Assembly (NCBI GenBank): GCA_019118665.1
Contig: DWYM01000019.1
Location: 18,869 to 82,868 of the forward strand
Reading direction: 5' to 3'
Source: Candidatus Mediterraneibacter intestinipullorum
GTDB taxonomy: Bacteria > Bacillota > Clostridia > Lachnospirales > Lachnospiraceae
Length of the DNA: 64,000 bases
The translations under genes were made by a program, and so were the position numbers. Positions 1 to 64,000 of the stretch are shown piece after piece; position 1 is the stretch's first letter, and each line of letters begins with the position of its first letter. The notes under the pieces were generated by a model. The model searched no databases, had not been told where the DNA came from, and saw only the letters and a program-made list of their open reading frames with translations.

Positions 1-2
1 AG

Positions 3-386
3 GACGACGCAGGACTGGTGAAGAAATACGCCATGGTAAACGTTCAGAAATACCAGATCGTGGCGATCGGGGATACAGTGAGTGAATGCGAGGAGAACTA
101 TACGACGCTGATGTATGAGAATGGGATCAAGCAGACGCCTGAGGACACAAGGGATGTAAAGAGCCTGACCGCGAGGATCACAAAGATCGCCCAGGGCGTT
201 GTGGACGGAAACTCCCATTATTATATCATGCTGGAGGGCTCGGATGGGATCTTCGACATACCGGTCGTGGATTTTATCGATATTATCCGATATAACGTTG
301 GAGATGAGGTCACTGTCGAATATAAGGAGGGAGACCGGAGCAATACAGTGCTGTCCCTGAACGGAGCCGGGAAAGCATCGGAATGA
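3..386 (+). CDS. C-terminal part of a hypothetical protein, running in from the left edge
   Basis: Frame open to window start; ORF 18..386 extends upstream without a stop (..DDAGLVKKYAMVNVQKYQIVAIGD..). Confidence 0.6.
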   Translation, partial: DDAGLVKKYAMVNVQKYQIVAIGDTVSECEENYTTLMYENGIKQTPEDTRDVKSLTARITKIAQGVVDGNSHYYIMLEGSDGIFDIPVVDFIDIIRYNVGDEVTVEYKEGDRSNTVLSLNGAGKASE

Positions 387-436
387 TGACCTGATCCCCA
401 TGATAATTGTTCCGAAAGCGCTCCGAAAGACATAAG

Positions 437-490
437 AAAAAGAGAGAGCCGCAGGATCATCGAAACGAATGATCCTGCGGGCTCTCTTTT
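437..490. terminator. Bidirectional intrinsic terminator between convergent genes
   Basis: agagagccgcaggatcat / atgatcctgcgggctctc hairpin flanked by A-run and T-run. Confidence 0.85.
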
Positions 491-530
491 TATGTGCAAG
501 CCTATCTGTACAAGGTTTATTTTCCCCGGG

Positions 531-953
531 TCAGCATATGATATTGCAGTCATGGGAATCTATGCCGGGAATATCTTTTTTCTCCGCGCTTACGCTGAGA
601 TAGAAATCTATGTTGTTTTCAATAGAGATCCTGTTCAGTTTCTGAAGGAAAGCCGAGAGGCTTTCAAGAGTGATATTTGCCTGTTTTAATACGCTGTCGA
701 TAAAGATGGCTTCGATGTCATGATTGCCGGCTGCCATGCCGTAAAGAAAACCTACGAATTCTTCAAGAGTAAGGATATCTGGATAATCTGCCATACGGAT
801 CACACGGATATTGAAATCCACTGTGCATGTATCCTTAGGGCTTTTTTTGATTAATACTACATTTCCGTTGGATGTCTTGACCTTATCGTTTGCAAGGTCG
901 ATCATTTTCTGTGTTTTTCCGCTGCCTCTTGGGCCTGTCACTAAATTTACCAT
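531..953 (-). CDS. Small P-loop ATP-binding protein
   Basis: N-terminal Walker A GPRGSGKT; start chosen at MVNLVTGPRG. Confidence 0.7.
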   Translation of the reverse strand: MVNLVTGPRGSGKTQKMIDLANDKVKTSNGNVVLIKKSPKDTCTVDFNIRVIRMADYPDILTLEEFVGFLYGMAAGNHDIEAIFIDSVLKQANITLESLSAFLQKLNRISIENNIDFYLSVSAEKKDIPGIDSHDCNIIC

Positions 954-1158
954 GGCGAATCTCTCCTTTATGTAAGTATTGTTTGAGACTTTCACCTCTC
1001 AAATATGTTAAACCCATTATACACCATATTTATGTGTGGAACAACTAAAAAAATGATAAAAAATTAAAAATTTTTGAGCAATCTGCCCATAACAACCGTG
1101 GGACAGAGAAATACTGTATCTGAATAATGATTTTTAAACGAAAGGAAGTTAATGAGAA

Positions 1159-1833
1159 ATGTTCTCAAAAACCCTATTGAAAAGAATTGGCGGATATGGT
1201 ACTATTTTAGCAATTGAAAATAATTCTCAAAAACCTGGAGGAATCATGCCGGCAGAAGTATTGTCATATTTTCTGAAAAACAATGACCGCAGGATAAGGC
1301 TTGGATTTCAGATCGTCCTGCAGTGTGCGCCATTTTTAAAGGGGCTGAAAGTGTCCTGTGTCATATCAGTTGACGCCGCGCTCTATGGCGGGCTCGCTGA
1401 GCTGTTTGAGAATATGGACGTCTCATATCACAGGCTGTCCTGTTCGGATGGGAAATGCCTTGTCCTTTTTTACCGTCCCGAGGAGCTGGACAGATACCTG
1501 AAGCAGCCCGGAGTGAATGAACTGATCCGGGAGTATGGATACACGGATATGAGCGTGGACAGAATACTGAAACGCCTGTCCGAACGGATCGGGGATTTTT
1601 CCCGGAGAGGGATGGGATTTCCTCATGAGATCGGAGTTTTTCTCGGATATCCTCTGGATGATGTGAAAGGCTTTATCAAGAACGAAGGAAAAAAATATCT
1701 GATGATCGGATACTGGAAAGTATACAGCGATCTTGCGGGAGCGAGGATGGTCTTCAAGGAATACGACCGGGCAAAAGACTGCGCGGTCAATGAATTCCTG
1801 ACCGGAAAAAGTATCCGGGAAATTGCTATGTGA
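1159..1833 (+). CDS. DUF3793 family protein
   Basis: Sequence resembles DUF3793 proteins; adjacent to flavodoxin as commonly seen. Confidence 0.75.
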   Translation: MFSKTLLKRIGGYGTILAIENNSQKPGGIMPAEVLSYFLKNNDRRIRLGFQIVLQCAPFLKGLKVSCVISVDAALYGGLAELFENMDVSYHRLSCSDGKCLVLFYRPEELDRYLKQPGVNELIREYGYTDMSVDRILKRLSERIGDFSRRGMGFPHEIGVFLGYPLDDVKGFIKNEGKKYLMIGYWKVYSDLAGARMVFKEYDRAKDCAVNEFLTGKSIREIAM

Positions 1834-1855
1834 CCATAGAATGGAGGAGAAGAAG

Positions 1856-2287
1856 ATGAGCATATCAGTAGTATATTGGAGTGGAACAGGGAATACTCAG
1901 GCTATGGCGGAGGCCGTGGCGGAAGGCATAAAGGAGACAGGCGCGGACGCGAATTTGATCGAAGTGGGAAACGCGGACGCGGCGGCGCTGGCATCTGAGG
2001 ACGCGTTTGCGCTGGGCTGCCCATCCATGGGAGCGGAACAGCTCGAAGAATCGGAAATGGAGCCTTTTCTGGAGGAGCTTGAGCCTCTTGTCAGCGGAAA
2101 AAAGATCCTGCTGTTCGGGTCCTACGGATGGGGCGATGGAGAGTGGATGCGCGACTGGGCGGACCGTATGAAAAACGCGGGAGCCGTGCTTGTGCGAGAA
2201 GAAGGTGTGATCGCGAACGAGACGCCGGATGACGACGCTCTTTCAGAGTGCCGGGGAGCCGGGAAGGATCTGGCAGCAGGCGCCTGA
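1856..2287 (+). CDS. Flavodoxin
   Basis: MSISVVYWSGTGNTQAMAEAV FMN-phosphate loop; GSYGWGDGEWM motif. Confidence 0.9.
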   Translation: MSISVVYWSGTGNTQAMAEAVAEGIKETGADANLIEVGNADAAALASEDAFALGCPSMGAEQLEESEMEPFLEELEPLVSGKKILLFGSYGWGDGEWMRDWADRMKNAGAVLVREEGVIANETPDDDALSECRGAGKDLAAGA

Positions 2288-2331
2288 GACGCGAAACTGT
2301 TCCGAAAAAATGTTCAGGAACAGCATAACTA

Positions 2332-2361
2332 TTGACAAATTCTCTCCGGGATGCATATGAT
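2332..2361 (+). promoter_or_regulatory. Promoter of ZIP transporter gene
   Basis: TTGACA (2332-2337), TATGAT (2356-2361), 18-nt spacer. Confidence 0.6.
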
Positions 2362-2413
2362 AGGATATCGATAAAAATTATCACGACTTTGAATACAGCA
2401 ACGGAGGGAAAAC

Positions 2414-3196
2414 ATGAATCAGAACACAATGATAGGGATTCTCATACCATTTGCCGGGACTGTACTGGGCTCGGCAATGGTATTTTTTATGAAAAAAGAA
2501 ATGAACAGGGGACTGGAAAAGCTGCTGCTCGGGTTTGCTTCCGGCGTGATGATGGCGGCGTCAGTCTGGTCTCTTCTGATACCTGCCATTGATATGGCGG
2601 AGCAGGAGGGCGGGATCTCCTGGCTGCCCCCGGCGGCGGGCTTCCTTCTCGGGATGGGCTTCCTCCTCCTGCTGGATACGCTGACCCCGCATTTACATTA
2701 CACCGAAGACAAACCCGAAGGCGTTTCCGCGCATTTAAAAAAAACAACGATGCTTGTCCTTGCGGTGACCCTTCACAATATCCCCGAGGGAATGGCTGTG
2801 GGCGTGACCTTTGCCGGAGTTCTCGCCGATAATACGACGATGACCCTGGCAGGGGCGTTTGCCCTGTCCATTGGAATCGCGATCCAGAATTTCCCGGAGG
2901 GCGCGATCATTTCCATGCCGCTGAAAAGCCAGGGGCTGACAAAGAAAAGAGCCTTTGCGTATGGAGCGCTGTCCGGCATCGTGGAACCGATCGCGGCGCT
3001 TGTCACCATATTCCTGACAGCGCTTGTGGTGCCCCTGCTCCCATATCTGCTCTCCTTTGCGGCAGGAGCAATGATCTATGTGGTGGTGGAAGAACTGATC
3101 CCCGAGGCACAGGCAGGAGAGCATACGAATATCAGTACCGTGGGCGTGGCCGTTGGCTTTGTGCTCATGATGATACTGGATGTTGCCTTAGGGTAG
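2414..3196 (+). CDS. ZIP family metal transporter
   Basis: HNIPEGMAVGV and NFPEGAIISMPL ZIP motifs, multiple TM segments. Confidence 0.9.
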   Translation: MNQNTMIGILIPFAGTVLGSAMVFFMKKEMNRGLEKLLLGFASGVMMAASVWSLLIPAIDMAEQEGGISWLPPAAGFLLGMGFLLLLDTLTPHLHYTEDKPEGVSAHLKKTTMLVLAVTLHNIPEGMAVGVTFAGVLADNTTMTLAGAFALSIGIAIQNFPEGAIISMPLKSQGLTKKRAFAYGALSGIVEPIAALVTIFLTALVVPLLPYLLSFAAGAMIYVVVEELIPEAQAGEHTNISTVGVAVGFVLMMILDVALG

Positions 3197-3197
3197 G

Positions 3198-3645
3198 AAA
3201 ATCTGAATTTGTCTGTCGAACTGCCTATACTTAAAACATCCGAAAACCGCTAGTTTTTTAAGACGTATTCGCGGCGGGTGGGGATGTGGCTCTGGCTCCG
3301 GTTCCGTAATCTGGGAAAGACATAAAAGGAATGGAATGTAGCTAAAAACAATTTCAAAGCGGACGATTCGCTAACGCTCAGGCATCCGCTTTGAAATTAA
3401 CGCCACATCCCATTCCTTTAAGACTTTCCGGCAGATTACTCCAAGTCACCGCCGCCACATCCCCACCCGCCGCGAAAAGCTCTTGAAATGGTCAGCGGTT
3501 TTCTGAACTCACCAGATCAGCAGTTCCCAGAAGAAAATTCAGGATTCTCAAAGTAAAACGCACGCGCTGAATATGTCTTCGACATATTGCTCCGGTGTTT
3601 TCGGACACTATGCTTAGGCAAAAGTTCCCCGGCAAATTCAGATTT
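3198..3645. repeat. Long imperfect palindromic intergenic element
   Basis: Nested arms: aaatctgaatttg/caaattcagattt, gaaaaccgct/agcggttttc, gcggcgggtggggatgtggc/gccacatccccacccgccgc, aatttcaaagcgga/tccgctttgaaatt. Confidence 0.85.
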
Positions 3646-4654
3646 ACTTCTTGTGGATTTGGATATCTCCGGATTCTGCGGTAAACCGGATCTTTTTATT
3701 TCCTCCTGCATCTGCGGTATAGGACATCTCGCTCCCATCGCGTGAGATAAGCCTTCCCGGTGCATCGCCGGAGAAAGAGATTTCCCCATATTCCGTCAAA
3801 AGATCGAAGGAATAACTCTCGATATCATCTCCGAAAACGAAAGTAGTATCTCCATATTCGTTCACTCCGGTGATCGTCTCAAGACCGCTGGCCTCCAGAT
3901 AGAGGCCGCCGGACTCAACGGTCAGGTCTGCCGAGCGGACAGTGGTGTTTTCCAGAGTGGAATCACCGTAATTGTTCGTGAGGAGAAGCGTGTCTGTCAC
4001 AGTATCCTCAGCCTCGATGTTTCCGGAATCCGTCTCGATCTTCGCTTCAGTGAAGCGGCAGGCTCTCATGGCCAGATTGCCGTAATCCAGATAGATATCG
4101 GCAGCGCCGGCGGAGATGTTTTCCATATCCAGATCCCCGGATTCCAGGTTCAGAGTGAGGGTGTCTGAGGAAATGCTGCCCATGCTGATATTTCCATAGT
4201 CATTATAAATATCAACGTCAGAGAAGGCTGTGTCCTTCGGAATATACAGGCGGATCACAGGGCCGGAGCTCCATGAGAGATCAGAGCCTGTAAGAAAGAA
4301 ACCGGTGGCGATGACGCCGTTCTGTGTTAAGGTAAAGGTGTTGTCTGTAATGTTCCACTCGGGCTCGGCTCCGTTCCCTTTGAGCGTGTATTCCAGATAG
4401 CAGTACTCGTCATCTGACGGAACAAACTCAATATCCGCTTCGGATCCGATGTCGATCTTGATGCCGGAAAAGTCATCCAGCCTGGTTTTCTCCAGCCTGT
4501 AAGGCTCAGACCCGGAAGAGGAGGAGCGGATACCGTCCCGGGTGATCTGGATGCCGAACCAGCCCCCTGCCGCAACGCCGGCCGCGGCTGCGAGGATACC
4601 GGCGCCCATGAAGCAGGCGGATATGATGAGGATATTTCTAGTTGCTTTTTTCAT
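3644..4654 (-). CDS. DUF4097-type (adhesin-like beta-helix) membrane protein
   Basis: N-terminal TM followed by repetitive beta-strand pattern (DYGNISMGSIS.., ESGDLDMENIS..). Confidence 0.8.
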   Translation of the reverse strand: MKKATRNILIISACFMGAGILAAAAGVAAGGWFGIQITRDGIRSSSSGSEPYRLEKTRLDDFSGIKIDIGSEADIEFVPSDDEYCYLEYTLKGNGAEPEWNITDNTFTLTQNGVIATGFFLTGSDLSWSSGPVIRLYIPKDTAFSDVDIYNDYGNISMGSISSDTLTLNLESGDLDMENISAGAADIYLDYGNLAMRACRFTEAKIETDSGNIEAEDTVTDTLLLTNNYGDSTLENTTVRSADLTVESGGLYLEASGLETITGVNEYGDTTFVFGDDIESYSFDLLTEYGEISFSGDAPGRLISRDGSEMSYTADAGGNKKIRFTAESGDIQIHKK

Positions 4655-5234
4655 TTCTGCGGCCTCCTTTTGTTATTTTTCCAAGAGAAACAGATGCTTT
4701 TCTTATGAACCCCTTGAACAGGAGAATGGCGCCGTACACAAAGAGGATGCCGGCTCCTGTTGAGAAGAGTCCCAGCCCGATATTGCACAGCCCATCTCCA
4801 AGGGAGCGGAATAACAGGATGATTCCGCCGAAAAGGGACAGGATCCCGGACGCCGCCACTGCGATGGCGGTGATCACAACGCAGAAAAGGGCGATTCCCA
4901 CGCAGAGCAGAACGGCTCCGATGACAGCCAGTATACAGATGGCGACGGGAAGCGTGACCGGAGCTGAGCACACGGCAAGGACTGCGATCCACAGAGTGGA
5001 TAAGCCTCGTTTCATTGTCTTTGGCTTTTCTTTGATATTCTGGGCGGCAAGGTCCACAATGAGGGCTTTTGCCGCCTCATCCGGACTGCCCAGGTCCGAG
5101 ATCGCCTGCTGTTCGTTTTCCGGTCCTGCCTCTGCAAAATATTCTTCAAAATACTCGACCGCCCGGTCGTAGTCTTCCTTTGGAAGACGGCGCAGATTGT
5201 GCGCCAGTTTTTTCATGTATTCCGTCTTAGTCAT
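4638..5234 (-). CDS. DUF1700 domain-containing membrane protein
   Basis: MTKTEYMKKLAHNLRRLPKEDYDRAVEYFEEYF, typical HAAS/DUF1700 N-terminus; overlaps downstream DUF4097 gene. Confidence 0.85.
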   Translation of the reverse strand: MTKTEYMKKLAHNLRRLPKEDYDRAVEYFEEYFAEAGPENEQQAISDLGSPDEAAKALIVDLAAQNIKEKPKTMKRGLSTLWIAVLAVCSAPVTLPVAICILAVIGAVLLCVGIALFCVVITAIAVAASGILSLFGGIILLFRSLGDGLCNIGLGLFSTGAGILFVYGAILLFKGFIRKASVSLGKITKGGRRNEKSN

Positions 5235-5547
5235 TTGAAACCCCTCCCTTTACAATGTCATCAATAATGAATTTGTAATCCTCCCATTCCTTCAGAAGCG
5301 CTGCCTGACGCTCTCTGCCTTCTGGAGTGATGCGGTAGTATTTTCTGTTGCGTCCCTGATACTGCTGATCGTAAGTTGCCACGAGATGATTTTCCTGAAG
5401 TCGTTTCAGGATCGGGTAGAGCGTGGAGTCCTTTGTGTTTGATGCCCGCTTGATGATCTGGCTGATCTGATAGCCATAGGCATCTGCCTCAGCGATGACA
5501 GACAGCACGAGGAAGTCCATCATAGGGGCATTGAGTGTGAACGCCAT
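5227..5547 (-). CDS. PadR family transcriptional regulator
   Basis: Winged-helix PadR pattern (DSTLYPILKRLQENHLVATYDQ, YYRITPEGRERQ). Confidence 0.9.
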   Translation of the reverse strand: MAFTLNAPMMDFLVLSVIAEADAYGYQISQIIKRASNTKDSTLYPILKRLQENHLVATYDQQYQGRNRKYYRITPEGRERQAALLKEWEDYKFIIDDIVKGGVSND

Positions 5548-5562
5548 AACCTCAGTCCTTTC

Positions 5563-5622
5563 TATATCTATTTTTTTGATATATGTTTTATTTTTATATA
5601 TTATATTTTATATAATATATAA
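5563..5622. promoter_or_regulatory. Divergent AT-rich control region with two inverted repeats
   Basis: TATATC-N9-GATATA and TTATATATTATA-N5-TATAATATATAA between divergent padR and response-regulator genes. Confidence 0.5.
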
Positions 5623-5635
5623 TGTCAATACCTAT

Positions 5636-6295
5636 TTGGCGATAATTATAGAGACTCAGACAGCCGGGACGCTGAAAGAGCATCTGGAAAAGTGGGATTA
5701 TAAAGTGCGGTGCGCGAAAGATTTCCGCAATATCACAGAAGAATTCGCAGGGTTTTCCCCGGAACTGGTGGTCATGGATATCCTTCTTCCTTTTTATAAC
5801 GGATATCACTGGTGTACTGAGATCCGCAAAATATCAAAGGTCCCCATCCTGTTTCTCTCGTCGGCGGGAGATAACATGAATATCGTGATGGCGATGAACA
5901 TGGGCGGTGATGATTTTATAGAAAAGCCCTTTGACCTGAACGTGCTGACAGCGAAGATACAGGCAATGCTCCGGCGCGCTTACTCCTTCCAGGGCAGGGT
6001 AAATCTGATCGAGCATGACGGAGTGATCCTGAATCTGAACGACACCTGTGTCAGTTTTGAGGGAAAGAAGCTGGAGCTCACCAAAAATGATTTCCGCATC
6101 ATGCAGGTGCTCATGGAAAACGCGGGGCGCATCGTGAAGAGGGACGAGCTGATGCAGAGACTGTGGGAGAGCGATGAATTCATTGACGATAATACTCTGA
6201 CCGTAAATGTGACCAGGCTCCGCCGGAAGCTGGAGGAGATCGGGATCAGGGATCTGATCAAGACAAAGAAAGGGAGCGGGTATCTGATCCAATGA
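5636..6295 (+). CDS. Response regulator, OmpR/BceR type
   Basis: Receiver + winged-helix domain; FLSSAGDNMNIVMAMNMGGDDFIEKPFDL typical of BceR; start inferred as TTG because the upstream in-frame part overlaps padR. Confidence 0.8.
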   Translation: MAIIIETQTAGTLKEHLEKWDYKVRCAKDFRNITEEFAGFSPELVVMDILLPFYNGYHWCTEIRKISKVPILFLSSAGDNMNIVMAMNMGGDDFIEKPFDLNVLTAKIQAMLRRAYSFQGRVNLIEHDGVILNLNDTCVSFEGKKLELTKNDFRIMQVLMENAGRIVKRDELMQRLWESDEFIDDNTLTVNVTRLRRKLEEIGIRDLIKTKKGSGYLIQ

Positions 6296-7302
6296 AACAT
6301 ATTATTTTTACCTACTTAAAAAAGAACCGGAAGCCAGCGGTCTTTTATCTCTTTTTCCTGACGCTTTTTTATCTTGTGCTGTATCTGTACGGTGTGCGTG
6401 CGGACGCGCTGTCCTATGCGGTGTTTTTATCCCTGGTCACTTTTCTTGTGCTTGGAGTCTGGGATCTGTGGCGTTATGTCGGAAAGGTGAAGTGCATGGA
6501 TGAAGCCCTCCGGAACATGCCCTATGAGCTGGGAGAACTGCCGGCGCCTCAGGACGTCCCGGAGGAGAAATACCAGGAGGAGATCAGGATCCTGGGAGAG
6601 CGCATCGTCAGACTGGAAAACGACGCCCGCATCAGCAGACAGGAGATGCTTGACTTCTACAGTCTGTGGGCGCACCAGATCAAGACGCCTCTTGCGGCGA
6701 TGAACCTTCTGCTCCAGTCCGCGGAAGCCGGTGAGGGGGACCGGGGCATGGAGGCGATGCGCATGGAGCTTTTTAAGACAGAGCAGTATGTGGACATGGT
6801 GCTTTCCTATCTGCGGGCGGAGGATATGTCGTCTGACCTCCTCCTGAAAAAGTATTCCCTGGATGAGATCGTGCGGCAGGCAGTGCGCAAGTATTCCCGG
6901 ATGTTCATCCTAAAAAAGATACGGCTGGAATACAAGCCCTGCGCAAAGCAGGTGCTGACCGATGAGAAGTGGCTGCTGTTCGTGCTGGAGCAGCTTCTCT
7001 CGAATGCGCTGAAATACACAGAGACAGGAGCGATCCGGATCCGTACGGAGCCCGGCAGTCCGGCCGTGCTATTGATCGAGGATACAGGGATCGGGATCCA
7101 GGCGGAGGATCTGCCCAGGGTGTTTGAGAAGGGCTTTACCGGGTATAACGGCAGGCAGGATAAGAAATCCACCGGCATCGGTCTGTACCTGTGCCGGATG
7201 ATCTGCGATAAGCTGAACCACACCATAACGATCGCGTCAGAGCCGGGCGGGGGGACTGTGGTACGGCTGGATCTTTCCAGGGAGGAGATGCTGCACGAAT
7301 AA
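6292..7302 (+). CDS. Sensor histidine kinase, BceS type
   Basis: Two N-terminal TM, WAHQIKTPLAAM H-box, HATPase_c (ALKYTETG, STGIGLYLCRMI). Confidence 0.9.
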   Translation: MKHIIFTYLKKNRKPAVFYLFFLTLFYLVLYLYGVRADALSYAVFLSLVTFLVLGVWDLWRYVGKVKCMDEALRNMPYELGELPAPQDVPEEKYQEEIRILGERIVRLENDARISRQEMLDFYSLWAHQIKTPLAAMNLLLQSAEAGEGDRGMEAMRMELFKTEQYVDMVLSYLRAEDMSSDLLLKKYSLDEIVRQAVRKYSRMFILKKIRLEYKPCAKQVLTDEKWLLFVLEQLLSNALKYTETGAIRIRTEPGSPAVLLIEDTGIGIQAEDLPRVFEKGFTGYNGRQDKKSTGIGLYLCRMICDKLNHTITIASEPGGGTVVRLDLSREEMLHE

Positions 7303-7390
7303 GGATGGATAAGGGTGTGGCGGAAAAATCCGTGAACGTATCAGAAAAAATCTGTTAACATGACAGAAATGTAAGGATAAGGGAGTGTTT

Positions 7391-7451
7391 GTAAGGCAGG
7401 CTTATGGAAGGCTGCCTTCTGTCTTTTTATAATGGATGCATAAAAAGACAG
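7391..7451 (+). promoter_or_regulatory. Overlapping hairpins upstream of the ABC ATPase gene
   Basis: aaggcag..ctgcctt followed by T-run; ctgtctttttat-N9-ataaaaagacag. Confidence 0.45.
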
Positions 7452-7465
7452 GGAGGAGATAAAAG

Positions 7466-8233
7466 ATGTCGTTACTTGAAGTGAAAAACGTAAAGAAAAT
7501 ATATACCACCCGGTTCGGGGGCAGCCAGGTGCAGGCGCTCTCCGATGTGAATTTTTCGGTGGAACAGGGAGAATATGTGGCGATCATGGGGGAGAGCGGA
7601 TCCGGAAAGACGACTTTGCTCAACATCCTTGCGGCCCTTGATAAACCATCGGGAGGAACGGTCCGGCTGAATGGGCGTGACCTGAGCCAGGTGAAGGAGA
7701 AAGAACTGGCGGCGTTCCGCCGGAAGAACCTGGGATTTGTATTCCAGGAGTTTAATCTGCTGGATACCTTTTCCATAGAGGATAATATCTATCTTCCCCT
7801 TGTGCTCGCAGGGGAGAAATACGAGCAGATGCGCTCCAAGCTGGAGGATATCGCCGGGAGGCTGGGGCTTGCGGAGCTCCTCTTGAAATATCCTTATGAG
7901 GTGTCGGGCGGCCAGAAACAGAGAGCCGCGGTGGCGAGGGCACTGATCACACGTCCCCAGCTCATTCTCGCGGATGAGCCCACCGGAGCTCTGGATTCCC
8001 ATTCCTCCGACGAACTGATGAAGCTGTTTACCCGGATCAACCGGGAGGGGCAGACCATCCTCATGGTGACCCACAGCGTCAAGGCGGCGAGCAGCGCGGG
8101 AAGCGTGCTCTTTATCAGGGATGGGCAGGTGTACCACCAGATTTACCGCGGAAATCTGACGGATGAGGAGATGTATCAGAAGATCGCGGCCACGCTGACC
8201 GTCCTTGCGACAGGAGGTGAGGCGCGTGAGTAG
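7466..8233 (+). CDS. ABC transporter ATP-binding protein, BceA type
   Basis: GESGSGKTT, VSGGQKQRAAVARAL, ILADEPTGALD. Confidence 0.95.
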   Translation: MSLLEVKNVKKIYTTRFGGSQVQALSDVNFSVEQGEYVAIMGESGSGKTTLLNILAALDKPSGGTVRLNGRDLSQVKEKELAAFRRKNLGFVFQEFNLLDTFSIEDNIYLPLVLAGEKYEQMRSKLEDIAGRLGLAELLLKYPYEVSGGQKQRAAVARALITRPQLILADEPTGALDSHSSDELMKLFTRINREGQTILMVTHSVKAASSAGSVLFIRDGQVYHQIYRGNLTDEEMYQKIAATLTVLATGGEARE

Positions 8234-10220
8234 ATCGTTTTATCCAAGGCTTGCCTTCATGAACCTGAAGAAAAACCATAAGATCTATGTGCCCTACCTT
8301 CTGACATGTATTTTTACGGTCATGCTGTTCTACGCGCTGGGCGCCATCGCAAAGAACAACGGGCTGGCGCAGATCCGAGGCGGCACGGCCCTGCCTGTAG
8401 TCATGGGATGGGTGACGGCGGTGGCGGGAGGATTCGCGCTGATCTTTTTGTTCTACACGAACAGTTTTCTGATCAAACAGAGGAAAAAGGAGCTGGGACT
8501 GTATCAGGTGCTGGGCATGGACAAGAAAAATTTAAGCGTGATGATGCTCTGGGAGACGCTGATCACCGGGGCGGTCAGTCTGGGCGCGGGGCTTCTCCTC
8601 GGGCTTGCCCTGGGAAAGCTGATGTTTCTTGTCCTTCTCAAGATCATCCACTTTTCCGTGCCCCTTGATTTTGCCATAGAACCGGAAGCGCTTCTCCAGA
8701 CAGTGAAGCTTTTTCTGGCAGTGTTCGCGCTGAACCTGGCTTATGATCTGTTTCAGGTGATGAGGGGCAGGCTCTCCGAGATGGTAGGGGCATCCCGCGC
8801 GGGCGAGAAAGAACCAAAAGGAAAATGGCTGATCGCCCTGGCCGGGCTGGTCACTCTGGGCAGCGGATACTATATCGCTCAGACAGCGGATTCGCCGCTG
8901 ACAGCGGTCAATGTCTTCTTCTTTGCTGTGATCCTTGTGGTCATCGGGACATACATGCTCTTTATCTCCGGGAGCATCGTGCTGTTAAAGCTGCTGAAAA
9001 AGAATAAAAGATATTATTACAGGACAAAGCATTTTACCGCGGTGTCTGGCATGCTGTACCGAATGAAACAGAATGCGGCGGGGCTTGCCAACATCTGTAT
9101 CATGAGCACAGCGGTGATCGTAGTGCTCTCCATGTGCGTGTGCCTGTATGCGGGGATCGAGGATTCTATGGATACCCAGTACCCAAGGGACGTGACAGTG
9201 CATCTTCCCGACGGCTCAGAAGAAGGCAGGGTTGAGACGGAGAAGCTGATCGCGGAGAACTCCGGGGAAATCGGGGTTACAGTGGAAAATCAGGTCGGAT
9301 ACCGCATGTTTCTCCTCCCATGCATGCTCCGGGAGGGGGAAGCGGTGTTCGGGAACGCCATGACCTTTCAGGATGAAGCAAGTTTTACAGAATATTATCG
9401 GAGCATGATCCTGATCCCGCTGGAAGACTACAACCGGATACTGGGGTCAGAGGAGGTCCTTGCGCCCGGTGAAGCCCTGATCTACGCGCCGGAGGATGAC
9501 TATGCTTACGATAGCCTCCTTCTTGGAGATGAGCCGTATCAGGTGAAAAAAGTCCTTGAAAATGTCCCTCTTGTCTCAGATGGGCTCATGTCCAATATGG
9601 TGAAAGCCGTCTATGTGATCCTCCCGGATGTGGGATCCGTGGAGGGACTGGCGGTAAAATATGGTTTCTCATCCGAGGAGTTGAATCATGTCAGCTATGT
9701 TTCCTGGTTTGACATGGAAGGGGAAGCGGAAGCATGCGAGACCATGGTGCGGACTCTCGAGGAACAGATAACAGCGGTCAGCCCTGACGCCTATGTGCAG
9801 TACAAAGAGGACAGCCGGGATTGGACTTACGCTATGAATGGCGGGGCGCTTTTCATCGGGATATTCGTGGGCGCGCTCTTTCTGCTCTCCACAGTGCTCC
9901 TCATCTATTACAAGCAGATTTCCGAGGGGTATGATGACAGGGAGAACTATCAGATCATGCAGAAAGTAGGCATGGACAGAAGAGAAGTGCGCCGCGTTAT
10001 ACGGAGCCAGATCCTGGCGGTGTTTTTCCTGCCGCTCCTGGGCGCCTTCCTCCATGTGGCGTTCGCGTTCCGGGTCATGACCATGCTGCTGGAAGTTATG
10101 TTTGTGGCAAACGTACCTCTGTTCCTTCTGTGTACAGCCGGGGTGACGGCAGTGTTTACCGTGTTCTATGTGGCGGTGTATATGATCACGTCCAGGGAAT
10201 ATTACCGCATCGTGCGGTAA
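8226..10220 (+). CDS. FtsX-like ABC permease, BceB type
   Basis: FtsX-like topology, large extracellular domain; GTG start VSRSFYPRLAFMNLKKN (ATG at 8205 also possible). Confidence 0.9.
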   Translation: MSRSFYPRLAFMNLKKNHKIYVPYLLTCIFTVMLFYALGAIAKNNGLAQIRGGTALPVVMGWVTAVAGGFALIFLFYTNSFLIKQRKKELGLYQVLGMDKKNLSVMMLWETLITGAVSLGAGLLLGLALGKLMFLVLLKIIHFSVPLDFAIEPEALLQTVKLFLAVFALNLAYDLFQVMRGRLSEMVGASRAGEKEPKGKWLIALAGLVTLGSGYYIAQTADSPLTAVNVFFFAVILVVIGTYMLFISGSIVLLKLLKKNKRYYYRTKHFTAVSGMLYRMKQNAAGLANICIMSTAVIVVLSMCVCLYAGIEDSMDTQYPRDVTVHLPDGSEEGRVETEKLIAENSGEIGVTVENQVGYRMFLLPCMLREGEAVFGNAMTFQDEASFTEYYRSMILIPLEDYNRILGSEEVLAPGEALIYAPEDDYAYDSLLLGDEPYQVKKVLENVPLVSDGLMSNMVKAVYVILPDVGSVEGLAVKYGFSSEELNHVSYVSWFDMEGEAEACETMVRTLEEQITAVSPDAYVQYKEDSRDWTYAMNGGALFIGIFVGALFLLSTVLLIYYKQISEGYDDRENYQIMQKVGMDRREVRRVIRSQILAVFFLPLLGAFLHVAFAFRVMTMLLEVMFVANVPLFLLCTAGVTAVFTVFYVAVYMITSREYYRIVR

Positions 10221-10249
10221 AAATGCCCTGTAAAATATGGATTGAGGAG

Positions 10250-10296
10250 GAAGCCCGCGGAATTTTTGACAGAGTCATGATCCGCGGGCTTCATTT
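10250..10296 (+). terminator. Candidate terminator hairpin
   Basis: gaagcccgcgga .. tccgcgggcttc, weak T-run. Confidence 0.5.
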
Positions 10297-10444
10297 CTGC
10301 CGTAAGCCTTGTTAGAAAGACATGCGTGTGATACACTGGCATTGGGATCTGCCGTGTTGCTGTCAGCAGCCGGGGGTCCTGCACAGACAGAACAGATATC
10401 AGACGATCATAGAGATTCAGGGCAGTGTTTATCTGCCGGGGAGT

Positions 10445-11398
10445 ATGCCAATGAATGAGAATATGTACAGCGCGCAGCGAGTGATCAGTGAAGTGGAGAA
10501 AGCAGTGGTGGGGAAGCGGGACGTCCTGACAAAGATCATGACCGCGATACTTGCGGGCGGGCATATCCTGATAGAGGATATCCCGGGAACAGGGAAGACG
10601 ACCATGGCGCTGGCGTTTTCCAGAACAATGGGGCTGAAGGTAAAAAGGGTCCAGTTTACTCCGGACGTGCTTCCGGCTGATCTGACCGGATTTACTCTTT
10701 ATCAGAAGGAAACAGGCAAATTCGTCTATCAGCCGGGCGCGGCGATCTGCAATCTGCTGCTGGCGGACGAGATCAACCGGACGTCTCCGAAGACGCAGTC
10801 AGCGCTCCTGGAGGTGATGGAGGAACAGCAGGTGACCGTGGATGGGGTCACGCACAGGACCGGAGAGCCGTTTATCGTCATCGCCACAGAGAACCCGGCA
10901 GGATCAGCAGGAACCCAGCTTCTCCCGGAATCCCAGCTGGACCGGTTTATGATCTGTGTCAGCATGGGGTATCCTACCGTGGAGGAAGAGATGGAGATAT
11001 TAAAACGAGACCAGAAAAAAGGCAGGATCAGTGAGGAGACGGAACCGGTCCTTGACGCGGCGCAGCTTCTTGCCATGCGCTCGGAGGTGTCAGGGATATT
11101 TGTGCACAAACGCATTTACCGGTATATCGCGGAGCTGGCAAAGGCGACCAGGGAAAATGAGTGGACGGAGCTGGGACTCAGTCCAAGAGGAACTGTGGCG
11201 CTGACGGCAATGGCAAAGGCATGTGCCTGGATGAAGGGGCGGGAGTATGTGATCCCCGCGGATGTACAGGAGGTATTCCCATGCGTGGCGGGTCACAGGA
11301 TCTTTCTGAATATGAAGGCAAGGGTAGGGCATATCCGGGTGGATGAGCTGATCCGGCAGGCGCTGGAGAATGTCCCCGCCCCGGCGCTTAGAGGGTAA
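10445..11398 (+). CDS. MoxR family AAA ATPase
   Basis: GHILIEDIPGTGKTTMA, DEINRTSPKTQSALLEVMEE. Confidence 0.92.
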   Translation: MPMNENMYSAQRVISEVEKAVVGKRDVLTKIMTAILAGGHILIEDIPGTGKTTMALAFSRTMGLKVKRVQFTPDVLPADLTGFTLYQKETGKFVYQPGAAICNLLLADEINRTSPKTQSALLEVMEEQQVTVDGVTHRTGEPFIVIATENPAGSAGTQLLPESQLDRFMICVSMGYPTVEEEMEILKRDQKKGRISEETEPVLDAAQLLAMRSEVSGIFVHKRIYRYIAELAKATRENEWTELGLSPRGTVALTAMAKACAWMKGREYVIPADVQEVFPCVAGHRIFLNMKARVGHIRVDELIRQALENVPAPALRG

Positions 11399-11403
11399 CG
11401 GTC

Positions 11404-12459
11404 ATGATAAAGAGGCTGGCGGGATATCTTGTGTTGCTGCTTGCGGCGGCATACTTGTATTTTATGTATAATGAAACAGTGATTTCGGGAATCCTTGTGT
11501 TCCTCACACTGTATCTGCCTGTGTCAGCGCTGTATCTGATCCTGATAAGGGGCAGGGTCGACGCAGACCTGGGACGAGTCCCGCCTATGGGCGAAGAGGG
11601 AAAAAAGATCCGTGCAGGGGCGGTTGTAAGAAACAGATCCCACATGATGAACATCCATTATGAAGTGTTTCTCACATTGGGAAATACTCATGATAAAAAG
11701 CGGAAGAGGAGAAAGTATGCAGGGGCTGTCCCTGCAGGCGGTGAAGAGACTCTGTGGTGTGAATTTGAGACAGGGCGGTGCGGCAGTATCGAGGTGAGGC
11801 TTGACAGCATCAGGGTCTATGATTTTCTCGGCATTTTTTTCCTGCGTAAGAAAGTGAAGAGGAGGGCGGCTGTCAAGATCCTGCCCCGGTTCAGCCTGAT
11901 GTCCGTTGAGATCACAAGAAAGACAAGGGAGTTTCAGGCGGAAGCAGATGAGTATTCCGGAGAGAAAAGGGGAGACGATCCCTCGGAGATCTACCAGATA
12001 AGAGAATACCGGGTCATGGATTCTCTAAAGGACATTCACTGGAAATTAAGCGCCAAAGAGGAAGAACTGATGGTAAAGGAGAGGGGATTTCCACTGGGGT
12101 GTACTGTCCTGATCTGGTTTGATGTAAGGGCGGGAAAGCTGTCTGCAGAAGGGTTTTCAAAGATGATCGAGAGGGCGGCGTCTCTGTCCGTCACCCTGGC
12201 AGCGGAGAAATGTATCCACATGGCGGCATGGTATGAAGAGAAGAACGAGCAGATCGTGATGCAGAGGGTGAGGGATGAGGAAAGCGCCTGCAGTATGGTC
12301 TGGCGGCTTCTTGATCTGGAGCCTTGCAGGGATATAAAAAAGAGAGACGCCTGCTACGAGAATACTTTCCGGGGCCGGGAGTTCAGCAGTATCGTAACAA
12401 TAGACGGCGAGGGAAAGATCTGGAAAGACGGAGAGATGCCAGAACTGCTCCGGCTGTGA
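11404..12459 (+). CDS. DUF58 domain-containing protein
   Basis: Two N-terminal TM, YQIREYRVMDSLKDIHWKLSAKEEELMVKE DUF58 signature. Confidence 0.85.
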   Translation: MIKRLAGYLVLLLAAAYLYFMYNETVISGILVFLTLYLPVSALYLILIRGRVDADLGRVPPMGEEGKKIRAGAVVRNRSHMMNIHYEVFLTLGNTHDKKRKRRKYAGAVPAGGEETLWCEFETGRCGSIEVRLDSIRVYDFLGIFFLRKKVKRRAAVKILPRFSLMSVEITRKTREFQAEADEYSGEKRGDDPSEIYQIREYRVMDSLKDIHWKLSAKEEELMVKERGFPLGCTVLIWFDVRAGKLSAEGFSKMIERAASLSVTLAAEKCIHMAAWYEEKNEQIVMQRVRDEESACSMVWRLLDLEPCRDIKKRDACYENTFRGREFSSIVTIDGEGKIWKDGEMPELLRL

Positions 12460-12495
12460 GACAGATGGGACGGATAAGGGGAAAGGGGTGATGGA

Positions 12496-14559
12496 ATGGG
12501 CAGAAAAAGAATGGGGATAAAAATATACCGGAAAACACCACGGGAAAAATCCGGGAGGAAAGAGCGTTTGTCCGAGGTGATCCTCTTTTTTGCTGCCGTC
12601 TCCTTCCTTGGGGCAGTGTGGTGGAATGCACTCCTCCCAGTGTTTTCCCCGGGAGCGGACGGCAGATGGCTGTATGGAAGTCTTGTCATTGTGACATTCG
12701 GGCTTACACTGCTTATATGCAGGGCTGGAGGCTGGACAGTGATCCCGGTCTTTCTGGCGTCGGGGATGTTTCTCTGGAGGAACAGGGAGTCAGTGGAAGC
12801 GCTGTTTTTCCAGGGCGGCAGCCTGGATACAGGACTCCCGGGAGTGGCGGCGGCTGTCCTGACGATCCCTGTGCTGGCACTGTGGATATTTGTCATCTGT
12901 TCCGGAAAAGGAAAGGTGGTTGCAGGCGCCGCGGCTGCTGCTCCGTTCATTGCGGCGGCATGCGCGGGTTATTTTCCTTCATTCAGGGATTCGTGGCTTC
13001 TTCTGTTTGGGGGCGTGATGTACTATGTTGCGGGTGCTCAGGGGAAAATGCCTTTTTTGAAGAAAATGACGGCCCTTCTTACAGCGGCGGGAAGCTTTGC
13101 TCTTCTGGCAGGGATTTCTGTTTTTGCAGGGAGATACCTGGATGTCGGACGAGAGGTGGAAGGCGGTTTCTACCAGACGACCCGAGAGACGCTTCGCACA
13201 GATCTGGTGGGAGGCATTGAGAGACTGATACAGAGTGAGACCGGAACGGACGGCAGTCCGGAGAGAACAGATGAAATGGAGGAGGAAACAGCCCAGGAGC
13301 AGCAGGAAGAAGCCGTAATGGCGGCGGAAGAGGAGATGGAGGGAACGGAAGCGCCAGGGGATGCCCTGGCAGGCACAGGGGGGAGCATGGACCGTCTGAA
13401 AGAGATCAGTTCCTTTGAGCCCGATCCCCTGGCGCAGTCCTCGGTGATTGCTGTGCAGGAAAGACCGCGCGATACTGTGTATGTGGCGCAGAGGACCGGA
13501 ATTGCTTATACCGGGGGCGCATGGGAGGAAGGAGAGGTCCGGGAAGCGTTTCTTCCGGAAGAATATCTGGCATATCCTGAGGGACTGGATCAGCTTGAGG
13601 AGCTGTGCCGGGACTGGGAGATAAGTTCCGAAACATCTGTGGGACGTCAGATCGACGAGGCTTTTGCAGCCCTGGCAGTCTATGATACAGAACCGGGTCC
13701 CACTCCCCCATCCGAGGATTTTGCGGAATATTTTCTGTTTGAAAACCATAGAGGGTTCTGCGTCCATTTTGCCACCGCGGCCGCGCTTCTTTACCGTATG
13801 TGCGGCTATCCGTCGGTATATGTGGAAGGGTATGCGGTGCCGGCGTCCGCTTTTTATCAGGCGGAGGATGGATCCTGGCAGGCTCGTGTAGACGGAAGCA
13901 TGGGGCATGCGTGGTGCCAGGTGTATGAAGAGGATGAGGGGATCTGGGTGAACCGGGAACATACTCCGGCGGCTTTGGGGAGCGGGGCAGAAGAGATGTC
14001 TGAGGCGGAGACGCGGACAGAGGCTGACTATGCGGCCAATATCATCCGGGGTTTGGGGATCGCGGCGGCAACTGTTATCCTGTTTCTGCTGCTGGCAGGA
14101 GCCTTTCTGCTCCAGGCGGCATTCAGGCGGAGAAAGCGCAGGGCAGGAATGGCCTATACTGCGGAAGGCAATGGGATCCCTGCAATGTACGATGTGATCC
14201 TGAGGACGGCAAAAGCCGCCGGGGGTCCAGGGAGAGACTCCGGGGACAGGCATGGGGCTGATCTTTCAGACGAGCTGGGTATTGAATGGCTGGAGTCTCT
14301 GAAAGAGGGTTCCCCGCAGGCTGGAGGGGAAGAATGGGACTGGCTTCATGAGCAGGTGATGCGCGCTCTTTTCTATCACCCGGATATGGGGAGGGAAGAA
14401 TGGAAAAGGGCATACAGGCTGTGCCGGGGATTCTCAGACACCGTCAGAGCGCGGATGGGGGCGGGAAAACGGCTGCTCTTCCGGTATTTATACTGCCTTG
14501 ATGTTTTTCCCCATGAAGATAAAAGAAGAAAAACAGTAAAAAAGGAGAATGTTAAATGA
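12496..14559 (+). CDS. Transglutaminase-like domain membrane protein
   Basis: N-terminal multi-TM; HRGFCVHFATAAALLYRMCGYPSVYVEGY and HAWCQVYEEDEGIWV catalytic motifs. Confidence 0.88.
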   Translation: MGRKRMGIKIYRKTPREKSGRKERLSEVILFFAAVSFLGAVWWNALLPVFSPGADGRWLYGSLVIVTFGLTLLICRAGGWTVIPVFLASGMFLWRNRESVEALFFQGGSLDTGLPGVAAAVLTIPVLALWIFVICSGKGKVVAGAAAAAPFIAAACAGYFPSFRDSWLLLFGGVMYYVAGAQGKMPFLKKMTALLTAAGSFALLAGISVFAGRYLDVGREVEGGFYQTTRETLRTDLVGGIERLIQSETGTDGSPERTDEMEEETAQEQQEEAVMAAEEEMEGTEAPGDALAGTGGSMDRLKEISSFEPDPLAQSSVIAVQERPRDTVYVAQRTGIAYTGGAWEEGEVREAFLPEEYLAYPEGLDQLEELCRDWEISSETSVGRQIDEAFAALAVYDTEPGPTPPSEDFAEYFLFENHRGFCVHFATAAALLYRMCGYPSVYVEGYAVPASAFYQAEDGSWQARVDGSMGHAWCQVYEEDEGIWVNREHTPAALGSGAEEMSEAETRTEADYAANIIRGLGIAAATVILFLLLAGAFLLQAAFRRRKRRAGMAYTAEGNGIPAMYDVILRTAKAAGGPGRDSGDRHGADLSDELGIEWLESLKEGSPQAGGEEWDWLHEQVMRALFYHPDMGREEWKRAYRLCRGFSDTVRARMGAGKRLLFRYLYCLDVFPHEDKRRKTVKKENVK

Positions 14560-15002
14560 TACGAAAATTTACAGAAACTGACAGGGATCTATATATTGCA
14601 ATGGCGAGAGAATTTTATCACTCGGACGCGGTGCTCCATCAGATCCCCGAGGAATATTTTGAGAGAACAGCAGATGAGGCTCTGCGATCGGATGCCTACG
14701 CGGAGATCTTTCTGTTTGAATACGAGGGAGAAATGGCGGGATACGGTCTGACCGCAAAGACGTTTTCTCAGGAAGCGGGAGGGTACGTCTGGTGGATCGA
14801 GGAAGTGTATATCCGTGAGAAATACCGGTCAAAAGGACTTGGAAGAAAGTTTTTCCAACACCTGGAAAAAGAGAAGGGCCCGGGTGTCACCCGGCTGAGG
14901 CTGGAGGTTGAGGCGGATAATAAGAGGGCTGTGTCCCTCTATGAAAGACTGGGCTATGAAGTGCTGGATTATGTACAGATGGTGAAAGACGACAAGAGAT
15001 AA
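14556..15002 (+). CDS. GNAT family N-acetyltransferase
   Basis: VYIREKYRSKGLGRKFFQHLEK; RAVSLYERLGYE. Confidence 0.9.
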   Translation: MIRKFTETDRDLYIAMAREFYHSDAVLHQIPEEYFERTADEALRSDAYAEIFLFEYEGEMAGYGLTAKTFSQEAGGYVWWIEEVYIREKYRSKGLGRKFFQHLEKEKGPGVTRLRLEVEADNKRAVSLYERLGYEVLDYVQMVKDDKR

Positions 15003-15024
15003 GGCGTGACATGACGAAGAAACT

Positions 15025-15061
15025 GCATACTTGTATACGATTTGGGCCAAATTCTTATAAT
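15025..15061 (+). promoter_or_regulatory. Promoter with candidate GCATAC-N2-GTATAC operator
   Basis: GCATACTTGTATAC (15025-15038) overlapping a possible -35; TATAAT at 15056-15061. Confidence 0.5.
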
Positions 15062-15144
15062 ACACCATTGCAAGATGCTGTCGAACAATGCTATAATTCA
15101 AAGTAGCGTACTTTTGCCCTGGGCAGGAGAAGAATTTTTAGTAG

Positions 15145-18100
15145 GTGACTGATTTGAAGAATAAGATCAAGCGATTTGCCAAAGGGGATTTTCACATCCC
15201 ACAGCCGGAGATCATCTTTCCTGAGACGCGGATCATCATGCGCGTCGGCGAGGGAGAAAAATACAGGGGGAGCTTCTCGCTCCAGAACCAGGGGGAGGGG
15301 ACCATACGAGGCCTTGTATATCCCTCCTCTTATCGTGTTCAGTGTGACGAGCAGGGCTTTGACGGCAATCCGGTCAATATTTATTATACATATGACGGCA
15401 GCGGGCTTTTGCCCGGGCATGTGGAGCACGGCAAATTCACGATTGTCTGCAACGGCGGGGAATATGACGTGGCGTTTTCCGCGATCATTGAAAAGCCTTT
15501 TGTGATGACCAGCTACGGCAAGATCCAGAGCCTGGAAGATTTTAAAAAGCTTTCGTTCCGGGATGCTGCTGAGGCGGTGAAGCTGTTCCGCTCCAGGGAT
15601 TTCTATGAGATCCTGAAATACGAGGACAGGCGGATCCAGGCGCTCTATGACAATATGCGCAAGTGGGAGCTGGATCAGCAGGCGCTGGAAGAATTTCTCG
15701 TGGGGTGCAAGCAGAAGGAGAAGATATTCCTGACTCTGGAGGAAGAGAGCAGGGCGTTCATCTCTCTTTCGGAAGCCCGCAAGGAGACGTTCACAGTCAA
15801 GAAGAATACATGGGGCTATCTGGAGATCGACGTGCGGACGGAGGGAGATTTTCTCTCAGTGGAGCACACGCGGGTCACGACAGAAGAGTTTATCGGAAAT
15901 TCTTACCGGCTGGAATATTTCCTGAATGTTGAAAGGCTTCACGAAGGAAGCAACTTCGGCAGGGTTATCATGGAGTCGCCCTACGAGACTCTGACCTATG
16001 AGATCGTGGTGGAAAAAGATGTAAAAAGAGATGAGGAGCGGCGCGCCAATGACAGGGAGTTCGCCGGGATCATACGCAATTATCTGAAATATGAGGGCGG
16101 AAGGATGGAGCTTTCCGACTGGGTGGAAGAGGCGGTGAGACGGATCAGCCATTTAAGGGACATGGATCCGAAAAATGAATTTTACCTGCTTTTCCATGCC
16201 CACATCTGCCTCATCGGAGGCAGGCCGGAAGAGGCGAAATGGCTCCTTGAATCCTATAATTATAACAGGTTTGCCATAGGAAAGGATGTGGAGCTGAGCT
16301 CGTATTATCTTTACCTGACGACACTGTTGTCCAGCGACACCATCGGACAGCGGAAGGTGGCGGAGGAGCTTTCGAGAACATTCATGAAGCATCCGGACAG
16401 CTGGAAGGTCCTGTGCATGCTGGTAGAGGTGGATTCGGAGTATAAGATTTACAGCGAGAGGCTGCGCGCCCTGGAAAAGCAGTTTTACGAGGAAAAATCC
16501 CACAGTATCTGGTTCTATCTCCAGGCTTTCAGGTGTTTCCGGGACAAGAGTTCCTCCCTGAAGAAACTGGGAGAGTTCGAAGTGCGCGTCCTGCTCTTTG
16601 CGGTGAAACATAAGCTGATGACCAGAGAGCTGGCGCTTTACACGGCGAACCTTGCCAGCCAGATGAAAGTATTTGACAGACATCTCTATGATGTTCTTGT
16701 GCTTTCCTATAAAATATATCAGGAGGCTATGATCCTTACATCTATCTGCACTCTGCTGATCAAGGGCAACTGTATGGACAGGAAATATTTTAAGTGGTAT
16801 CAGAAGGCAGTGGAGGCAGAGCTTAAGATCGCGCAGCTCTACGAGTATTATATGGCGTCCGTTGTCCCGGGGCAGTTCCACAAGGCGCTGCCAAGGTCCG
16901 TGTACCTGTATTTTATGCACGGAAATTCACTGGACTACCATAAATGCGCGTTCCTGTATGCCAACCTGATCACCTATGAAGATGAGGCGAGCGAGATCTA
17001 TGCTCATTACAGAGATGAGATGGAAGCGTTTGCCTGGAATCAGCTTGACCGCAGAAATGTGGATGAGCAGCTTCGTATCATATACAAGCGCTTTGTCGTA
17101 GAATCCGCGATGAATCCGGAACGAGTCAGAGCGCTGTATGATGTGTGCCATGCGTATTGGATCACGACAAAAGTTCCGGATATGAAGTATATCCATGTGA
17201 TCGCGGAGGATGGGACGATCACCCAGAAGGTGCCCTACACGGAGAGCGGCGCCCGCGTGTTCCTGTATGCCAAGACCGACCGTCTCGTGTGGGAGGCAAA
17301 GGATGGCAGGCATTACACGGATTCCATCCCATATGAAAGCAAACGGCTCTTCTACGAGCTGCGCTACATGGATATGTGCAGAAAATATATCAATGGGCTG
17401 CGCAGAAACAGAGAGGAAGAGGAATCACAGGAACTGACGCCGGATGTGGTGCGTGAAAAAGGCCTGGAGAACTATACGGAGGAAGAGCTGCTGGGGCTTT
17501 GCAGCAGGACAATCAGGGAAAACAACTATGAAAATGATGACTTCCTCACTTATGTGTGTTTTGAGCTGTTCAAAAAGCAGCAGTATGACAAAGTGATCCT
17601 GACCTATCTTGCCAACTATTACTGCGGGGCCACCCCGGATATGAAGGTGCTCTGGAGGGAGGCGAGGGATTATGAGGTACATACCCACAAACTTGCGGAG
17701 CGGATCCTCACGCAGATGCTTTTCTCGGAGGAGCTCTTCCAGGAGGCGCAGATTTTTGAACAGTATTATGCGGAAGGCGCTTATTTCCGCCTGCAGCAGG
17801 CATATCTCTCCTATGTGTCCAGGGAGTATGTAGTTGAGGAGAGGAAGATCGGCCGCAGCGTGATCGACATCATCTGCCGCGAATATGAGAAAGGCGAGGA
17901 TACTATCGACATCTGCAAGATCGCCGTACTCAAGTATTATTCCGGCAGGGAGTACAATGCGCAGACGCGCAGGACACTGAAGAAATTCCTTCAGGAGCTG
18001 TGCGCGAAGCAGATTTATTTTCCATTCTTCCTTTCTTATGAGAAGGACTGGCTGATCGAGCAGCAGCTCTGGGATAAAACACTGATCGAGTACAAGGGCC

Positions 18101-18447
18101 AGAAGGGCAGCAGGGTCATGCTCTATTATCAGCTCCAGAAAGGCGGAGAGGAGCCGGCGGACTACTCCACAGAGATCCTGACTCCCATGTACGAGAATCT
18201 CTATGTGAAGAAATTCGTGCTCTTTGCCAATGAAAAGCTGAAATATTATTTTAAAGAGACCATTGACGGAAATTCCTACCGCAGCGATAAAGAGACATGT
18301 GTAAGAGAGACAGAGCCCGGCGAACAGGGCAGATACGGAAGGCTGAATGATATCCTCACGGAGTCCGGAGCCAAGCAGCGCAGGAAGAAGATGCAGGAAT
18401 ACGCGCTGGAGGATGCGGCGGCAGTCCATATGTTCACACAGGAATAA
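15145..18447 (+). CDS. DUF5717-like protein: N-terminal Ig-like domain(s) and long alpha-helical solenoid
   Basis: 1100 aa; beta-rich N-terminus (SFSLQNQGEGTIRG.., GNPVNIYYTYDGSGLLPGHVEHGKFTIVCNGGEYDV) then helical repeats. Confidence 0.7.
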   Translation: MTDLKNKIKRFAKGDFHIPQPEIIFPETRIIMRVGEGEKYRGSFSLQNQGEGTIRGLVYPSSYRVQCDEQGFDGNPVNIYYTYDGSGLLPGHVEHGKFTIVCNGGEYDVAFSAIIEKPFVMTSYGKIQSLEDFKKLSFRDAAEAVKLFRSRDFYEILKYEDRRIQALYDNMRKWELDQQALEEFLVGCKQKEKIFLTLEEESRAFISLSEARKETFTVKKNTWGYLEIDVRTEGDFLSVEHTRVTTEEFIGNSYRLEYFLNVERLHEGSNFGRVIMESPYETLTYEIVVEKDVKRDEERRANDREFAGIIRNYLKYEGGRMELSDWVEEAVRRISHLRDMDPKNEFYLLFHAHICLIGGRPEEAKWLLESYNYNRFAIGKDVELSSYYLYLTTLLSSDTIGQRKVAEELSRTFMKHPDSWKVLCMLVEVDSEYKIYSERLRALEKQFYEEKSHSIWFYLQAFRCFRDKSSSLKKLGEFEVRVLLFAVKHKLMTRELALYTANLASQMKVFDRHLYDVLVLSYKIYQEAMILTSICTLLIKGNCMDRKYFKWYQKAVEAELKIAQLYEYYMASVVPGQFHKALPRSVYLYFMHGNSLDYHKCAFLYANLITYEDEASEIYAHYRDEMEAFAWNQLDRRNVDEQLRIIYKRFVVESAMNPERVRALYDVCHAYWITTKVPDMKYIHVIAEDGTITQKVPYTESGARVFLYAKTDRLVWEAKDGRHYTDSIPYESKRLFYELRYMDMCRKYINGLRRNREEEESQELTPDVVREKGLENYTEEELLGLCSRTIRENNYENDDFLTYVCFELFKKQQYDKVILTYLANYYCGATPDMKVLWREARDYEVHTHKLAERILTQMLFSEELFQEAQIFEQYYAEGAYFRLQQAYLSYVSREYVVEERKIGRSVIDIICREYEKGEDTIDICKIAVLKYYSGREYNAQTRRTLKKFLQELCAKQIYFPFFLSYEKDWLIEQQLWDKTLIEYKGQKGSRVMLYYQLQKGGEEPADYSTEILTPMYENLYVKKFVLFANEKLKYYFKETIDGNSYRSDKETCVRETEPGEQGRYGRLNDILTESGAKQRRKKMQEYALEDAAAVHMFTQE

Positions 18448-18462
18448 GGAGGGTGTCTTTCC

Positions 18463-19746
18463 ATGGGACAAGGCAGTATCATCGGTTATGAAATAAATGA
18501 GAAGACATGCCAGATCAGTTTTTACAACGATCAGGAACTGGAGCCGGACACGCTTGAGGTGGATTCGGACAACTATCAGATCCCTCTGATCATCGGGAAA
18601 CTTCGGGATACATGGGCATACGGCAAGGAGGCAAAGCGTCTTGTCACCATAAAGGAAGGTTTTACGGTCACAAGGCTTTTGAGCAAGAGCCTTGCCGGGG
18701 ACAGGATCGAATTCGGGGAAGAAACATACGACGCGGTATGGCTTCTCTCCCAGTTCATCCAGATGTCTCTTCAGTCTTTCCCCGAAATCGAAGGGATCGT
18801 GTTTACCGTGCCGGCGCTGACAGAGGAACTGGCGCAGATGCTGAGGGGGATCGCCGTGCGCATGAATATTGACAAGCGGCATATCTTTATCCAGGATTAC
18901 AAAGAAAGCTTCTGCAATTATCTGTTCTATCAGCCAAAGGAGCTGTGGCAGTACGACGCGGCGCTCTTCTGCTGCGACCGGAATGAGATCCGGGCTTATA
19001 TGCTCCGGCGTCTCCGCCCGGGCCTGGGCGGCGGCAGGACCACTTTTGTGACAGTGGACGAGGTGGCCAGCGCCCATATGAAGGAACTGGCGGCAGTTTA
19101 TCCGGTGCTGAATGAGGACAAGGCGAAAGAGGCGGATGCCATGTTCTGCAGGTTTATTGAGAGTGTGTTTGACAAGCGGATCGTATCTTCGGTATTTCTT
19201 ACAGGAGAAGGCTTCGAGAATAACTGGTATCCAAAAGCGCTGAGAGTGCTCTGCAACGGACGGCGCGCCTTTATCGGGAACAACCTGTACAGCAAGGGCG
19301 CATGCTACACAGCTTACCGGAAGCTTTTCATGCACATCGAGAATCCGGTCTATCTGTCAGAGGACAAGCTGACAGACCAGATTACAGTGAATATGAGAGT
19401 GGATGGTCAGGAAATGTGGTATCCCATCGTTTCGTGGGGCGCTCACTGGTATGAGTCCAACAACCAGTGGGAAGTCCTTATGGAAGATGTAAAGGACATT
19501 GAATTCCACATCGAATCCCTGATCCAGGGGAATGTGAGGACTGAGAAGATTTCTCTTGAAAAATTCCCCAGGCGCGCGGAGTACTCCATGCGTCTCCAGA
19601 TCGAGACGCTGTTCCTGGATGAAAAGACATGTAAGATCACTGTGCGGGATGCGGGATTTGGCGATTTCTTCCCGCCCACGGATTTCCACGCGGAAAAGAT
19701 CATACATTTAGGAGGCAATGATGGGAAATTTAATTCTTTGTCATGA
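18463..19746 (+). CDS. DUF5716-like protein; divergent Hsp70/actin-fold candidate
   Basis: IIGYEINEKTCQISFYN, YGKEAKRLV, GIVFTVPALTEELAQMLRGIA, VFLTGEGFENNW align by eye with Hsp70 landmarks. Confidence 0.65.
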   Translation: MGQGSIIGYEINEKTCQISFYNDQELEPDTLEVDSDNYQIPLIIGKLRDTWAYGKEAKRLVTIKEGFTVTRLLSKSLAGDRIEFGEETYDAVWLLSQFIQMSLQSFPEIEGIVFTVPALTEELAQMLRGIAVRMNIDKRHIFIQDYKESFCNYLFYQPKELWQYDAALFCCDRNEIRAYMLRRLRPGLGGGRTTFVTVDEVASAHMKELAAVYPVLNEDKAKEADAMFCRFIESVFDKRIVSSVFLTGEGFENNWYPKALRVLCNGRRAFIGNNLYSKGACYTAYRKLFMHIENPVYLSEDKLTDQITVNMRVDGQEMWYPIVSWGAHWYESNNQWEVLMEDVKDIEFHIESLIQGNVRTEKISLEKFPRRAEYSMRLQIETLFLDEKTCKITVRDAGFGDFFPPTDFHAEKIIHLGGNDGKFNSLS

Positions 19747-20488
19747 CAGACACGCGGCACATCCTTACGAGGTCACCAGGATACACAGCAGGATCTTCAC
19801 CATCGAGGAGCTTTGCTATTATCTGTGTAATAATCTCTATCTCATCGACTACACGATCATGAACGAACAGCTCTGTGACTGGCTTGACGAAGAGCTGGGC
19901 ATGGAGAGCCTGGCGTCAGACCTCAGGGACGTGCTCCGGCTGAGGGGGTCCGTGGAGAAGTTCGTCCTGACGATCCTGAAAGCTTCGCGCATATACAGGG
20001 AGCCGGAGATGATACGCATCCAGAATGTGCTGGAGCATCTGAAGAACCAGAAGGATATCGAGCGTCAGAAATTCAAGGGGGACAACCTGTTGGAGAGCGG
20101 GGAGCTGGAGGAGGCGATCCTCGTGTACCAGTCTATCCTGAACCAGGAGAGAGATGAGACCGTGGACGATAAGTTTTACGGCCGGATCTACGCGGGACTG
20201 GGAGCGGCATACGGAAGGCTCTTTCTGTATCAGGAGGCGGCGCGCATGTATGACAGGGCTTATCAGATGTGCGGGGATAAGACGCTCCTCAAACCGTATC
20301 TGTACGCATCGTACAAATATATGTCCCTGGAGGAATATCACATCCTAATCACAAAGAATGAAGAATACATGGAGATCAACGCGCAGATGCGTCAGGAGCT
20401 GGACGAGCTCCGGAAGAGCCTGCCCGCGGAGACCGATCTCTCTGTTATAGAAAAGTGGAAGCGGCAGCACCGCAGGAGCCATACTTAG
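19721..20488 (+). CDS. TPR-like protein, coupled to upstream gene
   Basis: Overlaps 18463..19746; TPR-like helices (GDNLLESGELEEAILVYQSILN, GLGAAYGRLFLYQEAARMYDRAYQ). Confidence 0.65.
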   Translation: MGNLILCHDRHAAHPYEVTRIHSRIFTIEELCYYLCNNLYLIDYTIMNEQLCDWLDEELGMESLASDLRDVLRLRGSVEKFVLTILKASRIYREPEMIRIQNVLEHLKNQKDIERQKFKGDNLLESGELEEAILVYQSILNQERDETVDDKFYGRIYAGLGAAYGRLFLYQEAARMYDRAYQMCGDKTLLKPYLYASYKYMSLEEYHILITKNEEYMEINAQMRQELDELRKSLPAETDLSVIEKWKRQHRRSHT

Positions 20489-20533
20489 AGACGCAGATGG
20501 CACAGGACGCGGGAACAGACCCTGAACAAGGGT

Positions 20534-20562
20534 TTGACACGCCGTGGTCTGTATGGTAGAAT
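20534..20562 (+). promoter_or_regulatory. Promoter of amino-acid ABC transporter operon
   Basis: TTGACA - 17 nt - TAGAAT. Confidence 0.75.
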
Positions 20563-20643
20563 ACAACGGTAACTTTACTGTGATACAGTGACACATTGGT
20601 AGAGAAAAAAAGTGAGGCTGGATTTCCGGCGATGGAGGGAATT

Positions 20644-21459
20644 ATGAAAAGAAGAGTATTAAGTATGTTACTTTGTGCAGGTATCGTTGTTACCATGCTT
20701 GCGGGATGCGGTTCAAAAGGAAATGCCGGTTCCGGTGGGGATGCCGCTGAGACGAGCGATATGGATTATGTAAAAGAGAAAGGTACTCTGGTCGTGGGCA
20801 TCACGAATTTTGAACCCATGGATTACAAGGACTCCAGCGGCGAGTGGGTCGGATTCGACGCGGATCTTGCGAGAGAATTTGCGGAGAGTCTTGGCGTTGA
20901 GGTGGAGTTTGTCGAGATCGACTGGGAAAATAAGATCCTGGAGCTGGATGGCAAGACGATCGACTGTGTGTGGAACGGCATGACCCTCACTCCGGAGGTG
21001 ACCAGCGCCATGGACTGTACGGACGCTTATCTTGAGAACGCCCAGGTCGTTGTGGTCCCCTCCGATGTGGCTGACCAGTATCAGGATGAGGACAGCCTGG
21101 CGGATTTAAGCTTTGCCGCTGAGGCGGGAAGCGCAGGCGAGGAGGAGCTTGAGGCAAGGGAGCTGAACGTTACCCCGGTGACAGCACAGGCGGATGCCCT
21201 CATGGAAGTGGCGGCAGGGACTTCAGACGCGGCAGTGATCGACCTGCTCATGGCAGCGGCGATGATCGGAGAGGGAACAAGCTATTCTGACCTTACATAT
21301 ACGGTACACCTGAACAGCGAGGAGTACGGCGTGGGATTCAGGAAAGGTTCGGATCTGAAAGCAGAGTTGAATGATTTCTTTGCCAAAGCCTATGAAGACG
21401 GAAGCATCCGGGAGCTGGCGGAGAAATACGGAGTACAGGCTGCGCTGATCGAACAGTAA
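20644..21459 (+). CDS. Polar amino-acid ABC transporter substrate-binding lipoprotein
   Basis: Signal peptide with LAGCG lipobox; GTLVVGITNFEPMDYKDSSGEWVGFDADLA. Confidence 0.93.
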   Translation: MKRRVLSMLLCAGIVVTMLAGCGSKGNAGSGGDAAETSDMDYVKEKGTLVVGITNFEPMDYKDSSGEWVGFDADLAREFAESLGVEVEFVEIDWENKILELDGKTIDCVWNGMTLTPEVTSAMDCTDAYLENAQVVVVPSDVADQYQDEDSLADLSFAAEAGSAGEEELEARELNVTPVTAQADALMEVAAGTSDAAVIDLLMAAAMIGEGTSYSDLTYTVHLNSEEYGVGFRKGSDLKAELNDFFAKAYEDGSIRELAEKYGVQAALIEQ

Positions 21460-21492
21460 CAGTAAAAATAAATTTACAGACGGAGATATGTC

Positions 21493-22173
21493 ATGGAATT
21501 TTCAGAGCAATTTCCAATCGTTGTGCAGGCGCTGAACGTGGGATTCCTGCAGACCTTAAAGCTGTTTTTTGTGACGCTGCTGGGGGCGATCCCCCTGGGG
21601 CTGATCATTTCCTTTGGGTCTATGTCCCGATTTAAGCCCTTAAGTTTCATTACAAAGATCATCGTATGGATCATCAGGGGAACACCTCTGATGATCCAGC
21701 TTTTGATCGTCTATTTCATGCCCGGCCTGATGGGCAACAATATATGGGGAGGCGGTGAGAACGGACGTTTTCTCGCGGCTTCGGTTGCCTTTATCTTTAA
21801 TTACGCCTGCTATTTTTCGGAGATCTACCGGGGCGGCATCCAGGGAGTTCCGGCAGGACAGGAGGAGGCAGGGCTTGTGCTCGGCATGACAAAGAGGCAG
21901 ATCTTTTTAAAGGTGAAACTCCTTCAGATGACCAAGAGGATCGTGCCTCCCATGTCCAATGAGATCATCACACTGGTAAAAGACACTTCTCTTTCCCGCA
22001 TTATCGCGCTTCAGGAGGTTATCTGGGCAGGACAGTCCTTCATGAAGGGAAACATGGGGATCGCAGGCGTGATCTGGCCGCTGTTCTTTACGGCAGTGTA
22101 CTATCTGATCTTTAATGGGATCCTGACAGTCCTCCTGGGACGTCTTGAGAAAAAACTGGAATATTTTAGATAG
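21493..22173 (+). CDS. Polar amino-acid ABC transporter permease
   Basis: IIRGTPLMIQLLIVYF; SEIYRGGIQGVPAGQEEAGLVLG. Confidence 0.95.
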   Translation: MEFSEQFPIVVQALNVGFLQTLKLFFVTLLGAIPLGLIISFGSMSRFKPLSFITKIIVWIIRGTPLMIQLLIVYFMPGLMGNNIWGGGENGRFLAASVAFIFNYACYFSEIYRGGIQGVPAGQEEAGLVLGMTKRQIFLKVKLLQMTKRIVPPMSNEIITLVKDTSLSRIIALQEVIWAGQSFMKGNMGIAGVIWPLFFTAVYYLIFNGILTVLLGRLEKKLEYFR

Positions 22174-22185
22174 GAGGCGGAACAT

Positions 22186-22971
22186 ATGGCCATATTGGAA
22201 GTACAGCATGTAAGTAAGAGCTTTGGGAACACGAAAGTGCTGAAAGATATCAGTTTTTCCCTGGAAAAGGGAAAAGTATTGTCCCTCATCGGTTCGTCCG
22301 GAAGCGGGAAGACAACGCTGCTCCGCTGTCTGAATTTTCTTGAAAGGCCGGACGGAGGCGTGATCCGCGTGAACGGTGAGACGCTGTTCGACGCGAATGA
22401 TCCGGCGACGATGCAGGAGGGGGAGATCAGAAGAAAGCGGCTTCACTTCGGCCTGGTGTTCCAGTCTTTTAACCTCTTTCCACAGTATACGGCGCTTCAG
22501 AACGTACTGCTGGCGAAGGAGCTCCTGGCAAAGGAGAAGCCGGATTATAAATCAAAGAAAAAGGAAATCCATGCGCAGATCGAGGCGGAAGCAAAGACCC
22601 TTCTGGATCAGATGGGGCTGTCAGACCGGATGGAAAATTATCCCCACCAGCTTTCCGGCGGACAGTGCCAGAGGGTGGCGATCGCCAGGGCGCTGGCGCT
22701 GAAACCGGATATCCTCTGTTTTGATGAACCGACTTCAGCGCTCGATCCGGAGCTTACCGGGGAAGTGCTGAAGGTGATCAAAGGGCTGGCGGATCAGGAG
22801 ACAACGATGATCATTGTCACGCATGAGATGGCGTTTGCCCGGGGTGTATCCAGCCAGGTGATCTTTATGGACGGCGGACGCATCATGGAACAGGGCACTC
22901 CTGAGGAAGTGTTCGAGCATCCGCGGGAAGAACGCACAAGGCAATTTTTATCAAGATTTACGAATCAATAA
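22186..22971 (+). CDS. Polar amino-acid ABC transporter ATP-binding protein
   Basis: GSSGSGKTTLLRCLNFLERPDGG, LSGGQCQRVAIARAL, DEPTSALDPEL. Confidence 0.95.
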   Translation: MAILEVQHVSKSFGNTKVLKDISFSLEKGKVLSLIGSSGSGKTTLLRCLNFLERPDGGVIRVNGETLFDANDPATMQEGEIRRKRLHFGLVFQSFNLFPQYTALQNVLLAKELLAKEKPDYKSKKKEIHAQIEAEAKTLLDQMGLSDRMENYPHQLSGGQCQRVAIARALALKPDILCFDEPTSALDPELTGEVLKVIKGLADQETTMIIVTHEMAFARGVSSQVIFMDGGRIMEQGTPEEVFEHPREERTRQFLSRFTNQ

Positions 22972-22984
22972 GGAGCAGGATTTC

Positions 22985-24412
22985 ATGACAGGATTTGATA
23001 ATATTACCACAGGAATCGGCGAGGAATGTGGGGTTTTTGGAGCCTATGACCTGGATGGACGCGACGTTGCCGCGTCCATCTATTATGGGCTTTTTGCATT
23101 GCAGCACAGAGGACAGGAGAGCTGCGGCATCGCGGTGACAGACACCTCCGGGCAGAGAAAGGTATTGTCCAGAAAAGGTCTCGGGCATGTAAACGATGTG
23201 TTCGACGAGGAAGAGCTGGAGAAGTTGAAGGGCAATCTGGGAGTCGGACATGTCCGCTATTCCACGGCGGGAGGGACGAGAGTAGAGAACGCCCAGCCCC
23301 TTGTCATCAACTATGTGAAGGGCACTCTGGCCATCGCCCATAACGGTAATCTGGTCAACGCGGTGGAACTGAGACGTGAGCTGGAGTACACAGGAGCGAT
23401 CTTTCAGACAACGATCGACTCGGAAGTGATCGCGTATCATGTGGCGAGAGAGCGGCTGAATGCCAGGACTGCGGAAGAAGCGGTAAAAAATGCCATGAAG
23501 AAGATCAAAGGAGCCTACGCCCTCGTGGTCAGCAGCCCGCGCAAGATGATCGGGGCCAGAGATCCGTTCGGGCTCAAACCCCTGTGTATCGGAAAGCGGG
23601 ATAACGCTTATTTCCTGGCTTCCGAGAGCTGCGCTGTCGCGGCTGTGGACGCGGAATTTGTAAGGGACGTGCGGCCGGGGGAGATCGTGACGATCACAAA
23701 AGAAGGCATTGCTTCCGACATGAGCATGGCAGTCCCGGAAGAGCGGCAGGCAAGATGTATCTTTGAGTATATCTACTTTGCCCGGACAGACAGCACGATT
23801 GATGGCGTGAATGTCTATCACTCCCGCATTCTTGCCGGGAAGGCTCTGGCAGAGTCCTATCCGGTGGAGGCGGATCTGGTAGTGGGCGTGCCCGATTCCG
23901 GCCTGGTTGCCGCGAAGGGCTACTCTGAGCAGTCGGGAATCCCATACGGCATGGCATTTCACAAGAACAGTTATGTGGGCAGGACCTTTATCAAGCCAAA
24001 ACAGAGCGAGCGGGAATCCAGCGTTAAGATCAAGTTGAATGTGATCCCGGAGGTGGTGAAAGGGAAGCGGATCGTCATGGTGGATGACTCTATCGTTCGG
24101 GGAACAACCTGCGCGAATATCATTAAAATGCTGAAAAACGCGGGCGCGGAGGAAGTGCATGTGCGTATCAGTTCACCGCCGTTCCTTCATCCGTGCTATT
24201 TTGGGACGGACGTACCATCGAATGAACAGCTCATTGCCCATTCCCACACACCGGAAGAGATCCGGCAGATGATCGGCGCGGATTCCCTGGGGTATATGGA
24301 AGTGTCAAAACTAAAGGAAATGGTGGGAGAGCTGAAATACTGTGACGCATGTTTTACCGGAAATTATCCCATGGAGGTTCCGGGGCGGGATATCAGCCAC
24401 GCATTCGAATAG
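22985..24412 (+). CDS. purF: Amidophosphoribosyltransferase
   Basis: N-terminal Cys glutaminase (ECGVFGAYD), RGQESCGIA, IVMVDDSIVRGTT PRPP motif. Confidence 0.96.
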   Translation: MTGFDNITTGIGEECGVFGAYDLDGRDVAASIYYGLFALQHRGQESCGIAVTDTSGQRKVLSRKGLGHVNDVFDEEELEKLKGNLGVGHVRYSTAGGTRVENAQPLVINYVKGTLAIAHNGNLVNAVELRRELEYTGAIFQTTIDSEVIAYHVARERLNARTAEEAVKNAMKKIKGAYALVVSSPRKMIGARDPFGLKPLCIGKRDNAYFLASESCAVAAVDAEFVRDVRPGEIVTITKEGIASDMSMAVPEERQARCIFEYIYFARTDSTIDGVNVYHSRILAGKALAESYPVEADLVVGVPDSGLVAAKGYSEQSGIPYGMAFHKNSYVGRTFIKPKQSERESSVKIKLNVIPEVVKGKRIVMVDDSIVRGTTCANIIKMLKNAGAEEVHVRISSPPFLHPCYFGTDVPSNEQLIAHSHTPEEIRQMIGADSLGYMEVSKLKEMVGELKYCDACFTGNYPMEVPGRDISHAFE

Positions 24413-24539
24413 GAGACTTTTTGGACAATAAAGTGTTGCCGTATGAAGGCTCTGATGTTACTATAATAGTCGGAAAGATCCCTGTTTTCCATAGGAAAGC
24501 TTCCAGGATGGAGAGCGTGTCCGCATGGGAATGGGATCA

Positions 24540-24556
24540 GCATACAAGTATACAGG
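24540..24556 (+). promoter_or_regulatory. Candidate GCATAC-N2-GTATAC operator upstream of purB
   Basis: GCATACAAGTATAC, same arms as site at 15025. Confidence 0.4.
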
Positions 24557-24574
24557 ATAAAGGAGATCAGTAAT

Positions 24575-26008
24575 ATGTCAAATGACCGTTATGTTAGCCC
24601 TCTTTCCGAGCGTTACGCGAGCAGAGAGATGCAGTACATTTTCTCTCCGGACAAGAAATTCCGCACATGGAGGAGACTCTGGATCGCGCTTGCGGAGACA
24701 GAGAAAGAGCTGGGACTCAATATCACAGACGAGCAGATCGAGGAACTCAAAAGCCATGCGGATGATATCAATTACGATGTGGCCAGGGAGAGGGAAAAAA
24801 TCGTACGCCATGACGTGATGTCGCATGTCTATGCTTATGGCGTGCAGTGCCCGAAGGCAAAGGGGATCATCCATCTCGGCGCCACGTCCTGTTATGTGGG
24901 GGATAACACGGACATTATCATTATGTCTGAGGCTCTGAAGCTGGTGAGAAAAAAGCTGATCAATGTGATCGCTGAGCTGGCTAAATTCGCGGAGGAGCAA
25001 AAAAGCCAGCCCACCCTAGCGTTTACACATTTCCAGCCGGCGCAGCCCACGACTGTCGGCAAGAGGGCGACTCTGTGGATGCAGGAATTTGAAATGGATC
25101 TGGAGGATCTGGATCATGTGCTCGGCAGCCTGAAGCTTCTGGGTTCAAAGGGGACCACAGGCACACAGGCCAGCTTTCTGGAACTCTTTGACGGAGATCA
25201 GGAGAAAATCGACAGGATCGATCCCATGATCGCGGAAAAGATGGGATTTAAAGCCTGTTATCCGGTATCCGGACAGACATATTCCAGAAAAGTGGATACA
25301 AGGGTGTTGAATGTCCTTGCAGGCATCGCGGCAAGCGCCCACAAATTTTCCAATGACATCCGGCTGCTCCAGCACTTAAAGGAGATCGAGGAGCCATTTG
25401 AAAAGACGCAGATCGGGTCCTCAGCCATGGCGTATAAGCGGAATCCCATGCGCAGCGAGAGGATCGCGTCCCTGTCCCGCTATGTGATGATCGATGCGCT
25501 GAATCCCGCGGTCACATCGGCTGCACAGTGGTTTGAGAGGACGCTGGATGATTCCGCAAACAAGCGTCTGAGTGTTCCGGAAGGATTCCTTGCTATTGAT
25601 GGGATTCTTGACCTGTGCCTGAACGTGGTGGATGGGCTTGTAGTCTACCCAAAAGTGATCGAAAAGCGGCTCATGTCTGAGCTTCCGTTCATGGCGACAG
25701 AGAATATCATGATGGACGCGGTGAAAGCAGGCGGAGACAGGCAGGAACTTCACGAGAGGATCCGCGAGCTTTCCATGGAGGCGGGAAAGAATGTGAAGGA
25801 AAAAGGGCTGGATAATAATCTGCTCGAACTGATCGCGGCGGACCCGGCGTTCAACTTAAGTATTGAAGATCTGCAAGAAACGATGGATTCTGCAAAATAT
25901 GTAGGACGGGCAAAGGAACAGGTGGAGGCATATCTGAAAAATGTCATCTGTCCTCTTCTGAAAGAGAATGAGGGAGAGCTGGGCATGAAAGCAGAGATCA
26001 ATGTCTGA
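24575..26008 (+). CDS. purB: Adenylosuccinate lyase
   Basis: GSSAMAYKRNPMRSE signature; full-length PurB pattern. Confidence 0.96.
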   Translation: MSNDRYVSPLSERYASREMQYIFSPDKKFRTWRRLWIALAETEKELGLNITDEQIEELKSHADDINYDVAREREKIVRHDVMSHVYAYGVQCPKAKGIIHLGATSCYVGDNTDIIIMSEALKLVRKKLINVIAELAKFAEEQKSQPTLAFTHFQPAQPTTVGKRATLWMQEFEMDLEDLDHVLGSLKLLGSKGTTGTQASFLELFDGDQEKIDRIDPMIAEKMGFKACYPVSGQTYSRKVDTRVLNVLAGIAASAHKFSNDIRLLQHLKEIEEPFEKTQIGSSAMAYKRNPMRSERIASLSRYVMIDALNPAVTSAAQWFERTLDDSANKRLSVPEGFLAIDGILDLCLNVVDGLVVYPKVIEKRLMSELPFMATENIMMDAVKAGGDRQELHERIRELSMEAGKNVKEKGLDNNLLELIAADPAFNLSIEDLQETMDSAKYVGRAKEQVEAYLKNVICPLLKENEGELGMKAEINV

Positions 26009-26038
26009 GAGAAACAGAGGATCGTAACAAAAAATTGC

Positions 26039-26075
26039 AAAGGAATGTTGCAGGGGATTGCGGCATTCCTTTTTC
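26039..26075 (+). terminator. Intrinsic terminator after purB
   Basis: aaaggaatg..cattccttttt. Confidence 0.75.
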
Positions 26076-26153
26076 TCTGATACCTTATCCTGGAAAAGCA
26101 GATGGAAGATATTGCCATCAGTTGTTGTGGTGTAGAAAGGGAAGGGAATCAAA

Positions 26154-27119
26154 ATGGAGTGGTGTGGGAAACTTTATGGGGAGTGGAGATCAGCAGAAAA
26201 TCTCCACAGGATGGAGCGGACTGTGCTTGTCCTCATTGTTTTTCTGATGCTGGCAGGCTGGGTCTGGGACACAGGGGCGGCGATACCTGGCACGGATGGA
26301 GGATACGCAGATCGTCTGTCAAGAAGGGGGTTCGGAATGGAACCTGTTTCTGATGACCCCGGGATACTGGCAGTGATGGCAGTCACCGGATGCAGTCCGG
26401 TCCCACTGAAGGGCATGGACATGTCCCGGGATATCGCGGAGCAGGAGAGATTGACTCAAGAGACTGCGCCACTCATAACGCCTGCGGGACTGACAGCCGG
26501 GGCGGATACCTTTCCCGCTGAGCCAAAGTACCCTGAGGAGACGGCGCCACCCATAAGCATTCCTGCGGAAGAACACCCGGCAGAGACTGTACCGCCCGCG
26601 GACGCTCCGGCGGAGGAGGCGCCGGCTGAGACAGTACCGTCGTCAGTGGATGGGGTTTTTGTAAATGAGTATGGGATGATCTGCGGGATCCAAGATCCGG
26701 CAGTTGTTTCGGACGGTTATCTGGTCCTGCCATCTGAAGGCTGCACAGGGATCGCGGCGGGAGCGTTTGCTGATGTTCCGGTCATCATCGCAGAGATCTA
26801 TATCCCTGCCAATATCGTTCATATAGAGGAGGGCGCTTTCGCCGGGCTTGGCTATCTGGAGTGGCTGGAAGCAGAAGCTTCAGAAAGTTATTATACAGAG
26901 GACGGTGTGCTTTTCTCGGAGAATGGGACCTGCATACTTGGCTTTCCATCCGCAAGGACCGGGAGTTATAAAGTTCCTGACAGAGTTACCAGGTTTGCGG
27001 AAGGTGCGTTTGGCGAGGCAAAGATCGAGGTCATAGACGCAGTCGGCTGTTCCCTGGAAGCCACAGGCAGCCTTCCCTCATCCATCCTTCTGCTCCGGGC
27101 GGAGGATCTGAAGGGTTGA
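26154..27119 (+). CDS. Membrane/secreted protein with BspA-type (LRR_5-like) repeats and P/E/T-rich linker
   Basis: N-terminal hydrophobic segment; PAEEHPAETVPPADAPAEEAPAETVP linker; GAFADVP.., EGAFAGLGYLEWLE repeats. Confidence 0.65.
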   Translation: MEWCGKLYGEWRSAENLHRMERTVLVLIVFLMLAGWVWDTGAAIPGTDGGYADRLSRRGFGMEPVSDDPGILAVMAVTGCSPVPLKGMDMSRDIAEQERLTQETAPLITPAGLTAGADTFPAEPKYPEETAPPISIPAEEHPAETVPPADAPAEEAPAETVPSSVDGVFVNEYGMICGIQDPAVVSDGYLVLPSEGCTGIAAGAFADVPVIIAEIYIPANIVHIEEGAFAGLGYLEWLEAEASESYYTEDGVLFSENGTCILGFPSARTGSYKVPDRVTRFAEGAFGEAKIEVIDAVGCSLEATGSLPSSILLLRAEDLKG

Positions 27120-27157
27120 TATACAGAGAGCAGGGATGAAGTGACAGGAGTTGTTTG

Positions 27158-27186
27158 TTGAAGAATCCTCCGATATGTTTTATAAT
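27158..27186 (+). promoter_or_regulatory. Promoter of Sir2-like gene
   Basis: TTGAAG - 17 nt - TATAAT. Confidence 0.6.
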
Positions 27187-27242
27187 ACCGTATATAGGAA
27201 CATTGCCTGCTGAAGGAAAGGCGGCAGAAAGGAGGGGACTTT

Positions 27243-27983
27243 ATGAGAGAAAATAATATACTCCAGATATTAAGAGAGGGCAGGTACACAGTCGTTTTAA
27301 GCGGTATCGGTCTCATGGCGGAAAGCGGGTATCCGCTTTTAAGGGATGGAGCGGAGTCCTATGAGATCGAAGATAAGTACGGCTATTCTTATGAAGAGAT
27401 ATTCAGCAGCGGATTTTACTCCGCCAGGAAAGAACTGTTCTTTCGCTTTTATAAAGAAGTCATCCTTAAGGCAGTGGAGATCCCGCCGGGGAAAGGGTTT
27501 CACATGCTGAAGAAGCTTCAGGACTGCGGACTTGTGGATTCGATCATTACCCGCCGCATCGCCGGACTGGAGGACAGGGCCGGATGCGGGAACGTAGTGA
27601 ATATGAAGGGCACGGTTTTTGACAATGTGTGTCCGTCCTGCGGAAAACATTATCCTGTGGAATATATCAGGGAATCGAAAAATGTTCCCCTTTGTGAAAA
27701 ATGTCTTGTCGCGCTCCGCCCTCAGGTGTGCCTGTTCGGGGAGATGATCGACAACGGCATTATGACAAAAGCAGCGGGAGAAGTGGAAAAAGCGGATGCG
27801 CTCCTTGTGCTCGGAGCCAGCCTGAATTCTCCGCTGTGCAGTCAGCTGCTGCAGTATTATACGGGCACGGAGCTGATCCTTGTGACAGGATCGGAGCACT
27901 ATACAGACCAGAGAGCAGACTTTGTCGTGTATGGGAGATGCGATGAATTTCTTGAGAGACTGGCTGACGAGTGCGGAAAATAA
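27243..27983 (+). CDS. Divergent Sir2-like protein, probably non-canonical or inactive
   Basis: LSGIGLMAESGYPLLR, ITRRIAGLEDRAG, CxxC..CxxC zinc ribbon, LFGEMI, VLGASL. Confidence 0.8.
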   Translation: MRENNILQILREGRYTVVLSGIGLMAESGYPLLRDGAESYEIEDKYGYSYEEIFSSGFYSARKELFFRFYKEVILKAVEIPPGKGFHMLKKLQDCGLVDSIITRRIAGLEDRAGCGNVVNMKGTVFDNVCPSCGKHYPVEYIRESKNVPLCEKCLVALRPQVCLFGEMIDNGIMTKAAGEVEKADALLVLGASLNSPLCSQLLQYYTGTELILVTGSEHYTDQRADFVVYGRCDEFLERLADECGK

Positions 27984-28010
27984 AATACAGACCATGATTG
28001 GAGAAAAAAG

Positions 28011-29468
28011 ATGAGCAACAGAGTGAGAACAAGATTTGCACCTAGCCCGACAGGGCGGATGCACGTTGGAAATCTGCGTACAGCGCTTTATGCGTACCTG
28101 ATCGCGAAACACGAAGGCGGGGATTTCATTCTTCGTGTGGAGGATACGGATCAGGAGCGTTTTGTGGAAGGCGCGCTGGATATCATATACAGGACGCTGG
28201 AAAAGACCGGGCTTAAGCATGATGAAGGACCGGACAAAGACGGTGGATACGGACCGTATGTGCAGAGCGAAAGGCAGGCGTCCGGACTGTATCTGAAGTA
28301 TGCGAAACAGCTAGTGGAACAGGGAGACGCATATTACTGTTTCTGCGACAAGGAGCGTCTGGAATCATTAAAGACCTCTGTGTCTGACGATGGTACGGAT
28401 ATCGTTGTGTATGATAAACACTGTCTGGGCCTGAGCAGAGAAGAGATTGAGGAGAACCTGGCGGCGGGAAAGCCGTGGGTCATCCGCCTGAATGTCCCCC
28501 GGGAAGGTGAGACCACGTTCCACGATGAGATCTATGGGGATATCACAGTTCCGAACAATGAGCTGGACGATATGATCCTGATCAAATCGGATGGATTCCC
28601 CACCTATAATTTCGCCAATGTCATTGACGATCATCTGATGGGCATCACGCATGTGGTGAGGGGAAATGAGTATCTGTCATCCGTGCCGAAGTACAACAGG
28701 CTCTATGAGGCGTTCGGATGGGAGATCCCGGTGTATGTTCACTGTCCGCTCATCACGGATGAGAACCATAAGAAGCTGAGCAAGCGGTGCGGGCACTCCT
28801 CCTATGAGGATCTGATCGATCAGGGGTTTGTGTCTGAGGCAGTAGTCAATTATGTGGCTCTCCTGGGCTGGTGTCCGGCGGATAACAGGGAGATCTTTAC
28901 CCTGGAAGAGCTGGTGGAGACCTTTGACTACCGGCACATGAGCAAGTCCCCGGCTGTTTTTGACACTGTGAAGCTGAAATGGATGAATGGAGAATATTTG
29001 AAAGCAATGGATCTTGAACGGTTCTATGAACTTGCAGAGCCGTATATCCGCAGGACGGTCACAAAGGACTTTGACCTTAAGAGGATTGCCGCCCTGGTCA
29101 AGACAAGGATCGAGATCCTGCCGGATATCTGCGAGCAGATCGATTTCTTTGAGAAAGTTCCGGAATATGACAATGAGCTTTACACACACAAGAAGATGAA
29201 GACGGATCCGGAGAAAGGTCTTGCCCTCCTCCGGGAAGTGATCCCCCTTCTTGAGGAGCAGCAGGATTATTCCAATGACGCTCTCTTTGAGATGCTCAAA
29301 GGATTTGCGGAGGAGAAGGGATACAAGATCGGCTATGTGATGTGGCCGCTGAGGACCGCGGTCTCGGGCAAGCAGAATACGCCGGGCGGCGCGACAGAGC
29401 TGATAGAAGTATTGGGAAAAGAAGAGTCCCTGAACAGGATCAGAAAAGGGATCGAAAAGCTTAGTTAG
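28011..29468 (+). CDS. gltX: Glutamate--tRNA ligase
   Basis: [24 protein letters not shown] motif; [13 protein letters not shown]-type motif. Confidence 0.97.
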
Positions 29469-29479
29469 AGAGGAGACAG

Positions 29480-31309
29480 ATGGGATTTAGCCAAGCACAG
29501 AAAAAGGCTGTCACACATGGGGCCGGTCCCTGTCAGGTACTGGCGGGGCCGGGTTCCGGGAAGACGCTTACTATTGTTAACAGGATCAGGTATCTGATCG
29601 AAGAATGCCATGTAAGACCAGAAGAAATTCTGGTCGTTACTTTTACCCGCTTTGCCGCGGCAGAGATGAAAGAACGGCTGTCCGGTCTGCTGGGGAAGAA
29701 AAATATTCCGGTCACGGCAGGCACGTTCCATGGGATTTATTACGGTATCCTGAAATGGGCGTACAGGTTCGGGCCGGAAAATATTCTGTCAGAGGAGGAA
29801 AAATATCAGCTCCTGCGCCTGATCATAGGCCGTCAGGAGCTGGACCCTTCTGATGAAGAAGCTTTCCTCAGGGATATTGCGGAAGAGATCGGAAAAGTAA
29901 AAAACAGCCGGATCGACATCCGGGAATTCGCGTCGTCAAAATGCAGCGCCGGGACTTTCCGCGATATATACAGAGAGTATGAAAAAGAGCGCAAATCTCT
30001 GCGTAAGATTGATTTTGACGATATGCTCGTGGTCTGCTATGAGCTCTTTGCCACCAGGCCGGATGTGCTGGCGCAGTGGCAGAAAAGATTCCGTTATATC
30101 CTGGTGGACGAATTTCAGGACATCAACCGTGTACAGTACGATGTGCTGCGGATGCTGGCTCTCCCGGAGAACAATCTTTTTGTGGTGGGCGATGACGATC
30201 AGGCGATCTACGGATTCCGGGGCGCTGACCCGGAGATCATGTTCCGGTTTGGAAAAGATTATCCGGGAGCAGAGCAGATCCTCCTTGACGTTAACTACCG
30301 GTCCACCTCAAATATCGTCACCAATTCTCTGAAGGTGATCGGCAATAATGAGAAGCGGTTTGACAAGAAGATCCAGGCTGTGAGGGACAAGGGTGAGTTC
30401 TTACATATACAGGAGCTGAAAGACCCCAACGAGGAGGCACATTATGTGGCGGATGAGATCGTGAAGCGAATGGATAGGGGAGTGCCCGCGGAAGATATGG
30501 CGGTGCTTTTTCGGATCCACACAGACGCGCGTCCGGTGGCGGAGGAGCTGATCAGGAGAAAGCTGCCCTTTCAGATGAGAGAGCATCTGCCCAATCTCTA
30601 TGACCATTTTATCGCGAAAGATATCCAGGCATATTTCCGCCTTGCCACAGGAGCGGTCAGCCGGGGAGACATGCTGCGGGTCATGAACCGCCCGAAACGT
30701 TATATCGGGAGGGACAGTCTCGCCGAAGGAGCGTCCTTTGAGGAGATCAGGAAGTTCTACTGTGACAAAGACTGGATGTTGGACCGGATCGATCAGTTTG
30801 AGTGGGATGTAAAAATGCTTTCCAGGATGGCGCCCTATGCGGCGGTCCGGTATATCAGAAAACGGATCGGATATGACGATTTTCTGAAAGATCATGCCTT
30901 TGCAAACAGGATCGAGCGCGCAGACCTCAATGAAGTGCTCGCAGAGATCGCGGAAGCGGCCCGGCCGTATGCCACAGTTAAGGAATGGTTCTGCCATATA
31001 GAAGAATACACAGAGGCTCTCAGGAGGAATGAGAGGCGGAAGGATCTTTCAGGGGAAGGGGTGCGGCTGATGACCCTTCACGCGGCAAAAGGGCTGGAGT
31101 TCGATACGGTATTCCTGATCGGTGCCAACGAGGGGAGGATGCCATATAAAAAGGCAGTGACTGAGAAGGAGGAGGAAGAAGAGAGGCGGCTCTTTTATGT
31201 GGGGATGACCCGGGCGGAAAATGTGCTCCGGATCTGTTATGTAAAAGAAAAAAACGGAAAAGAGGCAGATCCTTCCCGTTTTGTGGATGAGCTTCTGGAA
31301 GAGAGATAA
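29480..31309 (+). CDS. UvrD/PcrA-type ATP-dependent DNA helicase
   Basis: GPGSGKT, VDEFQDIN, GDDDQAIYGFRGA, VNYRS, TLHAAKGLEFDTVFL. Confidence 0.95.
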   Translation: MGFSQAQKKAVTHGAGPCQVLAGPGSGKTLTIVNRIRYLIEECHVRPEEILVVTFTRFAAAEMKERLSGLLGKKNIPVTAGTFHGIYYGILKWAYRFGPENILSEEEKYQLLRLIIGRQELDPSDEEAFLRDIAEEIGKVKNSRIDIREFASSKCSAGTFRDIYREYEKERKSLRKIDFDDMLVVCYELFATRPDVLAQWQKRFRYILVDEFQDINRVQYDVLRMLALPENNLFVVGDDDQAIYGFRGADPEIMFRFGKDYPGAEQILLDVNYRSTSNIVTNSLKVIGNNEKRFDKKIQAVRDKGEFLHIQELKDPNEEAHYVADEIVKRMDRGVPAEDMAVLFRIHTDARPVAEELIRRKLPFQMREHLPNLYDHFIAKDIQAYFRLATGAVSRGDMLRVMNRPKRYIGRDSLAEGASFEEIRKFYCDKDWMLDRIDQFEWDVKMLSRMAPYAAVRYIRKRIGYDDFLKDHAFANRIERADLNEVLAEIAEAARPYATVKEWFCHIEEYTEALRRNERRKDLSGEGVRLMTLHAAKGLEFDTVFLIGANEGRMPYKKAVTEKEEEEERRLFYVGMTRAENVLRICYVKEKNGKEADPSRFVDELLEER

Positions 31310-31314
31310 CCGGA

Positions 31315-31620
31315 TCACTCGATGTCATTCAGATCTATATCGCTGAAATCCTGTTCCTCCATCCATTCGCTGAAAGCTTCAGATACACGCTCAAACTCCT
31401 CGTCATCGAGGATGTTCTCGAGATCCGGTTCTTTATCTTCGCCTTTGTCGATAAACCGGTAGAGATATACCTGGCCGTCATCATTGTCCCCATTTTCATC
31501 AAGGGGAAGCAGGGCAATATATTCTCTGCCGCCGGTCTCAAAAATGGTGAGAACAGCGCACTCCAGCTCTTCGTCATTTTCAAGTGTCAGTGTTACAGTG
31601 AGTGATTCGTTTTCATTCAT
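31315..31620 (-). CDS. DUF1292 family protein
   Basis: Short acidic protein LTLENDEELECAVLTIFETGGREYIALLPLDE. Confidence 0.85.
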   Translation of the reverse strand: MNENESLTVTLTLENDEELECAVLTIFETGGREYIALLPLDENGDNDDGQVYLYRFIDKGEDKEPDLENILDDEEFERVSEAFSEWMEEQDFSDIDLNDIE

Positions 31621-31750
31621 ATGTGTTTCTCCTTCTGTCTGTAATGCGTGATATGCAGAAAGCCCTTCCTCTTCTACAGGGAAGGCTGCCGCAGCAGTAT
31701 CGTACCATGATGGTATCAGAAAGAAATCAAAAAAGCAAGGGATATGATTA

Positions 31751-31778
31751 TTGACATTCCCCTGAAACACGATAGAAT
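31751..31778 (+). promoter_or_regulatory. Promoter of substrate-binding protein gene
   Basis: TTGACA - 16 nt - TAGAAT. Confidence 0.65.
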
Positions 31779-31821
31779 GAAAGAGTGGAAGACAACAAGA
31801 GCAGGACAGAGAGGAAAGCAG

Positions 31822-32817
31822 ATGAAGAAAAAAGGGATCGGCATCATACTAATGGCCGTGTTTGCCGTGATTTTGATATCAGGATGCAAGAGGGATGTGG
31901 GCACGCCGGAGGACAATGCCGTCGTGGAAGAGACGGAGGAAGAGACGGAAGATCAGACGAAGGACTGGATGTTCGGGTATAGCTGTCCGGATCTTTCCGA
32001 TCCTTTTTATCAGGTGCTGAAAGATTCTGTCGGCATGGCGCTGGAGAATCAGGGGAACCCCATGATGGTGCGGGATGCACAGAAGGATGCGGACGTGCAG
32101 GCGTCACAGATACAGGAGATGATAAACGAGGACGTGGATCTGGTGTTTCTGTGCCCTGTTGATCCGGAGCAGATCACAGCGTCTCTGGAAGCTCTGAAGG
32201 AAGCAGGCATCCCGGTCATCAATCTGGGCGTCCGCGTGGAGGAGACTGGCCTGACAGACGCATTTATCGGTTCGGATGACGAGAATGCGGGCAAAGTCTG
32301 CGCTCAGGATCTGACAGAAAAAAGGCCTGCCGGCGGAAAGCTGGTGCTCGTGGAGAGTCCTGCAGATGCCGCGGTCAATGTGAGGATCACGGGATTTGAG
32401 GAGGCGATCAGCAACAAAGGATTTGAAGTTGTCAGGAGGATCGATGCAGAAAAGACGGAGACCGGGATCCAGGCAGAGATAAAAAGCGTCCTGAGCGAGG
32501 AGGAACTGATCGACGCTATTATGTGCGGGGATGACCAGATGGCGCTCCAGGTGCTCCAGGCGCTTGATGACGTTGGGAGGAATGATATCCTTGTATATTG
32601 CGTGGGCGGCTCCCCGGAGGTGAAGGCCGTGCTGGCGGCTTCGGAAAGCCCGATGGCAGGCATCGGGGCACAGTCGCCCATCAATATGGGAAAAACAGCC
32701 GCGAAGACAGCGGCAGCCCTTCTCGACGGAGGGGCGTACGAAAATGAGATCAGCGTGGAAACCTTCTTTATCAGCAGAGAAAATCTTGATATGTATGGAA
32801 CAGACGGCTGGCAGTAG
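31822..32817 (+). CDS. Sugar-type periplasmic substrate-binding lipoprotein (peripla_BP_4-like)
   Basis: ISGCK lipobox; SCPDLSDPFYQVLKDSVGMALENQG; DLVFLCPVDPEQI. Confidence 0.88.
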   Translation: MKKKGIGIILMAVFAVILISGCKRDVGTPEDNAVVEETEEETEDQTKDWMFGYSCPDLSDPFYQVLKDSVGMALENQGNPMMVRDAQKDADVQASQIQEMINEDVDLVFLCPVDPEQITASLEALKEAGIPVINLGVRVEETGLTDAFIGSDDENAGKVCAQDLTEKRPAGGKLVLVESPADAAVNVRITGFEEAISNKGFEVVRRIDAEKTETGIQAEIKSVLSEEELIDAIMCGDDQMALQVLQALDDVGRNDILVYCVGGSPEVKAVLAASESPMAGIGAQSPINMGKTAAKTAAALLDGGAYENEISVETFFISRENLDMYGTDGWQ

Positions 32818-32831
32818 GAAAGGAACAGACT

Positions 32832-34577
32832 ATGAAGAAGACGACAGGAAGACCACAGCCGTTTGGAGCGGCGGTAGAGAAGGACAGAGTGAATTTTTCC
32901 GTGCAGGTGCCTTCGGGAAGATCCTGCGGACTCCTCCTGTACAGAAAAGGGAAGGAGATTCCGGCAGCCCGCTTTGACATGCCGGAGGAAGAAGGGATAG
33001 GCGAAGTGCGTTTCCTTGCGGTGGAGGGGATAGAAGCTGATAAGTACGAATATAACTTCGAGATAGACGGAAAGGTATGTGTCGATCCGTATGTCAGGGA
33101 GATCACCGGAAAGAAGGTATTCGGGCTGCAACGCGACCTGTCTGTCCATCAGATCCGGGGAAAGCTGATATCGCCGGAATATGACTGGGAAGACGACAGA
33201 AGACTGCACCTGCGATGGGACGAGGTGACAGCATACAGTCTCCATGTGCGCGGTTTTACAAAACACAGCTCTTCAAAGGCCAGACATAAGGGCACTTACC
33301 TGGGCGTGATCGAGAAGATCCCATATCTGAAAGAGCTTGGGATCAACCAGATCCAGTGTATGCCGGTTTACGAATTTGAAGAGTGCCAAAAAGGAAAGAT
33401 CAATTACTGGGGGTACGGCCCGGCTTATTATTTTGCGCCCAAAGAGGCATATGCCGCGGGGAGTTCCGCAGTAAGGGAGCTTAAGGACATGGTAAGGGCA
33501 TGTCACCGGGAAGGCATTGAGGTAGTCCTGGAGATGCCGTTTGCAGAGGGGATCCCTGTACAGACAGTGCTGGAGTGCCTGCGTTTCTACATGCTGGAAT
33601 ACCATATAGACGGCTTTGTGGTGAATCCGTACACTGTTCCCTGGGAAATCCTGCAGGGGGACCCCTTTTTAAAAGATATCAAGCTGATACGGAAGGATGA
33701 CGCTTTCCAGAATATCATGCGGCGTTTTCTCAAAGGGGATGAAAATATGATAAGGGATGTGAGCTGGGCGCTCAGACACCATTCGGCTGCCGATGGAAAA
33801 TGCAATTATATCACTGCACAGACCGGGTTTACGCTGTGGGATCTCGTCTCTTATGACTGTAAGCATAATGAGGAGAACGGCGAGAATAATACGGACGGTC
33901 CGGATTATAATTACAGCTGGAACTGCGGGGTTGAAGGTCCCAGCCGAAAGAGGGCGGTGACAGCTCTCAGAAAGGCTCAGGTGCGAAATGCCTTCTTCCT
34001 GCTTCTCACAGCCCAGGGTACGCCATGCATCCTGGCCGGGGATGAGTTTTATAATTCACAGAAGGGCAATAATAATGTATACTGCCAGGATAATGAGACC
34101 GGGTGGGTGGACTGGAGCAGGCTCAAGACAGACGACACACTCTTTACATTTGTAAAGGAGCTGATCGCTTTTCGAAGAAAGCATCCCTGTCTGCACCGTG
34201 AGGAAGAACTCAGAGGGATGGACCGGACCGCGTGCGGCGTGCCGGATGTGTCCTACCATGGGGAAAGCGCGTGGCAGGTAAAGGACGAGGTGTCCAGCCG
34301 TCAGCTCGGAGTCCTTTATTCAGCGGCAGGACCTGAGGATCAGGAGTGTTTTATCGCCTATAACATGCACTGGATCCCGCATGCGTTTGCCCTTCCGTCT
34401 CCGGGAAAGGGAAGGGGCTGGAAGCTCGCCGCAGACACGCGGGACGGAATCCTAGAGAGTCCGGTATCCCCGGAGGATCAGAAAAGCATCGAGCTGAGGG
34501 AACGGAGCATTACCATCCTGACCGGCACAGAGATGCAGGAGAAGACAGACAAGGGAAAAGGGCGGAAAAGAACATGA
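32832..34577 (+). CDS. GH13 / GlgX-like protein with degenerate catalytic motifs
   Basis: CBM48-like N-terminus, YSLHVRGFTKHSS, NYSWNCGVEG, TPCILAGDEFYNSQKGNNNVYCQDN. Confidence 0.8.
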   Translation: MKKTTGRPQPFGAAVEKDRVNFSVQVPSGRSCGLLLYRKGKEIPAARFDMPEEEGIGEVRFLAVEGIEADKYEYNFEIDGKVCVDPYVREITGKKVFGLQRDLSVHQIRGKLISPEYDWEDDRRLHLRWDEVTAYSLHVRGFTKHSSSKARHKGTYLGVIEKIPYLKELGINQIQCMPVYEFEECQKGKINYWGYGPAYYFAPKEAYAAGSSAVRELKDMVRACHREGIEVVLEMPFAEGIPVQTVLECLRFYMLEYHIDGFVVNPYTVPWEILQGDPFLKDIKLIRKDDAFQNIMRRFLKGDENMIRDVSWALRHHSAADGKCNYITAQTGFTLWDLVSYDCKHNEENGENNTDGPDYNYSWNCGVEGPSRKRAVTALRKAQVRNAFFLLLTAQGTPCILAGDEFYNSQKGNNNVYCQDNETGWVDWSRLKTDDTLFTFVKELIAFRRKHPCLHREEELRGMDRTACGVPDVSYHGESAWQVKDEVSSRQLGVLYSAAGPEDQECFIAYNMHWIPHAFALPSPGKGRGWKLAADTRDGILESPVSPEDQKSIELRERSITILTGTEMQEKTDKGKGRKRT

Positions 34578-35110
34578 AGGCGCTGAAGCATTTCGGGACG
34601 ATCACAAAGCATAAGATCCTTGTCATGAAGGAGTGTTTTCGCGTGGGGCTCTACCGGCAGGGACTGCTCCATGACCTGTCCAAGTACAGCTGGACAGAAT
34701 TCAGAGTGGGCTGTAAATATTATCAGGGCAACCGGAGCCCCAACAACGCGGAGCGTGAAGACAAAGGCTTTTCCTCCGCATGGCTGCACCACAAGGGGAG
34801 GAACAAGCACCATTATGAGTACTGGATCGACTATGGGCTGGATGGAAGCCCGGAACTCACAGGGATGAAGATGCCGGTCCGGTATGTGGTGGAGATGTTT
34901 CTTGACCGGATCGCGGCCAGTAAAGTATATAAAGGGGATCTATACAAAGATTCGAATCCCCTGGAATACTATCTGAACGGAAAAGCGGGAGATCTGATGC
35001 ACCCGGAATCAAGAGAACTTCTGGAGAAGCTGCTCCGTATGCTGGCGGAACAGGGGGAAGAGAAGACATACCGGTACATCAGGAGAGAGGTGCTCAAAAA
35101 ACGGAGATGA
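34574..35110 (+). CDS. DUF5662 family protein
   Basis: LLHDLSKYSWTEF.., WLHHKGRNKHHYEYWID pattern. Confidence 0.75.
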   Translation: MKALKHFGTITKHKILVMKECFRVGLYRQGLLHDLSKYSWTEFRVGCKYYQGNRSPNNAEREDKGFSSAWLHHKGRNKHHYEYWIDYGLDGSPELTGMKMPVRYVVEMFLDRIAASKVYKGDLYKDSNPLEYYLNGKAGDLMHPESRELLEKLLRMLAEQGEEKTYRYIRREVLKKRR

Positions 35111-35112
35111 TC

Positions 35113-35592
35113 TTATTCCGGATAAGAGAGCTGGGTGTCCTGGATGTCATCCAGCACGTCTTCTATGAATTTTTTTGCAAGATATCTTGCCATGGGGAGA
35201 TTCATGTCCAGATAATTGCCGCAGTCGCGAGCAGACGCTCCGGGGATCTCTCCTTCATAGGAAGCGATGAAAGAAAACATTTCCCTCATCAGAGGGACAA
35301 TGTCAGAGGAAGCATAGTCGCCTGCGAGCAGAAGGTAAAAGCCTGTGCGGCATCCCATGGGACCGAAATAGAGCACCCAGTCCCTGTACGCTCCGTGGTT
35401 ACGGAGAAAGGTTGCTCCCAGATGCTCGATCGTATGGACTTCCGCGGTATTCATGACCGGTTCGTCATTGGGGCTTGTCATACGGATGTCAAAAGTTGTG
35501 ATGACCGCGCTGCTGACCGTGTCCTTTCTTGAGACATATATGCCCGGCACGAGCCGGATATGGTCAATGGTAAAGCTTGTGATCTTATTCAT
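35113..35592 (-). CDS. luxS: S-ribosylhomocysteine lyase
   Basis: HTIEHLGATFLRN, FGPMGCRTGFYLL. Confidence 0.96.
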   Translation of the reverse strand: MNKITSFTIDHIRLVPGIYVSRKDTVSSAVITTFDIRMTSPNDEPVMNTAEVHTIEHLGATFLRNHGAYRDWVLYFGPMGCRTGFYLLLAGDYASSDIVPLMREMFSFIASYEGEIPGASARDCGNYLDMNLPMARYLAKKFIEDVLDDIQDTQLSYPE

Positions 35593-35678
35593 GTCTGTAT
35601 CATTCCTTTCTTTTGGAAATACCGGTTCCATTATAGCCTTCAGCGGGAAAAAAGACAAGATTCAAAGGAGAGAATACT

Positions 35679-36323
35679 ATGAGATTATATATTGTCCGCC
35701 ATGGAGAGACGGACTGGAACAGAGAGCGCAGGGTACAGGGGCACACGGATATCCCTCTCAACGACTTTGGGAGACATCTTGCAAAAGAGACGGCGGAGGG
35801 GATGAAGGGTCTTTGTATCGACATGGGATATACGAGCCCGCTCGCAAGGGCAAGGGAGACGGCACAGATCATTCTGGGGGACCGCGGGGCGCCCCTTTAT
35901 GATGATGAACGGCTCAGGGAGCTGTGCTTCGGGAGTTATGAAGGACTGTGCTGCAGCGGAGGAAACCGGGAGCCGGGGAGTGATGAGTTCAACCGTTTTT
36001 TTACAGATACAAAGAATTACATTCCCCCGGAAGGCGCTGAGACGATCCGACAGCTTTATGACCGTACAGGGGATTTCCTGCAAGAGATGTGTGAAAGAGA
36101 GGAGCTTCAGGACAAGAACATTCTCGTGTCCACCCATGGAGTTTCGATGGCAGCGCTGCTAAACAGAATCAAGGGAAACCTGTCCGTGGCAGATTTCTGG
36201 CGGGATGAGGTGCCGCCGAACTGCGCGGTTACTGAAGTGGCGGTGCGGGACGGAAAGCCAGAGATCATAAGAGAGGGTGTTATCTACTATAAAGAAAAGG
36301 TCAGTAAATGGAAGGCAGTGTAG
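35679..36323 (+). CDS. Histidine phosphatase family protein
   Basis: LYIVRHGETDWN; STHGVSMAAL. Confidence 0.94.
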   Translation: MRLYIVRHGETDWNRERRVQGHTDIPLNDFGRHLAKETAEGMKGLCIDMGYTSPLARARETAQIILGDRGAPLYDDERLRELCFGSYEGLCCSGGNREPGSDEFNRFFTDTKNYIPPEGAETIRQLYDRTGDFLQEMCEREELQDKNILVSTHGVSMAALLNRIKGNLSVADFWRDEVPPNCAVTEVAVRDGKPEIIREGVIYYKEKVSKWKAV

Positions 36324-36340
36324 CGTACTGCCTTTTTAAT
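36312..36340 (+). terminator. Intrinsic terminator overlapping the stop codon
   Basis: aaggcagt-gtagcgt-actgcctttttaattttttt. Confidence 0.8.
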
Positions 36341-36347
36341 TTTTTTC

Positions 36348-36376
36348 TTGCATTATACCCCAATAGGGTATATAAT
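36348..36376 (+). promoter_or_regulatory. Copper operon promoter with CsoR-type operator in the spacer
   Basis: TTGCAT - 17 nt - TATAAT; operator TATACCC-CAATA-GGGTATA at 36354-36372. Confidence 0.75.
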
Positions 36377-36501
36377 GTGTTCAGCGGGGAAATACCCCGC
36401 GGGGGTTTATTGCCGGGTGGATGAGTAAGATTTATCAGTCTTATCCTTTGCAAAAGGGCTGTCCGGCGAAGGTTTCAGCAGGAGAAGGAGGCCGTGAGAT
36501 C

Positions 36502-36816
36502 ATGGAAGAGGGATATAAGACCTGCCCCGGATGCCAGCATAAGACAAAGGAGCGTCCGGACAAAGAGAAAAAGAACATGATAAACCGTCTGAGCCGCATT
36601 GAGGGACAGGTGAGAGGGATAAAGAAGATGGTAGAGAGCGACGCATACTGCCCGGATATCCTGATCCAGGTGTCAGCGGTCAATGCCGCTCTTAACAGCT
36701 TTAATAAAGTGCTTCTCGGAGAGCATATCCGCACCTGTGTGACAGAGGATATCCGGGAGGGAAAGGAAGAGACGATAGACGAACTGGTCCTTGTCCTTCA
36801 GAAGTTGATGAAATAA
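36502..36816 (+). CDS. csoR: CsoR/FrmR family metal-sensing transcriptional repressor
   Basis: MINRLSRIEGQVRGIKKMVESDAYCPDILIQVSAVNAALN..; start chosen at MEEGYKTCPGCQ. Confidence 0.9.
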   Translation: MEEGYKTCPGCQHKTKERPDKEKKNMINRLSRIEGQVRGIKKMVESDAYCPDILIQVSAVNAALNSFNKVLLGEHIRTCVTEDIREGKEETIDELVLVLQKLMK

Positions 36817-36847
36817 ATGAAAAAAGACAGAGCAAAGGAGTGATGTT

Positions 36848-39382
36848 ATGGAACAATATAATGTGACGGGCATGAGCTGCGCGGCGTGCAGCGCCCGGGT
36901 GGAGAAAGCAGTCTCCAAAGTGCCGGGAGTGACTTCCTGTTCGGTGAGCCTGCTGACAAATTCCATGGGAGTTGAGGGAACGGCGGCTCCCGAAGAGATC
37001 ATGGCTGCCGTGGAGGAAGCCGGATATGGAGCGGCCCGGAAGACTGCGCAGGCAGAAGGAGGCAGCAGAGCTTCCTCGTCTTCCGCGTCAGCGGTGGAGG
37101 ATTCTCTGAAAGACAGGGAGACGCCGAAAATGAAGAAACGGCTGATCGCTTCCCTGTGCTTTCTTTTCCCTCTGATGTATTTTTCAATGGGGCATATGAT
37201 GTGGAACTGGCCCGCTCCCGCTTTCCTTGAAGGAAACCATGTGGCGATGGGGCTGATCCAGCTCCTGCTTACGACCGCGGTCATGGTGGTCAACCAGAAA
37301 TTTTTTATCAGCGGTTTTAAAGGCCTGATCCACCGGGCCCCCAATATGGATACGCTTGTGGCGCTTGGAGCAGGCGCTTCTTACGGATACAGCTTGTACG
37401 CGCTCTTTGCCATGACTGACGCGCAGATGCGCGGGGATATGGCGGGCGCCATGTCCTATATGCATGAATTTTATTTTGAATCCGCCGCGATGATCCTCAC
37501 ACTGATCACACTGGGAAAGATGCTGGAGGCGCGGTCCAAAGGGCGGACCACGGACGCCTTAAAGAGCCTGATGAAGCTGGCGCCGAAGACGGCGGCCGTA
37601 GTAAGAGACGGCGGGGAAGAGACAGTCTCCATCGACCAGGTGAGAAAGGGTGATATCTTTGTCGTAAGGCCGGGGGAAAACATCCCTGTGGATGGGATCA
37701 TCCTGGAGGGGCACAGCGCGGTAAATGAATCCGCGCTCACAGGAGAGAGTATTCCTGTGGACAAGGCGGCAGGTGATGCAGTGTCGGCCGCAACTTTAAA
37801 CCAGTCCGGATTCCTGCGCTGTGAGGCGTCGCGGGTGGGCGAGGACACTACGCTCTCCCAGATCATCCAGATGGTGAGCGACGCGGCGGCCACCAAGGCG
37901 CCCATTGCAAAGGTGGCAGACCGGGTATCCGGCGTGTTTGTCCCGGCAGTCATCGCCATTGCCCTTGCTACGATCCTTGTATGGCTGATCACCGGACAGA
38001 CGGTCGGGTTCGCTCTGGCAAAAGGGATCTCCGTCCTTGTCATCAGTTGTCCCTGTGCCCTGGGGCTGGCGACTCCGGTGGCGATCATGGTGGGCAATGG
38101 GATAGGCGCAAAGAACGGTATTATGTTCAAGACAGCGGTGTCCCTGGAGGAAACCGGAAAGACCCAGATCGTTGCCCTGGATAAGACAGGTACGATCACC
38201 AGCGGAGAGCCGAAGGTGACAGATATCCTCCCCGCGGATGGCGTGACGGAGGCAGAGCTGCTGGCCCATGCCTATGCTCTTGAGAAGAAGAGCGAACATC
38301 CGCTTGCCCGCGCGGTCATTGTAAGGGCAGAAGCGGAAAAAGTCGATGGATCTCTGGAAACAGATGATTTCCATGCAGTTCCGGGTAACGGGCTGACAGG
38401 AACGCTGGATGGAGCGGGCCTGGCGGGCGGAAATCTGGCGTTCATCGGCAAAAAGGCCGTGATCCCGGACGAAGTGAGAAAAAAGTCAGAGCAGCTTTCC
38501 GAAGAGGGGAAGACACCCCTGTTCTTCAGCAGGGACGGTAAGTTCATCGGCATTATTGCCGTGGCGGATGTGATCAAGGAGGACAGCCCGGGAGCTGTGA
38601 AGGAACTCCAGAATATGGGGATCCGTGTTGTCATGCTTACCGGCGACAATGAACGGACGGCAAAAGCCATCGGCGCTCAGGCCGGTGTGGACGAGGTTAT
38701 AGCCGGAGTGCTCCCGGACGGCAAGGAAAGCGTGATCCGCGCCCTGAAGAAAAAGGGCAAGGTGGCAATGGTCGGCGATGGCATCAATGATGCCCCCGCG
38801 CTGACTAGGGCGGACATGGGGATCGCCATCGGAGCGGGAACGGACATCGCCATTGACGCGGCAGACGTGGTGCTCATGAAAAGCCGTTTGAGCGATGTGC
38901 CAGCAGCCATCCGCCTCAGCCGCGCCACACTGCGCAACATCCACGAGAATCTGTTCTGGGCGTTTTTCTATAACGTGATCGGTATTCCGCTGGCGGCAGG
39001 CGTCTGGCTTCCGCTCTTTGGATGGCAGTTAAATCCCATGTTCGGGGCAGCGGCAATGAGCCTGTCCAGTGTCTGCGTGGTCAGCAACGCGCTGAGGCTT
39101 AACTGGTTTAAGCTGTATGACGCCGGCAGAGACAAAAAAATAAAAGTAAAAAAGAAAGAGGAGGAAACAACAATGACAAAAACAATGAAGATCGAGGGTA
39201 TGATGTGCGGACACTGTGAGGCGAGGGTGAAAAAGAGCCTGGAAGCTCTGGCAGAAGTGGATGCGGCAGAGGTGAGCCATGAGGCAGGGACGGCCGTTGT
39301 CACACTGAACACAGAGGTGGGCGATGATACCCTGAAAAAAGCAGTGGAAGACCAGGACTACAAGGTGCTGGACATCCAGTAA
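36848..39382 (+). CDS. copA: Copper-translocating P-type ATPase with N- and C-terminal HMA domains
   Basis: [40 protein letters not shown]-terminal [13 protein letters not shown]. Confidence 0.96.
39173..39382 (+). CDS. Possible stand-alone CopZ-like copper chaperone from an internal in-frame start
   Basis: GAGGAGGA at 39158-39165 seven nt upstream of in-frame ATG; product [21 protein letters not shown].. Confidence 0.5.
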
Positions 39383-39536
39383 CAGTTATGCGGATTTTTT
39401 GATGCCGCAGCCGGTGCAGGTATGATCCTGTACCGGCTGCAGCACGTTGTATGAAGAAGAAATCAGGAGATTTTATACATGGAAGAAAGCCTGCCCGCAA
39501 AGACAGAATAAAGCCTAGACGCGGTGACAAAATATA

Positions 39537-39565
39537 TTGACTTATAGAAAGGCAGAGGGTAAAAT
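39537..39565 (+). promoter_or_regulatory. Promoter of BMP-type transporter operon
   Basis: TTGACT - 17 nt - TAAAAT. Confidence 0.6.
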
Positions 39566-39576
39566 GTATACGAAAA

Positions 39577-39615
39577 GGCTATCCGTAAACACAGATGATC
39601 TGGATAGCGTTTTTT
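39577..39615 (+). terminator. Leader hairpin with T-run (attenuator-like)
   Basis: gctatcc..ggatagcgtttttt just after the predicted transcription start. Confidence 0.6.
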
Positions 39616-39675
39616 ATCATTAGAGGCAGATTCCGGGAAGGTTTTCCCGGAGAACGACAAGAAGGAGGAAAAACA

Positions 39676-40848
39676 ATGAAAAAGAAGATTGTCAGCGTAT
39701 TTTTGTGCGCAGCTATGGCAGTCACTCTGATCGCAGGGTGCGGAGCTCCGGCTGCGGAGACTGGCGGAAATGATGACGGAGGTTCTTCCACAGCGACTTT
39801 GGAAGGGATCCCGAAGGACGAGATCAAGGTGGGATTTGTCCACATTTCAGACCCCAGCGACATGGGATACACATACAATCACGATCTGGGAACACAGGAG
39901 ATGCAGAAGGCGCTCGGGTTAAGTGATGACCAGATCATCAATAAATACAATGTGGCAGAAGACGCATCATGTGATACGGCGTTAAGAGAGCTGGTTGACG
40001 CGGGCTGCAACATCATTTTTGCGACGAGCTTCGGTTTCGAAGATTATGTGGTGGAAGTGGCGAGGGAATACCCGGAAGTCCAGTTCTGCCATGCAACAGG
40101 GTATCAGGCAAAAGATGCGGGGCTTGACAATCTTCACAATTATTTTGCTTCGATCTATGAGGGACGTTACCTTGCCGGGATCGCGGCAGGTCTCAAGACA
40201 GAGTCCAACAAGCTCGGTTATGTTGCCGCATTTCCGTTTGCCGAGGTCATCAGCGGATACACCGCGTTCTATCTGGGAGCGAAGAGCGTAAACCCGGATG
40301 TGACCATGGAGATCATGTACACCAATTCCTGGAATGACCCCACGGTTGAGTCTCAGGTGGCAAAGGCGCTGATCGACCGCGGATGCGATGTGATCTCACA
40401 GCACTCCGACTCTACGGCTCCTGCCACAACGGCAGAGGACAACGGCGTATGGCAGGTTGGATACAACAATGATATGATCGAGGCTGCTCCGAACGCGTCT
40501 CTTATCTCTCCGCGTATTGACTGGGGCATCTATGTGACGGAGGCCGTGCAGGCGATGATCGACGGTGAGGAAATCCCGGTTGACTGGTGCAAAGGTCTCG
40601 CGGACGGCGCGGTCTATCTGTCACCTCTGAATGAGAATATTGCGGCAGAGGGCACCCAGGAAGCCATTGACGAGGCTGCGGAGAAGATCAGATCCGGTGA
40701 GCTCCATGTGTTTGCAGGTCCTCTCAAAGGCGTGAGCCCGGACGGAGAAGAGTATGAAGTGGCAGAAGGCGAATACTATCACGAGCAGGAGGAGGCTTCC
40801 GCGCCGTCCTGGCTGTATATCGTTGATGGATGCACCGTAGTCGAGTAG
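39676..40848 (+). CDS. BMP family ABC transporter substrate-binding lipoprotein (nucleoside-type)
   Basis: LIAGCG lipobox; IKVGFVHISDPSDMGYTYNHDLG; BMP pattern. Confidence 0.93.
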   Translation: MKKKIVSVFLCAAMAVTLIAGCGAPAAETGGNDDGGSSTATLEGIPKDEIKVGFVHISDPSDMGYTYNHDLGTQEMQKALGLSDDQIINKYNVAEDASCDTALRELVDAGCNIIFATSFGFEDYVVEVAREYPEVQFCHATGYQAKDAGLDNLHNYFASIYEGRYLAGIAAGLKTESNKLGYVAAFPFAEVISGYTAFYLGAKSVNPDVTMEIMYTNSWNDPTVESQVAKALIDRGCDVISQHSDSTAPATTAEDNGVWQVGYNNDMIEAAPNASLISPRIDWGIYVTEAVQAMIDGEEIPVDWCKGLADGAVYLSPLNENIAAEGTQEAIDEAAEKIRSGELHVFAGPLKGVSPDGEEYEVAEGEYYHEQEEASAPSWLYIVDGCTVVE

Positions 40849-40888
40849 TTGAATAAAGACCGGACAAGACCGGGAAAATATATGACAG

Positions 40889-40911
40889 AGCCGTCTTCGG
40901 ACGGCTTTGTT
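40889..40911 (+). terminator. UUCG hairpin in the operon intergenic region
   Basis: agccgtc-ttcg-gacggcttt. Confidence 0.65.
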
Positions 40912-40951
40912 CATATCAGGCACACAGAAGAAAAAGAAGGAGGATGAGAGC

Positions 40952-42523
40952 TTGAGCGGGGCAGCAGAATATGCGGTAAAGATGCATCATGTGACAAAGA
41001 CCTTTGGAAAGGTGACTGCCAATAAGGATGTCAATCTTGAACTGAGAAAAGGAGAAATCATTGCGCTTCTGGGGGAGAATGGGAGCGGAAAGACAACCCT
41101 GATGAACATGTTGTCAGGGATTTATTTTCCGGATCATGGCGAGATCTATGTAAAGGGAGAGGAAGTGACGATACGTTCTCCAAAAGATTCCTTTGCGCTC
41201 GGGATCGGCATGATCCATCAGCATTTTAAGCTGGTGGACGTCCTGACCGCGGCGGAGAATATCATGCTGGGGATGGAAGGAAAGGCAACGGTAAACCGCA
41301 GGGAGATCAACAAAAAAGTGCGGGAGCTGGCAGAGAAATACGGATTTGACCTGGAGCCCTCCAAAAAAATCTACAATATGTCAGTGTCGGAAAAGCAGAC
41401 AGTAGAGATCTTAAAAGTACTCTACAAGGGTGCGGATATCCTGATACTGGATGAGCCTACGGCAGTTCTGACCCCCCAGGAGACAGACCGTCTTTTCGCG
41501 GTGCTGAGAAACATGAAAAAGGATGGGAAGTCGATTATCATCATCACCCACAAGCTGAACGAAGTGCTCGCGATCTCCGACCGGGTGGCGATCCTGCGCA
41601 AGGGCGAATACATCGGCGTGGTCAACACACAGGAGACCGATCAGACACAGCTCACAGAGATGATGGTCGGCCGTCCGATCAGCCTGGAGATTGAAAGGCC
41701 GGAGACAGTGCGGGGAGAAAAGCGTCTTCAGGTGATCGACCTGACCTGCCTAAACGGAGACGGCGTCAAAGCGCTGGACAACGTATCTTTTGAGGCTTAC
41801 GGCGGAGAGATCCTTGGGATCGCAGGCATTGCGGGAAGCGGTCAGAAGGAGCTGTGCGAGATCATTGCCGGTCTGTATCCATCCATCGGCGGGTCAGTGC
41901 TCTACTCCGGGAACCATGAAGGAGTACCGGTACAGGAGCGCATCCTTGGTCTGAAACCGGATGAGATCGTCAGAAAAGGGATTTCCATGGCTTTTGTCCC
42001 GGAAGACAGGCTCGGCATGGGACTTGTGGCAGGGATGGACATGACCGACAATGTGATGCTCCGGAGTTATAAGTCGAACAAGGGGATTTTTGTGGATCGC
42101 AAAAATCCGAGAGAGCTGGCAGAAAAACTGATCGATGAACTGGAGATCGTGACCCCGGGAGTGGACACGCCGGTGGGAAGACTTTCAGGCGGAAATGTGC
42201 AGAAGGTGCTTCTGGGGAGGGAAATCGCCTGTCATCCGTCCGTGCTGATCGTGGCATATCCGGTGCGGGGACTGGATATCAATTCTTCCTATCGGATTTA
42301 TGACCTGCTCAATGAGCAGAAGAAAAAAGGTGTCGCAGTCATTTTCATCGGAGAGGACCTGGATGTGCTGATGCAGCTTTCCGACCGCATCATGGTCATG
42401 TGCGGGGGGAAGGTGAGCGGCATTGTGGATCCGAAGAAAGTGACGAAAGAGGATATCGGACTTATGATGATCCACGCGGGAGACCCGAAGTCCGGCAGCG
42501 GGAATGAGGAGGTAACGGCATGA
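40952..42523 (+). CDS. Nucleoside-type ABC transporter ATP-binding protein (two NBDs)
   Basis: GENGSGKTTLMNMLSGIYFPDHG, DEPTAVLTPQE; TTG start preceded by aaggagg. Confidence 0.93.
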   Translation: MSGAAEYAVKMHHVTKTFGKVTANKDVNLELRKGEIIALLGENGSGKTTLMNMLSGIYFPDHGEIYVKGEEVTIRSPKDSFALGIGMIHQHFKLVDVLTAAENIMLGMEGKATVNRREINKKVRELAEKYGFDLEPSKKIYNMSVSEKQTVEILKVLYKGADILILDEPTAVLTPQETDRLFAVLRNMKKDGKSIIIITHKLNEVLAISDRVAILRKGEYIGVVNTQETDQTQLTEMMVGRPISLEIERPETVRGEKRLQVIDLTCLNGDGVKALDNVSFEAYGGEILGIAGIAGSGQKELCEIIAGLYPSIGGSVLYSGNHEGVPVQERILGLKPDEIVRKGISMAFVPEDRLGMGLVAGMDMTDNVMLRSYKSNKGIFVDRKNPRELAEKLIDELEIVTPGVDTPVGRLSGGNVQKVLLGREIACHPSVLIVAYPVRGLDINSSYRIYDLLNEQKKKGVAVIFIGEDLDVLMQLSDRIMVMCGGKVSGIVDPKKVTKEDIGLMMIHAGDPKSGSGNEEVTA

Positions 42524-43617
42524 GCGCACATTCAACACAGGCAAAAGAACCATTTTTGAGGATGGTCAGGAGGGATGCGATCTCCAGCCGGAAATCATGG
42601 GGGATCCGGGCGGCGGCGTTTCTCCTCTCACTGGTGACCGGAGGGATCGTTATCCTTCTGCTGGGGCATAATCCCATTTCTGTATATCTTTCCATGGTAA
42701 AAGGGGCGTGGGGATCTCAGACAGTGATCTATGAGACGATAAAGATCGCGGTTCCCCTCTTGATCACTGCTATCGGAATTTCCTTTGCGTTTAAGATGAA
42801 GTTCTGGAATATCGGAGGAGAGGGGCAGATTCTCATAGGGGCAGTGGCGGCCGGGGCATTCGGGCTCTTTACGGCTCACATCTTCCCGAAGCTTCCGCTT
42901 GTGCTCCTGATGATGTTCGCGGCGATCGTGGCGGGAGGCCTTTACGGACTTCTTCCCGCTGTGTGCAAGGCGAAATGGGGGACAAATGAGACGCTCTTTA
43001 CACTGATGCTCAATTATATCGCGCTTGCCTTCATCAAATACCTGATGAACGGACCGTGGAAGGATCCGGGCAGCAGTTATCCGAAGATCGCCATGCTCGT
43101 TCCGGGAGCCCGCCTTACAAAGGTGCTGGGCGTTCACTGGGGCTGGATACTGGCTCTTGTCCTGGTAGTGGCGTCCTATATTTATTTTAACAGGACAAAA
43201 CAGGGGTATGAGATTTCTGTGGTGGGAGAGAGCAACAATACGGCAAGATACGCAGGGATCAACGTGGGAAAAGTATTCCGGAGGACCATGTTTCTGTCGG
43301 GCGCCCTGTGCGGGCTTGTGGGCATGCTCCAGTTTGCGGGTTCAGACTATACCATCACAGAGGGAACCGCGGGCGGAGTGGGATTTACCGCGATCACCGT
43401 GGCGTGGCTGGCAAAGATGAATCCTTTTGGAATGCTCGTTGTATCCGTGTTCGTAGCTATGCTGGAGAGGGGATCCAATGCGATACAGACACAGTTCAAG
43501 ATCCCTGCGTCAGCGGCGGATCTGCTCATTGGTATTATTTTGTTCTTCATGCTGGGCTGTGAGTTCTTTATCTCATACAAGCTGATCGGAAGAGGAAAGG
43601 AGGAACACCATGCTTAA
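42520..43617 (+). CDS. Nucleoside-type ABC transporter permease (YufP-like)
   Basis: KMKFWNIGGEGQILIGAVAA; start-stop overlap with upstream gene. Confidence 0.93.
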   Translation: MSAHSTQAKEPFLRMVRRDAISSRKSWGIRAAAFLLSLVTGGIVILLLGHNPISVYLSMVKGAWGSQTVIYETIKIAVPLLITAIGISFAFKMKFWNIGGEGQILIGAVAAGAFGLFTAHIFPKLPLVLLMMFAAIVAGGLYGLLPAVCKAKWGTNETLFTLMLNYIALAFIKYLMNGPWKDPGSSYPKIAMLVPGARLTKVLGVHWGWILALVLVVASYIYFNRTKQGYEISVVGESNNTARYAGINVGKVFRRTMFLSGALCGLVGMLQFAGSDYTITEGTAGGVGFTAITVAWLAKMNPFGMLVVSVFVAMLERGSNAIQTQFKIPASAADLLIGIILFFMLGCEFFISYKLIGRGKEEHHA

Positions 43618-44602
43618 TACATTGAACGGTCTTTTTATCGCGGCAGTGCTTGCGGGGACGCCGCTGCTGCTCGGCGCCCTGGGCGAGATCCTGACCGAGA
43701 AGTCCGGCAACTTAAACCTCGGCGTGGAAGGCATGATGTTTATGGGCGCCATCACCGGCCTTGCCGGTTCCTATTACTATGAGCAGGCAGTGATCAGTAC
43801 CGGAGGGAGCCCGAACGGAGTCATTTCCTCGGCGATCGCTCTTCTGACCTCCTTCCTGGCGGGAGCAGGCGGGGCGCTCATATACAGTTTCCTGACGATC
43901 ACGCTGCGGGCGAACCAGAACGTGACAGGCCTTACTCTGACGATCTTCGGGACCGGCTTCGGCAATTTCTTCGGAGAGTATGTAGGGCAGAAGGCAGGAG
44001 GGTATGTGGCAGTTACAGAGACCACGAAGAAAGCATTCTCCAGCCTGCATATCCCGGTCCTGTCAGATATTCCTGTGATCGGGCCTCTTCTGTTCCAGTA
44101 CAACTGGCTGGTATATTTCGCCATTATCGCGGCTGTTGCCATGGCATGGTTTTTCAATCGTTCCCGGGTGGGACTGAACCTGCGCGCGGTGGGAGAAGAT
44201 CCTGCGACAGCAGACGCGGCGGGAATTAATATCACGCTTTATAAATACATGGCGACGGTCATCGGCGGTGGTATCTGCGGCATCGGCGGAATGTACATGA
44301 GCATGGTGACCACCTCCGGCGTGTGGGTACACAACTGCGTCAGCGGCTATGGATGGCTTGCAGTGGCGCTCGTTATCTTCGCGACCTGGAGTCCGGCCCG
44401 GGGCATGCTCGTGGCTCTGATCTTCGGTGGACTTACGATCATGCGCATGTATGTAAATATTCCCGGTCTCCCGGCTCAGATCTATGACATGTTCCCATAT
44501 ATCGCCACGATCCTCGTGCTCGTCATCACAAGCATGAGACAGAGCAGGGAACATGCGCAGCCAAAGAGCTGCGGACTCAATTACTTCCGGGAGGAGAGAT
44601 AA
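43610..44602 (+). CDS. Nucleoside-type ABC transporter permease (YufQ-like)
   Basis: GEILTEKSGNLNLGVEGMMFMGA; overlaps upstream gene. Confidence 0.93.
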   Translation: MLNTLNGLFIAAVLAGTPLLLGALGEILTEKSGNLNLGVEGMMFMGAITGLAGSYYYEQAVISTGGSPNGVISSAIALLTSFLAGAGGALIYSFLTITLRANQNVTGLTLTIFGTGFGNFFGEYVGQKAGGYVAVTETTKKAFSSLHIPVLSDIPVIGPLLFQYNWLVYFAIIAAVAMAWFFNRSRVGLNLRAVGEDPATADAAGINITLYKYMATVIGGGICGIGGMYMSMVTTSGVWVHNCVSGYGWLAVALVIFATWSPARGMLVALIFGGLTIMRMYVNIPGLPAQIYDMFPYIATILVLVITSMRQSREHAQPKSCGLNYFREER

Positions 44603-44676
44603 GAACTCAAGAAACAGATGTATCTTTGGAAAAAGAATGGTACAATAGAAGAAAAGAGAAAAGGGCGGGTGAGACT

Positions 44677-46281
44677 ATGAAACTTACTTTTATCGGAGCG
44701 GCCCACGAGGTTACCGGGAGCTGTCATTTCATCCAGGCAGCCGGGAAAAACATCCTGATCGACTGCGGCATGGAACAGGGACCGGATCTGTACGAGAATC
44801 CGGGGCTTCCCATCCCGGAAAAAGACATTGATTATGTATTCCTTACTCATGCGCATATTGACCATTCGGGTATGCTGCCGAAGCTGGCAAAGAATGGGTT
44901 CAAGGGGCAGATCTTCGCTACCTTTGCGACTGCGGATCTGTGCAATATCATGCTGCGGGACAGCGCGCACATCCAGGAATTTGAGGCAGAGTGGCGCAAC
45001 CGTAAGGGCAGGAGAGCGGGGCAGCCGGAGTATGAGCCTGTGTATGTGATGCAGGACGCGCTGGATGCCATCGAGCTGCTTGTTCCCTGTCAGTACAGCG
45101 AGAGGATCACGATCTGCGACGGCATCCAGATCCGTTTTACGGATGTAGGGCATCTGCTCGGCTCGGCAAGCATTGAGGTCTGGGCAACAGAGGGGGATGT
45201 CACAAAGAAGATCGTATTTTCAGGAGATGTGGGCAATCTGGACCAGCCGATCCTCAAGGATCCGACCTACACAGAGGCTGCGGATTATGTGGTCGTGGAG
45301 TCTACATATGGGAACCGGATCCACACGGCGGAGAAGCCGGACTATGTGGGAGAGTTTACCAGGATATTGAGGGAGACCTTTGACAGGGGCGGAAACGTGG
45401 TGATCCCATCGTTCGCGGTGGGAAGAACGCAGGAAATGCTCTATTTTATCCGAGAGATCAAGGAGAAAGGACTTCTGCCGGAATATAAGGATTTTGACGT
45501 GTATCTGGACAGTCCTCTGGCGATCGAGGCCACCCGGGTATTTACGATGAATATGCGGGACTGCTTTGACGATGAGGCCATGGATCTGGTCAATTCAGGA
45601 GTGAATCCCCTTGTTTTCCCCGGGCTGCACATATCGACCACAAGTGATGACTCTAAGATGATCAATTTTATAGAGAAGCCAAAGGTGATCATATCCGCTT
45701 CGGGCATGTGTGACGCGGGGCGTATACGACACCATCTGAAGCACAATCTCTGGCGGCCCGAATGTACGATACTCTTTGTCGGATATCAGGCAAATGGGAC
45801 ACTGGGGCGCCGGCTGCTTGAAGGGGAGAAGAATATCAAACTTTTCGGCGAGCCGATCGAGGTCCATGCCAGGATCGAGAGCCTTCACGGAGTCAGCGGT
45901 CATGCGGACATGAATGGGCTCCTCAAGTGGATCGGCGCGTTCCGCACCCCCATTCAGAGAGTGTTCGTTGTGCATGGCGAAGATAGTGTGACAGATGAAT
46001 TTGCAAAGACTGTAGAGGAAAGATTCGGTTACAGCGCATGGGCTCCTTACCCATGCGGCGAGGCGGATCTGCTTGCAAATGAGATCACAAACGAGGGCGT
46101 GAGCATTCCCGTGAAGCCTAAGAAAGCGGCGCAGCGCAGGGCAGATACAGCCTTCGAGCGGCTTGTCGGTGCCGGTAAGCGTCTGCTTGACGTGATCTAC
46201 CGAAATGAAGGCCTGTCCAACAAAGATAAGGCGAAATTTGAGACGCAGATCAACAATCTTGCAGACAAATGGGATCAGTGA
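44677..46281 (+). CDS. MBL-fold metallo-hydrolase with beta-CASP/RNA-specificity domain
   Basis: THAHIDHSGMLPKL, VVVESTYGNRIH, SASGMCDAGRIRHHLKHNL, HGVSGHADMNGLL. Confidence 0.93.
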   Translation: MKLTFIGAAHEVTGSCHFIQAAGKNILIDCGMEQGPDLYENPGLPIPEKDIDYVFLTHAHIDHSGMLPKLAKNGFKGQIFATFATADLCNIMLRDSAHIQEFEAEWRNRKGRRAGQPEYEPVYVMQDALDAIELLVPCQYSERITICDGIQIRFTDVGHLLGSASIEVWATEGDVTKKIVFSGDVGNLDQPILKDPTYTEAADYVVVESTYGNRIHTAEKPDYVGEFTRILRETFDRGGNVVIPSFAVGRTQEMLYFIREIKEKGLLPEYKDFDVYLDSPLAIEATRVFTMNMRDCFDDEAMDLVNSGVNPLVFPGLHISTTSDDSKMINFIEKPKVIISASGMCDAGRIRHHLKHNLWRPECTILFVGYQANGTLGRRLLEGEKNIKLFGEPIEVHARIESLHGVSGHADMNGLLKWIGAFRTPIQRVFVVHGEDSVTDEFAKTVEERFGYSAWAPYPCGEADLLANEITNEGVSIPVKPKKAAQRRADTAFERLVGAGKRLLDVIYRNEGLSNKDKAKFETQINNLADKWDQ

Positions 46282-46406
46282 CAGAGTTTATGACAGGGAT
46301 TTTGTCAAGGGCTAAAACTTTATAAAATTTTCCTGCTCCCGGAATATCTTTCACCCTGAGTGAGAATCATTCTAAGTAGAAAATGCTTAGGAGGATTCTT
46401 GAGATG

Positions 46407-47186
46407 ATGGTGAACAAGGTTGAACTGTGCGGTGTGAATACATCCAAGCTGCCGCTGTTAAAAGAAGAGGAAAAGGCGGAGCTGTTCGAGCGGATCAAGG
46501 CAGGGGACGAAGAGGCGCGGGAGAAATATATCAAAGGAAATCTAAGGCTCGTATTAAGCGTGATCAAACGTTTTGAGAGCAGCAGCGAGAATGCGGATGA
46601 CCTCTTCCAGATCGGATGCGTGGGGCTGATGAAGGCGGTGGATCATTTTGATCCGTCCAGGATGGTCAAATTTTCCACATACGCAGTGCCCATGATCATC
46701 GGAGAGATACGGCGCTATCTGCGAGACAACAGTCCCATGAGAGTCAGCCGTTCCCTGAGAGATACGGCGTACAAGGCGATTTATGCCAAGGAGGGATATA
46801 TCCGTCAGCATATGAAAGAGCCCACTGTGCAGGAGATCGCGGATGAGATCGGCATTTCCAAGGAGGATGTGGTCTATGCCCTGGACGCTATCCAGATGCC
46901 CATGAGCCTGCATGAACCTGTATACAGTGACGGCGGGGATACGCTGTATGTGATGGATCAGGTCAGCGATAAGAAAAATAAAGAGGAAAACTGGGTGGAG
47001 GAACTTTCTCTTGAGGCGGCGATGGAGCGGCTCAACGAGAGGGAAAGGTATATCATCACACTCCGCTTTTTTGAGGGAAAGACGCAGATGGAGGTGGCGG
47101 AGCAGATCAACATCTCCCAGGCACAGGTAAGCCGGCTGGAGAAAAACGCCCTGAAGATCATGCGAAAATATCTTCTGGGCGAGTAG
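46407..47186 (+). CDS. sigG: RNA polymerase sporulation sigma factor SigG
   Basis: MVNKVELCGVNTSKLPLL N-terminus, sigma-70 regions 2-4. Confidence 0.92.
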   Translation: MVNKVELCGVNTSKLPLLKEEEKAELFERIKAGDEEAREKYIKGNLRLVLSVIKRFESSSENADDLFQIGCVGLMKAVDHFDPSRMVKFSTYAVPMIIGEIRRYLRDNSPMRVSRSLRDTAYKAIYAKEGYIRQHMKEPTVQEIADEIGISKEDVVYALDAIQMPMSLHEPVYSDGGDTLYVMDQVSDKKNKEENWVEELSLEAAMERLNERERYIITLRFFEGKTQMEVAEQINISQAQVSRLEKNALKIMRKYLLGE

Positions 47187-47231
47187 GAGAAAATATCCGC
47201 GGGGCGGACACAGAGAGGATGAAAGACAACA

Positions 47232-47906
47232 ATGTACAAAGCATGCATATTTGACCTGGACGGGACGCTGACAGACACACTGGAATCCCTGACTTATTCG
47301 GTCAATCTGACAATGAAGGAGATGGGATTTCCGGGGATCACACAAGAACAATGCAGGCGTTTTGTGGGTAATGGGGCAAATGTCCTGATCGAGAAGGCGC
47401 TGAGAGCAGGCGGAGACAGGGAGCTGGCCCACTTTGATGAGGCGATGGGGCTATACCGTAGTATATTTGATGAAAACTGTACTTATCATGTGAAGCCATA
47501 CAGCGGAGTGCCGCGTCTGCTGGAAGAACTGAAAGGCAGAGGGATGAAACTGGCAATCCTCTCTAATAAGCCGGACCTGCAGACAGCATATGTGGCGGAA
47601 AAGATCTTTGGGAAAGGATTGTTCGATATCGTCAGGGGACAGAGAGAGGACGTACCCAGGAAGCCGGATCCGGCCGCGGCGCTTATGATAGCGGAAGCGT
47701 TGGGCGCGGACCGGTCGGAAACGCTTTATATTGGAGATTCTGAAGTGGATGCGGAGACAGGCAGGGCTGCCTGTATGGATACAGTCCTGGTTTCGTGGGG
47801 ATTCCGTTCCCGGGAAGAGCTGGAGCGGGAGGACGCAGCCCGGATCGTGGATTCGGCGGATGAGATCATCGGCGTGATAGATGGAAGGAGAGACACAGAT
47901 GAGTGA
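47232..47906 (+). CDS. HAD family hydrolase (phosphoglycolate phosphatase-like)
   Basis: IFDLDGTLTDT; LSNKPD; GDSEVDAETGRAA. Confidence 0.92.
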   Translation: MYKACIFDLDGTLTDTLESLTYSVNLTMKEMGFPGITQEQCRRFVGNGANVLIEKALRAGGDRELAHFDEAMGLYRSIFDENCTYHVKPYSGVPRLLEELKGRGMKLAILSNKPDLQTAYVAEKIFGKGLFDIVRGQREDVPRKPDPAAALMIAEALGADRSETLYIGDSEVDAETGRAACMDTVLVSWGFRSREELEREDAARIVDSADEIIGVIDGRRDTDE

Positions 47907-48162
47907 TTACAGTGAAGTATGTCTGAGGACCTTTTTAAAAGAACAGAAGAAACTTTTTGCCGAACCGGTGGCAGAGACTTTGGAAGAGGCGGAAGCCTTT
48001 CTGGAAGACTGCATGGCAGTTGTGGCTGATTCTCTGGATGAGGTGAGGGAATACTTTGAAGAAGAGGGCGTTGATGTGGATGGGATGACGCCGGAGGAGC
48101 TTGAGGAAGCATCTGAAGTATTTCCGCTCCCGGACGGAACATACCTGATCGTAGAAAGCTGA
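47899..48162 (+). CDS. Small acidic hypothetical protein
   Basis: Overlaps upstream gene; MSDYSEVCLRTFLKEQKKLF.. Confidence 0.6.
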   Translation: MSDYSEVCLRTFLKEQKKLFAEPVAETLEEAEAFLEDCMAVVADSLDEVREYFEEEGVDVDGMTPEELEEASEVFPLPDGTYLIVES

Positions 48163-48171
48163 ACCGGCAGT

Positions 48172-48202
48172 AAAGCCGCAGTTATCGGACTGCGGCTTTT
48201 TC
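48172..48202. terminator. Bidirectional terminator between convergent genes
   Basis: aaagccgcagt-tatcgg-actgcggcttttt. Confidence 0.85.
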
Positions 48203-48616
48203 AACGGCTTCTTTTATGGCGTCAAGTATGATCTGCGATGTGTAAGGAGCATCTTCCGACAGGGAGACGTCGTCCAGCGACTGTGTTTCATAGACCTGCT
48301 CTGCGATGTCTTCTATGGCTGGCTGGATAAGGGGAAACATCGTTGTCACTGTCTCATCCAGATTGGAAAAGCGAATGGAATTGATGCGGGATTCATCCAC
48401 GGACACTTCCACCTCCAGGTTCGTGTTGTTCAGAGTGAGGGAAGAGGTATAGATGCCGGGGGTATACTGCTTCCCGGTATCTGCTCCGGCTGTGTCCTTT
48501 TCCGGACGGAACATGATAAAAAGAAGGATGACGAGCAGAATGCCAAGTGCCGCAAATATGGCAGTATAGATGATCTCCTTCATGTGCAGGACAACGATTT
48601 TTGTTCTGGAACTCAT
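48182..48616 (-). CDS. Hypothetical single-TM protein
   Basis: N-terminal TM IIYTAIFAALGILLVILLFIM, extracytoplasmic beta-rich domain. Confidence 0.7.
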   Translation of the reverse strand: MSSRTKIVVLHMKEIIYTAIFAALGILLVILLFIMFRPEKDTAGADTGKQYTPGIYTSSLTLNNTNLEVEVSVDESRINSIRFSNLDETVTTMFPLIQPAIEDIAEQVYETQSLDDVSLSEDAPYTSQIILDAIKEAVEKAAVR

Positions 48617-48783
48617 AGAGTTACCTCCCAATCGATTCGGCTGCCGGTTTTACGGCGGTCCGTTTTTTATAAGTGTATGACCGGAAAAAGGAAAATATTC
48701 ATAAGCACTGCGTGACAAACAGGGATGGATGCTGTAAAATAGCTTTCGTATATGAAAGATGACAGGAAGGATGGCTGGCGCAT

Positions 48784-49362
48784 ATGTTTATAATAGCTGG
48801 ACTGGGAAATCCCGACAGACAGTACGAAGGGACAAGGCATAATGCGGGTTTTGATGTAATAGACCGGCTTGCGGACAAATACAATATATCGGTGGACACA
48901 AAAAAACACCGGGCATGTATCGGGAAAGGCATCATTGAAGGGCAGAAAGTGATACTTGCAAAGCCCCAGACTTATATGAACCTGAGCGGGGAGAGTATTA
49001 TCAGTCTTGTGGATTATTACAAAGCAGACGAGGAAAATGAACTGCTCGTGATCTATGACGACATCAGCCTGGACGTGGGACAGCTCCGCATCCGGACAAA
49101 GGGAAGCGCGGGGGGACACAATGGGATCAAGAACATCATCGCGCATCTTGGAACCCAGGTGTTCCCCCGCATCAAAGTGGGGGTGGGAGAAAAACCAAAA
49201 GGCTATGATCTGGCTGATTATGTCCTGGGACATTTCTTGAAGGAAGAAAAAGAACGGATGGACGAGGGGTATGATCATGCGGTCCGCGCCGCGGAACTGA
49301 TCGTGTCAGGACAGATAAACGAGGCGATGAACGAGTACAACCGCAGAAAAAAGGAATCATGA
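48784..49362 (+). CDS. pth: Peptidyl-tRNA hydrolase
   Basis: GLGNPDRQYEGTRHNAGFDVID; KPQTYMNLSG; GSAGGHNGIK. Confidence 0.97.
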   Translation: MFIIAGLGNPDRQYEGTRHNAGFDVIDRLADKYNISVDTKKHRACIGKGIIEGQKVILAKPQTYMNLSGESIISLVDYYKADEENELLVIYDDISLDVGQLRIRTKGSAGGHNGIKNIIAHLGTQVFPRIKVGVGEKPKGYDLADYVLGHFLKEEKERMDEGYDHAVRAAELIVSGQINEAMNEYNRRKKES

Positions 49363-49410
49363 TCTGAACGGTCCACGAGAAAAATATTGAAAAGAAGGCG
49401 GGCTGAATCC

Positions 49411-52400
49411 ATGCAGGCTTTACTGGAACCGCTCACAGAACTGGCGGATTATCAGGATATCGTAAAGGACAGAAAAAAAGAAAAAGGCATCATACAGATC
49501 GCGGGTTGTGTAAACTCACAGAAAACGCACCTGATGTATGCGCTGGGCGATGGCTGCGAATACAGAGTCATCGCTTTTTCCGGTGAAGAGAAAGCGAAAA
49601 AAGCCTATGAGGAGTACCGCCTTTTTACAGATGCGGTCTGTCTGTATCCGGCAAGAGATCTCCTTTTCTATTACGCGGACATTAAAGGAAAGGCGCTCAC
49701 GGACCAGAGGATGAAGGTGCTGCGGCTCCTCATCGAAAAAGAAGAAGGCGCGCCTGTCACGGTGATCACTACCATGGATGCCTTTCTGGACGGACTTCCC
49801 CATCCGTCTGAGATCCTGAAAGAGAGGATCGCTGTAGCCGGAGGGGATGAGATCGATCTGCCGGAATTTGAGTCCCGGCTGGCTTCCATGGGGTACGAGA
49901 GGGAGAGCCAGATCGAGGGACCGGGGCAGTTTGCGGTCCGGGGAGGCATCCTGGATGTCTTTCCCCTGACAGAAGAGCTTCCGGTGCGGATCGAGCTGTG
50001 GGGGGACGAGGTTGATTCCATCCGCAGCTTTGACGTGGAGAGTCAGCGGTCGGTGGAGAATCTGAGCGGGATCACAATCTATCCGGCTTCTGAGAACTGG
50101 AGGGATGGGCTTGAGACGGTTTCTTTTCTGGAGTATTTCCCGAAAGAGAAAAGCCTCCTGTTTCTTGACGAGCCCCAGCGCTTGCAGGAAATGGCGGAGG
50201 AGGTGGAACAGGAATATTTCCACAGCAGGGAGAGCCGGATCGAGGCCGGGATGGATGAGGCGGAAGAAGACCGTCTGAAAGTATTCCGGACAAAAGACAT
50301 CATCGGGAGGATGAACCAGTACAGCGGCATAGCCGCCACAATTTTGGAATCCAGGTGCGGCATGTTCCAGACAAGGAAGTCATACAGCCTCCAGGCAAAG
50401 GGGGTCAATCCTTACAACAGCAGCTTCGAGCTCCTGACCCGCGACCTGAAGAGGCTGAAGCGGGAGGGATACCGGACTGTCCTGCTGTCCGCTTCCAGGA
50501 CAAGGGCTAAACGCCTTGCCGAAGATCTGAGAGATTATGACCTGAGCAGTTTCTACAGCGATGACATGGAGCGGACAGTGAAGCCCGGGGAGATCATGGT
50601 GTCCTTCGGGTATGTTGCAGAGGGGTATGAGTATCCCATGCTGAAGTTCATGGTCATTTCGGAGTCGGATATTTTCGGCAGGAAGAAAAAGAAGAAGCGC
50701 CGCAGAAAATATGAAGGACAGAAGATCCAGGATTTCGCGGAACTCAAACCGGGAGATTATGTGGTCCATGAGAACCATGGGATCGGCGTTTACCAGGGGA
50801 TCGAGAAGATCGAGGTGGATAAAGTCATAAAAGACTATATGAAGATATCCTACGCGGAGGGCGGCGTCCTCTATATCCCGGTGGCGCAGATGGACCTGAT
50901 CCAGAAATACGCGGGGGCGGACGCCCGGAAGCCCCGGCTGAACAAACTGGGGACGGTCCAGTGGGGAAAGACAAAAAGCCAGGTAAAGAAAGCTGTCCAG
51001 AGCGTTGCGGAGGATCTGGTGAGGCTGTACGCCGCGCGCCAGCGCTCCGAAGGCTTTGTCTATGGCCCGGACACGATCTGGCAGAAAGAATTTGAGGAAA
51101 TGTTTCCTTTTGAGGAGACGGAGGACCAGCTCCAGGCTATTGAGGATACGAAGCGCGACATGGAGAGTACAAAGATCATGGACCGCCTGATCTGCGGGGA
51201 CGTGGGATACGGAAAGACAGAGATCGCCATCCGGACTGCTTTTAAGGCGGTTCAGGAGGGGAAGCAGGTCGTGTATCTTGTTCCGACTACGATCCTGGCG
51301 CAGCAGCATTACAACACATTTGTGCAGCGCCTCAAAGATTTTCCGGTGCGTATTGACCTGCTGTGCAGGTTCCGCACGTCATATCAGCAGAAAAAGACGG
51401 TGGAGGACCTGAAGAAGGGCATGGTGGATATCGTCATCGGAACTCACCGCGTCCTGTCCAGGGATGTGGGGTATAAAGACCTAGGGCTTCTCATCATTGA
51501 CGAGGAACAGCGGTTCGGCGTAACGCATAAGGAAAAGATCAAGAAGCTCAAAGAAAATATCGATGTGCTCACCCTGACCGCCACGCCTATCCCAAGGACT
51601 CTCCACATGAGCCTGATCGGGATCAGGGATATGAGCGTCCTGGAGGAAGCGCCCCACGACAGGATGCCCATCCAGACCTATGTTATGGAGTATAATGACG
51701 AGGTGGTGCGCGAAGCGGTCGACAGAGAGCTGGCAAGAGGCGGACAGGTCTATTATGTGTACAACCGGGTAACGGATATCGCGGATGTGGCGGGCAGGAT
51801 CCAGCAGCTCGTGCCGGAGGCAAACGTTGCGTTTGCACATGGGCAGATGCGGGAGAGAGAGCTGGAGGACATCATGTATGATTTCATCAATGGGGATATT
51901 GACGTGCTTGTCTCTACTACGATCATCGAGACCGGGCTGGATATTCCCAATGCCAATACTATGATCATCCAGGATGCGGACCGGTTCGGGCTGTCCCAGC
52001 TTTACCAGCTCCGGGGGCGGGTGGGACGTTCCAGCCGGATGGCATATGCGTTCCTTCTCTACCGGAGGGATAAGCTCCTGAAAGAAGTGGCGGAGAAACG
52101 GCTTTCGGCGATCCGGGAATTTACCGATCTGGGATCCGGCATTAAGATCGCCATGCGCGACCTGGAGATCCGGGGCGCGGGCAATCTGCTGGGGGAAGCG
52201 CAGAGCGGGCATATGGAGGCAGTAGGGTATGATCTCTACTGCAAGATGCTCAACGAAGCGGTGAGAAAGCTTAAAGGCGGCGAGGATGAAGAAAGCTTCA
52301 GCACGTCGGTGGATCTGAACATTGACGCCTATATTCCGGAATCCTACATTAAAAATGAGTATCAGAAGCTGGATATTTATAAACGGATCGCTGCCATCGA

Positions 52401-52761
52401 AAATGAAGAAGAGATGGATGATATGACAGAAGAATTGATCGACCGTTTCGGAGATATTCCCAAAAAAGTGCAGCAGCTCCTCCATATCGCGGCTCTGAAG
52501 GGTCTGGCGCACTCGGCGTATGTGACAACGGTAGAGCAGAAAGGACAGGATTTTAAGTTTACAATGTACGAGAAAGCGAAGATCGATCCACAGAAAATAC
52601 CTGCGCTTCTCCAGTCTTACCGAAATGATCTTGTGTTCAGGACGGAGGAGCCGCCCTATTTTCTATACAGGAAAAAGGGCAGGAGCGGGAAGGAGAAGGG
52701 AGAAGATGTTCTCGAGTTCCTCCGCGGGATACTGGAAGACATCCGGGCTCTCAGGCTGTAG
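49411..52761 (+). CDS. mfd: Transcription-repair coupling factor
   Basis: RID domain (DYVVHENHGIGVYQG), CGDVGYGKTEIA, DEEQRFGV, LRGRVGRSSR. Confidence 0.97.
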   Translation: MQALLEPLTELADYQDIVKDRKKEKGIIQIAGCVNSQKTHLMYALGDGCEYRVIAFSGEEKAKKAYEEYRLFTDAVCLYPARDLLFYYADIKGKALTDQRMKVLRLLIEKEEGAPVTVITTMDAFLDGLPHPSEILKERIAVAGGDEIDLPEFESRLASMGYERESQIEGPGQFAVRGGILDVFPLTEELPVRIELWGDEVDSIRSFDVESQRSVENLSGITIYPASENWRDGLETVSFLEYFPKEKSLLFLDEPQRLQEMAEEVEQEYFHSRESRIEAGMDEAEEDRLKVFRTKDIIGRMNQYSGIAATILESRCGMFQTRKSYSLQAKGVNPYNSSFELLTRDLKRLKREGYRTVLLSASRTRAKRLAEDLRDYDLSSFYSDDMERTVKPGEIMVSFGYVAEGYEYPMLKFMVISESDIFGRKKKKKRRRKYEGQKIQDFAELKPGDYVVHENHGIGVYQGIEKIEVDKVIKDYMKISYAEGGVLYIPVAQMDLIQKYAGADARKPRLNKLGTVQWGKTKSQVKKAVQSVAEDLVRLYAARQRSEGFVYGPDTIWQKEFEEMFPFEETEDQLQAIEDTKRDMESTKIMDRLICGDVGYGKTEIAIRTAFKAVQEGKQVVYLVPTTILAQQHYNTFVQRLKDFPVRIDLLCRFRTSYQQKKTVEDLKKGMVDIVIGTHRVLSRDVGYKDLGLLIIDEEQRFGVTHKEKIKKLKENIDVLTLTATPIPRTLHMSLIGIRDMSVLEEAPHDRMPIQTYVMEYNDEVVREAVDRELARGGQVYYVYNRVTDIADVAGRIQQLVPEANVAFAHGQMRERELEDIMYDFINGDIDVLVSTTIIETGLDIPNANTMIIQDADRFGLSQLYQLRGRVGRSSRMAYAFLLYRRDKLLKEVAEKRLSAIREFTDLGSGIKIAMRDLEIRGAGNLLGEAQSGHMEAVGYDLYCKMLNEAVRKLKGGEDEESFSTSVDLNIDAYIPESYIKNEYQKLDIYKRIAAIENEEEMDDMTEELIDRFGDIPKKVQQLLHIAALKGLAHSAYVTTVEQKGQDFKFTMYEKAKIDPQKIPALLQSYRNDLVFRTEEPPYFLYRKKGRSGKEKGEDVLEFLRGILEDIRALRL

Positions 52762-52841
52762 AGATATTTTAGTCATTATATGGGATCTGCGTCAGCGGCC
52801 TGCGCACTGGCGGAGAAGTGTAAACATTTTGTGATTCATAC

Positions 52842-52870
52842 TTGTTAGTTTAGGGAAAACACGATATAAT
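52842..52870 (+). promoter_or_regulatory. Promoter of foldase gene
   Basis: TTGTTA - 17 nt - TATAAT. Confidence 0.65.
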
Positions 52871-52964
52871 GTATCAGTGTATGCGGGATTCACAGAAGAA
52901 TTTCCGTCGTGTATGCCGGGTATATCAGGCATGCAGGATACAAAGAGAAAAGAGGAGGCTAATT

Positions 52965-54173
52965 ATGGTACGGTTTGGAAAAAAGGCGGCGGTCCTGGCA
53001 GCGGCAGGTGCCCTGGCGGCAATGACTGTAACAGGATGCGGCGGTCCGATCGATACAGATGCGGTTGTTGCGACAGTGGGAGATGAGGAGATCCCCCTGG
53101 GAGTGGCAAATTTCTACGCGAGGATGCTGCAGGGAGAGTATGAGACAAACTATGCCGGCATGATGGGAACGACTGCGGAGGAGATGTGGGCTCAGGACGC
53201 AGGCGATGGCAAGACATACGAAGAGTCTATGAAAGACACCATCATGGAGAACCTGGAGAATCTGTATATCATTTCCCAGCACGCGGCTGATTACGAGGTT
53301 ACGCTCTCCGAGGATGAACAGAAAGCGATCAAGGATGCGGCGGCTCAGTTCAGCGAGGACAATACGGACGAGGCAAAAGAGATGGTGTCCGGATACCAGA
53401 AGTATATCGAGAAATTCCTTGAACTTTCAAAGATCCAGAACAAGATGTACAGCAAGATGAGAGAGGGCGTTGACGAGGAAGTGTCTGATGAAGAGGCAGC
53501 GCAGAAGAGTATGCAGTATGTGTTCTTCTCTTATACGACAACAGATGACTCGGGAAATTCCACGGAGCTGACGGATGAGGAGAAAGAAGCTCTTAAAACA
53601 TCCGCGCAGGATCTCTCAGACAGAGTGAAGAACGGTGAAGATGTAGAAACGGCTGCCTCAGAACTGGGAGCGGAGGTGCAGACGTCTACATTTGATTCAG
53701 AGAGCACGGCTCCCAATGAGGATCTGGTGGCTGCCGCAGACGCACTCGGTGCAGAAGGTGATGTGACAGACGTGATCGAAACGGATTCAGGCCTTTATGT
53801 AGGCAGACTGACCAGCCTGCTCGACAGGGAGGCGACAGATCAGGAGAAGGAAAATATCGTTGAGCAGAGAAGACAGGAACAGTACGATTCCCTGCTTGAA
53901 GAGTGGAGAGACGCCGCGGGCATCGAGGTCAACCAAAAAGTATGGAATAAAGTAGACTTTGACGATCTGGGTGTGACGCTCATCACCTCCGATGAGGAAA
54001 CCACCGGCGATGGAACAGACGGAACATCGGAAGACGGCACAGCGGAAGATAGTTCCACAGATGCCGCAGCGGATGACGCTTCCACAGATGCCGCAGAGGA
54101 CGCTGGGACTACGGATGACACGGCCGCTGAGGACGGAAGCACGGATACAGCCGGGACGGATGCTGCGGAATAA
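52965..54173 (+). CDS. PrsA/SurA-like peptidyl-prolyl isomerase lipoprotein
   Basis: TVTGCG lipobox; VGDEEIPLGVANFYARM; PPIC-like core; low-complexity acidic tail. Confidence 0.75.
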   Translation: MVRFGKKAAVLAAAGALAAMTVTGCGGPIDTDAVVATVGDEEIPLGVANFYARMLQGEYETNYAGMMGTTAEEMWAQDAGDGKTYEESMKDTIMENLENLYIISQHAADYEVTLSEDEQKAIKDAAAQFSEDNTDEAKEMVSGYQKYIEKFLELSKIQNKMYSKMREGVDEEVSDEEAAQKSMQYVFFSYTTTDDSGNSTELTDEEKEALKTSAQDLSDRVKNGEDVETAASELGAEVQTSTFDSESTAPNEDLVAAADALGAEGDVTDVIETDSGLYVGRLTSLLDREATDQEKENIVEQRRQEQYDSLLEEWRDAAGIEVNQKVWNKVDFDDLGVTLITSDEETTGDGTDGTSEDGTAEDSSTDAAADDASTDAAEDAGTTDDTAAEDGSTDTAGTDAAE

Positions 54174-54190
54174 GCAGATTAAAGAGACTA

Positions 54191-54230
54191 AGGACGGAGC
54201 CTAATCATTACGGCTCCGTCCTTATTTTAT
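54191..54230 (+). terminator. Intrinsic terminator
   Basis: ggacggagcc-taatcatta-cggctccgtcc followed by ttattttat. Confidence 0.9.
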
Positions 54231-54602
54231 AATACATAAGCACCAAATACTCCTGCGGATTTCCTAATCCTTTGTTCTTCCTTATAATCGTAGTTGAAAA
54301 TTTCTGCAATATTCTTTTAAAAATATCTCTAATAATATTTATACTTCGTTAACAGAAAATGTGGGATATCATTTTATCTGTCATTAAAACAAGTGTTAAA
54401 AAATAAAAAAGCTTTGTTTCTATTTACATTTATTTCCAGAGTCTTTATACTATGAATAGGAGATCATAAAATGATACTTGATTTAAACAATTCAGTCCCA
54501 TACAATGACTGCTCATCACCAAATGCCTCTGTCTGTAGAGGTATAAAAATCATAAAAGCCCGAAAGATGACCATATGGGGCTTGACAGAATAGGAGGGGG
54601 AA

Positions 54603-55454
54603 ATGATTTCTGCGTCAATGTTATGTCGAACTTTTGTAAATATTACAGTTGCTGCAATATGTGTGGCGTGTATATCCGGATGTGGCTCTGATACTGACAA
54701 GCCGCCTTCCGTTTTAGGCGACCTTGCATATACTGCGGAAAAGGAGGAGTTGGAATATACACTTTTTATTCCCGAAGACGATACGCTTGTTCCTTATCTT
54801 GTGCTTACCGATGACTACAACAACACTGGAAATTGTCTGCTGCTTCGAAAATATCTTCTTGACGAGACAAGCATCTTTAATGTGAACGCCCGTTATTCCG
54901 GCTATTATGAATACAGCGAAGTAGATCAGATGCTGGAACAGGATTTTCTCCGTAAGCTGTCTCCAGACGCGTCCGATCTCATCGTTCCCACAGAGATACC
55001 CATTACCGCAAGGGAAAGTCTGCACGTTGGCGGAGACAGTGTTATTGAGATCGAACGCAAAGTCTTTCTGCTGTCAGCCACTGAAGTGGGGAAACCAGGG
55101 TCCAGAACCATTTTAACTGAAGGAGAAGCCCTGAAGTACTTTTACAATAATGAGCAGCGAATTGCCTGTTTTGAAACTGGTGAAGCAGTACCCTGGTGGC
55201 TGCGGACTCCCTCTGTCGCGCACGACAATGTGGTCTGCGGCGTAGGAAGCAATGGTATTATAGGAATCGGCGGTGTGGGCACCATTAATGGGGATGAAAA
55301 AAATGGAGTTCGTCCTGCCTTTTGCATGCCCGCGGATATTCCGATATACCCTAGAGATGATGGATATTATGTCTTAGTTGCTCCGGGAGAAAACGAGATC
55401 CTCCCCACTGTTGTCAGACAAAAAAATTACAATCTGATAAAAGGAGAAAGTTAA
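54603..55454 (+). CDS. Lipoprotein with C-terminal WWLRTP..GVRPAF (DUF6273-like) domain, copy A
   Basis: CISGCG lipobox-like; PWWLRTPSVAHDNVVCGVGSNG..NGVRPAFCMP. Confidence 0.7.
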   Translation: MISASMLCRTFVNITVAAICVACISGCGSDTDKPPSVLGDLAYTAEKEELEYTLFIPEDDTLVPYLVLTDDYNNTGNCLLLRKYLLDETSIFNVNARYSGYYEYSEVDQMLEQDFLRKLSPDASDLIVPTEIPITARESLHVGGDSVIEIERKVFLLSATEVGKPGSRTILTEGEALKYFYNNEQRIACFETGEAVPWWLRTPSVAHDNVVCGVGSNGIIGIGGVGTINGDEKNGVRPAFCMPADIPIYPRDDGYYVLVAPGENEILPTVVRQKNYNLIKGES

Positions 55455-55564
55455 GCAATTCAGTCCCATACAATGACTGCTCATCACCAAGTGGCTCTGT
55501 CTGCAGAGGTATAAAAATCACAAAAGCCCGAAAATGACCATTTGGGGCTTGACAGAATAGGAGG

Positions 55565-56356
55565 ATGGAAATGATTTCTGCGTCAATGTTATGTCGAACT
55601 CTTGTAAATATTACAGCCGTTGCAATATGTGTGGCGTGTATATCCGGATGTGATTCTGATACTGACAGGCCGCCTTCCGTTTTAGGCGACCTTGCATATA
55701 CTGAGGAAAAGGAGGAGTTGGAATATACACTTCTTATTCCCGAAGACGATAGGCTTGTCCCATATCTTGTGCTTACCGATGACTACAACAACACTGGGAA
55801 TTGCCTGCTGCTTCGAAAATATCTTCTTGACGAGACAAGCATCTTTAATGTGAACACCCCTTATTCCGGCTATTATGAAAACAGCGAAATAGATCAGATG
55901 CTGGAACAGGATTTTCTCCGTAAGCTGTCTCCAGATGCGGCCGATCTCGTCGTTCCCACAGAGATACCCATTACCGCAAGGGAAAGTCTGCACGGCGGCG
56001 GAGACAGTGTTATTGAGATCGAACGCAAAGTCTTTCTGCTGTCAGCCACTGAAGTCGGGAAACCAGGGTCCGGTATTATTTTATCTGAAGGAGAAGCCCT
56101 GAAGTACTTTTACAATAATGAGCAGCGAATTGCCTGTTTCGAAACTGGTGAAGCAGTACCCTGGTGGCTGCGGACCCCTGTCGCCTGGTACGACAATGTG
56201 GTCTGCGGCGTAGGAAGTAATGGTATTATAGGAAGCGGTGGTGTGGGCACCATTAATGGGGATGAAAAAAATGGAGTTCGTCCTGCCTTTTGCATGCCCG
56301 CGGATATTCCGATATACCTTGGAGATGATGGACATTATAACTTAGGAAATCTCTGA
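55565..56356 (+). CDS. Lipoprotein with DUF6273-like domain, copy B (C-terminally truncated)
   Basis: Near-identical to copy A; ends DDGHYNLGNL where A continues ~20 aa. Confidence 0.7.
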   Translation: MEMISASMLCRTLVNITAVAICVACISGCDSDTDRPPSVLGDLAYTEEKEELEYTLLIPEDDRLVPYLVLTDDYNNTGNCLLLRKYLLDETSIFNVNTPYSGYYENSEIDQMLEQDFLRKLSPDAADLVVPTEIPITARESLHGGGDSVIEIERKVFLLSATEVGKPGSGIILSEGEALKYFYNNEQRIACFETGEAVPWWLRTPVAWYDNVVCGVGSNGIIGSGGVGTINGDEKNGVRPAFCMPADIPIYLGDDGHYNLGNL

Positions 56357-56474
56357 TTATATAGAAATGAAGAAGACATATGTTATTGTATCCTGTTGCC
56401 ATGGGAGAAAACGAGACTCTCCCCATCAACGCTGGACAAAAAATTTTACAATCTGATAAAAGGAGAAAATTCAA

Positions 56475-59400
56475 ATGCGGAAAGTATTTAAACGTTTTAC
56501 AGCTCTGTTTCTGGCACTGGTACTGAGTATCAGTATTCTGCCGCTTACGAGCATGGCTGAAGAAATCAGTGATTTCACTGAGCCTGTGTCAGAAACATCC
56601 ACAACTGCAGAGAATACCAGTGATCTGAATACAGAAGATCCGGCACCTGGATCTGCGGAAACAACTGACAAAACAGCCTCTGAGGTAGATGACGGTGATC
56701 AGGATCAAGATATTACAAAAGATGAATATCTTACTGCTGATGGGCTTACTGTAGAAAAAAAATACTGCACAGGAATACAGTAATCAGAATGCTTTAAACG
56801 AAGATACAGGGTTCTCTCGCTATACCGTGCTAATTCTGGATACTTCCGGAAGTATGAGCGGAACTCCCAGAACAGTACAGAAGGAGGCAGCGATTAAATT
56901 CTGCAGTGCAGTTCTCAATGCTGGTGGCACAAACTATGTTGCTATCGTCAGGCTGAACACCAGTTCTTCTGTCGGCTGTACTTTTACTAATAACATTGAC
57001 ACTTTGACGAATTATATTAACAGCATTCCCGCAAATGGCGGCACGAACACCAATCAGGCTCTGCAGAGAGCAGAAGAGCTGCTTGACGGTATCCCTGCGG
57101 GCGAAAATGCCCAGATAATCAAAAATATTGTTCTTTGTTCAGACGGTCTTCCTGAATCCGGTTCAACTTCTGCTTCGGGAAAATATACCAGTTCTGATCA
57201 TAGCAGCTACAGATATGCCAATGCTGCCTATGATACTGCGGCGGGGATCAAAGAAAAAGGATACACGATCTATTCCCTTGGTTTCTTCCACAGTCTTTCC
57301 GGTACAAATCTTGATTTTGGCAGGTTGTTTATGTCGGATCTGGCCAGTGATGGATGTTACTATGAAGTAACAAATGCCGATGATCTGGAGTTTGTCTTTG
57401 GAGAAATTGCGGCAGAAATAACAGTTTCTCCTTATGAATTCAGTTTTGCCGGTTATCTCGTCAAAGATGACGTAACTGAAACCTGTTATTACTCCGACGG
57501 ATATTTCTTAAAAGACTCTGCCACTTACAACAGCCATCTGGCGACCATGTCTTTGTGTTTTGAATTGACTACCTGGTCCAGATATTCCGGCAGTTGGGCG
57601 ACGGATGAACATGGAAATGACGTTCCTGTGGATGCGGAAAATACTCGTTGGATGAATGCGTATAAGCTGCTGACTGATTTAGGGTATGATAATTTTAAAT
57701 TAAATGATTTCTGGGATGCTGAGCCTGCAAAAGATTCCATTGGCGCGGTAGCTGCATCAAAAATAAATCAGTACGACAATAGTACCATGATCGCTGTTGG
57801 GGTGCGCGGCGGCGGTTACGGTCAGGAATGGGCCAGTAACTTTACTGTCGGAAAGACCGGTGAGCATGCCGGCTTCTCTGAAGCGAAGCAGAATGTCCTC
57901 AACTTCCTGAAAGAGTATATCGCAGACAATCATATTACCGGCGAAATCAAAATCTGGCTTGTCGGTTACAGCCGCGCAGGCTGTGTTGCAAATATGGTTG
58001 GAGGTGAATTAGTTGACGGCTACTCTCTGGGAGAGAATGTAACGGTAGCCCAGGATGACTTGTTTGTCTATACATTTGAAGCTCCTCAGGGCGCGTTGAA
58101 GAGCGATACCTCCGGCGGAGATTATTCCAATATTCACAATATCATCAATCTGAATGATATTGTTCCTCTTGTTGCGCCTACTTCCTGGGGATTTGACAGA
58201 TATAATTCAGACTACTGGCTTCCCAGCGCTCCAATATGCTGAATTACTATGGGAATTTCGAGGGAGATACGTCTTATGATATTCCGGAATATGGAACTCA
58301 GTTTGAGGTTGTTGCCGACTGGTCAAAAATCCTTCCCGGCGGCGCTCCCTTTATTTCCATTAATTATTATGATGTTCCTACCAGAGAGATATTGGACGAA
58401 TCTTCGGACTTCCTGTTTGATGGAGCGATCGGAGGCAGGGAAACCTACTACTATGATTTTCAGGCGGGTATCCGTGAAATTATGGCATTGCTGAACGGAG
58501 GAGCATTGACAGATCTTCTGGACGAAGAAATGTCCGCTGAGAAGTTTTTTGAAAAGTTCTTTGGCGAACTGACGGTTGACCGGATCGTCGAAATTGTAAG
58601 TCCTATGGTTGCTCTGAATTTTGACAGCATTGAAACTCGTAAGGAGAAAGTAAAAGACAATCTTTCTGATTTTGTGAAAGATGTTCTGGCTGACTCTGAT
58701 CTGTGGGGGACGGCTGCTTTTGTATCAGACCTTGGCGATACGCTGACAGATACGCTTTGGCGCATTTTTGCAAGTATTCTTAACGATCTGTTTAACAAAG
58801 ATACAAATACCCTGCAATACCTTGCTAATCTGATCACGATGGTAGCTGAAGGAGGCCTTGCGCAGGCCCATTATCCTGAACTTACGCTGGCATGGCTTAT
58901 GTCTCAGGATAGCTACTACGAAGAGAATCAGACGGATTTCTCCTGTACAAATTACCGTATTATACATATCAATTGTCCTGTTGATGTGGAAGTATACAGA
59001 ACAGATACCAACACTCTTGCGGCGGCGATTACTGAGGATACTGCGCAAGATATCCCCGAAAGTTCTGTCTATGCGTATCTGAATGCGGATGGCGAGAAAA
59101 TCATTATTCTGCCTTCTGATACTGATTATTCGCTTACTATTACAGCTACTGATGACGGTACTATGAGCTATGCCGTAGACGAGTATGATCTGACCAGTTC
59201 TTCCAACACCCGAATCGTCTGCTATTTCGATGTGGAAATTGCTGAGGGCGATATCCTGACTGCGATCGTTCCTGCACTGGAAGAATCCGAACGGCAAATC
59301 GCCATTCCTGAAGGTTCTTCCGCTTCATATACTCTGACTGCGGGAGATGGCCGCGGTATCACTCCCGACAGTAACGTTACCGGCGCCGCTGCCTCAAATG

Positions 59401-60251
59401 CTGTCTATACCGTCAGTGTTTCCAGCAACAGTACCGCCGGAACTGTGTCCGGCGGCGGTTCGTACACATTGGGAAGTTATGCAAAGGTAACTGCAGACCC
59501 TATGAATGGATGCACCTTTTTGGGATGGTATCAAGACGATGTTCTTGTTTCTGAGGATCTTACATATCGATTCGCTGTAACTGAGGATGCTGCGCTTGTA
59601 GCACACTTCAGCAGTGCTGAAACTTATACATTGACAGTAGTTAAATCCGGTGACGGTACTGTTTCCAATGAACCGGTCCAGGTGACTGCAGGCACACAGA
59701 TTTATCTGGAAGCAATTGCCGGAAATGCGGACGGTTTTATCTGCTGGTCGGCTTCTGCTGGGGAATTTGAAGATATCAATAGCGAAGTGACGTGGTTTAC
59801 TATGCCTGAATGTGACGTTACGGTAGTCGCCTCTTTTACTTTCAATATCACGGTAAAAGATACTGAAGATGGAGAGGTTAAGATTGACAATGATTCTCCT
59901 GGTGCCGGCGAAAATGTGACTATCACCGTCACTCCTGATGAAGGAAAAGAGATTGCTGAAGTTATAGTCATGGATGAAAACGGAAATAAGATCGCAGTGA
60001 CTGACAACGGTAATAACACCTATACTTATTTGCAGCCTGACAGTGATGTAACGATTGAAGTTATTTTCAGGAATATACAGAGTCCAGGTTCCGTTGATCC
60101 TTCTGGGAATTCTTCTGAAGGTACAACCGCTAACGCGGCCTCCCTGGCTACAGGCGATCACGCACCGGTTGCATTGTGGTCTGTTGTTCTCTTAGCGGCT
60201 GCAGGTATATTAATTGCACTGCTGGGAATTGTGAAGCGTTACAATCGTTAA
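56475..60251 (+). pseudogene. VWA + lipase-like + Ig/beta-repeat surface protein, interrupted by two 1-nt frameshifts
   Basis: ORFs 56475..56783, 56827..58242, 58236..60251 form one continuous domain order; signal peptide at start, LATGD + TM + KRYNR at end. Confidence 0.75.
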
Positions 60252-60339
60252 ATGCCTGTTTAAAAGAGTAGAGCTGAAAATTGGAATTTCCCTTGAGATA
60301 ACAGGTTAATCAAAACGATTGGCAAATATATGGCTGTAC

Positions 60340-60390
60340 GACGCATTTAACTGACTAAAAAAGAGCAGGCAGTTAAATGCGTCTTTTGTT
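60340..60390. terminator. Intrinsic terminator
   Basis: gacgcatttaactg..cagttaaatgcgtcttttgtt. Confidence 0.8.
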
Positions 60391-60403
60391 ATAAATATAC
60401 CAT

Positions 60404-60889
60404 TTAAATATACTCGCATTTCTCAAAATAATGCATCAGGATATCCGCGCAGTTCTCCACGCCCAGTTCGGAAGTGTCCAGGATCATGTGGTAATCATTT
60501 ACATCACCCCAGGTCTTTCCGGTATGTTCATAATAATAGGAGGCTCTCTCCTCGTCAGTTCTCTCCACCTTTTCCTTTGCCTCATCATAGGTCAGGCCTT
60601 CCTTGCCCATGATCCTGCGGATGCGGTCTTCTCTGTCAGCGCATATGAAGATGTTCAGTACATTCATCCTGTCTTTCAGAATGTCAGAAGCGCACCTTCC
60701 AAGGATAATGCAAGGCTTTTCCGCCAGCTTGCGGATGGCTTCCGCCTCGCTCTCATACATATGATCGTGAAGCTGCTCCTCAATGTAAGCCTTGTCGTAT
60801 ACAGGAATATCGAGACGTTCGGAAAGTTCTTTTGCGATGATGCTTGCCCCGGTTCCGAAACGACGGCTCATGGTGATAACTAATTTCAT
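60404..60889 (-). CDS. Cytidylate kinase-like family protein
   Basis: ITMSRRFGTGASIIAKELSERL..; FICADREDRIRRIM. Confidence 0.85.
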   Translation of the reverse strand: MKLVITMSRRFGTGASIIAKELSERLDIPVYDKAYIEEQLHDHMYESEAEAIRKLAEKPCIILGRCASDILKDRMNVLNIFICADREDRIRRIMGKEGLTYDEAKEKVERTDEERASYYYEHTGKTWGDVNDYHMILDTSELGVENCADILMHYFEKCEYI

Positions 60890-60931
60890 AAGAACTCCTC
60901 CTTCGTAGATATAAATGTAGGATAACTGCTA

Positions 60932-62134
60932 TTATAACACTTCTTCCGCGATTTGTCTTGCGAGAGATACAATTTCTTCCCGCTGGGAATCTTTGACAGC
61001 GGACTTGATGGTGACAGATGTCTCCAGCAGACGCATATTTTTCATCTCGCTGACCTTTGCCGCTATGAGCTTGGTGGACTGGGGAGCCCAGGTGCCGTTA
61101 CCGAGGACTGCCACTGTGCGGTTCTGGAGCGTGAGAGCCTTCATGTCCTCCAGGTAAGTGTCCATGAGCGGATAAATACCGTTGTTGTAGGTCGGCGCGG
61201 CGAGTACGATGTGGCTGTACTTAAAGCTGTCGGAGATCAGTTCGGATACATGAGTCTTGGAGATGTTGTGTATCCGGATGTTTTTTACACCTGCATCGGC
61301 AAGATTCGCGGCAAAAATTTCCACCATGTTCTCCGTGTTCCCATACATGGACGCATAGGCGATCATAACGCCTTTTTCTTCCGGCTCATATCTGCTCCAG
61401 ATATCATATTTCCCGATGATATAATCAAGATTCGTGCGCCAGATAGGACCGTGCAGCGGGCAGATCACGCTGATGTCCAGACCTGCGGCTTTCTTAAGGA
61501 CATTCTGTACCTGCATGCCGTACTTCCCTACGATATTTGTATAGTAGCGGCGCGCCTCGTCCAGCCAGTCCTTTTCAAAATCGAGCTCATCATTGAAGAT
61601 GTTTCCGCTGAGCGCCCCGAAGATACCGAATGCATCGGCGGAGAAAAGGACCTTGTCCGTCTCATCGTAAGTCATCATCGCTTCCGGCCAGTGTACCATG
61701 GGGGCCATCAGGAAATGAAGAGTGTGCTTGCCGGTAGAGAAGGTATTCCCTTCTTTTACAGTGACGGTCCTGCCTTCCAGGTCAAAGTCAAAAAACTGGC
61801 TGATCATCGGAAATGTCTTGGCATTCCCGATGATCTTTATATCCGGGTAGCGGAGCACAAGGTCTTCGATCATGGCGCAGTGGTCCGGTTCCATGTGGTT
61901 TACCACGAGATAATCCAGAGGACGTCCGTCCAGTACGGCGTTCACATTCTCAAGGAACTGGCGCCCGATGGCGTCATCTGTGGCATCGAAGAGAACCGTC
62001 TTCTCATCAAGGAGCAGATAGGAGTTGTAGGAAACTCCTCTGGTGAGTGGAAAAAGGTTCTCGAACAGTTCCAGCCTCCGGTCGTTTCCTCCGACCGAGT
62101 ACAGATCTTCAGTTATCTTTCTAAAACAGTGCAT
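60932..62134 (-). CDS. FprA-type flavo-diiron protein (A-type flavoprotein)
   Basis: VNHMEPDHCAMIEDL diiron motif; YASMYGNTENMVEIFA flavodoxin motif. Confidence 0.95.
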   Translation of the reverse strand: MHCFRKITEDLYSVGGNDRRLELFENLFPLTRGVSYNSYLLLDEKTVLFDATDDAIGRQFLENVNAVLDGRPLDYLVVNHMEPDHCAMIEDLVLRYPDIKIIGNAKTFPMISQFFDFDLEGRTVTVKEGNTFSTGKHTLHFLMAPMVHWPEAMMTYDETDKVLFSADAFGIFGALSGNIFNDELDFEKDWLDEARRYYTNIVGKYGMQVQNVLKKAAGLDISVICPLHGPIWRTNLDYIIGKYDIWSRYEPEEKGVMIAYASMYGNTENMVEIFAANLADAGVKNIRIHNISKTHVSELISDSFKYSHIVLAAPTYNNGIYPLMDTYLEDMKALTLQNRTVAVLGNGTWAPQSTKLIAAKVSEMKNMRLLETSVTIKSAVKDSQREEIVSLARQIAEEVL

Positions 62135-62153
62135 GATGATTCCTCCTTATATA

Positions 62154-62165
62154 ATGACCGGTCAT
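62154..62165. promoter_or_regulatory. Palindrome ATGACCGGTCAT upstream of the flavo-diiron gene
   Basis: Perfect 12-bp palindrome with further half-site acggtcag. Confidence 0.4.
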
Positions 62166-62377
62166 GTACGGTCAGACAAAATCTAAGACGCTTCTATTCT
62201 AACATAAAAGCAGAAATTCGCAATATGCGGAGCATATCTAAAATGTATTTATTTACGACCATGACAAAAAAACAGGACAATTTTAATCTGAAATCTGTAC
62301 AAGATGGGCTGACACAGGTACAATTATCTGGTAGAAGCAATGAAAAATCTATGCTAATATAGGAGAAAAAGGAGGAT

Positions 62378-62746
62378 ATGAAGATGTTATTTGTATATTA
62401 CCCGAAGTGCAGCACATGCATAAAAGCGAAGAAATGGCTGGAAGAAAAAGGAGTGCAGCTTGAACTGCGCGATATCAAGGGAGACAATCCCACAGCAGAG
62501 CAGCTGAAAGAGTGGCATCGGAAGAGCGGGCTGCCGCTGAAGCGCTTTTTTAACACAAGCGGCAACCTCTATAAAGAGATGAAATTAAAGGACAGGCTCC
62601 CGGATATGAGCGAGGAGGAGCAGCTTGCGCTCCTTGCCACGGACGGCATGCTCGTAAAGCGTCCAATCCTGGTGGATGGAGATACGGTCCTGACCGGATT
62701 CCGGGAAAAGGATTGGGAAGAAAAGCTGACCGGGAAGAAAAGTTGA
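62378..62746 (+). CDS. ArsC/Spx-family arsenate-reductase-like protein
   Basis: YYPKCSTCIKAKKWLEEKGV; FNTSGNLYKEMKLKDRL; VKRPILVDGDTVLTGFRE. Confidence 0.92.
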   Translation: MKMLFVYYPKCSTCIKAKKWLEEKGVQLELRDIKGDNPTAEQLKEWHRKSGLPLKRFFNTSGNLYKEMKLKDRLPDMSEEEQLALLATDGMLVKRPILVDGDTVLTGFREKDWEEKLTGKKS

Positions 62747-62838
62747 TTTAGCGCTTTGACTTGATCCAGAAAAGCGAGGGTAAGGCAGTCTGTGTGATCG
62801 AGAAAAGGAATTTGAAATAGCAGAGGGAGGTAGAAGTT

Positions 62839-63288
62839 ATGGGAATCATGATCCAACAGTTGTCGGTATTTTTGGAAGACCGTGAAGGAAGGCTGGACGA
62901 AGTGCTCTCTGTCCTTGCCGGGAATGATGTGAACATTGTCGCGCTCAGCCTGGCGGACACAACAGAGTACGGTATGCTCCGCATGATCGTATCTGATCCT
63001 AACAAGGGCAAGGCAGTCCTGAAAGAAAACGGCATCACGGCAATGCTCACTGATGTGGTGGCGCTTAAAGTGCCCCACGAGACCGGCTCCTTAAGCCGCG
63101 CCATGCATCAGATCGTGGACGGTGAGGTGAACATTGAATATATGTATGCCTTTGCCAACGGAGAGTATGCCTCTGCCATCCTGAAATGCGATGATCCGGC
63201 AAGAGTGGCGGACATCTTGCGAGGAAGCGGATTTGACGTGTGGGACGCCCCGGAAGCATATGTCTCCAATATCAAAAACGAGTTGTAA
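62839..63288 (+). CDS. ACT domain-containing protein
   Basis: QLSVFLEDREGRLDEVLSVLAGNDVNIVALSLADT, two ACT-like repeats. Confidence 0.9.
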   Translation: MGIMIQQLSVFLEDREGRLDEVLSVLAGNDVNIVALSLADTTEYGMLRMIVSDPNKGKAVLKENGITAMLTDVVALKVPHETGSLSRAMHQIVDGEVNIEYMYAFANGEYASAILKCDDPARVADILRGSGFDVWDAPEAYVSNIKNEL

Positions 63289-63296
63289 AATGTGAA

Positions 63297-63340
63297 AAAG
63301 ATCACCGGACAAGTAAGTTATTGCCCGGTGATCTTTCTTA
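63297..63340 (+). terminator. Intrinsic terminator
   Basis: aaagatcaccgg..ccggtgatctttctta. Confidence 0.75.
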
Positions 63341-63428
63341 ATCTCATTTCTCTGTATTGCTTTTTAATAATAAATCAAGTCTGTTTTCAGGTCTGTTTAT
63401 ATATTAAAAGGTACATTAAAAAATCTGA

Positions 63429-63626
63429 TTAAAGTTTTACTACATTCGTTGCCTGCGGCCCCTTAGCGCCTTCTGTCACTTCAAATTCAACAGCCTGGCC
63501 TTCCTCCAGAGTCTTGAATCCATCCATTACAAGTCCCGAATAGTGAACGAAGATATCGTTTCCCTCTGAATCAGAGATGAATCCATAACCTTTCTGGTTG
63601 TTAAACCATTTCACTGTACCTGTCAT
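63429..63626 (-). CDS. Cold-shock protein
   Basis: [32 protein letters not shown]. Confidence 0.96.
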
Positions 63627-63881
63627 TGTGTTGCCCTCCATTAAGAAAAAATAAATAAGTTTCTGTACTGATCCTGAAGAGGAACAATACTGGCTCAGTG
63701 TAGCATGTTTACCAATAAAAGTCAACGGATTTCTGCACAGTTCCATAAATATATACAAAAAATGCCGGATGCCTGTATTTGCAGCGCCGGTCAACTAAAA
63801 TGGGGACAGAATATATGGGAAATGGGGCTGTGCTGTCATCGCGCAACTAAATGCGGTTTCTCATTGAAACATGTAGGTTTG

Positions 63882-63998
63882 TCAAACATATGTTACACCA
63901 TGCTGAATAAATTCCTTCAATACAGTCTGTGGGGATTTCCAGCCCAAAGGTCTCATAGGAAACAGGTTATAGTCCCTGCTGTTATAGACCTGGAGCTG
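63882..63998 (-). mobile_element. 3' end of an integrase-core transposase (IS3-superfamily-like), continues past right edge
   Basis: Reverse-strand reading QLQVYNSRDYNLFPMRPLGWKSPQTVLKEFIQHGVTYV*, open to window edge. Confidence 0.65.
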
Positions 63999-64000
63999 CC

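Follow-up and report, generated by a model that had tools for sequence, protein, structure and literature searches.

The fungal Ssz1, a member of the ribosome-associated complex, is an Hsp70 relative that serves as a partner and not as a working chaperone; it binds ATP and pairs with the J-protein Zuotin. Another divergent Hsp70 partner, Hsp110/Sse1, is longer and has retained ATP binding and an extended lid. In prokaryotes, a review counts three Hsp70 types, DnaK, HscA and HscC, and describes HscC and HscA as specialised forms with dedicated J-protein partners, in which most of the residues for ATP binding and hydrolysis are kept (PMC8215388). In Myxococcus, MxDnaK2 is a second Hsp70 encoded in a bicistronic operon with its own upstream nucleotide exchange factor (PMC11019930). 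Eukaryotic pseudo-Hsp70-like partners such as Ssz1 are known; a bacterial one was not found described in the literature, nor was a published account of the gene trio considered here or of its larger operon. This trio lies in the window, i.e., the whole stretch of 64,000 nucleotides that was analysed, and it shows two Pfam families of unknown function, near-universal in a dominant gut family, to be what is left of a dedicated Hsp70 machine.

Layout, conservation and partners of the trio

The locus consists of three consecutive genes (B, A and C), all on the + strand and located where an earlier note on this DNA had placed them; A and C share 29 nt:

15145..18447, + strand: gene B, 1100 aa, DUF5717 (PF18984 and PF18983; Pfam 1e-214 and 5e-101, AF2 model, split homologues)
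18463..19746, + strand: gene A, 427 aa, DUF5716 (PF18980), lidless pseudo-Hsp70 (NBD and SBD-beta)
19718..20488, + strand: gene C, 256 aa, TPR protein (Pfam TPR_12, TPR-structure profile, fusions to A)

Gene A scores 337.7 bits against its Pfam family (gathering score 34.7), and gene B 715.5 and 338.3 bits against PF18984 and PF18983 (gathering score 25). The three genes are neighbours in the same direction in 61/61 loci of the window's family, with median intergenic gaps of 14 nt (B-A) and -4 nt (A-C), and five relatives carry A and C as a single fused gene (loci L161-L165). DUF5716 is present in 145 of 150 genomes of the family, together with DUF5717 in 144, and neither is found in 4; co-occurrence, which the earlier note had proposed to check, is therefore borne out, and B-A-C is a near-universal core of this family. 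Upstream MoxR, DUF58-like and transglutaminase genes were rejected as system members because their adjacency to B is not conserved. A role in anti-phage defence was likewise rejected, as PADLOC models gave no match for B, A or C and the distribution is that of a core system, not a patchy one. A protein of about 395 aa with a membrane stretch directly follows C in 20/61 loci; a search of the window's own genome, which is 83% complete, did not find it.

In nine other families of the same order (18 loci), the trio genes lie within a larger operon, in the order Ig protein, solenoid protein, Hsp70a, GrpE-domain protein, pseudo-Hsp70 (A'), Hsp70b, Hsp70c and TPR protein, usually completed by a membrane protein; the type of about 395 aa also occurs in several of these ancestral-type operons. 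Gene B is a fusion of genes that are separate in most of these sister families, encoding the Ig protein (B1) and the solenoid protein (B2). Its AF2 model (mean pLDDT 82.5) resolves into the following parts:

15229..15525, + strand: first Ig/ASH-like beta domain, residues 29-127 (AF2 secondary structure, Foldseek)
15730..16017, + strand: second Ig-like beta domain, residues 196-291 (AF2 secondary structure)
16030..17148, + strand: alpha-solenoid, residues 296-668 (AF2 model, Foldseek)
After the solenoid: beta domain 670-734, helical stretch 739-972, C-terminal beta domain 978-1053 (AF2 model)

Foldseek relates the solenoid to PPR10 and to solenoid subunits of the Ski and Paf1 complexes. Both the N-terminal Ig-like region and the long alpha-solenoid had been predicted from the sequence, and the model agrees; the further suggestion that the Ig domain resembles those of Hsp70-associated proteins is not supported, since among solved structures the closest folds are 2qsv and Ig domains of the ASH/MSP type, as in ciliary central-pair proteins and CEP192. 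For gene C, the TPR_12 match (8.5e-5) falls under the curated cut-off; a profile match to natural TPR structures (E ~1e-11) supports the TPR-like helices that had been proposed, and the corresponding protein (C') of genome G413 has a strong Pfam TPR match.

Hsp70 descent of gene A and loss of its catalytic residues

The protein of gene A descends from Hsp70 and retains the framework of the NBD together with SBD-beta, the beta domain for substrate binding. Ordinary annotation is blind to this link, and the signal emerges only with family profiles: single-sequence searches of the window protein (Pfam, NCBIfam, phmmer against PDB) gave no Hsp70 signal, and 0/48 A sequences reach the gathering score of Pfam HSP70 (PF00012). 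The A family profile, searched against PDB, has DnaK as its top matches (E=2e-8). Aligned with hhalign to a mixed Hsp70 profile, the full A profile reaches 99.7% (E=1.8e-25), end to end over NBD and SBD-beta, the NBD taken separately 99.2%, and the SBD against the Hsp70 SBD 96.8% (E=2e-10; reversed control 0.4%), while reversed, swapped-domain and unrelated controls all stay at or below 0.5%. The top 50 Foldseek matches of the A model are Hsp70, Hsp110 and Ssz1 chains (E from 2e-10), with low global TM-scores of about 0.3. The A' protein of G413 acts as a bridge, exceeding the cut-offs of both DUF5716_C and HSP70 (HSP70 E=1.9e-16), and a single Hsp70b protein used as query retrieves A in nine genomes of the window's family (E 2e-7 to 3e-4). 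Weak matches to TniQ, NusA and cofilin were set aside as chance.

The Hsp70-like landmarks quoted for A in the earlier note are present, and the profile, Foldseek and hhalign results place an Hsp70 fold in 18463..19746; its description of A as Hsp70-like, with an ASKHA fold to be checked, understated the case, since NBD, SBD-beta and operon origin all point to Hsp70 descent. The segments concerned are:

18478..18504, + strand: phosphate-1 remnant IIGYEINEK, residues 6-14 (Hsp70 IIGIDLGTT; alignment)
18958..18987, + strand: phosphate-2 remnant AALFCCDRNE, residues 166-175 (Hsp70 IMVYDLGGGT; alignment)
19192..19221, + strand: adenosine-loop remnant VFLTGEGFEN, residues 244-253 (Hsp70 VLLVGGSTRI; alignment)
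19351..19710, + strand: SBD-beta-like domain, residues 297-416, eight strands (AF2 pLDDT 73-89 over most, hhalign)

In the AF2 model, lobe I is mostly confident, and lobe II (residues 150-296) has pLDDT mostly below 50, with its adenosine-loop and GA motifs aligning; the model was built without distant whole-genome homologues, which probably lowered confidence in this lobe. The SBD-beta domain is retained across the A family, and could by now lack peptide binding.

A multi-family Hsp70 alignment confirms that CCDRNE (residues 170-175) occupies the phosphate-2 DLGGGT site. DnaK residues D8, K70, E171, D194 and T199 are replaced in A of the window by E, L, Y, C and E, the D194 equivalent being Cys170; the phosphate-1 catalytic Asp, here Glu, is Asp in most relatives. 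Equivalents of K70 and T199 occur in 0/35 A or A' proteins versus 57/57 operon Hsp70a, Hsp70b and Hsp70c proteins, which are catalytically intact by alignment. The GGG loop is gone throughout A and A', and the E171 equivalent nearly so; the phosphate-1 Asp is kept in 30/35 and the first Gly of the adenosine loop in 34/35, and the phosphate-1 Gly is invariant in the A family. The helical lid (SBD-alpha) is missing: the chain of A finishes at residue 427, once past the beta domain, and its alignment to DnaK stops near residue 470 of 615. With the counterparts of K70 and T199 gone from all relatives and no lid present, A is, as far as its sequence tells, a pseudo-ATPase, in line with what had been suggested for it.

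Origin of the trio from a larger Hsp70 operon

Together, A and A' are sister to the adjacent Hsp70b (FastTree 0.97; UFBoot 100 in an IQ-TREE analysis of a reduced sequence set), and the operon Hsp70s form clades apart from DnaK and an HscC-like protein in a tree that left out HscA. Gene A thus probably arose through duplication of Hsp70b. An Hsp70b orthologue is found in 6/6 sister-family genomes (666-1057 bits) versus 0/24 in the window's family, where the best score with an Hsp70b query is at most 161 bits, i.e., the DnaK level. The window's family has lost the intact Hsp70s and the GrpE of the operon and has retained the pseudo-Hsp70 core, DnaK being still present; in the trio, a dedicated Hsp70 machine survives in much reduced form. 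No J-domain was detected among the operon proteins scanned, and an HPD tripeptide in B (416) falls within the solenoid. With a phylum-wide A' profile, the matches examined outside the family were ordinary or other Hsp70s, and Ig/solenoid neighbours occurred in 0/7 of seven of the more atypical ones. The sister families with the full operon offer a before/after view of an ATP-driven chaperone turning into a pseudo-enzyme scaffold, and they allow the function to be tested through deletion of the genes and reconstitution of either form.

Proposed working of the trio and comparison with known systems

The best overall explanation, which we consider probable, is that the Hsp70-derived A, with B and C, works as one ATPase-free complex. 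The three proteins would bind one another physically and assemble into a single cytosolic complex, in which the pseudo-Hsp70 A may be the structural hub, B a long platform plus client or partner arm, its solenoid presumably binding clients, and C a TPR adaptor joined where the lid would follow in A. Such a complex would have no ATPase of its own to drive it and would act as a client holder or scaffold independent of ATP, or else recruit the housekeeping DnaK; the former is the most likely mode, at about even chances. More tentatively, at somewhat less than an even chance, the order may possess a new type of bacterial Hsp70 machine, a complex of several Hsp70s (three of them active, and a pseudo-Hsp70 embedded among them) with a dedicated GrpE, arms of the Ig/solenoid and TPR kinds and a partner in the membrane. 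In one large gut family, this machine would have become ATP-independent, centred on the pseudo-Hsp70, and would be retained as a core function that is possibly essential. The overall interpretation of the earlier note stands as regards Hsp70 fold and co-occurrence, fell short on Hsp70 descent, and does not hold for its Ig remark.

Could A instead be an Hsp110/Ssz1-like exchange or regulatory partner of the ordinary DnaK, with B and C delivering specific clients and the ATP work being borrowed? The best Foldseek matches of A include Hsp110/Sse1 and Ssz1, the latter is an established Hsp70-like partner in another chaperone system, and the family has lost the operon GrpE and intact Hsp70s while DnaK persists. 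However, A is without K70, GGGT and T199, whereas Hsp110 and Ssz1 retain ATP binding, and a direct sign of DnaK contact is absent, which makes this reading possible and rather unlikely. An unlikely reading, too, is that of a purely structural scaffold, for example associated with the membrane or envelope via the downstream coiled-coil membrane protein, whose chaperone function is gone: the presence of this protein after C in a third of the loci and in several ancestral-type operons, and the resemblance of the ASH-type Ig domains of B to those of scaffold proteins, speak for it, but the membrane protein was not found in the window's incomplete genome and is missing from beside C in most loci, and SBD-beta is retained across the A family. 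That A is a nucleotide-sensing ASKHA protein, still binding ATP or another nucleotide and signalling by closing, would fit the conserved phosphate-1 Gly and Asp and adenosine-loop Gly; it is improbable given the family-wide loss of K70, T199 and the GGG loop, the near loss of E171, and the changes in the window protein even at the phosphate-1 Asp and D194 equivalents. Finally, a chance or generic ASKHA match between unrelated neighbours, for which the sub-threshold Pfam HSP70 scores of single A members and the low TM-scores might be cited, is refuted by the bridge sequence, the hhalign controls and the Hsp70b-query results, along with the 61/61 synteny and the A+C fusions.

Compared with DnaK/Hsp70 and GrpE, the A protein shares the order of NBD and SBD-beta, and intact Hsp70s are encoded alongside a GrpE-domain protein in the sister-family operons; in contrast, A has neither the catalytic residues nor a lid, the intact operon Hsp70s and GrpE are absent from the window's family, no J-protein gene was seen, and the Ig, solenoid and TPR partners are additional. 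The operon Hsp70s are clades separate from the HscC-like protein, HscA being outside the tree. Ssz1, a fold match to A, likewise serves as a partner, but A has no ATP-binding signature, the operon has no J-partner, and the origins are independent. Hsp110/Sse1 is another fold match and divergent partner. MxDnaK2 resembles the sister-family operons in combining an extra Hsp70 and its own nucleotide exchange factor, in an operon without pseudo-Hsp70, Ig, solenoid or TPR genes. As for the DUF5716 and DUF5717 Pfam entries, whose cut-offs A and B clearly exceed, they give neither a function nor an Hsp70 link; the present analysis contributes the connection to Hsp70, the operon context and an evolutionary origin.

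The B–A–C trio in Lachnospiraceae

Three consecutive genes on the + strand, the last two overlapping by 29 nt, encode an Ig/solenoid protein (B), an Hsp70-related protein (A) and a TPR protein (C):

15145-18447, +, gene B, 1100 aa, DUF5717
18463-19746, +, gene A, 427 aa, DUF5716
19718-20488, +, gene C, 256 aa, weak TPR match in Pfam

In Pfam, where both DUF families are without an assigned function, B matches DUF5717 (E 1e-214 and 5e-101) and A matches DUF5716 (E 6e-101), while profile search identifies C as a TPR protein. Hydropathy revealed no membrane-spanning stretch in A, B or C. In the model of B (pLDDT 82.5), the N-terminus holds two beta-sandwiches; a long solenoid of helices and two more beta domains are also present. 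Foldseek matched it to Ig-type domains of ciliary central-pair proteins, the CEP192 SPD-2 domain and the Porphyromonas protein 2qsv, as well as to PPR/TPR-like solenoids; the Ig-type matches (central-pair proteins, CEP192) are of the ASH/MSP type.

Across the family, the trio behaves as a core unit. Among 150 Lachnospiraceae genomes, one per genus, DUF5716 and DUF5717 were each detected in 145, both together in 144 and neither in four, the two genomes with only one of them being assemblies 67-68% complete. The order B-A-C on one strand was found in all 61 loci opened (median gaps of 14 and -4 nt, with mechanical ORF calls), and A and C form a single protein in five of these. No above-cut-off match outside the family occurred among 245 evenly drawn genomes of the class, a sample with few members of the same order from other families. 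The source assembly comprises 2.5 Mb in 123 contigs, and the nearest named relatives of A belong to Mediterraneibacter and other Lachnospiraceae.

The surroundings of the trio vary. Just upstream lies an apparently separate operon (10322-14559) for a MoxR-type AAA ATPase, a DUF58-like protein that Pfam does not match, and a membrane protein with a transglutaminase core; it is not kept beside B in relatives. In about 20 loci (L171, L175, L181, L185 and others), a divergently transcribed aminotransferase-like gene (~370 aa) lies immediately upstream of B, a place occupied in the window by MoxR/GNAT genes, and in a subset of genomes (L166, L208, L211) clpX and a large lon-looking gene directly precede the trio. 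Elsewhere in the window, a 321-aa protein (26154-27119) combines a stretch rich in proline and glutamate with a C-terminus that looks repetitive, and has no Pfam match.

Hsp70 ancestry of A

By descent, A belongs to the Hsp70s. A lone A sequence gives no Hsp70 signal in single-sequence searches, which accounts for the family having stayed "unknown". When 48 diverse members were combined into a profile and searched against the PDB, DnaK proteins came out on top (best E=2e-8), and the profile-profile alignment with DnaK is collinear over A residues 4-401 and ends near DnaK position 470, so that the nucleotide-binding domain (NBD) and the substrate-binding beta domain (SBD-beta) are present and the lid is absent. 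The probability against a broader Hsp70 profile is 99.7% (E=1.8e-25), and 99.2% (NBD) and 96.8% (SBD) when the halves are compared separately; controls in which halves were swapped or profiles reversed, and the profiles of the unrelated B and C, never exceeded 0.5%.

The AF2 model of A, built from 53 sequences, averages pLDDT 64: confidence is mostly good in lobe I and in a C-terminal eight-stranded domain, and poor at residues 150-296. Of the 50 PDB chains that Foldseek ranks as its best matches (E from 2e-10), all but one belong to Hsp70, Hsp110, Ssz1 or complexes known to contain an Hsp70; the exception, 7n6g chain 6K, is identified only as a component of a ciliary complex. The global TM-scores are low, in keeping with the poorly modelled middle.

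The larger operon of sister families

In other families of the same order, B is usually split into two genes of ~400 and ~900 aa, within a conserved operon, taken as the ancestral arrangement, that runs B1 (Ig), B2 (solenoid), Hsp70a (~559 aa), a GrpE-domain protein (PF01025, E 5e-12 to 1e-14), A' (the counterpart of A, ~500 aa), Hsp70b (~546 aa), Hsp70c (~700 aa) and C' (TPR, ~390 aa), several loci also carrying a coiled-coil membrane protein and valS. Hsp70a, GrpE and A' occur together in eighteen loci from nine families (f76, f79, f81, f83, f87, f89, f92, f93 and f94). The A' of genome G413 exceeds both cut-offs, for DUF5716_C (1.8e-25) and HSP70 (1.9e-16), and bridges the two families.

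In an alignment of DnaK, the operon Hsp70s and A/A' (E. coli numbering), D8, G10, T11, T12, K70, E171, D194, the GGG loop and T199 are all kept in 57 of 57 Hsp70a/b/c sequences. None of the 35 A or A' sequences retains K70 or T199; E171 persists in three A' only, D8 as Asp in 30 and D194 in 26. The equivalents of D8 and D194 in the window's A are Glu10 and Cys170, and the earlier note was right to read CCDRNE, in place of the Hsp70 DLGGGT, as a degraded phosphate-2 site. A has lost its catalytic residues and is, by sequence, a pseudo-ATPase.

Tree reconstruction places A and A' as the sister group of Hsp70b, the gene next door (FastTree 0.97; UFBoot 100 on a reduced set), and the A of Lachnospiraceae is nested inside A', beside that of G410 (support 1.0 and 100). 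With limited sampling of other Hsp70s, the deeper grouping of the operon Hsp70s into one clade (1.0 and 79) is less certain. Hsp70b orthologues occur in six of six sister-family genomes (666-1057 bits) and in none of 24 Lachnospiraceae genomes, where the best match is DnaK (<=161 bits) and A itself is picked up weakly in nine. About one third of Lachnospiraceae loci retain valS as a neighbour, and about one third the membrane protein; these shared neighbours link trio and operon to a single chromosomal place. In the simplest history, Hsp70b would have duplicated in an ancestor of these families to yield a pseudo-enzyme, after which Lachnospiraceae would have lost the intact Hsp70s and GrpE, with fusion of B1 and B2.

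Several variants were also observed. One f87 locus (L264, G421:C115, ~2.9-9 kb) holds B1-B2-A' without Hsp70a/b/c or GrpE alongside; here the operon may have been reduced a second time, independently. The GrpE-domain protein has a long N-terminal region of ~440-510 aa without Pfam match (L251:7375-9312, L254:8654-10366 and equivalents), that of L253 being much shorter (279 aa in total), and in G412 (L259) a gene resembling the aminotransferase-like one upstream of B is located close to the operon. Other Hsp70-like genes include two tandem divergent ones (538 and 531 aa) among neighbours of unknown kind in a genome from the same genus as the window (L252:8486-11936), a cluster distinct from trio and operon; an atypical DnaK-like gene (~500 aa) that other lineages of the phylum carry amid apparent chemotaxis and ParA-like genes (L292, L293, L295); and a row of phosphatase-like, kinase-like and Hsp70-like genes (L260:4161-8880).

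Proposed working and known Hsp70 systems

The working model starts from what is shown: descent from Hsp70, missing catalytic residues and lid, linked genes and A-C fusions. In it, B, A and C probably form one complex. A' has been retained beside intact Hsp70s across nine families, which points to a non-catalytic subunit role before those Hsp70s were lost; after the loss, it would have become the indispensable part. This earlier role favours A as a hub or scaffold that would have no ATP turnover of its own, with SBD-beta and the Ig/solenoid arms binding clients or partners. In the main rival reading, the housekeeping DnaK would supply ATP work to the trio.

Among open-licence papers, none was found on DUF5716 or DUF5717, the one match having a title on another subject, nor anything similar on bacterial pseudo-Hsp70s or multi-Hsp70 operons. 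A survey of DnaK duplication (PMC11019930) mentions neither Clostridia, Lachnospiraceae nor pseudo forms. A review (PMC8215388) distinguishes three prokaryotic Hsp70 types, DnaK, HscA and HscC; the machinery here is of the Hsp70 kind, in an architecture for which these open-licence papers offered no description, and includes a non-catalytic derivative.
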